This document shows, piece after piece, positions 1 through 64,000 of a DNA stretch of 64,000 bases (within the stretch, counting starts at the first letter, position 1; every line of letters starts with the position of its first letter). The notes beneath the pieces were generated by a model, which searched no databases, was not told where the DNA came from, and saw only the letters and a program-made list of their open reading frames with translations. Made by a program: the position numbers and the translations under genes. Source of the stretch: Cloeon dipterum (lineage: Eukaryota > Arthropoda > Insecta > Ephemeroptera > Baetidae); NCBI RefSeq assembly GCF_949628265.1, contig NC_088786.1, positions 33,129,681 to 33,193,680 on the forward strand, read 5' to 3'.

Positions 1-878
1 ATAAACACACCAAATTTAAATGTGCTAATTATATATTTAGCCACACGGTGCTCGGCATTCGACAGATAAGAAATCAAAACAAAGACATGTGCTCCAACCT
101 TTTGATCAATTATTTATTTTTCAAGGTCAATGCTGATTACTCATCGTCGCCTCTCACGTTATGCAATAGCTATGAAGATATCTATGCTCTCGGGTGAATA
201 GTCATGGTGCACACTCGTTCCTTCTGTTTTGAATTTTTTGTTTTCAATAATTTAATGTTACTAAAATTATTTCTTCCTAATATTACATTAATAATTTATT
301 TATTTATTTGGCTCGTTATGAAAAATCTTGAAGAAATATAGTTTATAATATTGAAATAAATTAAAAATTACAAAATTTAGCTGGGAAAAAAATTATGATG
401 GATGAGCTCTGATTTAACATGAAAATTATTGGTTGACGAATTTGACTATATTGATATATTTTTCAAGTGGGGGCCGGCTTGCGGCTGCAAGTGCGGCGGC
501 AGCCGCTTTTATGTCGGTAATGATCGAATAACGCGAGGTCGATAAATGGTGCCCCGCTCTGCCGAGTGCGGTGATTGTCCAGCAGTGCGTCTGAATCGGC
601 CCAAAAATAACACGGTGCCCGGCTTGCAGCGGCCACCGCCAGAGGCCGCCACGCTCCGATCGTCCGAGAAAACCGGTAGCCGTGAAAAAACCGGCCCTCA
701 AACCCCTCCCTCGCGTGAGCCACACGTCAGCAGCGAACGGTTAACCGGTGGTTCACGGAGCAGAAAAACCGGTTGCGTCCGGCCAGTGTTCGGCACCGGC
801 TGTAAAAATAACAATCATGGTGTGTCTGGTGCTGGTGGTCGGAACGGTGCCCATCTGAAGAAGGAGAGGCTCTCGAGA
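1..878. other. Upstream region of jagunal
   Basis: The first 400 bases are AT-rich with no coding signal. From about 460 to 878 the sequence becomes GC-richer, which fits a promoter and 5' untranslated region of the jagunal gene starting at 879. Open frames on both strands here (for example 463-723 minus) have no recognisable domains and lie in the GC-rich patch, so I read them as chance. No TATA box could be assigned. Confidence 0.4.
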
Positions 879-2855
879 ATGGCGTCCCGCGGAGGCCCTA
901 TGGTGGCCGGCACTGACGGCTCCGACTTTGCGCACAGACAACGCGTCGCCGCGCACTACCAGATCAGCTCAGTCAACAAAAACAGGCTCAAATACTGCAT
1001 CTTTTTCCACTATGTGCTCTTCTTTGTGATGCTGGCTAAGCTGTCGGCCGACATTCTCGACCGCCTGGACATCTTCATCCTCGAGATCGAGGAGCTGCAC
1101 GTGCCCAAGGTGCCAATCGATGCTTCCTTTAGTGACCCCTCTCGGTGACCTCTTAACCTTTCAGCCGCTCTGGTGGGAGTACATATGGTGCGTGTCGTTG
1201 GCACTGTCCTTCTGGGGGCTGGCCGCCTCCCGCCGCAACCAGGTGGCCACCATGCAGCGCTACATGATCGGCATCGGCCTATTCGGGATTCTGCCTGTGT
1301 TGTACGCGGCCGCCTACTACTTTTCCGAGGCCTGGACCTACATAACCACGGGAGACAAAGACAAACTATTTGTGTGGCAGGTACGAAAGTCTATATTAAA
1401 ATAATCTTCGCTGACAAAATCCTAAAAAAAACGTATAGGTATATTAATTATATAGATTGTACACATTGGCGGAGATAACAGCGATTTCATTTTTTAACAC
1501 TTGATTTTTTTCACGTTGGATGTTTAATTTTCAAACTTTAAGTGAGCTATGAAACTAAAGAAGATGAAAATTGGATAATATTTTGAAGTCGGTATTCGTT
1601 TAATTATGTTGATATTAAATCAATTTATTTTGACAAGACAAATTGGCTGACGTGTAATATTTAACTCACTGGAAAATATGTTTTTTTTTTAAGTTGGGCC
1701 TCGAAACCCATTATTTGTTTGTCAAGATATTTAATCATATCGCTAATCTTCAGAGCTGTCTTATAATATCAAAGCTGTTTTTCTTGAGTTCAAAATTAAA
1801 ATCGCTTTGAATTTAAAGATGCACCACTTCAAAATCAAGAAAGCGCTCAGTTTTTGAATATTTGTAGTTATTTTGCAACGTGCAGTCGTTTAAAAAATAA
1901 AAGAGTCCAGAACAAAATTTAATTGATAAATCTTGACTTGAAGATCTTCACTTTCGAAACTGCAGAAAAATTTCACATAGATTGCTCTAAAAAATACCGC
2001 TAGAATATTCAATATCCTAATAAAACTTTGTAAAACTACACAACACAAAGTTTTAATATATTAACTAAAGTTAATAAAATAATCAATATGAGCATGAGCT
2101 GTAAATATTGTCTTCTTCACATAATATACAAGAAAATTGCTGCTTCGACTTAATGGTCAATACGTGGAATCCCAAATCCTTATTCAGGGTGAAATCAGTA
2201 TTAAGTAGGACCTCATGAGTAAAGTGATTTCAGCCAATTTTCCGCGGCACTATTGATCTGTTTTGGTGATCTTTTGCTGCATGTTGCAATGAAAAGGGCA
2301 ATCTTTTCGCTTCCCGCACCAAGATCTTTCATTTGACACGCTAGAATTTTGTAAAGCCGCTGGAAAGGTACAAAAACCAGCAAGTGGCGAGTCGGCGCAG
2401 GTGCGCCTCCCAGTCCGTTGAGCTAACTGAGCAATAAAGGAAATTAAATTAAATTTCGAATCACTACATTAACCACCTATTGCCATCTTTAAATACGCTA
2501 TGTGCTAATTTCAAGACGTGTCTGAATTAAATTCCTCAAAATTTAAAGGTTCATGATGTTTGCCTTGATGAAAAAATTTTCCCACAGGCTGGGATCATGC
2601 AACCAATCGCTTTTATTCATAAAAAGAGAAATTGAATCCTCTACTTATATTTTAGGTTATGCTATGATAGCGACTTATTTTTCCATTATTTGGTTTTACT
2701 GATGATCAATAATTTATTTGTTCCAGGATTACCCGTACGCGATCCTGTGGTACGCCTTTCTCTTGCCTGCCTTCCAGGTGCACCTGTTCTCTCTATTGTT
2801 TGCCTACAAGCTGATATCGGCCTGGAAGCCTCGAGGATCGAAAAAAGAGCAGTGA
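879..2855 (+). CDS. jagn: Jagunal, ER membrane protein
   Basis: Three exons, 879-1109, 1165-1380 and 2727-2855, encode 191 residues. All junctions are GT-AG and phase 0 (AAG/gtgcca, cag/CCGCTC; CAG/gtacga, cag/GATTAC). The start MASRGGPMVAGTDGSDF is the highly conserved Jagunal N terminus, and length and exon content match the family. Four hydrophobic segments are visible: near residues 33-53, 83-99, 108-130 and 154-180. The chain ends KKEQ, a classic dilysine KKxx signal for retrieval to the ER. Jagunal proteins are known to be needed for ER organisation and vesicle traffic during oogenesis in Drosophila and for neutrophil function in mammals (JAGN1). The first intron is only 55 nt; the second is 1.35 kb. 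Identity is close to certain. Confidence 0.96.
1381..2726. other. Second intron of jagunal
   Basis: AT-rich intron with no coding signal. It carries one copy of the window's dispersed short repeat near 2270-2430 (listed separately). Confidence 0.75.
2270..2430 (+). repeat. Dispersed short repeat, copy 1
   Basis: Inside the jagunal intron. It shares the core AAAGCCGCTGGAAAGG followed by AAAAACCAGCAAGTGGCGAG with copies near 61.7, 56.6, 20.5, 13.1 and (reverse) 7.9 kb. The upstream part, with the CTTTTCGCTTCC and GCACCAAGAT blocks, is also shared with the 56.6 and 61.7 kb copies. The left half of the longer copies is missing, so this one looks truncated. No Pol III A and B boxes could be assigned with confidence. 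Confidence 0.7.
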
Positions 2856-3269
2856 AGCGACGGCCGCCCTGTGACTGTTTTCCTTGCAACCGGTTGTCCC
2901 ACCTGAAGTCAACCACCCACTATCACAACACACCAGTGTCGGGTCAGGTCGCTGGCCCGCGGCCCCCGTGTAATTTCGACTCAAATTAAAAATACAACAT
3001 GCATGTGTTCAGTTTGCATCCTAGGGGGGTTAAGCACAATTTTTGACTACTAAAGAGCTCCCACAATCAGGGTTACTGCATAAGTGAGATTGGCTGACCA
3101 TTTTTGCAACACACCAAATGTTCTATCTATATGTACTTAAAAAAGTTGTTCAATTAAAATTTTATTCATGATCACAACTTAATTCTTTATTTTTCTCATC
3201 CAACCACTGGAGAATTTGGTTCAAAATCAAACTATTTCACAGAGACTTACACGTCAAAGGCGGATTATT
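2856..3269. other. Intergenic, jagunal 3' side and ZAD gene 3' side
   Basis: Convergent gene ends with about 410 bp between stop codons. It must hold both 3' untranslated regions. I see no further coding signal. Confidence 0.6.
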
Positions 3270-4287
3270 TTACAACGAGCTGTGCACTTCGAAAATGTGC
3301 TTGTACACGTTGGCGTCCATGGGCAATCTGGTATGACACAAGTGACAGTACCTATCTGAGAGCAAGTCGGTGGAGTTTGAGTTGGGACTGCTGTACTGTG
3401 GCACAAAGCACGGAGTGCTTCTCTTTGACTGCACTTGAGAACTCTTTACTGGTGAAGGTTTAGGGAGACTCCTGGTTGTCAGTTTGGGAGGACTCTTTTT
3501 CACTGGCGACCTGTTGGTCGCTTTGACCCAGCCAAGATTCTTCTCAGATCTTTCCGACTTCTGAACTCTATAGATTTTACTAATTAGATTAACAGTCGAT
3601 AATAATTATTAATTTGACTTACCGATATTTCTGTTCCTCTGCTTGGGAAGCTGGGAGCTGCTTGAATTTCTTTGAAGCCTGTTAAAAAGTAGAAGAGTAA
3701 AAGTTAAATAATGAATGGGTAAAAAAACTCACAGGTTTGCAACCCTGAGAATAACTGGTCGTCGGCACAGTCACTCTTTCAACAGTTCTATTTCCCTGAC
3801 TATGGTAAGGCCTTAGTGTTTTATTTTTACTGACAAGTGAGTCATTTGTGGGTGAGTACAGCAGTTGAGTATTATGTGTCATCTGCAACATAATAGAACT
3901 TAAGAGGTGCATAATATTCATGTTAGTGATTACAATTTACCTCGGACGTAAAGCTTGGTGCTTGCATAACACTCTGGCTTGCGGTTTTGGCTCGCAGCAA
4001 GAATTTTTCCATATCATCAACGAATGCAAGGCACTTGTAGCAGATGAACTTGGACAGATTCATCACCTCGGTTCTCTGATTATTGCAAATTTCCTTCAAC
4101 GCAATTCAACAGTTAAATAAATCCAGCATACCTTGAAGTGAGGGATACAGTGTTTAATTTTCACCACTGGTTTCCCTAACGGCCCATCCTTGTAGATGTT
4201 GTAGAGAAGAGTGGCTTTGGTAGAGCAGAATCGACAGGATATATTTTTCATTTTCGCTCTTGCAGTGGAGCCTCCGGGTTCAGACAT
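3270..4287 (-). CDS. ZAD and C2H2 zinc-finger protein, 270 aa
   Basis: Five exons in transcription order: 4287-4132, 4093-3941, 3882-3733, 3678-3623 and 3567-3270. They sum to 813 nt (270 residues plus stop) with consistent phases. Residues 18-21 (CRFC) and 70-73 (CYKC), with a 52-residue span including an LLYNIY segment, fit a ZAD domain: the N-terminal zinc-coordinating dimerisation module common in insect transcription factors. A basic Ser/Pro/Lys-rich linker (about residues 150-240) follows. The C terminus carries one classical finger, CHLC, 12 residues, H, 4 residues, H. ZAD proteins usually have several fingers in tandem, so a single finger is few. DNA-binding or chromatin-associated nuclear function is inferred from the domains. 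The first intron would be only 38 nt. Orthology was not recognised. Confidence 0.85.
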
Positions 4288-6572
4288 TTTGAGTGGACTT
4301 CTAATAAAAATTGGCAGACGATGAGTAAGCCAGGCAATAGCATATTTTCTAAATTAGGGTTAGTGCAAAATATGCAAAATATATATAATAGCGTTTAGCA
4401 TCGCAGACAATTTTTTAGACATCACAACTCACATCCCTTGCAGAAAAATTCGCTTCCACAGGTGACGGGGAAGTGGAACTTATTTCGTTTCAATATTTTT
4501 GTGTGAAGATAGAGAGGTTTAGAGGTTTCAGCCAGCTGGCTAATCTGGGGTCACCTGCGGTCAGCTAATTGTAAGCTGCTCTCCAGCTAGCAGCTACGCC
4601 AGCAGCCGCCAGGTAAAATGTCGAAAATAATCAAAACATAAGTATGTATGCTGAAGAAAATAATCGGTCTTAAAATTTAAAATTTGTAAGCCAAATTTAT
4701 CAGCATTAATACTCAGCCGCCCGAAATACGGCTAAATAATACTTGGTTTCTGTTTTTTATTAATTTAATACATAATCATGCATACATACGCGAATTCAGA
4801 AAAAATTTATGATCATAACTCATTCAGTGCTATCTAGTAGGTTCAATGATCGCATGTATTGGATAATGATTTACATTTTTCATGTACTATATTTTGAATT
4901 TTCACATCATGGTAATTATACGTCATAAATATGTATAATATATAATTATTATAAAAACCAACATGCGATGCTCAAGTATTAACACAGGAACAAATATTTC
5001 AACTCACTTCCACTCTCCAACTCGTTTTACGATGCACATAATTTTGTGTACATGCGAATCATATCACAACAAAAAATTGAAAAAGTACATACAGTGAGTG
5101 AACCTATGTAATGTATGTACGATAAAATATAAATTTAACTCTTAATGCATACTACACTTACTTGTCTGCTTATTTACTTACGTATTTCGCTGTTTGTTCT
5201 GTGATTTCTGTGTTGCCTGCTGTGCTGGATGCCCGCCTCCCGCCTGTCTGGTAAAGAAGAGAGCGAGAAGCGATAAAATCTCCTTACAATTAGTGCCCAG
5301 TTTCTTCTGCAGCTGCCGCCGCCGGCAGGTTCAGTAACTTCAGATTGTTTTTAGTTTTTGCCGTTTTTGCTGGCTTTTCCTGGGCTTTTCTCAGCTTCAT
5401 CACATTCTACACTCATTAACCACATTAACATACTAAAACATGAATTGAAACCATCCCGTCATGTCTTATTGTCTTGCATCTCTTTTGTCTCAACGTGATG
5501 TGATAATATTTATAATATGTACTTTTACTTCCAAAATTCATTGTTAATTGGAGCGCCAATTGAGTGAGGGGAGGGAGAAAAGATGGGAATAAGCCGCCAG
5601 GCATAATATTATTCGAATTTTGATAATTAATAATACAAAAAAAAATAGGAAGCAGGCATTTTTAGCTGGTATTAGCTTGCGGCTGTACAAGTGTGAAATT
5701 TATGTATTATTTCCGGGTTTCAGTCTTCAGGCTAAGGATGAGAAAAATCGGCAAAGCGCGGTTCCTCTCAACCCTCAAGTTTATCTTTGTGTCAGTCTTA
5801 GTCAAATCCTCAATCAGACTCCCCTTTCAAGGCAGGACAGGACGAGACCAAAAAGTTGATTAACTCTTGAAAATTAATAAAGACCGCAGCTGACCATAGA
5901 CAGAAATTAAAACAGCGACGGAATCAACTTCTCGCTGTTTCCACTGGAGTCCAATATCCAATATCATTTTTCATAATAATTTGTTCCGATTTTTGTCAAG
6001 AAAGAAGTAATCCTTGACCTCGATAGCTTCCACACTGTTAAGGAATATAATTATGCACTTCTGTCTTAATTTGATAGTTAAGATAATATGCAAATTTTTT
6101 TAACTACGTGTCATTCTTATTTAAAAACAGATTTTTATTTCTTTATATATTACAATGTTTTATCAGAAAAACAGATATTTTTCATTAATACCAGAAAAAC
6201 ATTCACAATGCGTTTAGTGTAATTCCATCCGCGTCCAAAAGCATTTTACTGAGGCGGAAAATGCCCGAGCGTATGTATTATTTTGCACCCGTAAAATTCA
6301 CAACTTTTAAGTTAATAGGGTACATTTTTACGTATACCACCGAACTTTACGTCGAGTGAGCATTGATTGTTGTCTGACATCGATTTGGCCGTTTTGTCAC
6401 GAACGTGGCCGACAAATTACAAAGAAAATCCGCTATATACCGCCTCATGGTCGTCGCGTCTATCACAGTTTCCCCCTTGATGGGAACTCCACCGAATCCG
6501 CGGCTGCGAATATCGGTTCCCCGGCGCCGACGCGTCGAATTGCCGCAATTGTTTCACAATGCATGGACGAAA
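4288..6572. other. Intergenic, ZAD gene upstream side to katanin 3' side
   Basis: About 2.3 kb, mostly AT-rich. A GC-richer patch near 5210-5400 could hold upstream sequences of the ZAD gene on the minus strand. No domain-bearing reading frame, RNA gene or clear repeat was found. Confidence 0.5.
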
Positions 6573-9190
<2,618 letters not shown>

Positions 9191-12100
9191 CTGAAAGCAT
9201 AAGCCACTCTCAGTCATAGTTGTTTCCATGCCGACGCACGGGGTCAGCAAACCACTGACCCACATATTCGTGTGTGTGTGTTTGCTGTGTCGAGTGTGGC
9301 CCTAATTACTCTCAGCTTTTTCCTTTCGATTATTATCGCCTGTTGTTTTTACAGAAAGAAGTCAACCGTGTGTGCGCCTGCTATGCGGGACGCAACCAGT
9401 GAGACATGCGAATTTCCCAGGTTGCATAAGTTTACCTAATGGGTTAGCTCAATTCACTTTCATTCATTTGTCCGATCATGGCTATTTTATATACTTAAAA
9501 TACCATTGCCACTTATAATTACTTAACGGCACAGGAGTTCCTAGTTGAAACTACGATTTTTTTCTTATGTCCGTGAGAAAGTTTTTTACACACGGTGGTG
9601 GACTTACCAGGTGAAGAATGGATCATTAAACATGCTCCCGAAAAAACCCATGATTTTACCGTTTCGATACCCTCTCAGCTTTGGGAGTTTTGAGTCAGAG
9701 AATAGACTGCTAAAGTTTTGACCTTTTTCTTATGCGGCAAAAGCGAGCACCTGATAAAATCTCCTTGGCGACGCTTCCAACTCAGCTGGCCAAGGGGGAA
9801 CAACAAAGCGCGCATTCTGAATAATTGAGTGGTCAATCAAGCTGCACCCACCTGCACCTTGAAAGAGCAATAATAATCCTTCTTTTGGCCAGCTGAGGGA
9901 CGAAAATACCGACACCAACACGCCTGAAATAAAATTGTCGGGCCATGTTTTCCTTAATTCCAAACTCTCTCGTCGTAAATTATATAATTTGTATTGTTTT
10001 CACATCAATAAAAGCAATTTCAAATTCAATATTTAAATCTAAAATCCATTAACAAAAAATAAAATGGCTCATCTAACTGTGCCAAGTATATTTCGTCCCA
10101 ATATTTTTGTTGTGTGATTTGTTTAGGAAAAAATAAGCAGGCTACTACGTTTGAGTAAATAATTTAGGGCTTTACGACTGTTCAGAATCAGTGCAAGGGG
10201 TTGAGCTTAATAAAAGGAGTAAGATTTACACCGAGAAGGGGTGCGAGTTGAAAGTGGGCGACGAGGTCATCTCAGGGGGTTGGAGAGGAGAACTCGCACG
10301 CGATCTCAGCTCATTTCACTTGCAAATTAGTCTCAATGTCAGCTCGCGCGGCCGAAATAGCCCGAGAGTGGGGCCCAAGAAATGATTTCGCCGGCTGTAG
10401 GTGCGCGAGTATCCTCTTTTAATAGGCCAAATTGATTTCTTCATTGTGCGAGTTACGTTTTGGCCTCTCAGCAGCCCATTCAAAGGCAGCCGTCGCGCCC
10501 TCCTAACACACAAGCCTGGATTCTTCTCGCTTACGTTTGCGCCCATTGCATTCATCATCTCCAGAGTTTGGAAATAAATTAACGTATAGAATGAGATCTT
10601 GCACCAACTTTGTAGTTTTTGTCGGTTTTTTCTCTGTTTTGATTGCATCGATACAGTTTAAAAAATTGTGTTTCATTTAAGCTTAAATGTGGGTGCAAAT
10701 TTTGTGATAAATCAAGTAACTTTTACCATTTCCTTGACTGCGATAAGAACAATTAGACACTGTGTCAAGCTGCTAAAGCAAATACGAGCAGTGAACGGTG
10801 ATATCCATAATAATTATGTCTCTGTCTATTGTACACCTTTGGTGTTTAATAAAGATTTCATTCATTTAATATTAAATATCATACTTTGGGAAAAAAACTT
10901 TAAAAAAGCTCACAAAGACATTATTTTAAAGGCAAATTTAAAAAATCTTTGCTTCCTGCACAATTATGCAATTTAGCGATAACAATAATTCTCACTTCTT
11001 GGCAAGTGAAACAAATTAAATTAAAAAAGTTTTTGACTGTAATATTGCATTCACATTCACAAATCCAGACATTTGAAAAATGAAAAGAATGTAATGTAAA
11101 AGTAATATCCAATATAATTATATGAATAAAAACACAATTATGCAGCAATACAAAATTAACAAAAATATTTCTTTTAAACAAACTGCAAAAAATTAAAAAT
11201 TAAACCAAAAATAAAATAAAATGTCTTAAAGGGCACAGATCAACCAGAATAAGTGTTGGTTTGACCTAAAAATGAAATTTGGTAAAAATAGAAAAACTGA
11301 AGCTGTAAAAAACCGTTTGTGACAACGGCGGCTTAAAATGAATTTCAAAATTGAGGTAAAATCTTTTCACCATAGTTTGATGATTTTGTAAGTGGTGGAA
11401 AAGCCCTCGGTGATCATGGTGACCAGCACTAGCCGCAGCTAACTGTCAACTGAACACTCACCCCCGCCGGCGCTTTGCTGCTTTTTCTGTCTCCGCACGC
11501 CTGCGTCCCTTTTCGCTTCCGGCTCACTTATCGCGATGTTCCACTTCGATTCTATCTCACGCGTACGAGCCTCGACAATTTTTTGGGCAAAGAATGCCAA
11601 GAAATCGGGCAATTAAAAGGCACAGTCGTCATCAAAAATGGATATGTTTGGCTTGATAGCCAAAAATGAGGTTGGTCATTGCGCTGCAGACAGATTTTCG
11701 CTCTTGATTAGCCTTTCTCGATTGCTTTGCTCTCAAAATAAATTACTCTTGCCTTCCTTAACTTAGATCTGATTAAAAGGCTCAGTGAATGTGGTGCTTG
11801 ATTACATTTTTAATCGTGCTTTGTCATTTTTAGTCTCACTTAAATTACTGCCAAAATTCTTATCGACTTCTACAAGTTTACGAAATGGTACATTGGTAGA
11901 CACAAAATTAGAACATATAAGAAAAAGGGTTTAGCTGAATACCAGAAACCGAGTCTCGTACTAAGTACTCAATGATTATGTTGATAAATCAAATCTGAAT
12001 AATATTTCAACTACGATTTAAATATCTCAGTTTTTCTCTTATTGTATTTTAATTATAAAATTTTCCAATAAAACTTTCTGTCAAGTTCTCTGACATTTGT

Positions 12101-14552
12101 CTCAAAAGTCTCAGTGTTCAGTATTTTTAATATGATCTCACATATATTTTTAAACAGCCACAGGAAAGAAAAAAAGCAATATCATTATTTCAATGAATAT
12201 TTCATGTTGTGTTCCCGACTTCCTCTTTACGAGTGCCTTTGGCTACTGCATTCACGCTCCCAATCCTTCCCGCACGCACCTCCCGAAGTGAAAAACTCGA
12301 TTGCGAGCGCCTGCAGGAACGTGCTGTTAGGCAACCCGCGCGCCACGCGTGACTCGTTCGCCAAATAATATAACTTTCATTGATTTCCCGCCGAGGAATG
12401 CACTGTGTTATTTTTATTTTTGTTGTGAAATACTTCTTCACAATATTTATATGTGTTAAATGTTTGGGAATAAAATATTGATTTTATTTGTCCACTTTAA
12501 TGCACTACAAGATCGACACCGAGATTCGTGATTTTCATTCTGCACGACCGCTTGATTTCACTTCCGCGAAAGCACCAACACGTTACTTGCTGGTTTGCAA
12601 ATTTCCCGAATCTGGGAGGGACCCTTTTGACCTTTGTTTGAGCTTACATAAATAGTTGCAAGCTGATTTGCAGCTTATGGTTGAAGCGGCGATTCGATAA
12701 AAAAAAACACTCGTTAAAAAATGCTTTATCACGAAGCGTACTAGAAATCTCAAAGATCTACGTGCGCCGTTGTGTACACTGTACGCACATTTTCACACGA
12801 AATTCAGAATTTCGCATTAACAAAGAAAAAATCTATGGGTGAGAGCCTCCTGCACCATCCTCCATAATTTTGTCATTATTTGCGTAGCAAAAAACTTGCT
12901 TCTCCCTTCCAGAGTTATTGTCTTTTCTATCGGTTCATCTCTTTAGAGATTGGCGACCCCCTGATAGCGAACGCCTCGTGAAAACTTCAAGTCACAATTA
13001 TTCTGCGAACGATTAACGTGGGAGCACGATCCTCATTAGAGGAAGTCCTTTCCAGAAAAGTAACTGCTCGTTTAACTACCCCCGCACTGTGGTCTTTTAT
13101 TGAAACGCAAGACATTCGACCCGTGAAATTGCTGGAAAAGCAGCAAGTAGCGAAATTTACTGCCGAAAGCAATCCTCCCAAATCCGAAAGGGATGTTATG
13201 CTCAACACGCTTGGTTTTTGATAGGCTTAAGACGACGAATTGACGCAATGCCATGCAAAGGCCAGAAAAGAGTTTTTGGATTTCTAGATTCTTGTAATGT
13301 TTAATCGGTGGTATAATTGTAACACAGTTTTCTCTGCTTCAGACTTTCGGTGCTGGATTCTCCTTGCGAAAATCTAATGTTTCATATTGCCAAAACCTAT
13401 CAATATTTTAAGCATCGTGTAGTGTACTCAACACTTAAATTATTTAAAGGAAGCTTTAGTGCATGATTGATTTTTTTTCTTATAATTTTGCCGGCCAACG
13501 ACTCATATACACATATTGCTCGTTACCGCGTATAGTGTGAACTTGCACGAAGTGTCGGCGTCGGGTGTGTTGACCGCGAGTTTTGTTGCGTGCGCCAAGG
13601 TCGGCTGCGCAGCAAAAGCTACGTACACTCTACGAACTTATGCGGGATTCTTCTCAAAGCCAATATTCTTCTAAAAGAAGGATTATCGTTTAACCATTTG
13701 ATTGATCGCCGCGGGTTTGACTTTGAACTACAATCAAGTAACCTTCTCTCCGATATTTTAGATCCATGCGTCTTTCTTACAGATAATAATAAAAGCACTT
13801 TTTCATCTCATTTTTTTGCTTTTATAAATATTTTTGCACAAAGTTGTTACCATTTCAAATGAAAAGGCAAACCTTTTATAAAAATTTTCAATGCTAATAT
13901 TTTACAGAAATCTAATTACGAAAAAATCCTGCGTAAACACAGAAAATATCTTAAAAATGTCCCTGAAGATGACCCTTGCACAAACTCATGAAATTGGCCT
14001 AATGATTTAAATAGTTTCCCCGCATTTGATGCTTTAAGAGTTTTGTATATTTTGACTCTACAAATTAAGCGGCTCAACGAGCACTTTAATTTAAGCTACT
14101 AAAAGGATTGTAATTATTATTTAACCAGCAGTCATGCGTTTATAAAATCGATTTATTCTGGCTGTGCGTCCACACTACTTTCGACCGCAATTGATTCATT
14201 GTCACCTTCAAATGTGCGTGGCCTTGGTTACCAAGGACACACCAAAACGTGAATTACTCCATGTGGATACAAGGTAACGTCCTAAATACTAGCATTGTTG
14301 ACGCTTAAAAACTATAAATATTAATATTTATATGTGAAACTGAATATTGTTTTTTGACAAGAACGTATTTTTTAAACAAAATCTCATATGGTTGAGAAAA
14401 CCCTTTAGCTTCGGAATAATTTGAGCAGAGATTATTGTATAGTTATTTTTCCATTCCGTTCTAAACACAAATTGTAATTAGAACCACTTTATATTGGAAT
14501 TTGAAATCTATTCCAGTCTTAAAAAATCAGATAAAAATCGGCCGATAGTTAC
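9191..14552. other. Long stretch upstream of katanin, no gene assigned
   Basis: AT-rich with occasional GC-richer patches (10.2-10.6 kb, 12.2-12.4 kb). No frame here carries a recognisable domain. If 5' exons at 14.6-17.5 kb belong to katanin this is its large first intron. It contains the repeat copy near 13.1 kb. Confidence 0.4.
13085..13170 (+). repeat. Dispersed short repeat, copy 3 (fragment)
   Basis: Contains TTTTATTGAAACGCAAGACA, CGTGAAATTGCTGGAAAAG and CAGCAAGTAGCGA, matching the 3' half of the 20.5 kb copy most closely. Truncated on the left. Confidence 0.6.
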
Positions 14553-14644
14553 CATCCCCACATGGAGTGGCAGGTGGGCCTGAGGGCGCTGAGCGGCAGG
14601 GTCACCTCGAATTCGACCCTGACGTTCTCCTGGGCCTCGTCCAT
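14553..14644 (-). other. Possible 5' coding exon of katanin (MDEAQENV...)
   Basis: A minus-strand reading frame from an ATG at 14644 ends at a GGATG/gtaact donor at 14553 in phase 2, the phase required by the acceptor of the katanin exon at 9190. An ATG further upstream at 14794 is also open. The flanking 14.55-14.75 kb segment is markedly GC-rich compared with its surroundings. No domain is recognisable and the donor is not strong. It could equally be a chance frame in a GC-rich regulatory patch. Confidence 0.25.
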
Positions 14645-14659
14645 GGCTGGTGCTCGTCG

Positions 14660-17025
14660 CTGGCAGACCTGTCTCCGTCTGGCCACTCGGAGCTGACCAG
14701 CGGCGAGGGGCGCACGCGCCGCCCCGCTGACCACTGGCCGAGGTGCCACCCCTAAATGCAAACGAGCCGGCCCCGTGACCTCGTGACACGCCATGCAGCG
14801 GCAGAAAATTCAAATTATCTCAAGAGCGAGAGAGACGTTTCCAGGTCGCATATATGGACAAGCGTAAACAGCGGCCTTTTTGTGTGTTATTTTCGCTTGG
14901 AAATATAATAATCGGCTGCGGTGGTTGGTTGAATGACTGATACAATTGGCTTGGCGAATTCGGCGGTGAAATAAATAATAAATAATGTGGCGGACCTTGC
15001 GTCGTGTCGCGAGTTGACCTTCTTTTCTCCCTTCGAAGCAAACAGATAAGGACAGAAACTAAGACAATTGACGCATAAATACAAGTCTGAAACGATCGTA
15101 TTTGAATATTTGTTACTTCCTTATGTACTGTGTTCCATTCGGATGGCTAAAATTTTGCAATGAAGAATGACCAACAATATTGACTCAATTGTTTAGTGTA
15201 TCAAATTAAACAAAAGAAGCAATGATATGATAATATTTTGGCGCAAATTAGGGCAGTTTGTCGGGCGTAAGAAATTAAAATTTTATTTAAACAGCAAAAG
15301 TGCGATAATTTTGTTCAAATCTAAAATCTGGCTAGTGCCTGTCCATGTGCTTATCTGTTCAATAATTCCCTTTCCTGAATAATATTGATTTTGAATTTTC
15401 AATCACGATAACCGTCCATCTTTTGAGCTACCCGGCTTGTGTTTTGTTTTCCGGCGCCGCGAAGGCCAGTCGTTGCTCCGAACTCTCTTTTGCATTTAAT
15501 TCTCTCTTTGACGTTGCTGATTTAGCTCGCCTGTCCGCCTCCGGCGTTTTATCCATATTCATAATCGTTTGGCCTCGGCTTTGATCAATCGCCTTTCTTT
15601 CTTTCCCCCCATTATTATAATATGTGCATAGTACGTCAAGGTGCGAGGAGTATTGTGCATTGCGAAATAAGAGGGTCAGTCCCAATGCCTTTTTGCCATC
15701 GATTTCCCGACGCGGCGACACTTTGACACGTTAGTACGTATATGCGGAGCGCGAGAAAAACTCGAAGAGGGTGATTAGCAGGAAAAGAACTTGGCCTCGA
15801 TTTTTTTTCGGCATGACGCAAATTGGGGCCAAGGAGAGCACGCACAAATTGTTGCGAAAGACCAATGAATGCATCTCTACTTTTCCTTACGCCCCGCTGC
15901 GGGAAAACTTATGTGTATGTAAATTAGTCTACTGCGTGGCGCTAAAACATGAAATTGGTCAAGGAAAGCTGGGTGTCATAAAATTGTTTATTGCTGCGTG
16001 GAGTTTTATATATACTTCAAACCTCTTGAGAAATGATAGTTTTTAGCTTGAAAATGACCAATTTTTGCATGCTACTTTGACAATTAAATCTAAACTTTCT
16101 TTTGCTGATGTCAATGAGCTGTTAAAGAATCTGACATGCATTAAACTTCTGCCTGTGCAATCCAAACATTAAGACGATTTTTGAAGGGTGACGCATTTTA
16201 CGGTTTACTGCTTGAAATATATGCTCTATTGTAATTATTAACTGCTTGGTTGTATCCTTCGCGTTCAAGTCAATAGTGCAGTGATAGTCACGCTCAGTGT
16301 AGCAGACTTTAAGGGAAGATTGCTGCACGTGAGCGAGCCAAATTGACGTCATGCTATTCGAGCGCAAGACAGAAAAGTCAATTTCGACTTTCCAACTGAC
16401 ACATGGGATTGAAACCGATTTAGCAAATAATCAATTAATTAACTAAAAATATTTACTGTAATTTTAAAAGATTTAAATATAGCCGCTGAAATTAGTCCCT
16501 CTACTCCCTCTTAAGATTATATTTAAAATATCTTTGATTTGACGTATTTATTTGTAGTGTAACTTGAATAATTAAACCTATCTTTATTTAACAAATATTG
16601 TCAGAAATGTATCTCGTAATCTATAAGTGCGGTATCAGATTAAACTTCTTGTTTGTTATTGTTAGAGCAATTTGTTCTAATAATATTATTTAAGCCATCA
16701 AGTTTGAGCGTGAATTGAGTAGTTCTTTTACAACGAAGTAAAATTGCGAATTTTACACTCCCATCAAAATCACTTAAAATTTTATTTCGAAAAAACTCAT
16801 TATCACTCGAATTTTAATTTACACATTAAAAAATAACTGTTTTCTTATCAAATTTTGATATTTTAAACATCTCTTTTGATGAGGAAAATATTTCAACCGT
16901 CTCGACTTCATTTTAAAAATAGCATTTTTCATCCTTGTGTGCTACTGCCTTCATTGGCATCAATTACTCTTTTCTTTTTTCATATTTCCAACAAGGTGTA
17001 AGCTTTAGTAAGGTGAAACACTCAC
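14660..17025. other. No gene assigned apart from the weak 15.4 kb frame
   Basis: AT-rich, with scattered short frames on both strands that lack domains or good splice context. Nothing further is supported. Confidence 0.4.
15432..15562 (-). other. Weak candidate 5' exon (MNMDKTPEADRR...)
   Basis: Minus-strand frame of 43 codons, rich in Lys, Glu, Ser and Ala, starting at 15562 and ending at GCCGG/gtagct at 15432 in phase 2, again compatible with the katanin exon at 9190. The composition is protein-like, but the donor is weak and nothing else supports it. Confidence 0.15.
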
Positions 17026-17504
17026 TTGATGAGCGGCAGCCGGACGTCCTTGGACTTGCTCCTGAAGCAGGCGGGGGCGGCCTTGAAGAGGCGCGAGGCC
17101 GCGCCGAGGAGCAGGTCGTGGTGCAACACCTCCATCCTTTTGACTGCCTTTTCGGCCCTTTTCTGCCCACGGCTCGGCCTCGCCTCCTTGGCCAGCTGCT
17201 GCTGCTGGTAAAGCTGGTGCTTGGACGCGAGCGAAACGGGGCCACGGCGCCTGCCAACTGCCCCGCGGCCGCTCTCCGCCCGCTTGATCGCCACAGTCGG
17301 GGGCGCCTTCTTGCTGCTGCCGGGGCCCTCGTCCCGCCCCGGAGGCCGCGTGCTCAGGGTGGTACCTATCTTGGCGAAGGGCCACCTGAACCGCATGCGA
17401 AATCTCTTGCCCGCGTCCGCCTCGCCGACAAGCCAGAGCGTGAGTGCCTGTCTACCCGGTGGCGTGCGTCGGCCGGGGGAGTAAGGGGCGCGCGCATCCT
17501 CCAA
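17026..17504 (-). CDS. Possible long 5' exon of katanin or of an unknown minus-strand gene
   Basis: A GC-rich 479 nt minus-strand frame from an ATG at 17504 reads 159 codons and ends at a strong donor, ATCAA/gtgagt, at 17026 in phase 2. The nearest downstream minus-strand exon with a matching acceptor phase is katanin at 9190, which would make a 629-residue protein. The product is basic and rich in Arg, Lys, Pro, Ser and Gln, with a QLYQQQQLAKEARP stretch and KRMEVLHHDLLLGAASRLF. No known domain is seen. Overlapping open frames on both strands are by-products of the high GC content. Real exon status is likely from the donor and codon bias; linkage to katanin is inference. Confidence 0.4.
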
Positions 17505-17864
17505 GGTCGAGACCTTGCACCCTTGCCCGTGAGAGTGAGATGCGCGCGAGGAGACACTCGCGGACGACGCTCCTCCACGGCCAAATCGGAATTTTTATCA
17601 CAGCTCGTCAGATATTAGTTTATAGAGATTTCTTAAGAAAAATAATATAAATACTCTTTGGTAATAAAGTACAGGAAATCACGATTGGACTAAATCTCGT
17701 TTTAATTTGTTAAAATCTTGAATAAAATACTAACATCTAAAAATATTGAGTGTTATTGAAACACTCACAATTACACTTTTTATATATTTACATATAATTT
17801 GGAGAGAGTGGAGCTACAGAATGTTTTATAATCTGCAAATTGTCGTTTTTACTTCCACGATGTT

Positions 17865-18295
17865 TTTCCGAATTCTACGTTGCCAAAATGAGCACAAGAG
17901 TGGCTGGCTTAGGAGAGACAGAAAACGCCTTCAGCAAGAGGTTTGAAGTCACAACAGAGGTATAGGGATTTATTAATCTCCTGTTATAAATATAAAAGTT
18001 TCACGTGGCTTTTGCAGTGGTGCACAGCAATAAACAATATCGAGTACATTCGCCAAGCAATCCATCCATTCGTCCTGGAACTGGGTCTAGAAAACATTCT
18101 CAACTCCATGGCTGACTGAGTTCCACTCTGAATCGAACGCGACTCAGTGCAGGAAAACACTTTAGCTGGTCATCGATGAAGCCATTGACATCGTCAGCAA
18201 CAAAATCATTGATCTGATAGAAACAATGGCAGAAAAGAGTGCTATTCTTCACTATTTTCATGTTTTGGCTCAATTTAATTTTACTCCACAGATTT
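17865..18295 (+). pseudogene. Inverted, broken copy of BAIAP3 exons
   Basis: Nearly identical, in reverse orientation, to 27340-27770 of the BAIAP3 gene. It covers most of exon 27778-27671, the intron that follows, exon 27612-27397 and part of the next intron. It is not functional: a 4-nt insertion near 18113 shifts the frame (GCTGACTGAG against GCTGAG), a CAG codon is TAG near 18158, and the donor after GCAGAAAAG near 18237 is deleted. Few other differences are visible, so the duplication seems recent. Because an intron is retained, it arose by DNA-level duplication and not by retroposition. It abuts the mucin-like inverted repeat. Confidence 0.88.
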
Positions 18296-18448
18296 CTTGC
18301 GCAGATTTAATTCTGGTTAAAATTTTAAAAAATGTGTCTTCTAATTCTTATAAATTTTACCTGCTTTAAATCGAGGAGAATTCATTCCAAATAAAGAAAA
18401 TGTTCAGATTGCAAAGCTTAAATTTATTTCACACACAGAAACAGCATA

Positions 18449-18958
18449 TTATGGTACGGACGCTGTCGTGGTCGTGATAGTGGAGTCAGCAATCGGCATA
18501 GTGGACTCGGTAGTTGTGGTAGTTGAGTCGGTAGTCGTGGTAGTGGAGTCGGTAGTCGGGATAGTGGAGGTGGTAGTCGCACCTGTGGTGGTTGTGGTGC
18601 CGGCTTTAGTGGTAGTTGTCGGTTTAGGACTCTTCGTCTTCTCCGTTTTTTCAGTTTTTTCCGTCTTTTTGGAAGTGGCAGGCCTAGTAGTTTTTGGTTT
18701 TTCTGTCTTCTTCGTAGTACTGGGCTTTGTAATTTCGGGTTTTTCTGTTTTCTTGGAAGTAGAAGGCTTTGGTTTTTCCGTTTTCTCCGGTTTCTCTGTC
18801 TTCTTCGAAGTCGCGGGCCTGATGGACGTAGTTTTTTCTGTTTTCTTGGAGGCTGCTGCTTTAGTCGACGTTGTTTTCACCTTGGTTATGTCCTTGCTGT
18901 CACAGAGGCACAAGCTGGAGAGCAGCACGAAAGCGAACAGGGGCAGGAGCAGACGCAT
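18449..18958 (-). CDS. Secreted Lys/Thr-rich mucin-like protein 1, 169 aa
   Basis: Single exon. MRLLLPLFAFVLLSSLCLC is a textbook signal peptide (cleavage likely after residue 19). The mature chain has no cysteine. It holds five or six imperfect SKKTEK-type repeats interspersed with Pro/Thr (about residues 35-115), then a Thr/Ser-rich tail with DSTTTTT and ESTMPIADST blocks that add acidic residues. Such Thr/Pro-rich tails are typical substrates for mucin-type O-glycosylation. A TATA box lies about 60 bp upstream. The protein resembles insect salivary, glue or peritrophic mucins only in composition; no family was recognised. The head-to-head paralogue at 21872 has an identical signal peptide. 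The Val-rich frame on the opposite strand is a by-product. Confidence 0.85.
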   Translation of the reverse strand: MRLLLPLFAFVLLSSLCLCDSKDITKVKTTSTKAAASKKTEKTTSIRPATSKKTEKPEKTEKPKPSTSKKTEKPEITKPSTTKKTEKPKTTRPATSKKTEKTEKTEKTKSPKPTTTTKAGTTTTTGATTTSTIPTTDSTTTTTDSTTTTTESTMPIADSTITTTTASVP

Positions 18959-19017
18959 GGTTATGATCAGGTTGTGGTACTGCTGAATAAGATAGACAAC
19001 TGGATTCGCGCACGGTC

Positions 19018-19025
19018 CTTTTATA
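19018..19025 (-). promoter_or_regulatory. TATA box of mucin-like gene 1
   Basis: TATAAAAG on the minus strand, about 60 bp before the ATG at 18958. It lies in sequence nearly identical to the TATA region of the paralogue at 21.8 kb. Confidence 0.75.
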
Positions 19026-19979
19026 CTAAAATGCTCGCGGGGAAAGAGCTCAGACGGAAGTGAGCAACATATATATCATTCTGAAATTGTCAAGTTGCAA
19101 TTTGCGGTGAAGTTTCGAAAGGTAATTCATAAATTATAATATGTGGCGAGTGTCGGACGACACACGTTATAGTCATAAATTAAAATATTAGACATCTACC
19201 AACTGCCATGTGTTGTGAATAAACTGCATTATTTAAATATGTTCTTCTTACTAAACAGTTTATCCTGCAAGGAATGGGATTTATATCATTTAATTTGATA
19301 TACTGTAATTAAAATATATTTTGAGCACGAAAATTTTAATAATTACGCAAAAGAAATAATTATAATGCTCTTTTTCCTTAAAAAATCTTAAGATAAAAAT
19401 TATTTGATGGAGAACGGCGCTCGACAAACTATACAAGAAAGGGGCAAGCGCGTCCTTGCCCGTGCGCCTTTTTGTCTCTTTGTGTGGCTTTTGCATTATT
19501 GAGTCTAGTCAGGCTGGTCGGCCCGAGTTCAAGAACTCCTGTTTTTGCCAGGGGCGAGAAGTGGGCCAAGGACAAAATGTTATTTACGCGTTGCCTGATC
19601 TAGACATCTAATCGAAACACGCCCAAGAGCATGCAAAACAACACTTCCTTGCCGTTCATTTCCACCTGCTTAAACTGCCTTCCTTTGATTGGTGTATATA
19701 GCGAGCTATGTGTTTGTTAGAATTTCGAATAGACCAGCGAGGCCGATTTCTGCTTAAATGCAATTCATGAAATTGTTTAAAAATCAAGCTAATTAAGAAG
19801 GAAAACAATTTTGCGTATGTTGTCCATTTTTGGGAGCGACTTAGTTAAGCACTCATTGAAAATTAAACAAGTGGCTAAAATTTAGCATGGAGCGATTGAA
19901 TGTAGGTCACTCTTTACTTGATTGCTATCAACTGACCACCAGAAAAGGCCGTTAATCAATTTTCGCGCGCTCAGGAGAC

Positions 19980-20200
19980 GTGTCAAGTAGCAGGAAGTGG
20001 TGTGTTGCTTTGTTTCTTGGGCGTGTTTTGCGATGTCTAGGTCGAGCAACACATGAATATGTTGTCCTTGGCCCACTTCTCACCCTTAACAAAAAGCGAG
20101 TTCTTGAACCTGGCTCCACTATTCATAATGCAAAAGCCGCCAACGCTTCAAAGGGACAAAAGCAGCGACGAGACCGCGCTTCTATGCAGTCGTTCCAATT
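19980..20200 (+). repeat. Degenerate third copy of the arm segment
   Basis: Same orientation as the right arm (21215-21405). Shared blocks are GGGCGTGTTT, GATGTCTAG, GGCCCACTTCTCA, AGTTCTTGAAC and ATAATGCAAAAGCC. It is clearly more diverged than the two arms are from each other. No mucin-like frame follows it. Confidence 0.65.
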
Positions 20201-20474
20201 GATTGGCTTCATTTTCATGCCGGGTTTTCTAAAAGTCTGTGTTTACTTTTCTTTTATCGATTAAATCAATTAAATAAAAATTCAATCCTCAATTAGAATT
20301 GTAGAGCGAAATATATTACACATTTTATTATAAGTTTCAAATCACAATCAGAGAAAAAATACCGAATTCTTAGGCTGCAACCATAATTCACTGGTTAAAG
20401 TTGTAATAGACATTTACTCATAAATTTTCTGATTTTGACCCATATGTTTCAAAACTGTTTTTTTTACTCTTTTT

Positions 20475-20710
20475 ATCCCTGTCCGAGGACCGGGAAGGGC
20501 ACGCACTGCAGTAGCACGAATGCTGAAACCCGGGTCCCAATAACACCGCGAATGGATAACATGGGCGCACCAGGCCGCACAGGGACGCAGCCCACTGAAG
20601 GGCCACTTGCCTCTGCACCGAGGACTGCATTGAAACGCTAGACATTCGTCCCGTGAAGCCAAATCACGCATGCTGGAAAGGTGCAAACCAGCAAGTAGCG
20701 AGATTTTACT
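20475..20710 (+). repeat. Dispersed short repeat, copy 4
   Basis: Near full-length copy: GGGTCCCAATAACAC and GGATAACATGGG on the left, GCACCGAGGA in the middle, then TTGAAACGCTAGACATTCGT, GCTGGAAAGG and ACCAGCAAGTAGCGAG on the right. It lies in the inverted-repeat spacer. Confidence 0.75.
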
Positions 20711-21804
20711 GCACACGTATCTAATTTAAACTCAGCTTCCTGCGCCGTGTCAAGTGATTTATGCTAGGCGAAGTTTACTGTCATACTGTCATAAAACTTG
20801 AAGTGCACATTTCGCATTTCACTATCTACCAGGGTAATCAGTAATTGCAAGTGCCGCCATTCAAATCGGAAATGTATGTCAACGTCGAAGGCTGGGAACA
20901 AAAATTGTTGCACAATCAACTAGATGTCTGCGTGGCTTTAAAAAGCGCAACTGCTGGTCGTCGTTTGGTTAAAATGCTCATATTTAAATAAATACAAAGC
21001 CCTTTGCTCCTAAAAATATTATCAATATATTAAGCACACACTTACAAGAAAAATTGGTGTTTGGTCATTTTTACATCGAGTATTTTCCCCTGTACGATTG
21101 AATTATGATTTGAGATTTGATATTCTAACACACAGCTCGCTATACACCAATAAAAGAAAGGCAGTTTAAGCAGGTGGAAATGAACGGCAAGGAAGTGTTG
21201 TTTTGCATGCTCTTGGGCGTGTTTCGATTAGATGTCTAGATCAGGCAACGCGTAAATAACATTTTGGCCTCGGCCCACTTCTCAACCCTACCTGGCAAAA
21301 ACAGGAGTTCTTGAACTCGGGCCGACCAGCCTGACAAAGACTCAATAATGCAAAAGCCACACAAAGAGACAAAGAGGCGCACGGGCAAGGACGCGCTTTA
21401 GCGCCGTTCTCCACCAAATCTTTTTTATCTTGAATGTTTTTAAGAAAGGGAGCAATAATACAATTAACTCTTTTATCAATTTTTTACATGCAATTATAAA
21501 ATTTCGTGCACAAAAGTATATTTCAATTACTATATCAAATTAAATGATATAAATCCCATTCCTTGCAGGATAAACTGTTTAGTAAGAAGAACATATTTAA
21601 ATAATGCAGTTTATTCACAACACATGGCAGTTGGTAGATGTCTAATATTTTAATTTATGACTATAACGTGTGTCGTCCGAGACTCACCACATATTATAAT
21701 TTATGAATTACCTTTCAAAACTTCACCGCAAATTGCAACTTGACAATTTCAGAGTGATATACGTTGCTCACTTCCGTCTGAGCTCTTTCCCGCGAGCATT
21801 TTAG

Positions 21805-21812
21805 TATAAAAG
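21805..21812 (+). promoter_or_regulatory. TATA box of mucin-like gene 2
   Basis: TATAAAAG about 60 bp before the ATG. A TTCAGCAG initiator-like sequence lies roughly 30-35 bp downstream of it. Confidence 0.78.
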
Positions 21813-21871
21813 GACCGTGCGCGAATCCTGCTGTCTATCTTATTCAGCAGTACCACAACCTGGTCATAACC

Positions 21872-22333
21872 ATGCGTCTGCTCCTGCCCCTGTTCGCTTT
21901 CGTGCTGCTCTCCAGCTTGTGCCTCTGTGACAGCAAGGACACAGCAACCTCCATCAAGCCTGCGACTTCGAAGAAGACAGAGAAAACGGAAAAACCAACT
22001 ACTTCAAAGCCTTCTACTTCGAAGAAGACTGAAAAAACTGAAAAACCTACTTCTTCAAAGCCTTCTACTTCAAAGAAAACTGAAAAAACTACTACTCTAA
22101 AGCCTTCTACTTCGAAGAAGACTGAAAAACCAACTACTCCAAAGCCTTCTACTACGAAGAAGACAGAAAAACCAACAACTACTAGGCCTGCCACTTCCAA
22201 AAAGACGGAAAAAACGGAGAAAACAACTACCACTAAAGCCAGCACCACGACCACCACAGGTAAGACCACCACCACCACCCCGACTACTACTACCACCACC
22301 CCGACTACGACCACCACTGTCGCACCGCCCTGA
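21872..22333 (+). CDS. Secreted Lys/Thr-rich mucin-like protein 2, 153 aa
   Basis: Single exon. The signal peptide is identical to gene 1 (residues 1-19). The mature protein has about six imperfect repeats around PSTSKKTEKPTT (about residues 28-115) and ends in an almost pure Thr tail with Pro and Lys, TTTTPTTTT-like, finishing VAPP. It has no cysteine and, unlike gene 1, almost no acidic residues in the tail. An AATAAA polyadenylation signal lies about 35 bp after the stop. It is transcribed divergently from gene 1 out of the inverted repeat. Function is not recognised; secretion and heavy O-glycosylation are inferred from composition. Confidence 0.85.
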   Translation: MRLLLPLFAFVLLSSLCLCDSKDTATSIKPATSKKTEKTEKPTTSKPSTSKKTEKTEKPTSSKPSTSKKTEKTTTLKPSTSKKTEKPTTPKPSTTKKTEKPTTTRPATSKKTEKTEKTTTTKASTTTTTGKTTTTTPTTTTTTPTTTTTVAPP

Positions 22334-22658
22334 GCACGGCCAAACTAATATTATGCTGTTTCTGTATTTGAAATAAATTTAAGTAAGCTTTGCAATCTGA
22401 ACATTTTATTTAATCGGAATAAATTCTCCTCGATTTCAATCAGCTAAAAATTGGAATAGTTTGAATTATGAGGGCATCAAACAAAATTTTACTTATTTTA
22501 AATTAAATTAATTTTTTAATTTTAGTTTTTTTTAACAGTCACCTTGTGTTATTGGCCATATTTTGATTGAATTGTATGGTTAAAATGTAAGGTTTTTAGC
22601 ACAATGTTTTAGCCCCACGAATTTTACAATTTACAAATTATTAAAATTTTGTTTAATA

Positions 22659-22660
<2 letters not shown>

Positions 22661-22723
<63 letters not shown>
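22661..22723. repeat. (AT)n microsatellite
   Basis: About 31 uninterrupted AT units. The Ile/Tyr frame across it is an artefact. Confidence 0.97.
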
Positions 22724-22724
<1 letters not shown>

Positions 22725-23350
22725 TACAGTTTTCGCTCATCATATTTAACAATATTAATTTTGAGAAATTCAAGTTTGAAGCTTGTTGTGTTTCCAATTA
22801 TTTAAATACGGGTTTTAGTTTTACCATTTTTGGCTAATTATTAGAACGTCGCCGCACTGATCATTTTTTTGGGTACTTGGGATTTCACTAGAATTGTGTT
22901 ATTTTAGGATTCTTAAAATCTCGTGCAACTTCAAGTTTGCGTTATGCTCTGCAATATTGGATGATTTTATGAAGAAATCCGTAAAATATAATGTTCTTCA
23001 TGAAAAATATAGCAGGTGAACTGACACAAAATTTGAGATGGATATTTTTATTTAGCAATCACTCACAATCAGTAAGTACGTCCCACTGGCAGTGAAGGAT
23101 AGTTCAGAAAGCTGAAATAAACTTGTCGCAATCAACACACCAGTGGTTTGATGTGGACTATTTACGTTACCTTTTTAACTTTTACGGTAGAAACCAATCA
23201 TAACTAGAGAAATAAACTGGATTCCTTCTACAACAGCTGTTTTTTTTTAAATTTCTGTCGGATTCAATACAAAGCTATAAAGAATTTTTTAAACTAACAA
23301 TTATTCTGTCGTAATTTTTTCTTGCTGTAAGATGCACTTCCCGCCCCCTG

Positions 23351-23385
<35 letters not shown>

Positions 23386-24284
23386 CTGCAAGTGCTGAAG
23401 CGGTAGCGGTCACTGCAGCGGTGCAGCCAATGAAGCAGGTTGCACGTTCAATTTCATTGGAAAAATATGACGGCGTGGGGGTGGTTTTTTTTCAAAGGTG
23501 GGTGGTTTATTGGTTCGTGGCAAAGTCATTGACTATTGGGACATTCGAAAAAGTTACGATTATTTTACCCATGTTTTTAACCAAAATAAAATCAAATAAT
23601 TTTGAATTTAAAGGTATATTTATTTTAAAAAATGACAAAAACTTCAGGCTGTCGTTTGGTACCAATTTCAAATATTTTCATGAAGTCACCAAATAAAGAA
23701 CATTAAACGAAATTTTAAAATTATAATCATCTGCTTTCTAGTCATATAGCTACAAATAAACAGGAGAGCATTAAACACTCATGGTCGGCAGAGAGTTACT
23801 GGGGAGCGTGCGCTGAATAAGGATAAGGAGAGTGGCTGTCACTATTCTCCTAAGTCCTGAACTCCACGATTTCCCTTAATAAACTGTCGCCTCACATCGT
23901 GAGGGTGCATAACATCTGCACAGGAAAGACTCGGCGGTACCCCGAGGCCGAATACTGTGGAGAATTGCATACCAGGTACTGACTGGCTCAACGGCTCGAA
24001 TACTCGTTACCCTAGAGAGGTTAAAAGCGGAGTAAAAGCTCTGCTGATGACCTACGTGGGGACAGACAACAGCTGGAGAGCCGGTACCTTTTGTTTTTTT
24101 TCTTATCCAATCTTACCTTTTTACAAATGTCCACGTATATTCAATAACAAAAAATCATTTCAATACAATATTTGACTTATTAAAAAAGCACCGATAGTCA
24201 AAACAGTTTATTTCATTCAAAAAATCTACCAAGTCGAACAGTTTGGTTTTTCAACATTACAACAATTAATTAACATATCAAATC
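22724..24284. other. Intergenic, with a GC-richer segment at 23.75-24.08 kb
   Basis: Mostly AT-rich. A (CT)n run sits at 23354-23383. The segment 23750-24085 is clearly GC-richer than its flanks and carries no long open frame; it may be a fragment of a mobile element or an untranslated exon. Nothing else is supported. Confidence 0.45.
23354..23383. repeat. (CT)n microsatellite
   Basis: Thirty bases of alternating T and C. Confidence 0.95.
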
Positions 24285-24464
24285 ATGCCACCCAAAGTTC
24301 ACTTTACTCCAATAATAGACTCTACTGAAAAGGACAATTTCGGTTTCGAGTTATCTTTGGGTGGCCGTTGCGGTTGGGTGTGTATGGGGGCCGTGGACGA
24401 GAAAGCCCAGAAGAGGGCGGCGGCCGTGAAGAAGCTGGCCGTGGTCAGTTCGGGGCCGATTTGA
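24285..24464 (+). CDS. Hypothetical 59-residue frame
   Basis: An ATG frame reading MPPKVHFTPIIDSTEK at its start, with a Gly/Cys-rich centre (GGRCGWVCMGAV) and a basic Lys/Ala helix-like end (EKAQKRAAAVKKL). It is an island of coding-like, GC-richer sequence in AT-rich DNA about 420 bp before mucin-like gene 3. No family was recognised. A CTGGCCGTG/gtcagt site near its end could be a splice donor, in which case it would be a first exon. Confidence 0.25.
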   Translation: MPPKVHFTPIIDSTEKDNFGFELSLGGRCGWVCMGAVDEKAQKRAAAVKKLAVVSSGPI

Positions 24465-24645
24465 GGTGGCGGCAGCAGGAACGATTGTTGATTTTATGAA
24501 TTCCATTTCTAAATAAAATTGCAGGCACGATTCATCATTTCAAAATAATTTCCAAGTATATTTTTGACGTCAATGCTGTATCCTTCAGATTTGATACCTG
24601 ATGCGCTGTATCTGTTGCAATTTCCGTTTGCTTTGCTCGAAACAG

Positions 24646-24653
24646 TATAAAAG
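24646..24653 (+). promoter_or_regulatory. TATA box of mucin-like gene 3
   Basis: TATAAAAG about 50-60 bp upstream of the start codon, the same arrangement as in genes 1 and 2. Confidence 0.75.
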
Positions 24654-24703
24654 AGCCATGTGAACGATTCTGCTCCCTTCTCATCACTCTCAGCGGTTTG
24701 ATC

Positions 24704-25105
24704 ATGAACATGCGGCTGCTACTGCCTCTGTTCGCTGTAGTTCTGCTCTCCAGCCTGTGCCATTGTGATAATGACAGTAATGATGCCAACGATAGTGTCG
24801 AGGATGACAAAAAATCAACCAATAAGTATAAAAGTACACCTTCCAAAGCGACAACCCAGGCAAAACCGACAAAAGTAACCGTGGATGACAAGAAAGGAAA
24901 GGAAACTAAGACTGAAAAAACCAAAAAGCCTACCAGCCCTAAAACAACCAAGTCTACAACTTTGAAGCCTACCAAGACGACGTCCACGAAAAAACCAGTT
25001 ACTACAAAAAAGAATGGAAAAACGGAGAAGACCAAGACTCCAATTCCAACCACCAGAACTACCACAACCACCACCACCACTACCCCAACTACGTCCACAC
25101 CATAA
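24704..25105 (+). CDS. Secreted Lys/Thr-rich mucin-like protein 3
   Basis: Single exon. The first ATG is at 24704 (MNMRLLLPLFAVVLL); the ATG at 24710 aligns with the start of the two paralogues. The signal peptide is nearly the same as genes 1 and 2. The mature N terminus differs: an acidic Asn/Asp/Ser segment (DNDSNDANDSVEDD) precedes Lys/Thr/Pro-rich repeats such as KPTSPKTTKSTTLKPTKTT, then a Thr tail. It has no cysteine after the signal. The 3' flank (GAGCTTTGCAATCTGAACA and AATTCTCCTCC) matches the flanks of the other two genes, so the three derive from one duplicated unit. It is convergent with BAIAP3. Confidence 0.82.
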   Translation: MNMRLLLPLFAVVLLSSLCHCDNDSNDANDSVEDDKKSTNKYKSTPSKATTQAKPTKVTVDDKKGKETKTEKTKKPTSPKTTKSTTLKPTKTTSTKKPVTTKKNGKTEKTKTPIPTTRTTTTTTTTTPTTSTP

Positions 25106-25664
25106 CGTGATGTTGCTTTGCAAAATAAAGTTGAGCTTTGCAATCTGAACACTTTCTTTATTTGCAATGAATTCTCCTCCTTTTTTAATTTTATTTTTCG
25201 TCCAAATAGTGCAGATTCTCAAACAATTTATATAGCGCTATAAGTGATGCATTTATTGCTCGCAGATATACAATATTATATATTATAAATGCATTTTTCA
25301 ATTACGATATTGAAAAACACACTCTTTTTCACATCAAATGTGTGACTTGACGTTTACTAACAGCAAAACATATATCAACAATGGTGCTATACCAAATTGC
25401 TCAGTTTGAACTCGTAAAGAACTAAAAAGTGCACACAATGAAACAAAAAATTTCCTCTTTTACAGAATGATTTTATTCGATAAGAGAGAAAGCAAAAAAG
25501 AAATAGGGGTTTTTTAAAATAGGAAAAACTTATTCTCAGCTTTTATGAGAGGAGATGAACAATTAAAATTTATAAAGTCAGCTTACATACGTGTAAAATA
25601 AACCTAATAATTAGAAGATCACAAATTGGGACAAATTTTAAGGCGGCGTTAAAGTTTAAGGTTG
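25106..25664. other. Convergent intergenic region
   Basis: Holds the 3' ends of mucin-like gene 3 (AATAAA near 25122) and of BAIAP3 (minus-strand AATAAA near 25470). No other feature is seen. Confidence 0.6.
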
Positions 25665-28600
25665 TTAGTGGGATTCCCTAGTTCTCTCCTTCTTGACGAA
25701 ATCCCTGGCCATCTTGTCTCCTTGCCTGTGCTCGAGCGCCATAAAAGCTTCGCCTTCTGCAACATAAGTAAAAAAACGTAATTAAAAATTTACTTTGAAA
25801 AGGGAATTGGCACGGAAGCTCACCAAGGGCGGACGAAGGTCTGGTTAGTGGCAGGTGGAACTGCGCTACGTTTTGAAGGTCTGAGTCGAAGCGCACCTCG
25901 GAGAAGGGGAAAAAAGCTTCGCCAACCAGCTCGTTGCTGCTTAGCATCTCGTAGTCTTTGACCACAAAGTGAATGAGTGCGTTTTCAGTTCGCTGCAAGT
26001 CCTCAGAAATAGGCCTAAAAGCATCAAGGTAAATACTGGGCTGGTTTTGTTTTGGGTCTTGACTTACATGTTGAAAATCTCGTCGTATAGTGGGAACAAA
26101 TTCTTCTTGTGCACCTTGGTCTTACACTTGGTAACACTACCAGCAAACTTGTCCTCGGGGAGAAGGTGCACTTTCACGTAGGAATCACAGTAGCCTGGGT
26201 AAAATTGCACGTTGCTCATAAAAGCATTCAGAGTGTAATGAAGTGCTCACCATTTGAATCAGTGGGCCGCAGATTTCTGCCATTGAGGATTTCTATTTTG
26301 AGATATTGATCTTGGAACATGCACTTGACGGTGAGCAGCCCGCAGCACTGCTCGGAGTTCTGGGACGGAGTGTGCGTTAAAAGCTTCTGCTCCTCATACC
26401 TAAAATTTAAATAAAAACCATTTTTTAACCAGAAAAAGAAAAATACACACTCAGGCACTTAGTGAAATATAAAATTAACAAATGGCTAAAACTCAGCGCT
26501 CCTCTCAAAATTTCACTATCATCTGTCCATCCTGAATTAATTTTCCGCGCAGAGCATAGCAATTAGTTGTTGTTTTTATTTTTTATTCTGAAACTCTGCT
26601 CAGCACATCCGCGTTTAAATTTCACATTTATTTTAATTTTGTAGGAGATTTTTTTAGGAGGAGGAACAGATTAAAATGAAGATTCAAAATTAATATATTA
26701 CTTTGATAGAAGTAAACACGCCTTTGCTTATCACACTAAGAGCTTAATTTTAAGCTTAACTTAATAATACAAGTTTTTATATTCATTTTAGACAAAAGCA
26801 ACTATTCATTTCACGATGCAGTAGCTCAGTTAAAAATATCACATTTTGAAATTGATGCTGCACATCTTTTTAATTAAAATTACCTGTTGAGAAAATATTG
26901 CTGGATCAGTTCAGAAGTGTCAAGGCTGTGCATCTTCAGGCGCGCCTTGGTGATAGCCAACAGGTCGGAATTTTCACAAAGGGATGCAATTTCAGTCTCA
27001 TCGTACTTGAAGAATCCTTCCATGATCCCCAGGGCACCAGAGAGGTTGGCGAAAAACGAGGGCGGCCGTCTCTTCTGCAATTGAAAGCCTGCTATAGTTT
27101 TGTGAAAAAACAAAAATCTCCAGTCCCAACCTCAATACTGCTGTCAATCAGCTCCTGCAGCTGTTTGGTCAGCTTGTCCCACACAATTGCCAAGGTCCTC
27201 TTGAAGTTTTCCTCGCTCAGGTGGCTATGCAAGGTCTCAAAGTTCTTCTGCAGGTAGTCCATCAGCCTGTCCAAACTCATGTTGTTCTGGTGTAGAAGCT
27301 CTGCCGCCTCAACCAGAAACCTGTGCAGCGATGGAATCATCTGGAATAACAATTAAATTGAGCCAAAACATGAAAATAGTGAAGAATCGCACTTACCTTT
27401 TCGGCCATTATTTCTATCAGATCAATGATTTTGTTGCTGACGGTGTCAATGGCTTCATCAATGACCAGCTGAAGTGTTTTCCTGCATTGAGTCGCGTTTG
27501 ATTCAGAGTGGAACTCAGCCATGGAGTTGAGAATGTTTTCTAGACCCAGTTCCAGGACGAATGGATGGATTGCTTGGCGAATGTACTCGATATTGTTTAT
27601 TGCTGTGCACCACTGCAAAAGCCACGTGAAACTTTTATATTTATAACAGGAGATTAGTAGATCCCTATACCTCTGTTGTGACTTCAAACTTCTTGCTGAA
27701 GGCGTTTTCTGTCTCTCCTAAGCCAGCTACTCTTGTGCTCATTTTGGCAGCGTAGAATTCGGAGCAACGACATATGTCCTGTTTACGAAGATTTGAAATT
27801 ACCTGATCGAAAATTATAACTTCACACTCACGTCGATAATCTTTGCTACAAAAGTGTAGGAACTTTCAACGTCAGGCCAGTTGAGTTGTTTCCAAAATAC
27901 TTTGATCTGCAGAGCGATTTACATTAGTTCAAGTTCCATTCCTGTAAAGGTTAAATTTCTCACTTGATAATAAATTGAAAGGGTGTCAACGGCAGAAGAG
28001 CTGAATTTAACGTGCTCATCAATCGGCTGCAGATTTCCCAGCTCAACGGCCTTCTCGATCCTTTTGAGAGCTTTGTACAGGGCAATGTCCAGCCACTGCG
28101 CAACCCCTTTGACAAACCATGTATGGAATTTGCTGCATTTGTAGTCCTCATTCAAGTACCGCCCTTTTCCCATCCTACAGACATTACGAAATCATTATTA
28201 TCTCTTCCACTTAAGTATATTAAATGACACCGCATAATCACGTGAAAATCGATACATTTACTCACTTTCTCTTGTTAAATGGCACTCTTCTGCAATTTTA
28301 CATTTAACTTTGAACGCCTTGTACTTTTTCAATTTGCATGCAATCGAGTAGCAAATTAAAGATTGATATTAACTGAACTTACACAACGAATCTTTGCAAG
28401 GCGATGTAGAGCTCAAACAGGGAGGTGCCCATTGTGATGTCATCATTGTCGTAAAGGCCTTGTGTGGGATCTTCGTTGAACCTAAGGGGCTTCAGGTTCT
28501 TGCAGGTCTGTTGCACGACGGGCTCCACCAGCCCAAATACCCTCTCATCATAAACTTCATAGATAACTTTGGTGTACTCAAACTGGGCCACTCTGTCAAA

Positions 28601-31600
28601 AGGCAGAAGTTATTATCAAAACGTATCAGAGTTTATTAAAAATCCATACTCTGAGTAAATTTTATCGTGGTACTCAATTGCCCTGAGCAAGTCGGACTGC
28701 AGCAAGGAGAGGATTTTGATGTAGTAGGAGAGTTGGATATCCTGGTCGTCAGACTTCTTGTCGTCATCATTGTTGATCTCCATAATGTGCTCGTACCTGT
28801 GAGGATGAAAGGTAATTTTCCGCTACAAAAATTGCTTTAAAGACTTACCAGTCTTTAGCGCCTTGTCGAACAGCGTCCTGGATGCTCTGATGGATGTCGC
28901 AGTGCGGTCCGTTTGACGCCGAGAGCCAAGCAAACATGTTTGCAGGAAACAGTTCAAAGTCCTTTGGAGGCGTCAGGGTCGTAAGTTGAACCAAAATGCT
29001 GCAAAATATTGACATTGTTTGTTGGTAAATCATTATCTGGAAATATTAATAAATAAAGCTTTGGTACAAAGCTGATTTAAAAACTGCACAAATTTAGTGT
29101 GCCACAAAAAATTTGATCTTGTACCAAAGCAAGCAAAACAACAAATCAATGACATAAATCAGGCCATCTCAGTTACCTAAGTAGCGCCTCCAGTTGGGTC
29201 AGTGTGTCCTTGTCCGTGGGCATCAGCTTCCTGATCTTCCTGATGCACGTCAAGCAGGTAGGCATCAGTTTGCGCGCCGCCTCCCAGAAGACTCTAGCCT
29301 GCAATTCAAAATTAAGTACTCAACATTTGGAAAAATTCCACGTTTTACTTCTTCATCGCTGAGGACGCCATCCTTGACGGGCCTGATGAGCTTCTCCAGG
29401 GTCCTGCCGAGCAGCTGGAAGTTGAGCGCGTGATCGATGTGCACGGCGCAGAACTCGGCCCACCTGGCCAGCTGGACGTGGTTCTCGTCGAGGCCGGTCT
29501 GAATGCGGTGCTGGTTGAGCACGCTGTCGGCCAGCTCGAGGAAGCGGCCGCTCCACTTGTACGGCAGCGGCTGCGTCACCTCCAGGTCGTGTTTCAGCAG
29601 CACCCGCACCAGCTGGCGATGCTCCTGCGTGGCCACCTGCACGTTCTTCAAGGCGCCCAGGGCCAGCCGCAGGTGCACCTGGCCCTGCGACTTGGACTTG
29701 CCCTTCTTGGTCAGGCTGCGCCACAACTTCACGCCCCCTGAGACCACTTCCTGAAATTTTTGGTTGGAAATGTGAAGGAAGGAAATTTTATTATCAAAGT
29801 ATTATTCGCGCACCTTGAGGGGAATCTCGACTGTTCCGACGAGTTCATTGTCGTGTTTGCCCGTCGATGCCGTTATTGCTACCTCTTTGAACAATTTTTT
29901 AAATCCTTTGACGCCCTTGACGTCGGAGAATTTGCCAAGTTTCTCCCTGACCGTTTCCGCTGGGTCGAAATCCCTGAAAATTTATTTTAAATTAATTGCC
30001 TAAAATATTAAAATGCAACTTACCAAACTTCAATAACAAGCACGTCATTATTTGGATCTTCAACAGGTCTGAAATTTTACCAGGCGATTTTATTTACCGA
30101 AAATTCACTTCAAACCTTCAACTCACAGTGAGAAATGTTCCTCCCAGGTTGGCTTGAGCGTCTTCGTCTTGACGGAGGTGTTGTACCTTTGGGTGGGTCC
30201 GTTGGACAGGTAGAGTGTGCAGAAAGGGTCGCTCAGCCCGTTGCAGTCCTTGGCATGCAGCTCGTGCGCCTCGATCACTTCCACGTTGAGCAGAATGTCT
30301 GGTGCCTATCGCAGATTACGCAAAATTGTAGTTTCAATGTGTGTTTCTCATCTAACACACGGACCACCGACTTTTTCAAACGCTAAACAGACTTTCTTGC
30401 GCGCGCGATTAACTCTCTTGACTACAAAATGTGAAAAAACGCACGCACACACCCGACTTGACTTCAAAGTATGAGAACAGAGCCCTTTAGCCGGCGTTAT
30501 GCGCGCGCGAATGTTTTCAATTTGTGTATTTATGGGTCACTTGCTCGGCTGCAAAGAACCAGCAATTTAGCTCAATCAAAACAAGCGCGCAATACTCTTA
30601 CGTAAATGCCCGCTGACATATTCTGCGATGTCAATTGTTTATGTTCAAAGAACAAATTAATACACAAAGCTCAACAAATCGTTTATTTCACGTAATTTAA
30701 GTTTAATTGAAGTTAATAAAACAGTTATGAGTCAAATTCATTGAAATTGCTTTGCAAATCAGCTTAAAATTAATCAAATTTTGTTTCTGGTAGGTCCCAA
30801 ATTTGGATAAATATTATAATTTGAAAAGGAACCTCAACTTTAAAAGGATTTATATATTTTACCTCCTTTGCTCTGGCTTCTTCAAGCAGCATATCATGTT
30901 TTTCATCGTCGAATTTAAATGCCGTTTTCAGGAAGCTCAAAATTTCGTCTTGATTTTCTTTGGCACCAAATCCGATTACATGAACGGTCTCGTATAGAAC
31001 TTCTGCATACAACTGCTCTACCTAGAAAGACAAGACAAATAAAAATTATTATTTAATTTCATGCGCTATATTTTTTAATCCAAGTTTATTCCTGTTGTAA
31101 TTTGTAAAGAGCATATTATTTTAGCATTTCTGACAAACAGTATTTTGCCTCCTTTTTCCCTATTCGCTTAGCAAAAAATTCAACCCTTGAAAAAGCAAGT
31201 TATGCGAAAATGAAAGGAAGTTGTCTTTTTGCAAAATAAATATTATCTGTTTGATGTCCATCGCGATGGAATCGAAATTCAAGAACTTCCTGACTCTTCT
31301 GAAAGAAGGTGTTTTATTTATTTTTTCAGGTGGGTGCATGCGGCCTGCTTTGCGTCACCCTCGGCGGTCATCATCACCAGCGATCGACACACACACGGCC
31401 GGCCAAAAATACATTGGCGCTAAAAAGTTGGCAAAGGTACGCGCGGCGTGTCTTTCGAATAGAACAAAAAAATCTGCCGCCGGCCGCAGCACAATCGATT
31501 TACTTTTTCAGCCGCTAGGCCCAATGAGCACAATAAAAATAAACCGAAGTTTGTTTACTTCCAAATTTTACAGCTGCCGATCGATAAAATTTGGACATTG

Positions 31601-34600
31601 CGAAATTTTAAAAGGCTCGCCGGTCATTCAATTTACAACTTGATACGCACGCAGCAGTAAAAGTCGAATTTTAAATTAGCCAGTGCACGCACGCTCGCTT
31701 CGTTTGAATACATGCATGCGGGATGAGCGCGTTTTTAAACTCTCTCATATTATTATGATTATGTGTGCTGCATAGCAGCAGACGTGCTAATCGGGCACAT
31801 CCTCTAGTTGCGTGATGATGGCTGACCTTTCAATTCTCATTGTTGTCCGAGCGATTTTTGCTATCAAAGTTGAAAGTTACGGTTCAATAACGTTAATGAT
31901 TTAATTGATTTAAAAGAATTTAAACACCATTGAGGCAATGTAGAAGAATTTTATGATTAAGTTGGGTTGGTTTTTTAAATTCATTAATTTTCACAACATA
32001 TCTGGTAATAAATTTAAAGTGGATTAAAAAGAAGATGCATTCTCTTCCTATTTCCAACAGCTGAATCTAAAATTTTATGCATGTTTTAACTGACTGCTGA
32101 CATCTTGTGACACAAGATTACGAAATAACATCGTTTTGACGCTTTGCCGCTAATTTAGTTGATTGGATGATTTAATTTTAATCGTAACTGTTAATTTTGC
32201 AAGCTTTCTGTCATTTCTTTTTCATGTCTGCGTTTGTGTGTATATCTTTTAAGAAAGTAGATTGAAATGAATATTAAAAAAATCATTTAGAACTATATTT
32301 TACTAGATTTCGTTATTAGTTTTAAAATAATTTTTGAAATTAAAATCCGAGATTCAATAAATCGCTATTTTAGAGCTCTTTTGATGAAATGCAGACACCA
32401 CAAAATATTTGGAAAAATAAAATCAACCAACACAGCTAGAAAAAAAGGATTTTATATTCTTTCTGAAAATAAAAATTCTAGTATTTCTTTCTCTATAAAC
32501 CATAAGTAATTTGTTCTCAGGAACAACATGCAAATTGATGTCGTTTTTCCGGCCTAAGAAACTTTCAAAATTAAAATCCCGAATTTTCACATAACTTTCC
32601 TCACGAGAAATGATTGAAAGTACCGTCATGTTGCGCAGGTAGGCCTGCGCCTGGAGTTGCATGTGCTCTTTCTTGACCCCCCTGAAGGTGCCGTTGATGG
32701 TGCCCTGCCTGAGGACGGCGGAGCGGCGTCGACGGGCGGTCGGCGGCTCCGTGGAGCGCCTCGCCGCCGCCCCGTCGATGCCGGAGCCTGGGGCGGCAGC
32801 CACCCTATTCTCAAAGTGCAGCAGGTCGCAGGTTCGCTGCGTCCAGCTCTTGAGGGCCAACATGCATTTTTCAGCGCGACACCAGACTGACCGCGCGCGC
32901 CGAGCGAGCGGTCCAGCGTTCGGCACACTCGCCGCCGCGCGCTCCCCCTCCGACCCGACATGTCTATTTATTCCCGCAGCTCCCCTTGCAGCGCACGCCG
33001 CGTCCTCGTCACCGCCGATTAATTAAAAACCCCTTAATTAATCCTTTGTCCGTCGCTGCTTCAGCTGCAGTTCGCCATGTGGCACCCTAATTGCTTGAAG
33101 GCACCGCACTCACTTGGACCATTTCGCAAGCGGAGCTCATTTGTCTCCAGCCATCAATCCACCTGTGGCACACTTTGCCCTTCCTTATTGCTCCCTTTTC
33201 AATGCAAATTATTATCACGAGGAAAGTGGAAATTTGCTACTTTACGAGGCTCTAATTTACTAAGGAACCAATTCATTAAGATTTAGGACCACTAGCGCAG
33301 TGTACAACGGAATTTATGTCGAGGAACACATCAATTTACATGTCATTGTCCTTGCAGAACTTTAAAAAATTTAAATGAAACTACGTAGCAGCGATATCAT
33401 TTGTGACAGATGTATTATTTATAGTGCATTTAAACTAGTACGTCAGTTTTGAAGAAAATTTGATAAGTAAATTGGTCTAACCATCATTTTCCTCGTGTAA
33501 AGAAGCCATTTCTTATTAATACTGAATCTTGTTTTTTGTCTAAAAATTATAAATACATAGCTGTTATATGCTCTTACGACTAAATGGTTACACCACAGCA
33601 TGTCTATTTATTAAAAAGGCTGATTTACTGGTTCTGGCGAACCATCATTAAAAAAACTGCCTTTGTTAGAGAAAATGGTTCCGAAGCTCTGTATCTTTTA
33701 AACAAGCCTGAGAGCGAAAAACTAGAGAGTCAATACATTTTCTATAGAGTTAAAAATATTTTAACTCTTTTAATATTTATTTTATTACTTGTTTATTCTT
33801 TATTTTTCCCTTTTTAGGCTCTGTTAGGCTCATAATATGTATGCTACACAGCTTTGTGTAATTTTAAACAAGCTAGAAAAAAATTAAAATAAAATTATCC
33901 CAAGACGTTCATGAAATAAAATAGCTATTTGCCCTATTTGCAATACATTGGGCTCATGATTACCATAGATTTAACGAAAGGTGAAAAATATTAACCAGAA
34001 TTTGAATATATAAACAATCTATATCTATTCTTTTTGTCGCATAGAGTACGGTCAGATGAAAATTGGCATCGAATTTCGATTTTGAAACATTCCTTATGAT
34101 AAATCCCTTAAGGAATTTACTTCTTTGTGGCTCCATAGTCAACTTAAATGGCCGCGGACCGAAAAATTTCAACTGGTTATCCTAGTTTACTTCGTTGAAA
34201 AGTACTTAAATTCAATATAAGTAAACAGTATTTCAATAAAGCATGAAAGCGGACCTTCCTTGTCAATGAGAAGAAAGCCCTGTCCAGAAAAAGGATAATT
34301 TTTTGGTTTAAAAGCTAGTAAAATTAAAAGTATATTATATAGCTTTTAGTTTATTTAATGAACTCAGAATAACTAACAGATAATTACAGCTTGGAAAGAG
34401 TAAAAATTCACATTTAGAGTCAAATTTAAGCAAAATGTCTTCTTCATTCCTTTTAAATCCTGCTTTACGCGATGTGTTAATTTTCGTAATTTTTGCGTGG
34501 CCCGTTATTAACAAATTATCCCAAAACCACTTAAAACTACTTACTTAAATCTACTTTTATGAATGCCGAGTTCTGTTTAACAATCTTACTGCTTTGAGTT

Positions 34601-37600
34601 GAGTAAAAAGATCCTTTCAAGCATATGTTTGTTTTCCTCTCTTCTAAAATTACACGACGTGCACTGCAGAAGTAAAAATAATGGTCTCGCCTTGCCGGCA
34701 GACTGGCGGCTACCAACGCGGTACAGATTGCGGAGAGTATGCAACTCGCAGAGCACGCGAGCAAAGCCGGCTCCGTACGTTCTAGTTTAAAAATTTCCAA
34801 CGCCGTTTAACCAGGGTTCGTCAATTTTGTAATGCACCACTGGTGTTTTGCGCAAAAAGATAAAACAGCTGGAAAAAACCACCAGTTAAAGGTTTTTTAT
34901 GGCATTTTTCAATATTAACCCCGAAAAGGTCACATTTCGCGCCAAAAAAGTCAGAAATTGCGGAAAATTACGATGACGTTGAATTTAGTGTTAAAATTTT
35001 CGTTCTTTTGGTGAAACCAGCTAGCTTTTAGGTCATCCATCATGAGGATTTAGATCTTCAATAAAAATGCCCGTGTTTCGGAACTATGCGCCAAATTGCA
35101 GAAAAACCGCAAAAAGTGTTATGCAATGCACTGTTTTGTTTCGGAAAATGCGGGTTTTTGCGAACCATTAGCTGCTTTAAACTTGTACACAATATTACTT
35201 TACCAGGTTGAAATTTAAATCTCATTAAAAAGTATTTTGTCGATGTGTTTAACACTAAATACCCAATTTTGTCTATTTTCATTTTTTAGTTTCATCTTTC
35301 AAAACAAATTACAGTACTAAATAAAAAGTAAGAATATCCGGACTTACGTTGCTACCAAGGACGCGGCTGAAGATTTCGGCCTCCTCCGGAAGATGCTCCT
35401 CCTCGGAGTCTTCGACGGCCTCTGAATTCTCGGCCTCCTGGCTGCACTCGGCGGCCACTGAGGACGCACACTCCCTGTCGATGCTCTCCGAGACCCTGAG
35501 CGAAATGCGGTTGCGCATGACGCTGCCGAATTTCTCAAAGAACTCGCCATCGCTCTGCCGAACCCTGTAACAATTAAAAGATGGTGTTAATATCTCCTTC
35601 ACGTCTCGTCGTAGATGCGTCTTTGACATTACAGGCGAGCAAGAAGCATTTCGCGTCGAAGAAAAAAATATTAAATGAATCGAGAACGGAGTCTGAAGAC
35701 CGAGACTTTACTCTCAGGGATGCTCCAGCGAACTGAGCTTTCTTCCACAAAATTCTCGCTTTAATGTTTTCTCTAACTGACGTCAATTAAGGCATAAATA
35801 TAAAGACTTTTTTTATCTAGTCAACTCGTTTGACCGCCGTCAGGTCGCATTCCACCTGAAGCGAGAGAGCAGCCAGCTGGGGCAGCAGACAAAAAGCCCT
35901 GAGGCAGGGGGAATACGCCTGCACGCCTGACGTCATTATACAAGTTTTAATGACGGCCTCGACCAGGAGACGTCATGGATAGAAAAAAGTCTCTCTCAAG
36001 CGGATCCGCGGAGGAAGGAGGGGATCTTTTCGAATTCTTTGCTGAACAAAAGCCGTCTTCCCTTCCCTTTATGCTACAAATCGAGGCTCGTCTGCGTGCC
36101 GAGCTTTTAAACGTGTGTTTACTTTGGCTTTAAATGGGTAACGCGGTGCGTGTACGTAATCGTGTTTTAAATGGCTTAAATGGCACGTGGTTTCGGCGAA
36201 TCTTTTGTTCCGTCGATTGGTGGCACATCCGCGGAATTGATTAGCAGGCTGAACGTTAAAAATTAAATTATTGAGGTTCGTTGCATTCATTTAGTGTTGA
36301 ATTAAAGATATCTGTTAACATTGTAATGCATTGCATTTGTTAAAAACTGGTTTTAAAAACATTATTGTTTACATAGGCGGACAATTGTGATTTCAAGTAT
36401 TTCTTTTTCTTTTGATGAATACCGCCTGCAAAGAGCAATACTGGTCCGTGAGCCTACAGATAGTTGACAAGGCATGCTTAAAGTGGAATGATACTGGGCA
36501 ACAATTGAAAATTATTTAAATTGTTGGATGCCTTAAACAATTTGTTCAACAATTTGCAATAATTAAAAAATGACCTTCCTACAATAAAAATTCAAATTTT
36601 GAATTTTGCCATTTTTATCCAAAATTTACAGTGCTGGAACATATTCTCTTGGCATATTCCGATTGCTCTCGTCGAGATCTGTCCAACGGTGTATGCCACT
36701 TATTGGGGAAACTCTTGGTTTTGAAATTAAATCGGATTTCAAGTAAGGAGACAGCCATTACCATTCGAAAAACACGCTAACTTTCCAGCCAATTTTCTGA
36801 AAAAATTACAGCGCTCCTTAGGTCAATTTAGGCTTTAACTGAATCCTAAGGGATGAGTTTATGCATTGGCAACCAGCATTTTCCAGGCTTTTCCAGTATC
36901 ATTCCTCTTTAACTGAAAACAGCCCTGCTACATTATTTGTACACCAAAGCGAATCGCTCTTTCAGCCAGCAATAATTATTCTTATCAACTTATAACTCGA
37001 TTTAACCGATAAAATCCGAAAAAGGGATAGTCGTTTTGGTTATCTCTTGCTGAAGTGCCAAATAAATAGTGAAACATTCCATTTCTCGCCACAGTCGTAG
37101 TCTTTTTTATTTATTTTGTTATTCGTCCAAACCTTGAGATATAAAATATTTTACTTGCCACACAAATTCAAATAATAATCAATCCGTTTATTTTATATTT
37201 CATGTGTATGGTTCGATCAACATGTCACCAAAATTTGAGCATTACGACATGCGGCATTGTTGTTTGCAGCGCGATGATTCAGGGCCATTTTTGAATCAGA
37301 CGTACTTATTTGTTTCGCTGCACGCATCCCACTCCGGCCGCCTATCTCGATTTTACGGCATTACATCATCAGCCGCCCGAATCCCTGTCTTGTAAGATCG
37401 ACTTGATATACACAAATAATTTCACATCGAGAGAATCTTGTGCCGAGGGTTCAAGGCTGTTAAAAAGCAGAGTTTTTTTGGACCAATCAGGCTTGAGTGG
37501 TATAATCAAAATTCGAAAGGGGATGCATTCCAGAAGCATGGTCTGTTTATTTTAAGACGCGCCAGCAGACCGCTTTGCTAACAGTTTTATAAGTTTCAGG

Positions 37601-40600
37601 CTCAAAAGTGATTTAGGAATAAACACGTTCTCTGTAACGCATTTAATTTTAAATTTCACATTTAATCAACCCTGATAAGATTGTGTTGTTTTGGTTTGAA
37701 ATATCAGCTTAGTCATTTCATTACTTTTTAAAGTATGAGATAATAATGTGATTTATTTCGTTCATTTGGTATTAACTGACAAGAATTCGACTATTACCGT
37801 TGAAAAAAAAATTCCTTCAATCCAGCGATGCAAGATGCAATGCAAGGCAAACCACAGAATACGGCTTCATTTTGAAGTAATAAAATTATTTCGCCTCTCG
37901 CCACACGACAAACCAAGGTTGCCTCGTTACCGGGCCCAAACAGAAAACAAATTCATCTGACAACAATAGCACAATTGTGTGTCGCCAAAGTAAATTCGCA
38001 AAATTCGCACGGTGCGAAAATTTAATTTGCATAATGCGCCCGAGACAGCAGAAGGCGTGTGCTTGCACTCTTATAAAGGCCGATGATGTCAGAATCAGAA
38101 TCGCGGTGCGGTGTATGCACAACGCTCAAATAACTGAAAGGGCGCCGCGAGAGCATCGGATCATCGATTCAAGGATGGCGCCGGTAAGGGGTGAGTCGGG
38201 TGGCCGCACTACAACACTTTGTGCGCAGAAATAGTAAGCCGGTTTTCTTATTGATCTTCAACAGAGCCGCACGATTTTAATTATTTCTAGAGGAGAGGGA
38301 ACTTCCGATACCTCTCTATGTAATAGAAATTTTGACACTTTTATAAATTGAGGTCGTTGGATGGTATTTAAAAAAATCTCTTTAGCTATTGAGTCAAATT
38401 ATACTAAAAATCAAGTATTTCTAACCTAGTTTTGGTTTAGATAACTTTCAAAATCGTTTAAAAATAAATATCTGATCAATTTAAGGCAACGAACTAGTTA
38501 TATTGAAAAAAATTCTAATTAAAACAAGAGATACGCAATAGCTTTTAATTGGTGGCATATAAATTTTAATGAATATAAATAAAACCATATTTACTTTTGT
38601 AAAATCAGAATATTGCTTAAAAATATCTCTAGATCCCAGGACGACAGTTTAAATTATAATTTGGTATGAACCTCTACCGAAATAGAAGAAAAATTAATTT
38701 TACACGTATTTTAAATAAATTGCCAAGCCTCAAACATCATCCCTTATTTAAATAATTTTCCAATTGAGTGCATCAGCAATTGTCCAATCAACTTTGGAAG
38801 CAATCAGATCGTATAACTCACTCCTCCTGTACGGTGTCTGACTCATCCGCCTCCTCACCGTCACCGAAAGGCAAGGTCTGCTGCTGGGCGACCCTTTGGA
38901 CCCGACACTCGTCCGCATGTCTGGAGCGCGCGCCCTGATCGCCCTCCTCGTGCAGCCGCTTGCAGTATTCCCAAAGTCCAATCTCGGTGCCGGCCATCGC
39001 GAGTTGTCGGCCAGCTGGTCGCGTTTACAAAGAACGGGAAGTGATTGTTTTTGTCCACGTACAGCAGCAGCAGCAGCGGGAGAACGGATGCTCCGTCGGT
39101 GCGCTCTCGCCCATCACTACCGAGCGTGCAGCCGCCGCGGCACTGAGACTTGGGCGCCAATGCGCATGTCCGTTGCTATGCACCTTTGTGAGAACGACTG
39201 ACTGTATGTATTTACAATCACCCAGCAGCACCTTCGGCGCAGTTACTTTTCCCATCCTGGGCCGCGCGAGTGATTAATTGTTCGAGTCATCATTGGATTT
39301 CGCATCGCATACCATTCTGAGCTAGTTTTCTCATTTCAAAATAATCTTTTGATTGGATGACCTTTTTTATCTTTTCATATAGAGATATGGCGATTTGCTC
39401 TATAGTCCATTTTAGCACGATTAATTCAATAAATTTCAAATACTTGTATAAATAAAATACTTATTTCAAGGGGAACAAAATTGCTGTGAATGAATAAAAT
39501 AGAAAATCTAATAATTTTTTCACAATCAACGACTTTATGATTTCAGAATATATAATAGGTTTTAGTAAAAATGTGCGTATAAACTAGGAAAGGAACAGAT
39601 GCTGTAGAAATTGGGAGAACAACACTTTATTGAAGTAAAAAGACTCGAAGATAATTCAGACTGCTGTCTGCAGAAAATCATCTCTCTTTTTTCCTACGCT
39701 ATTAAAAATAACAATTTTACACGGCCGGCCCATAAATTTTAACAAATTTTAGTTTTGAAAAGTATTTTTTTTTAATTTGGTCTTCCAATTTTATTTTTCG
39801 AACGGAACAATGGCATTGTATTCAGGGTTCACCAATTTTGCAATGCGCAAAAATGCACCACTGGTTTTTTTGCGCAAAAAAAACACCAGTTTTGGGTTTT
39901 TTCCGCATTTTTCCGAATTTAACCCGAAAATAGTCAATTTTCGCTCCAATAGTCTGAAAATTCGGAAAATTACGTTGAGAGTTAAAATTTTCTGTCTCTT
40001 GAACGAACCCGTGGCTCTAATACTGATTTTGGTGATTTTGAAAAATCCTATTTTTGGTAATCCGCATCATGAGAATTTTTTTCCATAAGAAGGCATGTAT
40101 GTGTTTTGGAAAAATGCGCAAAATTGCAGAAAACCCCGCAAAAAACAGTTTTTTGCAATGCAGTGGGTTTTCGCGGAAAAATGCGGGTTTTTGCGAACCC
40201 TGATTGAATTACCATGAAACAAGATAAAAAATATTCCCAGTGAGGAAATATCCCAATTTGCAATGATTTTTACATAATATTTTAACAGAATAATAACCTA
40301 TCAATATATTTTACAACAATTGCCAACATTTTTGAATGACATTGAAGTGTTTTGCTTAAGTTTTACACAAATATTTTGAAAACCTTGAACTTGCTTTTCA
40401 AAGAAAGTACTTTTAGAATTTACAAATGTGCAAGACTGTTAATGTATAAGTAAAGATTGCGACGAGTTCTGTGGAAAATACGTTTTGGACCGTTAATTTT
40501 AGATGAACTTTTTTCTGGGTTTCCGATCGTCAAATGAGCACGAATCACAAAATTTTATGAGCAATTTAAACAATTCTTTTAACTGTTTTAAACTGTCATA

Positions 40601-43600
40601 ACCAGCTGAATCGGCAACGAGTCCAAGGAAAAATTCATTCATATGTTTCGCGCGTCAGGAAATTTTTCTCTCGGTTTAATTTTTAGGGTACGAATTTATT
40701 CACTGGCGAGTGTCGTTTTTTTGCCATTTTTAGACAATCGAAATTTATACAAAAGCGTGCGATTTTCAGGAAAAGTGCCATTTATTTGAAAAGCCATGTA
40801 ATTTTAACTAATATTGCTATGTAAAAAACATCTAAACCGGCTCAGAAACCGTCTTACACAGTAAACGATCTAATTATAGTTGACTATTTTGCGAAAAGAA
40901 AAAATTAAAAATTTCACAGACCAAACATGGTTTTTGGAAAAAAAAGTTTCTATTTTTACAATCCAAGTACGGCCAACTCCTATTGGAGTTATTGGCCGGT
41001 GCTCCTGTGGCTATAGATGCCTGGCAGCATAGCCAAGCACAGCAGGGCGATAGTTATAAGACAACATTATAGTTATCAATTCATACAATTGATTCCGTAC
41101 AAAAAATGATAAAAAATGCGATCAAGGGAAACACAAAGATATGGTGCTGCAAGAAGAAACACTTTGAGACATCTAAAAAACTTTTTGCTTTTCCCCTTTT
41201 TCGTTCTAAATCATAAGTCAATGCATTGGAACAAACAATGGCTCTTAGAATTCATGTGAATAAAAAATAAATATCCAAAACTCATAACAGTAACGCCCAA
41301 AATGCATTGATAGTCAATTTAAAAATGAAATATATTAACAAGTCTTCTCGTAGTTCATGGCCATAATCAAATAGCGACTATTTTTAAGTGTTTACGGTGT
41401 TTACAAGCTATCACTCTCTTATTATAGATGTTTATATTCTCACCTATATACAGCAATACATCAATGAGACAAGTCAGAAGCAAAACATAAAAAAGGGAAA
41501 ATTGATTATGATATGCTTTTAATAAACCTTATTTGTTTAAAATTGTACGCATAAACTATAATTTTAAATATTTTAAAAATTCGATCACTCGAGGTTGTTT
41601 TCATGTTGAATATAATTAAAACCAGGCTTCATCCTCGTTGTCAAAAAGAGAAATTCGTCGTTTTTATTCCTCGACCGCAGTTTCGACGTCATCACAAACG
41701 TCCTAATCATGAGTTACTATTACAATCAAATACAACAATGCAATAATGTCACATCTAAAATCACAAAAAAATCCATACAATTCTTAAAAAACACCCACCT
41801 ATTCACTGAACAAAAAGGTTCCCTACCACCTGTGAGATGTGCGTGTTTTTAACAAAGGGGTGGCTTAGAATTTTTACATTTGGTCTTTGGAGCTTGCCTC
41901 AAGTGCCTCATGAAAAGGTGGGTGTTTTTTTAAGAATTGTATGGAACTTTGTGTGATTTTAGATGTGACATTATTGCATTGTTGTATTTGATTGTAATTG
42001 TAACTCATGATTAGGACGTATGTGATGACGTCGAAACTGGTCGAGGAATAAAAACGACGAATTTCTCTTTTTGACAACGAGGATGAAGCCTGGTTTTAAT
42101 TATATTCAACATATCATTTTAGAGCCTGAAAGTGGTATACAATTTTCATTTCTTTACAAGCTGGTTGTTTGAAAAATTTGAGTTGATAATAGCTGTATTA
42201 AAAAAGTAGACTTTGCATTGTTGTGTCAAGTCGATGAAATTTACGATTATTTCGTCTTGAATGAGTAACAATGATATCGCAGACCTCCGGGTCATAGCGG
42301 GCAGCCTAATTTGCCAATTGAGCAGGCAATAATAACAATTTTGTCGTACGACTTTCCTCAATAATCATTCTACACTCAATTGAGCATTCAGAGCCATCAA
42401 GGCCGTCGAGGAAATAATCAAGATGAATTAGTTACTTCTTCTCTTCACAATTTTCCGCGTTTTTAACTAACACACGGTGGTCTATCGGAAGGCTTGTGTT
42501 TTGTTATCAAACTCGCGTTTCCGAAGAAGCGGCGGCGGCGACTGCAGGTGGAAATGACCCCAGGTTACCTTTCCTGCCTTCTGACGGCTGCGGGGCAAGT
42601 CGGTGCTGCTCGCGACACTGAACTTGATAATGCACTTGGCCTGCGAACGCGGCCGCTTTTACACATGCAAGAATTCTGATTATTCCACGCATCCTGCGAG
42701 CTATCTCCCCTCGTCGGCGAATACAGTTTTGTATTTCGGATATCAGAAACAATTTCCTTCGTGATTTTTTGGTACGTTTGCCTTGTAATTTTTAGAAGCG
42801 CACGTTCGCTTTGAATTAGTTTAAAAGACCTGCGTTGAGCGAATAAATTATCCCACGACCACGCACATGATTTTGCTGAATCATTCATAAATAAATATTA
42901 TGAATTATTCTATTTAATTAAAATTATATGTAAGATGTTTTTGGCAGTGTATTTTGCCCACACAAAATTTATAATTTAAAAGAGGAAACATTTAAAAACA
43001 TAAAACTTGTGTCCATTTTTACCGTGCAAAAAACCTTTAAAAGCAATTCGTTGGTCTTGTTTACATAAATTTCGATTAATTTAATTTCCACCCCCATTGA
43101 ATGAGTGACTCACCAGAAGGTGCTTCGCGAGGGCTGTAAAGGAAACACCTTTCGCCTCCAACGCCGCCTCCAGACCCGGATGAGCAGGAGGCGGTCCACC
43201 GAGAGCTGCCAGCACCGCTTGCCAGGGTGCTCGAGGGTGGACGTGGCGCTCCGAACCCCCGGGGGTCCCTCGGGCTGCGGCCAGGGGGACATAGTCGCCC
43301 CAGCTGGGCCACAAGAACACGATCTGAACCGACCCGGACTGGTTCACCCGAGCGACTGACTATACGAGTTAAAACGCGATCGAGACAGACCCCTGCCGCT
43401 GGTCACACGTGAGGGGAGCCAGCCGCTAGCAAATCAAAACACACGCGCACGCCTCGCAATATAGCGGAAATTTGACCGATGCACGCACTCCCCTAAGGTA
43501 CGATCGATTGGTCTCTATATTTAATCATTAAAAATAATGAGCGTGTTTATTCCTTTCAAATCCAATATATTTTGTGTTCGCAGATCAAACAAATCCATTT

Positions 43601-46600
43601 TAAACTATACAACTTTATATACGCTTTGATTTTCGGCTTGATCTTGAGTACAAGCTATTGTCAAGAACAATCCCATCATCTTTTCTCTTTTTTTTCTCAA
43701 AATAAATCCGTTATTTTCTTTTTAGCATATTTGTAAGGAGCAATAAAATTTGGATGAGGATAGTTTTGATTTTAATAAATATTAAATTATTGTTTGAACC
43801 TAATCTTAGTTACTTTTAAGCTAATATTAATGTTCTAGACAAGACAAAGAAACCTATGAAATTTACAGCTACTGGACAGTACAAAAGCGTGTTTTTTTTA
43901 AGTTTTACCTTTCCAAATTTCACGATAATCAGCAAAGCATTCTGGATTAATCCGCGCAGAGTTGAGCCATTTGATAATATGTATTAAATTTCATTAATTT
44001 CTGGCTAAAAATAAGTGCATGTGCAAATAGCGGTCATTTTTCCCCAGCGTTTGTTATCTTCGAGAACAATACAGTGGAGTGGTCGTGCTGGACACGGTGC
44101 AATTTAAATATCAACCTTTCTTTGCGCTGATGCGTTTAAATCCCCAGTTCGGGCCAAGCTTTAAAACCTTTAAATTATAATGGCAGGATGTTGCGGAGAT
44201 TTTTCGCCTGCTTTCCTTGTGCACACTTCTTCACGCGGTGCTGGAGCGCATCTCGGCGTGAAGGTTCATTTCAAGGAAAAAATGCATTTAAAAAAAAGCA
44301 AAAAACTGGTCTAGCAACACGCAAACTTTTAGCTCCTTCGTTCTTACGTAGGTCCAAAGATAATAATTGTGGGAAAATCGAGGCGGTGATTAGTTTGCGG
44401 TGTTTCCAGAAAGTGACGGCAGATCTAAAATTGCTATGACGTTTTTGTTTGTTTACATGCATGTGGCCGAGCTTAATTATTTATCTCCCCTGTGCGGCAG
44501 GCGCCGCCGGAAGTTGAGTCACCTGTGCTCTGCACTGCACACAAGCAGGTGGATTTGTTTCGCTGAACAACAAGCACAACACAACTCTGCTTTTAGTTTA
44601 AATCGCATTCATGCCACGCTTCTTCTGTCACTCCGTCTATTTTTCAATAAATTTTTTCTCATTATAGAATTCTTCTGGCATAAAAACTCATTGAAGGATT
44701 GAAGGAGATATTTTTTTTATCTTAAATCCAATTAAAATTCGTTGTTCGTATAAATCGTATAAAAATAAAATTGCCAACTATCTTTTTAAAAGTAAACAAA
44801 AGGTTGATTAATTATTCAATAGCACGATTGCGGTTTTCCTTTACAATAGAGTAATTTTCATTTCAATATTCACACCTATGCGATATGTGAATCGTGCTGC
44901 TGATTGTGAGTTTTCACTGTCACGGTCGATTTTTACATATTACGTGACAATAAGAGAGGGCCGTCAAAATCAGCAGACCGGAAAATTTACAGCTCTAGCG
45001 GGAACAATTAGTACCTTTTGCTGCCAAAACTTAAATTTGAGTATTTTATAATTTTGCACTTCCTGTGATCTTAATCTGAAATTTGGGTTTGAATGCCAGT
45101 AGGTTAAAAAAGGAATTTAAAATTTATCAAATTTGTTATTTATGCATGCCATCCAGGAAGAAAGGGAACACAAAAGTAAATTATTGGATAACTGCTTTAA
45201 CCCGCAGGTAGACACTGTGACCTTGCTTGAATATTTGTGTAATTTGCCCTGTAAGCGGGCGAGGGATAAATTTAAATTCTCAAGCCTATCTCTTCCTGCT
45301 TGACCTTGGTCTGACTACGTACAAATAGGGACATAAAAATGTCAAGGAAGCTGCGATACGGTGTGGTCAAGAAAAAATAAGGACTTATAACTGGCTCCGG
45401 CGTCTTCTAAATAACCTTCTTATAATAGCGTCTAGGTGCGTGCGCTTGACAGATTAGTTACGCTTAGATGGCATACCTCTGATAATAGTTAAAATGAAAG
45501 ACCTAAGCATTCATTGCTATAAGACGCATTTCTTGTTTGATACTCATCTTTAAAACAACGCAAATTTGAAATGATCAAATAAATTTTTATTTTTTAAAGT
45601 ATGATAGTTTAAAATTGTCGGCTGGTTTTTCTAACCCCAGCAAACCGAGTTTATTTATTTGCATCAAAATAAAATCTTAATATGAAGCTCCATTATTTGT
45701 AAGTTTAAAAGTGCTGGAAAACTACTTTGAAGCTCACCTTTGGAATCATTACCACCAAATCTGTGTTTAGGAGAAAGCATTTATTTATAAAATTGATTAT
45801 TATTTATTATTTAACTGAAGTTGTGGGTGGAATAACATTTCAACCCTCTTTTTTATTGTTCAAATGTTTGGGGCAAATCTGCCCTGCGGAACTACCATTT
45901 GAAACTCAAATTAAAATGATCCCGTCATTGAGAAATAATAAATTTTGAATCAAACTTACTCTGGGGTAGAGTTTCTGGCGAGACATTGCTCTTCATCTTC
46001 ACGGAAGCTGATTTGGCGCTGAAAGTTGAATTTTAACTTGCGCTTCAGATTTTTCTTCATCCAGTCGCCCATTGCTGTAAACAATCGAAAATTTTCCATA
46101 CAACAACTAAAATAAATTAATATTTATACGACGTATAATGACTTGTTTGGAGAAATGATCGTACATTGCAATACATGCCATTTTTCCGTTGTCTTTTCGC
46201 GAAGCGCGCCTCGTTCGCCCGCTTCTGGCTTTTTCGTAGCTCCCGGCATCCACTCGAAACTAAATATTTTGCTCTCTTTCTCTCTGATTGTGAAGCCAGC
46301 ACTGCACTGAGCTGTAGAGAGAATAGCAAATGCTCCATATCTCTCCCACCATATAAATTGCTTGTGTTGGACTTTCGCGAAAAGTCGAATCTTATTTTTA
46401 GCTCTTCATCCTCCCAAACGGCTGGTGCCATGCTGGCATTTATTAGCCTTTAGCTAAGATTCTATCAACGAGGGGAGGTAAGAAATTGCCTTAGTCTTTA
46501 GCTATCAGAAACTTGCACTCATTATTTATTCAACGTATGCGACCTTCTTGTGCGAAATATGTATTTGTAGGAAAGGCGGGACGGCATACAAAGATACCCG

Positions 46601-47724
46601 GCATAATATTTGTCTGCCAGCCCGAATCTGATTAACGCGAACTCATTGTCAGGATATCGAGAGCGCGAGCAAATTCTAATTTAAGGTGGATTTGCCACGA
46701 TAAGCCAATTCCACGAATGTGCTTCTTGTGTGGTTGTCAATGTTATTCATGATCGTCGAATATCTTACAATTTAATTTTTTTTAAATCTTGGTCAGACCA
46801 GCTGCTGTGACGTCAAGCGCATTGAATTTTGGTTATTATCTTCCTCGGATGGTTCTGATCGATTTTATGTATGACATACACACGATCATAGGGGACATAC
46901 ATTATAGTGTCCTACTTCGTGCGCATGTTTCGTTTTGAATGAAAAGTTTGCTGACTAAAATAATATTTTGTGAGTTTAGGAAAATTCCTTGTGAGTGCTT
47001 AATTACAAATGTCTTGGCACAAAAATAGTGCCATTAAGTTAAAAAATATTTTTTGCTTTTTCCTTAACAAATCCAATCTTTCTTATCCCTTATCTTTTTT
47101 AACACTTCTATTTAATCAGTCATTGTTCGAGGGGAAAAGGGAAAATACTTCCTTATCGCTCTCTTGATGCGGAAACATTCACATCTGTTGTGTAAATTGT
47201 TTAATGAATTACTCATATTTTAAAATATGCTCTTAACCAGTTGGTTAAAGCTCAAAATTAACATAATATAAAATGCCAATTTCTGACTTGTTCTCTGATC
47301 TAGGCAATAGCTGATTGAACTAGGCCTGAAAGATACCGTTTTTGTTAGCTCTATGCGTTCGCCTGCTCTTGCTTTGTATTAATATTTTATTTTTAAATTT
47401 AATGACTCATAAAAAGGAATAAAATAGTTGTAAAAAATATAAATCAAACCTGAGGAAAAATTTCACTCGAGGGGTTTGTTATTTGTTACATTCTTTAGTG
47501 CTAAAAATGAATCACGTTGATTTCAGAGCTATGTAAGAAACTTGAAACTGTCGATTTTTATTAAATAACTTTGAAATCAACGAGGTTGAAGTCTTGTAAT
47601 TCATTTGCCATGTAAGTTTATATTTTGGTTTACAAAATAAAATCGCCTGTATGGGTTGTTCTCCCCATTAGTCTAATGATAAAATAATCTAAAACGAAAT
47701 GCGTAAAAAACTCTTACCCGCCAT
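25665..47724 (-). CDS. BAIAP3: BAIAP3 / Munc13-4-like protein (gene A)
   Basis: Constant exons in transcription order: 35564-35348, 31021-30863, 30305-30127, 30068-30024, 29973-29814, 29750-29349, 29298-29177, 28998-28849, 28796-28650, 28592-28383, 28174-27964, 27906-27832, 27778-27671, 27612-27397, 27340-27131, 27074-26884, 26399-26251, 26194-26068, 26014-25824 and 25756-25665. With a first exon pair at 47.7 and 46.1 kb the product is 1160 residues. Landmarks: a DGEFFEKF motif and the EQLYAEVLYET segment typical of BAIAP3 N termini, C2A (about residues 167-310; AKDCNGLSDPF and WDFDPAE calcium-loop residues present), the MUN-type helical region, and C2B (about 985-1120; PTDSNGYCDSYV). The family primes SNARE-dependent exocytosis of dense-core vesicles and secretory lysosomes. 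The nearest Drosophila relatives are staccato/unc-13-4B and unc-13-4A. Confidence 0.93.
26400..26883. other. BAIAP3 intron before the C2B exons
   Basis: AT-rich. A short CTCTGCTCAGCACATCC string near 26590 matches the left end of the 56.6 kb dispersed repeat and may be a heavily truncated copy. Nothing else is seen. Confidence 0.35.
31022..32623. other. BAIAP3 intron
   Basis: AT-rich intronic sequence between the 32.6 kb alternative first exon and the exon beginning VEQLYAEV. A GC-richer patch at 31.3-31.5 kb has open frames without domains or usable splice phases. Confidence 0.5.
32624..32863 (-). CDS. BAIAP3: Candidate alternative first exon of BAIAP3 (MLALKSW...)
   Basis: Minus-strand frame from an ATG at 32863 (an upstream in-frame ATG lies at 32926) to an ATGACG/gtactt donor at 32624, phase 0. 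That phase joins directly to the phase-0 acceptor at 31021, skipping the 35.4 kb exon, and gives a 1127-residue product. The peptide starts MLALKSWTQRTCDLLHFENR and continues with Ala/Arg-rich sequence. The segment is strongly GC-rich, and the complementary strand also has open frames, so the codon evidence is modest. It would give an isoform with a different, basic N terminus. Confidence 0.5.
32927..35347. other. BAIAP3 intron / upstream of the 32.9 kb first exon
   Basis: Contains a GC-richer promoter-like stretch (32.93-33.1 kb), AT-rich intron and one terminal-inverted-repeat element at 34812-35166 (listed separately). Confidence 0.5.
34812..35166. mobile_element. Short terminal-inverted-repeat element, copy 1
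   Basis: Begins CAGGGTTCGTCAATTTTG and ends ATGCGGGTTTTTGCGAACC, so the ends are imperfect inverted repeats (GGGTTCG / CGAACC). The interior shares AATGCACCACTGGT, TTTTGCGCAAAAA, CGGAAAATTACG and TGCGCAAAATTGCAGAAAA-like blocks with the element at 39.8 kb. It has no coding capacity, consistent with a MITE. The right terminus is slightly eroded. Confidence 0.7.
35565..38821. other. BAIAP3 intron
   Basis: Mostly AT-rich intronic DNA with no domain-bearing frame. A patch at 35.8-36.0 kb is GC-richer. No repeat copy was identified here. Confidence 0.45.
38822..38997 (-). CDS. BAIAP3: Candidate alternative first exon of BAIAP3 (MAGTEIGLWEY...)
   Basis: Minus-strand ATG at 38997, 58 codons, ending CAGGAGGA/gtgagt at 38822, a strong donor in phase 2 that matches the acceptor at 35564. 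It would give a 1178-residue product. The peptide begins MAGTEIGLWEYCKRLHEEGD and ends in an acidic segment (GDGEEADESDTVQEE), with GC-rich coding-like codons. The adjoining 39.0-39.2 kb is GC-rich and promoter-like. Confidence 0.6.
39822..40203. mobile_element. Short terminal-inverted-repeat element, copy 2
   Basis: Starts TCAGGGTTCACCAATTTTGC and ends TTTTTGCGAACCCTGA. The outer TCAGGGTTC pairs with GAACCCTGA, and further inside, GCAATGCGCAAAAA pairs loosely with TTTTTTGCAATGC. It is the better-preserved copy of the family at 34.8 kb. No coding capacity. Confidence 0.75.
41603..42113. mobile_element. Foldback element with about 190 bp inverted repeats
   Basis: The left arm (41603-41800) and right arm (about 41920-42113) are near-perfect reverse complements. 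Examples are ATGTTGAATATAATTAAAAC against GTTTTAATTATATTCAACAT, and CTCGTTGTCAAAAAGAGAAA against TTTCTCTTTTTGACAACGAG. The roughly 120 bp centre is not self-complementary. No transposase is present. The single-strand form would make a very long hairpin. A target-site duplication was not clear by eye. Confidence 0.88.
43114..43292 (-). CDS. BAIAP3: Candidate alternative first exon of BAIAP3 (43.1 kb)
   Basis: A strong donor, CTTCTG/gtgagt, at 43114 is preceded by GC-rich sequence open in all three frames. The frame from an ATG at 43292 (MSPWPQPEGPPGVRS...) ends in phase 2 and joins the acceptor at 35564 for a 1179-residue product. The frame from 43347 (MNQSGSVQIVFLWPSWGDY...) ends in phase 0 and could join 31021 instead. 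Phase logic alone cannot choose between them; the donor is convincing, the reading frame is not settled. Confidence 0.45.
43348..45959. other. BAIAP3 intron
   Basis: AT-rich intronic DNA. No supported exon or repeat. Confidence 0.45.
45960..46074 (-). CDS. BAIAP3: BAIAP3 5' coding exon (MGDWMKKNLKRK...)
   Basis: Bounded by an acceptor, gtttacag/CAATGGGC, at 46074 and a strong donor, CCCAGA/gtaagt, at 45960 in phase 2, matching the acceptor at 35564. It encodes MGDWMKKNLKRKLKFNFQRQ, then an ISFREDEEQCLARNSTPE segment: a basic helix followed by an acidic stretch. The exon at 47718-47724 joins it in frame. Confidence 0.65.
46075..47717. other. BAIAP3 intron, distal 5' end
   Basis: AT-rich, except 46.2-46.4 kb where a minus-strand 104-residue frame exists without domains or splice support. 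Nothing assigned. Confidence 0.45.
47718..47724 (-). CDS. BAIAP3: Possible most distal BAIAP3 start exon (ATGGCGG)
   Basis: A minus-strand ATG with donor GGCGG/gtaagag. Joined to the acceptor at 46074 it reads ATG GCG GCA ATG GGC, in frame, so the isoform would begin MAAMGDWMKKN. The initiating exon contributes only 7 coding bases plus an upstream untranslated part. The downstream ATG at 46072 gives nearly the same protein, so the choice of start changes only three residues. Confidence 0.45.
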
Positions 47725-49593
47725 TATTTTGGCCCAAGGAGTGTTGTCAAAATCCGAAATGCGTCTTGTTTCTCTGGCAACTGAACTCAGAAAGGCACTT
47801 TAAACAAATTTCTTCCTGCTGAGGAGAGTGTGCGCAAAGCTAGAGCGCTTGTTTATTCGGCGACACCGGCGTCTGACTCGCACGTTTGCAAGGCGAATGC
47901 TCAACTAAGTCAAATATTCAACCAGTTGTGCAATTTACGACCCCTTGCTTGTTAAAGAAAACACGTCATTGAGTCCACACTTTCGCTATATACCGAGACC
48001 ACGAATCACAGGTTGAAAAGGATCCTCACCGACACGTTTGTTTTTTCCCTGATAATTTTCGAGGGGCATGTTTACTTTCAAGAGAGGTGCTGTTTCGTCG
48101 TTCGGACTGGCGCGCGAGTCAATTAGCATCGGAGAAAATTAGGGCCTTTGATGTTTACTCCAGTGGCTTTGAACAAGAGTATGAGCTTGTCATTTAGGCC
48201 TTGCTACCAAATCACCTCTGCAAGTAGCTCTCGCAATGACATAATGGCTTTTACAACTATTTACTGCTGACACACGAGACAGGAATTAAAAGTACATTTT
48301 TATACTCTGTTATCTGGAAAATGAATGAACCGACTCAGTCATGCATCCATAAACTATTTAAATAAATTTTAATGAATATTTTTTTAAATTTAGTTTTATC
48401 ACTTATATGCTTAATGTTCTTTAAAAATTAAATTTTATTTTGCTTCTTGGAACAGAAACTTTATGAGGATCATAATATTTAGTATGGTTGATATCCGTAA
48501 TACCATGAAACAATAATTAAAATTTATATCACTTGTGGTTATCTGTAAAAAACTATAAAATAAAAATAATTTTACACGGCGCATTAGTAAAAAAACGCAT
48601 TGCGCGACACAAAAGATATTTAAAGTGTGACTTTACATTAGAAAACTGGACTTTGGACGCACAACATGGTACTTGCAGAAACAATCCACCAAAAGCATAA
48701 TATTGATAAATTAATTTACACTTTTGAAAGTTTGTCCCATCCAGCTATCCAGCTCTTTTGGAGATTAAAAAATAGCTTATAAACAATTATTGAATGATTC
48801 CATATACCATGCTGCATTCTGATTTCTGTCACTTATTGTAATTTGTACATGAAAATATATTAATAACTGCCCAGCCGATTATTCTCAGGAGGATAGGGCT
48901 TGACTTTTGTTGATAAAAATAAATCTTTCATTTTGATGCGTTTAATAGATTTAGTATACACTAAATCTGAATCTAAATCTTTCTTATTTAATCTACTTAT
49001 TTAGAAAATGAAATTGATATGCACACTTCCATAGCTGATTGTGAGTAAGGACAACTTTTGAAGCAGGTTCTTGCTGTAGGTTTTTTCTCAAGAAGGGTCT
49101 TTCAATTTGATACAACATTATGTTGAGAACCGGTTTTAAATTTTGTAGACTGCGTGCTTGCAAAAATTCGGAAAATTGCCTCTACTTACGTTACTGACAA
49201 AATTATATAGACAGTCCAAGCGAGATTCTTGAGTCGCAGTACTAACCCTCATTTAAAAAAATCACAAAAAAGTAAAAAAAATAGCAAGATAATTGTGTTT
49301 CTGCTTAAAAACATGCTTCCATTATAGATAGTCAAAGACTAACCTTTAATTATTCTTCAAGACAAAAAGTCTCACTTCATGTCTATCCACACATTCCGCG
49401 CCGCGCTGTTGTTTACTCCTCACGTGAACGCGTAACTGACTGAATTCAGGTAACTACTGCTGCGCGCCATCCAAAGGTCTCCCTTCCACGAAGCCACAAA
49501 AGTGCCCAAGGCTGAACCTGTCGGGATACACATTACGAAGTGAGGTGTGCGTCCATGATGAGGCTAAAATAAAAAATACTACTCTTTTGTGAG
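47725..49593. other. Probable BAIAP3 promoter side, then no gene
   Basis: 47.75-48.15 kb is somewhat GC-richer and may be the upstream promoter of the longest BAIAP3 isoform. 48.3-49.4 kb is AT-rich without a coding signal. On the minus strand near 49465-49525 a short frame reading FSLGHFCGFVEGRPLDGAQQ follows an acceptor-like CCCGACAG; it could be a second exon of the 49.6-49.8 kb candidate but phase could not be fixed. Confidence 0.3.
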
Positions 49594-49806
49594 CTAGCAT
49601 AATTTCCCATGATTGTGATGGAATTTCCACGAGAGGCGCGAGATCCTGACGTGTGGATTTGGACTTCCTGTGCTTGGCATCCGACCACTCTGTACGGCAA
49701 ACACACTAATAGTGCAGGGAAGAAGACCGAGAACGTTATCCACTAATATGTGACCACCGCCACCGCAAGATATATGCACCACCACAATCGACATGACAAT
49801 CTTCAT
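49594..49806 (-). CDS. Candidate small secreted peptide, 70 aa
   Basis: Starts MKIVMSIVVVHISCGGGGHI, with a hydrophobic N terminus that could serve as a signal sequence and a Gly-rich stretch. The start context AACAAAATG is excellent, and a TATATAAG box lies about 40 bp upstream, as expected for a highly expressed short gene. The rest (LGLLPCTISVFAVQSGRMPS, then a His/Arg-rich end) has no known motif. The frame may be interrupted by an intron, since several GT donors lie within it. No family recognised. Confidence 0.35.
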   Translation of the reverse strand: MKIVMSIVVVHISCGGGGHILVDNVLGLLPCTISVFAVQSGRMPSTGSPNPHVRISRLSWKFHHNHGKLC

Positions 49807-49845
49807 TTTGTTTAAAAATACTTGTAGAATTTGACGTCCACGACT

Positions 49846-49853
49846 CTTATATA
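49846..49853 (-). promoter_or_regulatory. TATA box upstream of the small peptide frame
   Basis: TATATAAG on the minus strand, about 40 bp before the ATG at 49806. Confidence 0.45.
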
Positions 49854-51578
49854 ATTTTGAAGGCCGTTAGCTGCTTCTCCTCCCGAGTACTTTGACCTTT
49901 CACCCAGAGGCTGAAGGACTGCACTGGTGACTTTGCAAAAAGTGTCTGTATTGCAAGACAGCGAGAGTTTAAACGGTGCTTTGACTATTTTAGGTGCAGT
50001 GCGGAGAGAGAATATACTATTTCGCAGATATATATTTTAGTTATTTATAATGAGACGTCAATGTGGATTTAATTCGATCCACATACAAGCCCTGATATTG
50101 CAGGACACATTTCATACAACTTCCATAACCATCGTGGAGTGGAAAACCTTGTTGCGTGTGGTGTCGCACTTTTTACTATTTTAAAAAAGTGTGTTTTATT
50201 TTAATAATATAACTTCCACACATTTGAATATTAAAAGTGAAAATTTTCAGACTTTAAATGGCCAAACATCCTGTGAAATGAAACATGAGACATGAATCGG
50301 AAAAATATTTCTATATTTATGGCACCCTTTTCGATCAGCGATTATTTTTTTTGCATATTTGACGGATTTTGTGTTTTGTGCGACTCATTGAACGGCTGCT
50401 GTGACGACATTTGCTCACCATACGCTTGCAGCCGGCGATTCTTTGCAGATATAAACAAGATTTCATAAAAATTGTAATAAATTCAAAATAATGACTGTTG
50501 CTATTCAAACAAATTATGAGAGCTGGATCACGCCACACTTCTTCTGCAGTTGGAATCAGCATAATTCCACAGCAAGACCTTCAAATTTGTATATTAATTT
50601 CCCCGCTAGCTCTGCTTCCTTCATTTTATTAATGGTCGTTTCACTAAACGACTTTTGTCTGAATATGAAGAGGCAAAAAAATGTGACTTTAAATGAAAAA
50701 CGGAATTGTATACTCGCATTTTTATTCATCTGTTACTTTCAATTACAATATCTCCTTCTCAGCAGCATCTTTTCATTCACAAATCTCGCGAAAATCAATC
50801 ACCATTATCAACAACAAATTATAGTAACTAAAAAGGCGTTTAACATTGTTTCCCTACTCACTATGCGTTCTTATCCGAATTATTTTTACTCGTCTCATTC
50901 GATCTCGCACTCATTTAAACCAACATTATACTGGAGTGATCGAGGAATGATTTTCGTCTCGCGTACTCACTTGTGAACGAACACATTCATTTCAAAACTA
51001 TATAGTTTTGTAAAACACTTTTTTCGTTATAGCGCTTTAAGGATAATCGGTAACTGCGTTTCGTAAAATTTAAATATATTATTTATATGTATGATTGGTA
51101 AACATCAAATATGGCGCCCGTTGAGAACGGAGCCCCAAAACGAGATTCCTCAAATGCACGACATGAATTCGGAAAGCAAAGTTTACGTTTGGAAAATGCA
51201 AAAGTAAAAGGCCAATTCGGACTGAGCTGCACGCTCCCGACCGAATTGAAAGAATGGTTTTTCCCACTTTTGTACTACTCTGACTCTGCCGTTTGGAAAA
51301 CGGATCCAACTTCCTTAACCTTTTCGGAACACAACGTCTCACGCTTCACTACAGCAATTTACACATTTCCTACTAAAGAGAGCGAAATAGAGACAAAGTG
51401 AAGACGTAGATTTCGGTTTTTGTACACAAATGAACAAAACTCATTTACAAGAATTTTCCTACGATAGTGACTAGGTCAGTTATTTATATAAGAGTATATA
51501 AACTTCTGTAAAAATCGTCCTGAACTGCTTTTGAACTGCTTGCTTGTGGAATAAATTTGCACGGCAACATTTTTGCGC

Positions 51579-51609
<31 letters not shown>

Positions 51610-51711
51610 GTAGATACAACTTTGCACGTGGTAATTGGGGCTGCGTTGTTTAACGTTAGGATTATTTTTTGATACAATAATGAGCAAAGTTCTTGATTGG
51701 TCGCGTTTGAA
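49854..51711. other. Intergenic between the 49.6 kb candidate and BAIAP3-like gene B
   Basis: Open frames at 50491-50976 and 51111-51401 (plus) show AT-driven composition and no domain. A (GT)n run sits at 51585-51609 close to the 3' end of gene B. Nothing else supported. Confidence 0.45.
51585..51609. repeat. (GT)n microsatellite
   Basis: Alternating G and T over 25 bases, within the probable 3' untranslated or downstream region of gene B. Confidence 0.9.
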
Positions 51712-54700
51712 TCAGTTGAGGGTGCCCGTCGATTCGTTTGTGGCTATCGTGTCCAGGTCGGTCACCGTGTCGCAAGTTTTGCTCTTTTTGATTCTCACTA
51801 AATCTGTTAACAAAATGCCCGCTTGTAAAAACTAAAATTTTTATGCCATTAGTTTTGAACTGACCTTGAGGAACGTCAACCAAGTCGATGAGGGGCAGTT
51901 CCATTTGTGGCACATCGGCAAACGCTTTGTTGGCGTAGTCTCGGTTAATTTTGTCAAATCTAACCAGCGTCTCGCCGATGACCATGTTGTGACCAAAGCG
52001 GTTGTAGTCCTTGACCACCAAGTGCACTAGCGCGTTTTCCATATTCTCGTTGCCATCAGTCATCGCTCTGTTGAAAAAACACATCATTTTTTGCATTATG
52101 TATTAACGGAATAAAATATTTAGGTCTCACATTTCAAAATATTCTTCAAATGTTGCGCAGTTCTTCAAACTTCGTTTCTGAATTTTGGTTTTGAGCTTTT
52201 TGTTGCAGTCCGGGAAGTTTTGCTTGGGAATCAAGTCGATGCGCACGTACGGGCTGCAATCTCCTAAATAATTTGGTCAAATTAAAACGCAAAACTCTAT
52301 TTGGATTTTTACCCTCTTTGCTTCTTGTTCTGAGATTTCTCACGTTCAGGATCTCAATTTTCAGGCTTTTTTCCTGGAACTGCAGGAGAACGTTGATTTG
52401 CCCTCTCTTGTCGTAGTCATCCACCTTTCCCTGCACCACCAGCCTGAAATTAGGTTATATGAATTATTCAGACTTAAAATATAAATTCGGTGATAAACAC
52501 ACCTTTCCAAGTAGAATTTGTGAACAGGGTCGATTGAATTTTTAGACAAGGTTTCCAAGATAGTCTTGGTCGCTTCAAGGAGTTCCCCGTTTTTGAACGC
52601 TAGAGATTCTCTGCTGAATGCACTTTCAAAGAACTCGAGCGACTTTTTCAAGTTCTTGTAAAAGCCTGGAGGTTTGTCCTCCTGGAATAATTAACAAATA
52701 ATGGTGAATCGTTGAAATTAAATCAGAGTTTTTCTTTCCACTCACCATGTGGGTGGCGTCCACGATTTGCTTGATTAGCTCAACGATGCTCTCCCAGATG
52801 AAGGTGATGGCGCGGTGGTAGTTGTGTTTGCTCAGTTGGCGTTTCAGCACGCCCAGGTGGATGTTGATCGGGCTGATCGGACTCATGAATCTGGTCGGCG
52901 ACAGGCTCTGGTTCTCGCGCACCACCTTGAGGATCTTCTCGCTCACCTCCTGCACGATTTCCATCATTTTCTGGTCGGCGTTCTCGGCCGCGTCCACCAC
53001 TCTGCTCAGCACCTTCAGCCCCTTGTGGCACTCTGGAATGTGTGACCTGATCTTCGTAAGGGTCATGAACAGGGCCTCCACGTTTAGCTTTTTCATCAGC
53101 GGCTCGAGGCCCTCGACCAAGATGTGCTCGATGTTGTTGATGGCCGTGCACAGCTGGATTTCGTAGTCTCCAGGCAGATCGGTGACTTTGACAACTTTCT
53201 GGCGGATCTGGTCAGCGTAGTGCTTTGTGCAGGCAGTGATGCTCTGGAATTTTGTATTTAATGATCATGTTTTTTTAATGTTTAAATAGTTTACTTTGAC
53301 TAGTTTAGCCATCAGCGGAAACTCGTCCTTTTCGTCAGGCCATTTTAGAGCTCGCAGATCTTTTTCCAGCTGAAAATTTTAAGATTTTACAATATTATTA
53401 AAATAAATTTAATTCAATCAAACCATATCGAAGATGCCGAGAACGTCGACCGCGGAGCTGCTGAATTTGACGTCGTCCAGTGGCTCGAGCTGGTCCAACT
53501 CGACTGCTGCTTTGATCATGTTCATCGCTTTCAGCAGAGTAATGTCAAGCCATTGAGAAACGCCTCGAGCAAACCAGTTGTGGAAATCGCTGCATTTGAC
53601 CTTTTCCCCGTGAAAGTAAGTGTCCTCAAAACTGAAAATGTGAGTCTCACGATAATTGTACAATTTTTTGTAGCATAAAAATAGGTCGATAGCACAAAGC
53701 AGGCAGCAGTCTGCACTCAAATGTCACACCGGTTGCATAAGCCGTGAAAAGAAAGGCGCTAAACGTACTCATTGAATTCTTTGAGGGTGAAGTAGAGGCA
53801 GACGAGGTCTGTTGATTTGTTTTGCGGGTCGGGCTCTTTGTCTTTAGGGTCGTATTTCTTGAGGCTGTTGCAAATACTCAAGACCAACGGCCGCACCACT
53901 TGATTCACCTGCAAACAAAAACACACTTGAGAAAATAAACAAAGAGGCACTCTCAGCTCGCTCTCACCTTATTGTCAAACACCTGCAGCACTACTTTGGA
54001 ATACTGGATGTCTAAGCATCTGTGAAAATTGTTTTATTAAAAGCTGGATAATTTTTTTTATTTTAATTTCGAAGCTGCGCACTTGAATTTTTCGTCATGG
54101 AAGGAGGAGGAGAGAACGCATTCCTTCAGCCCCGGGATTTCCTTGTTGTAGCAAGAGAGCAGAGCTTTCGGGTTCGCGATCTCCTGCACTTTTATTTTCC
54201 TCTTGGCCACTCCCCCGTCTTTATATTTGCTTAGGATAGCCTGTCAATAAATACGGTTTATTTTTATGTTGTGAGTATATTGAAATATATACCCAACACT
54301 GAGGATTGTCTTCTATTTCCTCTTCTCCGAATTCTATCTTTGCAAACTTTTCTTCAATCCTAAAAAGATTAAAGTTGAGCAAAAATACGAGTTCGTTAAA
54401 GCATAAATATGATTTAAAAAACATGAAATACCATTCTCTGGCGCTGTGTTTGATTGCATCCAACACTTTTCTTTTCAATTTTGAGTTGTGTCCGTGATCC
54501 GTTTTGAGCCACGTGTACTTGTAAGACGGGAAAATGTCTATGTCCTCTGGGGGTTTGATCTCGATCAAGATAGCCAAAATCCTGATCGAAGAAAAAGCAA
54601 TTTAGCACAAAAAAACGAGTACATTGTGGAGCGACTTGCCTCAACATAGAACTCAGTTGCGCCTCCATTGCGTCGCCATAGCTGATGCTCATCTTGAATA

Positions 54701-57487
54701 GGAACCTGATGAACTTCAGGCAGGTTGGAAGCAAATTTCGATTGGCATCCCAAAACACTTTTGCCTAAAAATGTATCAGAAAACCGAAATCAATAAGAAA
54801 AACCTAGCCATTTGAAAGCTTAGCATTAATTTTCCTCTCGGTTTCATTCATATCATATTTTATTCTGATAATTTTGCCCACGTTTTAGAAGGAAGCAATT
54901 TTTCACCATTTAATTAATGCATTTGAACTGATATAAATAATAGATCTTACCTCGTGATCGGTAAAGGTTCGAGGCTCACTGTTCTGGCTCGTGGTCAGCT
55001 TCTTTAGCATCGTCTCGAGCACGTGGAAATTGAAGGGTGTCTCTTCGTGCTGGTCGCAGAAGCCGGCCCACCTGGCCAACTGTACGTGCGACTCGTCGAG
55101 GCTGGCGTGTGCGCGGTGCTGCGTGAGCACTTGTTCGGCCGTGTCCGACAGCCGGCCGTCCCACGTGAAAGGTGCCTTGGCGTGATTATCCAGTTCGCGC
55201 CGCACCAGCACTCGGACCAGTCGCCGGTGCTCCTTGCAGCCAACCTGCACGTCGCGCGACGTCCCCAGCGACAGCAGAACGTGCACCTCACCCCGTGCCT
55301 TCTTCTGCTCCTTCTTCAGCGGAATCCACTCGTCCATCGCGCCAGACGGAATGTCCTGAAATTATTATTTTTTTTTTGCAATTGTTTACTCCAATGTTTA
55401 AGAAATATATTCAGTATTTTTATGGGGTTTTAAATATTTAATTTAAATGCATTATTTTCATTGAAATGATGATGATGCTGAAAAATTAAATATTCAAGAG
55501 GAAGCGCTCAGGGAAATGTATTTAAATACAGAAAATCATAATCTTAATTAAAATAATTTAATAATTTCAGTTGAACTACCTTGATAAGAATCTCCGCAAT
55601 TCCTGAACACTTCCTATCTTCATTTTTGTTGTTCAGAACGAGGCCTTTGGCCATATTCTTCAACGTTCCGATTTTATCCTTAACTGTTTTGTTGGAAGAT
55701 GGTGATTGATTCGGAGCTTCCTCCACATATTTCCTGAAATTGACACAAAATTAAGTTAATGACGCTTTTATGATCTCGCCAATTTACCAAATCTCCACAA
55801 TCAACGCGTCGTTTTCCTTGTCAGAAATTGGCCTGTGAATGACAACTATTAAACTGCTAATCTTAAAAGGGAAGCGAGCTATTACAGTGACCCCTTCTCA
55901 TTCCAAACGGGTATCTTTTTGTCGTGTTGAACCTCGCTTTCAGCCTTGTTGTCTGGCTGATTTTTCAAGTAGTAGACAGCGCTCGTTCCGCTCGTCTCGC
56001 TCGACTTCAAGTCTCGCACTTCGATGATCTCCAGGTTCAGTTTCACGTCGGGCTTCTGAAATTCAATGTTTTATTTTTATTTGGCTAGGTTATTAATTTT
56101 ATTTATCACATCTTTGATTTTGGCCTCGTTTTTCTTTTCTTCGTGTTTCTTATCGTCAATGCGGAAAGCGGTTTTGAGAAAGTCGAAAATTTGGCCCTGG
56201 TTCGCATCACTCACGTCGTTCCCCAGGGGGTGGTGCGTTTGGTACAACAACTCACAGTACAGCTGCTCCTCCTGAAACAAAATCGATATGTACTCGCCGT
56301 GCTTAGCACCAAAAAGCCCCAAGTGGAGCACTTTCGTCGTATTTTTAACATAAGTAGACGCAGTTTGTAAGTGAAGTAAAATTGTAAAATATTCTTAAAA
56401 AATATCCTAAATCTCATCTTGGGTAAAAATAAATCAAAAATAATTATTATTTCAAAAATAAATGATCACCTATTTTATTTTCCAATTAAATCGAACCCCA
56501 AATTCTTTAAAAATACAATAGAGATATGGGTAAAATAATTTTTAGGATTTTTAGATCCTCTGCTCAGCACATCCCGTGGACTCACAGGGTCCCAAAAACA
56601 CTGCAGAGCGGATAACATGGGGCCCGAGTGGCCGCAGAGGGGCTTAGGCCCAATGTGCCCATCTTTTCGCTTCCTCGTAACGAAGTCTTTGATTGAAACG
56701 CCAGACATTTGTCCTTAAAGCCGCTAGAAAGGCCCGAAAACCAGAAAGTGCTGGTGAGTCGGCGCCGGTTAGTCTATTTGAGCATTTCGCGAGTCGCCTA
56801 ATTTACCACATTTTTTCATCTTTTGTATTGAAAGCCAGGAACATATCCCAGAAATGCTCAAATACCTTCCATTGCTTTGACACTCCTGAGAATGCCTTAA
56901 CAATGCAAGTCAACGGGATGTTTTTGTGTGATTTTTTTTTAATTTATAGTCCAGTTAAAAGTCGTAGTGTACCGATTTGAACTGGTGGTAAATTCTAATA
57001 AAGCATCAAAAGTTCTTAATTCATCGATAAACCATATTATTTTCAGCGATGAAATAAAAATCTTCTACAGTGACGTGATATATTTTTTTTTAAATTTTAA
57101 AGTTCTCTGCACTGACCGTGAACTCGTTGATGGTTAAGCTGTGACTCTCAGCGTTGCTCTTGCCGTCAGCGCCGTCCTCGGCAGCCGCCTTGTCGCAGTT
57201 AACCACCGGCTCGGACCTGATGAGACCGGCCAGCACGTCCATCCCTTCTTTGCCGAGCTCAGACATGCTGCGAAAGAATTAAAAGTCTAGGTCAAGCATG
57301 GGCTCTAGAAGCGAATTCGGTGCTATTTTTACATAATCGACTCCTGCCCTTGATGTGGCGTCTCGACGGGCGGCAGCGGCAGCTCGCTGTCCGTCCCATT
57401 CACGGCTGCCGGCTGCTCATCGTCTTCGAGGCCTCCGTTCAGCACCCTTTCACCCGCGGACAACATCTCGTCCATGTTCAGCTCCAT
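51712..57487 (-). CDS. BAIAP3-like paralogue lacking C2 calcium ligands (gene B), 1148 aa
   Basis: Twenty-one exons in transcription order: 57487-57333, 57267-57117, 56271-56110, 56055-55886, 55832-55788, 55733-55580, 55355-54951, 54764-54640, 54581-54432, 54359-54293, 54240-54083, 54019-53968, 53908-53769, 53631-53424, 53369-53295, 53243-52746, 52681-52503, 52443-52313, 52263-52131, 52067-51865 and 51797-51712. They sum to 3447 nt, all in phase. Shared with gene A: EEQLYCELLYQ, CTAINNIEHIL, HVQLARWAGFCDQHEE, DITLLKAMNMIKAAVEL. The start follows an acceptor (ctttcag/CAATGG), so an untranslated or short coding exon lies upstream. The intron after 54640 has a GC donor (GAG/gcaagt). Most acidic calcium-loop positions of C2A and C2B are lost. 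A role in vesicle priming without calcium binding is inferred. It may correspond to one member of the Drosophila unc-13-4A/4B pair. Confidence 0.92.
56565..56785 (+). repeat. Dispersed short repeat, copy 5
   Basis: Near full-length: CTCTGCTCAGCACATCCCGT at left, GGGTCCCAAAAACAC, GGATAACATGGGG, CTTTTCGCTTCC, GATTGAAACGCCAGACATTT, AAAGCCGCTAGAAAGG, then a degenerate CCAGAAAGTGCTGGTGAGTC. It lies in the intron between gene B exons 57117 and 56271. Confidence 0.78.
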
Positions 57488-60400
57488 TGCTGAAAGCTGC
57501 AACGCAAACTGCACGTTAAATTCTAAGGTTCGAAAGCGATTTTTATCAATTAATTGTTTAAAATTAAACCAACCCTCAATTCATCAAGTAGAAAAAGACA
57601 TACAATTTTTCCAAGCTATATCACGGAAAAAACACCCAAGATTTCAATGCAGTGTTTTTTTGTGGCCAAGCTTTCATTATAGCCGCATTGTCTAGTTATA
57701 ACAGCAGATCAATTACAAAAAAATAAAATTATTGCTTTCTTATTAGAGAAGAGTACTCATAATTTATTGATTTATTTTTTAAACGCCAACGGCATACAAC
57801 TATATAAACTTTTTATAAGCTGTGGCCTTGGAAATGAGTCTAATTGGAAATAGGTTTTTTCTCTCAGCCCAAGTGTACATTTCGGCGTGGTAGCGGTTAA
57901 ATTCCGCATCGCTCAACAAACACTTACATTATTTTAATTGTGTCGTGTCGTTTATATTTGCTCGTAAAACAATTATGTGTCTGTTGAGTGATTTGTGTAT
58001 TGTAAATGGTCATTTTAAAATTTCCAATATATATTGGAATTAAATTATTATGTTCGTCAGTGCTTCCAGTGTTTTCCAGAATTTAAAATTAAAAAATTGT
58101 TGGCTGCGTGTGTGTGGTGCTTTTTTCGACTTATGATATAGGACTGGCTGCGGCTTGACTAAATGTGTGATGAGGAAAGGACGAAGATGGTGAGACGACA
58201 ATGAGACTCGGCACATTGTGATGATGTGTGCTGTGTCCTACTTTATCAGACAGGACAGCAACGGTTCCTGTTGGAACGCCCGAGCAGGTACAACCCTTCA
58301 TTGGTGCAGGCCACGCCAGCCGGAGTGTGTGTGGTACCTCTTGACGGAGCAGCATCATCGGGGACAGTGAGTCTTCTCTTTGCGATGGCTTCAGTCCGGT
58401 GAGTCTCTTGGAGAAGTCCTCCTCTGGGCTGGTCCGGTCGTCTTGGTGATTTCAAGAATTCTGATATTTTTGAATTGTGTGTGTCGTGTCCGTTTGTACA
58501 TATTTGCTCGACAAACAATGTGATGTGTATGAATGTTTAGTGTGTTGTAATGGTCACTATATTTGACGGAATGAATACAAGGTCAAGCAAACTCAATGAA
58601 TTTTACACAAGAAATCAGTTTTCACTAGAGTAAATAATTCATCTTAAAATTTATGACAGGATAATCGTTTTTTCAGATTTTACGTGACAATTTTGGAAAG
58701 GTTCAAGCCCTAAGTCAATATTAAATTTCATCTTCCTAGGTTGCAATTTAAAAAATAAGGTGCTTTAGATCCCTCTCTTGCTAAAAGGCTCTTGTAGAAC
58801 AAGACAGAAAAACAATTGTTTAAAATACTATTTAATTAGGAGTTTCGCCACTGAAACCAAAAATGGTTTAATAAAAATATTCGCACGCCAAGAAGATAAA
58901 TATTGTTGAATTCGTGGGACACGGCTGGCGCTGGATTCCGTGTAGCGTGTGTTTTTCTAGCCGCATATGGCACTCTTATCAGGTTAGTTATTATGCAATG
59001 CAGAGGTATTGTATGCGTATACAGAACGGAACACTGCACGTAGGCAAAAAAATACCTGACTCAACATCGATTTTGGCTTTGAAGTAATTTCTTTAATCTG
59101 TTTTAAACAGATATATAGCTTGGTATTTCAGTCTACTTATTCTATTAATTTTTTATTATCCATTAATACAAATACGACTGTTTAGTATAGACACATATTT
59201 ATATAAAGTATTATTTATTTTTCCAAAATTTTCAGTTAAACCAATTCAAGCAACGAAGAAAAATGTGGCTAAGAAAATTACAACTGCATAATGGGCTATC
59301 CTCAATTTTGTTTAAAAAATGTAAAAAAGCTTACAGTCAAGTAGGTAAAATTTTTAGTAAATCAAATCATGAAATCATTATGAATTTCCGAATTTCAAAT
59401 GCTGATTGCCCGCTTTAAAATACAGCGTTATTCAAAACGTGTGGAATAACGTGTTATAGGCGACGAATTTGAATTACAGTCGTTTTCTTCGCAGAGCAAA
59501 TAAGTGGATAAAATATCTATTCTCAAATAAATCATTATTGAAAAATAAATTTAAATCCAATATCATTGATATAATTTTGAGACAAACATTATGTTTCTCA
59601 TCCCTGATCTTGGCTTGCATCTATTAAACTGTTGAGATTTCGATCAGCATTGTTTGTCTTAAGTTGGATGCTACACCGTGAAAGCACAGCACTGAGCCAA
59701 GGTATAACGTGCAAAAATCTGACTCTCACACACGCGCAGGGCTCGTATCTGGACGCTTTATCACGCACACTTCAGGCAGCAAACGAGTTTTCCCTTTCAG
59801 GCAGAGGACCGTGAGGGCTCAAAATCTTTATGGGAATCGCAAATGATCGTTGGCACTTGAATAAACGATCCGACGGTGTGTGCGGCACGTTTGGGAATGG
59901 AGCTGCATAATTTGATGGCGATATGGCATTAAAGACGATATTTGTTGTTGTCTTTGGAGTACGTTATTCTTGATTAACACACTATTCCAACGCAGACAAT
60001 TTCAAAATGCCCTTCTCGTTGTTTCTCATCTCTCGATTAACAGCGTGGCGGTGAGCAATGTTGATTTAGCGTTAAAAAAGTGTATGACTGGAACGGATTT
60101 TGTGTATTGCATCTAAATTTTAAAAGAGCTTTTTAATATACTTTTAAAACGTGTATAAGTCAAAATGCAGAAGTGGTTTAAGCACAACCTCAGTTCAAAA
60201 GCAAGAGTGGTCCAGAAGGGACGCTTCCACAAATATAAACTTTATTAAAACTATTTTCTTCAAAATGCTTTAGAGTGTCAAAGATTTTTAAGGCGGATTT
60301 ATTTCATTCCAATACCACTCCCTCCATCAATCGTCTTGGATCCAATAAAGTCTGATGTTTGAATGATTTCTGACCAATCAGTCAATGATGAAAGAGTATC

Positions 60401-61308
60401 GAAATCCTTCTGAGAGCCGCAACCTTTTTATCTGATATTTATGTGAACCACGGAAAACTCCCTCTGTTGCTAGCAGAGCGTGTGCTACAGCAGACACTGA
60501 AGGACGGAAGAGAGTATCTGCTCAACTACATAATATATAATTCTTCTGGCTGGGTACACAAGCTCGCGCCTAGTTGCCACACATTTCACGAATGCAAACT
60601 GAACAAATTCAAAAGGAAATGTCGCGGCTGCTTTTTGAATTGAGAATTTGCATAAACTGAACTTTCATCCATTTGAAATGAGGCCCGGTGTTCGTTGGAG
60701 CCAGTGTAAATAATAAACAGAGTTTGAAAAGGTGAAAAGATTGAATGTGAAGCAGCTCACTCAACTCTGTGCCTCTCCTACATCCATGGATATGTACTTT
60801 GAACGTCTGCTCCCCTTAAGAATTTGCTTTTATTGAATGGCTACCCCTTTGAGCAGGCGAAGAGAGGCCCGCCCAGCCCACTTCTCCTTTCAGAGAGGAT
60901 ACTACGAGAAAAAGCGAAGCAATTAGTGCTCGAAACACAACTTTGCATTGCAATGGTGTATATACATTTTTTCAATGACACTTGGACGTGATTTGCGGCC
61001 ACTCGCTCCCTCGCCGCTCGATACACATTACTCTCGCTTTTAAATGCACAGCAATAACAACACATACACACTGCCCCTATATGAGCGTGCTTCCAGGTTG
61101 GAAATTTCCAAAACCGCGCGCTCGAAATGATAACAATAAATAATCCCAGGCACGCTGGGAAAAGTCCAAGATGCAAAGGACCCGCCCGGCCGGGAACGAG
61201 GGAAGCAATGAGGGAAACTCCGCACCTTTCGTTCGTCCAACTGCTGCAAAGGGCGGCAAGGGGTCTCTCAGGGGCAGGGCGGACCCCGGTGGGGTCGCAT
61301 CGACTCAC
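57488..61308. other. Region upstream of gene B (probable large 5' intron)
   Basis: AT-rich. An imperfect direct repeat of about 80 bp pairs 57948-58025 with 58480-58562. The segment between is GC-richer at 58.2-58.45 kb, without a supported exon. No other coding or RNA feature seen. If the exon at 61.3 kb is used, all of this is intronic. Confidence 0.4.
57948..58562. repeat. Imperfect direct repeat pair
   Basis: Units 57948-58025 and 58480-58562 share TGTCGTGTC, ATATTTGCTCG, AAACAAT, TGTGT-rich sequence and GTAATGGTCA-like ends. They are about 530 bp apart. The intervening DNA has no coding frame. This could be two solo fragments of one element. Confidence 0.45.
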
Positions 61309-61419
61309 GTGCTGGGCGGCGACTCCTAGGAGACGGGCATGCAGCGGCGGCGGCGGCAGGGCGGGTGCTGCGCCGTCCTCGAGAACAAAATCAATACTGC
61401 CGGGCAGGGGAGGATTCAT
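61309..61419 (-). CDS. Candidate distal first exon of gene B (MNPPLPGSIDF...)
   Basis: Minus-strand ATG at 61419 begins 37 codons (MNPPLPGSIDFVLEDGAAPA and a Pro/Leu/Ala-rich remainder) ending CAGCAC/gtgagt at 61309, a strong donor in phase 0. The first downstream minus-strand acceptor with that phase is 56271 of gene B (EEQLYCELL...), exactly parallel to the 32.6 kb first exon of gene A joining EQLYAEVL. Upstream of the ATG (61.42-61.61 kb) is a GC-rich, promoter-like block. Linkage is inferred from phase and position. Confidence 0.5.
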
Positions 61420-62944
61420 CCCTCGCCGGCTCTCTCGCAGCCCCCAGCAGCGACCCGATTTGATCTGCTCCCCGCGCTACTGCTACTACACACGCGCGCA
61501 CGCACGCACGCCGCTCCAGACGCGTCCTGCCGGCCGGCCGGCCGGATGAGAGCAGGGGCCACCCTAGGCCTCGCGCGCCGCGGCTCCCCTTCTCCACACC
61601 TCCGTTCGCTAATAGGGATGTGAAAAATAGCCGAAATTCAATCGTACGCCTCTCTGCACTCGTTGCAATTCATATATGGGGGTTTCTTCAAGTGGAAGTA
61701 CATCCAATTGAGTTTTTTTTTAACCTCTATGCTCAGCACATTCCGTGGGCTGTGAGCTCGCCGGGTCCCAATTAAACAGCCGAGCGGAAAACATGGGGTC
61801 CTGGAGGAGCTTGTACCTAATGTGGAAATCTTGTCGCCTCTCCGCACCAAGGTCTTTTATTGAAACGCCAGAAATTTGTCCATAAAGCCGCTGGAAAGGA
61901 GCAAAAACCAGCAAGTGGCGAGTCACGCCAGTGCGCCTCTCAGCCCGAATAGTTATTTGAGCATTTCAAGACTCTGAAAAATGTTTAAGAAAGGGAAACT
62001 TTTCTGGTAGAGACACACTAAATGAGAAAAAATTGTTTTACTTTAAAAATGAAGTATATTTTTATAAATTAAAAACTGCTAAAAACCCTAGTAGTTCCCA
62101 TTAATCTCCTCTCCAGTTAGATTTATACTTTTGGTTTGTGAAAAAAATCTAAAAAATAATGCGCGCTTTACTATTTTAATTTTTATGAAAATGATTCTAT
62201 TAATTGCAATAATTATACGATTTAAAAATGAAATTGAGGAAATTGAATTGCTGTGCACGACACTGGTGTAAAACTGGCGTGGCCATGGTGCGTGCAAGGG
62301 GGATCTGTTTGCGTTCGCCGTCCGCATTAACAGTTCACCAGACAGAGACACTCCAGCAGTGAGCTTTAATCGAAGCCGTTTTGCTTGTTGATAAAAGGGC
62401 TACAAACATGTGGGCCGACTGAGAGCAGTAAAAGTACTATTTTTAGCTTGAGAGGAACTGTCGACTGCGATTAAAAGATCTGCAACTTTAAAATCTTGTT
62501 TATTATGTTCCTCAAAGAAATCCTTTCAATTCAAAGAAAGCAAAGTAATTCCAAACTGTCTCAATTTACTCTGAGAATTTGTGGCGCATAAATCGATTCC
62601 AATGAAAAAATAGGTGGAGAAAGTAATAACATCATTTTGTTTCCTTGCAAAAAAAGTTTAAATAAAAAAGCGTTTTGAAGCTTAATGCTAAAATCAGATG
62701 ATTATAATAAAAAATGAGAGCAAGCTTTGTACAGGAATGCAGCCTGCTCTTCAGCAAATCAGAGCAGGTTGCCTATACCTTCGCAAAATATTTTTTTAGC
62801 CTTATAATTTATGGCTCTTTTTCAACCATTGACAAAAACTGCTATATTTCAATGTCCAAAATTTATTCCATGCAATTAGCACCAAACAAATTTACTATTG
62901 TAATTGTTGCTCATGTTGAAGTCGTCGAAGCAGGGTTCAAGAAA
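61420..62944. other. GC-rich promoter-like block, repeat copy, then AT-rich spacer
   Basis: 61.42-61.61 kb is very GC- and CpG-rich. A dispersed repeat copy follows at 61725-61975. From 62.0 to 62.94 kb is AT-rich spacer and 3' flank of the odorant-binding protein gene. Confidence 0.55.
61725..61975 (+). repeat. Dispersed short repeat, copy 6
   Basis: Near full-length: TATGCTCAGCACATTCCGTG, GGGTCCCAATTAAACAG, GCGGAAAACATGGGG, TTGTCGCCTCTCCGCACCAA, TTATTGAAACGCCAGAAATT, AAAGCCGCTGGAAAGG and AAAAACCAGCAAGTGGCGAG. It ends in TATTTGAGCATTTC, also present at the end of the 56.6 kb copy, so the right boundary is shared. Confidence 0.8.
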
Positions 62945-64000
62945 TTAGGAACGATTGCGTTTCAGTGGCGGCGGTGGGAAGAAGGTGGTGACATTGTTGG
63001 CACACGTCTTGAACGAGTCCGCGATGGAAGTGCATGCTGAACCTAAGGGAAAATTTCCATTTTAGACATGCGTCTACTCACTTTTAAGTAAAATTCTGAT
63101 ATTACTGTTCGACGGGGACGGGCAGTTCTGGAAAATAACTCAATTAAATTAATTTTCAAGAAGAATAATGGAGGGATGGCATACAGCCATGAGTTCGATA
63201 GTAATGCACGTGGAGTACAAGAAGGAGCAAGGTTTGCAGGAAGGTTTGAAGCCGAGGTCCGGCATTGGGGTCGAATCCATTTTAGTGTACAAGTTGTTCA
63301 GGGTAGTAGAACAAATATTTCCAGCAGTGCCGGCCGCGTCCTTCCACGCATCCGGCGCGTACTGGACAACGGCGGCCTTCGCAGCGTCTGTGTCCACGCG
63401 GTTCGCCGTTTCATTGAACTGAAATTGATACAAATAAACAAGCAGTTATTTGGTAAAAAGGTCATTAGCACTGATAATTTAATATGCACATGTTTTTTGG
63501 CGAACATGTACAATTGAATATCTTGCATGACTCATTAAACCGAATTGAATTATAAAATCAATCTAATGTGAATATAAAATAAATATGTATTATGGCAAAT
63601 GATAATATTTTCTCCTCCTTTTTTGCTGACGTATAGTAAAGGAGTAATTTAATATGTTTTTGCACGTGTTACAAAACATTTTGGCGATCAGTTTTTTTCT
63701 ATTCTGAAATATGAATTATTCAGTTAATAGTTACCAATCCCAATTTCTTAAAGACGCATTCCATCTTGCACTGAAAGAGCAATAATTAGTCGAATGAACA
63801 CAATTTTGATATGTGATCTTACAGGCATGGAACTTGCGCTGCGAATACCTCCCATGATGGCCTCTAAAAAACAGCAGTAATTTTATTATCTAAATAATTG
63901 TTTCTGGATTGTACTAACTCATGCCCAATCTACCGTTGCCTCTAAAACTGTTCGAATTTAATTTGCATTCCTTCAGGGTCTCTTCGGGAAGAGTTTTCGG
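62945..64000 (-). CDS. Plus-C-like odorant-binding protein (5' end outside window)
   Basis: Exons in transcription order: 64000-63919 (continues outside), 63863-63823, 63770-63735, 63418-63185, 63127-63106 and 63042-62945. The frame joins through all of them to a TAA at 62945. Cysteine pattern: LKEC (C1), then CKMEC (C2 and C3, spacing x3, the OBP hallmark), NICSTTL, KPSCKPC, and CITIELMANC (x8, as for C5-C6). The 22-nt exon supplies ANCP, the Cys-Pro motif of Plus-C proteins, followed by CTSIADSFKTC and a Pro-rich end. OBPs are small, secreted, disulphide-bonded carriers of hydrophobic odorants in sensillar lymph, though many act elsewhere. The signal peptide would be in the missing exon. 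Ignoring the 56-nt intron gives a premature TAA at 63149. Confidence 0.85.

Follow-up and report, generated by a model that had tools for sequence, protein, structure and literature searches.

In a 64,000-nucleotide stretch of the Cloeon dipterum genome (the window), the minus strand carries two genes arranged head to tail. Judged from its sequence, gene B (51712..57487) is a functional paralogue in tandem with gene A (25665..32863), and both belong to the MUN-domain secretion factors of the Munc13-4/BAIAP3 group. The two C2 domains of gene B have lost most of the acidic side chains that would hold calcium, whereas those of gene A retain them all. On balance, we lean towards the view that gene B encodes a Munc13-4-type tethering and SNARE factor whose C2B domain would hold the membrane independently of Ca2+, gene A encoding a Ca2+-triggered factor.

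Gene models and coding status

The exon models of both genes were assembled by hand, guided by splice signals and homology. Gene B comprises 21 exons encoding 1150 aa with a C2-MUN-C2 layout, and the span (51712-57487) given for it in an earlier note equals the distance from the first ATG exon to the stop codon in the rebuilt model. Its two 5' exons (57117-57487, minus strand) have no clear counterpart in gene A, and only an open frame and splice signals support their placement. The model of gene A likewise comprises 21 exons, encodes 1135 aa, and shows the same layout; in the case of its first exon, the open frame and splice signals weigh more than homology. A 498-nt MUN exon in gene B (52746..53243, minus strand) corresponds to three exons in gene A.

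All 20 introns of gene A are GT-AG, and internal stops are absent. Gene B has GT-AG boundaries in 19/20 introns and GC-AG in 1/20; the exception follows the exon at 54640-54764 (minus strand), with the donor AG|GCAAGT. The joined exons of gene B run for 3453 nt without an internal stop (the other two frames contain 63 and 46 stops), and third-codon GC is 0.681, as against 0.316 in its introns; the corresponding values for gene A are 0.670 and 0.331. Given this frame and codon composition, gene B looks like a maintained coding gene. Its classification as a pseudogene was rejected on the basis of frame, codon composition, and the intron phases held in common with gene A.

Duplication and rate of change

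The two proteins match at E 4e-167, with 31% identity across 1075 columns, and a phase-matched intron of gene A was found for 17 of the 20 gene B introns (in 15 cases at an identical column of the alignment, in 2 at most 10 columns away), which bears out the paralogy that had been proposed. Counted from the side of gene A, 18/20 introns are matched (one gene B intron being counted twice), compared with a mean of 2.2 and a maximum of 9 under random placement. Of 798 columns compared, 290 are identical between A and B, 233 between A and UNC13D (Munc13-4), and 186 between B and UNC13D. On these comparisons, A and B are old duplicates that are closer to each other than to Munc13-4; the duplication looks old because identity is only 31% and several introns have been gained or lost.

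The same two features favor a different account of timing, to which we give somewhat less than an even chance, namely that the ligands were lost long ago and the loss is widespread, with gene B orthologous to a gene widely kept among insects or arthropods (e.g., Drosophila unc-13-4A or staccato) and gene A orthologous to the other. Drosophila has more than one gene of the Munc13-4/BAIAP3 group, which points the same way. This alternative concerns when the ligands were lost; it is compatible with Ca2+-independent docking and implies nothing special in this lineage.

Across residues 280-945 of gene A, 212 of the 627 residues aligned with gene B are identical (33.8%). Identity reaches 41/80 in a conserved MUN block (A 620-700) and is 12/80 at the N-terminus (A 1-80). 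Residues 486-583 of gene B (98 residues) stand opposite 466-537 of gene A (72 residues), and there are several further gaps elsewhere; the earlier description of the MUN region and its length as preserved therefore holds only roughly.

With UNC13D as the outgroup, one-sided differences number 107 in B and 60 in A (p 0.0003), in a test that leans towards A since the UNC13D stretches used (9la9 chain residues 82-171, 197-469, and 574-1073) were only those that align to A. Gene B is probably the faster-evolving of the two, and because it seems faster overall, part of its ligand loss may be general relaxation. That the whole gene is under relaxed constraint or in early decay, with a ligand loss that serves no function, strikes us as very unlikely. 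The apparent rate excess and the one intron with GC in place of GT would fit such decay, but the frame is complete over 21 exons, third-codon GC is as strong as in gene A, the MUN blocks are conserved, and AG|GCAAGT is the usual context of GC donors. A truly decayed copy looks different: at 17867-18288 (plus strand) there is an inverted partial copy of gene A, containing parts of two MUN exons with introns and identical to it at 404/426 aligned bases, which, to judge by a frameshifting insertion, an in-frame stop, and the loss of a splice donor, is a recent decayed fragment.

Family placement

Pfam matched gene B to C2 in two stretches (75.2 bits) and to MUN at residues 638-804, the latter a weak and partial match (33.6 bits, cut-off 24.2); gene A matched C2 in two stretches (141.2 bits) and MUN (42.3 bits). 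The order C2, MUN, C2 was found in both proteins, the C2 order being taken from the UNC13D alignment, and neither matched a C1 family at E 0.1, a C1 domain being present in Munc13-1. Among solved structures, the best match of both genes is Munc13-4/UNC13D (9la9_A; E 1.7e-86 for A and 1.5e-42 for B). Gene B is nearer to UNC13D than to Munc13-1 (best 2.3e-4), and Munc13-1 is absent from the best 60 of the 63 matches of gene A at 1e-6. CAPS and BAIAP3 are absent from the solved-structure matches listed for either gene. By domain layout, the lack of C1, and the preference for UNC13D over Munc13-1, both proteins belong to the Munc13-4/BAIAP3 group. Munc13-4 (UNC13D, PDB 9la9) resembles them in its C2A-MUN-C2B layout and in having a similar N-terminal block ahead of C2A.

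Gene B had been called BAIAP3-like, which is too specific, Munc13-4 being the best relative of solved structure for both genes. Staccato (Unc-13-4) and unc-13-4A are insect members of this group. Staccato is called the Munc13-4 homologue in PMC7056964, and BAIAP3 is described as a Munc13-4 paralogue (PMC5496627). The description of Fig. S6 in the latter source has the Ca2+-binding C2 residues of BAIAP3 conserved, and its SNARE interaction is said there to be enhanced by Ca2+; on this description, BAIAP3 is set apart from gene B, which does not keep its ligands.

When the genome was searched with protein B, all 22 matches among the best candidates fell in gene B (17) or gene A (5). The 11 matches of a MUN search are confined to two further loci (C5, 3.43-3.44 Mb; C2, 9.26 Mb), which we would guess to be unc-13 and CAPS. 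That search missed genes A and B themselves, so it does not imply the absence of a further gene of their type. Bacterial and archaeal contigs scanned with the A/B alignment gave 76 pattern matches and no relative, a result that is uninformative on insects.

Calcium ligands

In a C2 domain, Ca2+ is coordinated by five acidic side chains, of which loop 1 supplies two and loop 3 the other three. UNC13D has Asp at 10/10 of these positions in its two C2 domains. Gene A is also acidic at 10/10, with D153, D159, D209, D211, and E251 in C2A and D997, D1003, D1062, E1064, and E1070 in C2B (seven Asp and three Glu). Loop 1 of its C2A, AKDCNGLSDPF, lies at 30127..30305 and holds D153 and D159, and the C2B segment at 26068..26194 holds D1003, the second loop-1 ligand, together with the basic strand KCKTKVHKKNL (both on the minus strand). 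The acidic loops attributed to gene A are thus present, with the refinement that E251, E1064, and E1070 are Glu rather than Asp and are still carboxylates.

The corresponding exons of gene B, all on the minus strand, read differently. Loop 1 of C2A, SSETSGTSAVY (55886..56055), has E176 and A182 at the first two ligand positions; the exon at 55788..55832 runs into loop 3 and ends inside the W228 codon, and the exon at 55580..55733 (WKYVEEA ... EDRKCSG) supplies K229, V231 or S240, and K269. The choice between V231 and S240 for the fourth position is set by the placement of an insertion in B, and neither residue is acidic. C2B starts at 52313..52443, where loop 1, RTRSKEG, has S1006 at its first ligand position; the second, S1012, is encoded at 52131..52263 along with the basic strand KLKTKIQKRSL, and loop 3, KDYNRFGHNM (51865..52067), has D1073, N1075, and M1081. 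The motifs previously quoted for A and B all occur at the expected place in the spliced products.

Gene B is therefore acidic at 2/10 ligand positions (E176 and D1073), and Asp is found at none of those in C2A and at one in C2B. The ligand loss claimed for both of its C2 domains holds for the 8/10 positions that are non-acidic and has to be qualified for the two that remain. Of the C2 residues that A and UNC13D have in common, gene B keeps 1/7 at ligand positions and 45/91 elsewhere (one-sided Fisher p 0.077), so that this test alone is only suggestive of an excess loss specific to ligands; the contrast of 10/10 in A and Munc13-4 with 2/10 in B is the stronger point. The second loop-1 Asp is kept in 8/8 of the best of 59 C2 matches in the genome, a rough control made up of top scorers and hence biased to canonical domains. 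The best candidates of that whole-genome C2 scan (59 matches, E 0.001) include the C2A and C2B exons of gene A and lack the C2 exons of gene B.

Acidic loops supplied by alternative exons of gene B were also considered and ruled out: a tblastn with protein A (E up to 0.001) found no alternative acidic C2 exon in the gene B region, all matches there overlapping exons already in the model. Gene A thus has, and gene B lacks, the full ligand set of a Ca2+-regulated Munc13-4-type protein. Residue by residue, canonical Ca2+ coordination is lost from both C2 domains of gene B, and we infer that canonical binding has gone with it.

Mutants of Munc13-4 indicate what such losses may mean. In the portion of PMC6080937 dealing with them (see also PMC3849599), D127N/D133N in C2A inhibit the Ca2+-dependent SNARE interaction, and D941N/D947N in C2B block Ca2+-stimulated membrane binding. 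On our count, which applies an offset of 28 to the 9la9 chain, the mutated residues are the two loop-1 Asp of each domain, and gene B has E/A and S/S in their place; it should therefore not respond to Ca2+ as Munc13-4 does. One might still regard gene B as a low-affinity Ca2+ sensor that works through displaced acidic residues and E176 of C2A, and the retention of E176 and D1073, together with further acidic residues close to the canonical sites (E1008 and D1010 in C2B loop 1, and E232 and E233 in C2A loop 3), would suit that idea. We consider it unlikely, however, as C2B has Ser at each of its two loop-1 positions and Asn and Met at its fourth and fifth ligand positions, C2A has Ala, Lys, and Lys at three of its five, and exchanging two loop-1 Asp for Asn in one C2 domain is enough to inhibit the Ca2+ response of Munc13-4, according to the same account (PMC6080937).

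Proposed membrane docking without calcium

In the reading that we prefer, the MUN domain of gene B would still tether vesicles and aid SNARE assembly, as extrapolated from work on Munc13-4 and Munc13-1, while its C2B would grip acidic membrane constitutively, without Ca2+, by means of the kept basic strand and basic loops. The basic strands of A and B each carry a net charge of +5. Loops 1 and 3 of C2B together have a net charge of -3 in A and +2 in B, and the whole domain -4 in A and +4 in B, so that in charge the C2B of gene B would resemble a Ca2+-loaded C2 domain. The basic C1-C2B face of Munc13-1 is reported (PMC8648301) to bind membrane without Ca2+ and to matter for priming. The kept basic strand, the charge shift, and this precedent together lead us to infer a Ca2+-independent, membrane-docked factor. 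The C2A of gene B is not basic (net charge -1, compared with -3 in A), which confines the charge argument to C2B; C2A may have a structural role or have lost its role.

A further and rather doubtful reading is that a tandem duplication in this lineage gave rise to a Ca2+ sensor and a constitutively docked twin, in whose C2B positive charge gained by substitution replaces that of Ca2+; gene B would then, just as tentatively, be an always-on natural version of a Ca2+-triggered protein. A division of labor between A and B (subfunctionalization), as had been suggested, would be one hypothesis, with relaxed constraint, neofunctionalization, or an old family-wide split as possible alternatives.

Relation to known calcium-independent C2 domains

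Loss of Ca2+ ligands is frequent among C2 domains, and Ca2+-independent C2 domains are common. Munc13-1 C2A and C2C, the CAPS C2, and several synaptotagmin C2 domains, which belong to the same superfamily as those of gene B, are regarded as Ca2+-independent. In those cases, the blindness affects particular domains or other families, whereas gene B encodes a Munc13-4-type protein in which most ligands are missing from each of the two C2 domains; we see this as a variant of a known theme. Among the best literature matches (titles and abstract openings, with subscription papers mostly outside), no report of Ca2+-ligand loss in an insect Munc13-4/BAIAP3 paralogue was found.

In published descriptions, Munc13-4 acts in fusion in a Ca2+-dependent manner. 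A ligand-poor gene B beside an intact gene A would allow a clean test of what the MUN domain and Ca2+-independent membrane contacts achieve on their own, and the pair would bear on how insects might separate constitutive from triggered release in secretory lysosomes and dense-core vesicles.

Other features in the window

Three related short ORFs (18452-19075, minus strand; 21782-22330, plus; and 24602-25102, plus) share a signal-like MRLLLPLFA start and Thr/Lys-rich repeats and are mucin-like, with Pfam matches under the cut-off. One adjoins the gene A fragment at 17867-18288 and another adjoins gene A, and the flanking DNA also matches, which suggests that the fragment and the ORFs stem from a shared duplication. 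Similar translated stretches occur at 56478-56802 and 61641-61965 (both minus strand), one of them within an intron of gene B, and may represent copies of a small repeat. The window also contains a Jagunal-like gene (546-1145, plus strand; Pfam E 1.6e-35) and a Vps4_C match (6576-6899, minus strand; Pfam E 1.5e-8), which we would guess to mark the end of an AAA ATPase gene of the katanin/Vps4 type.
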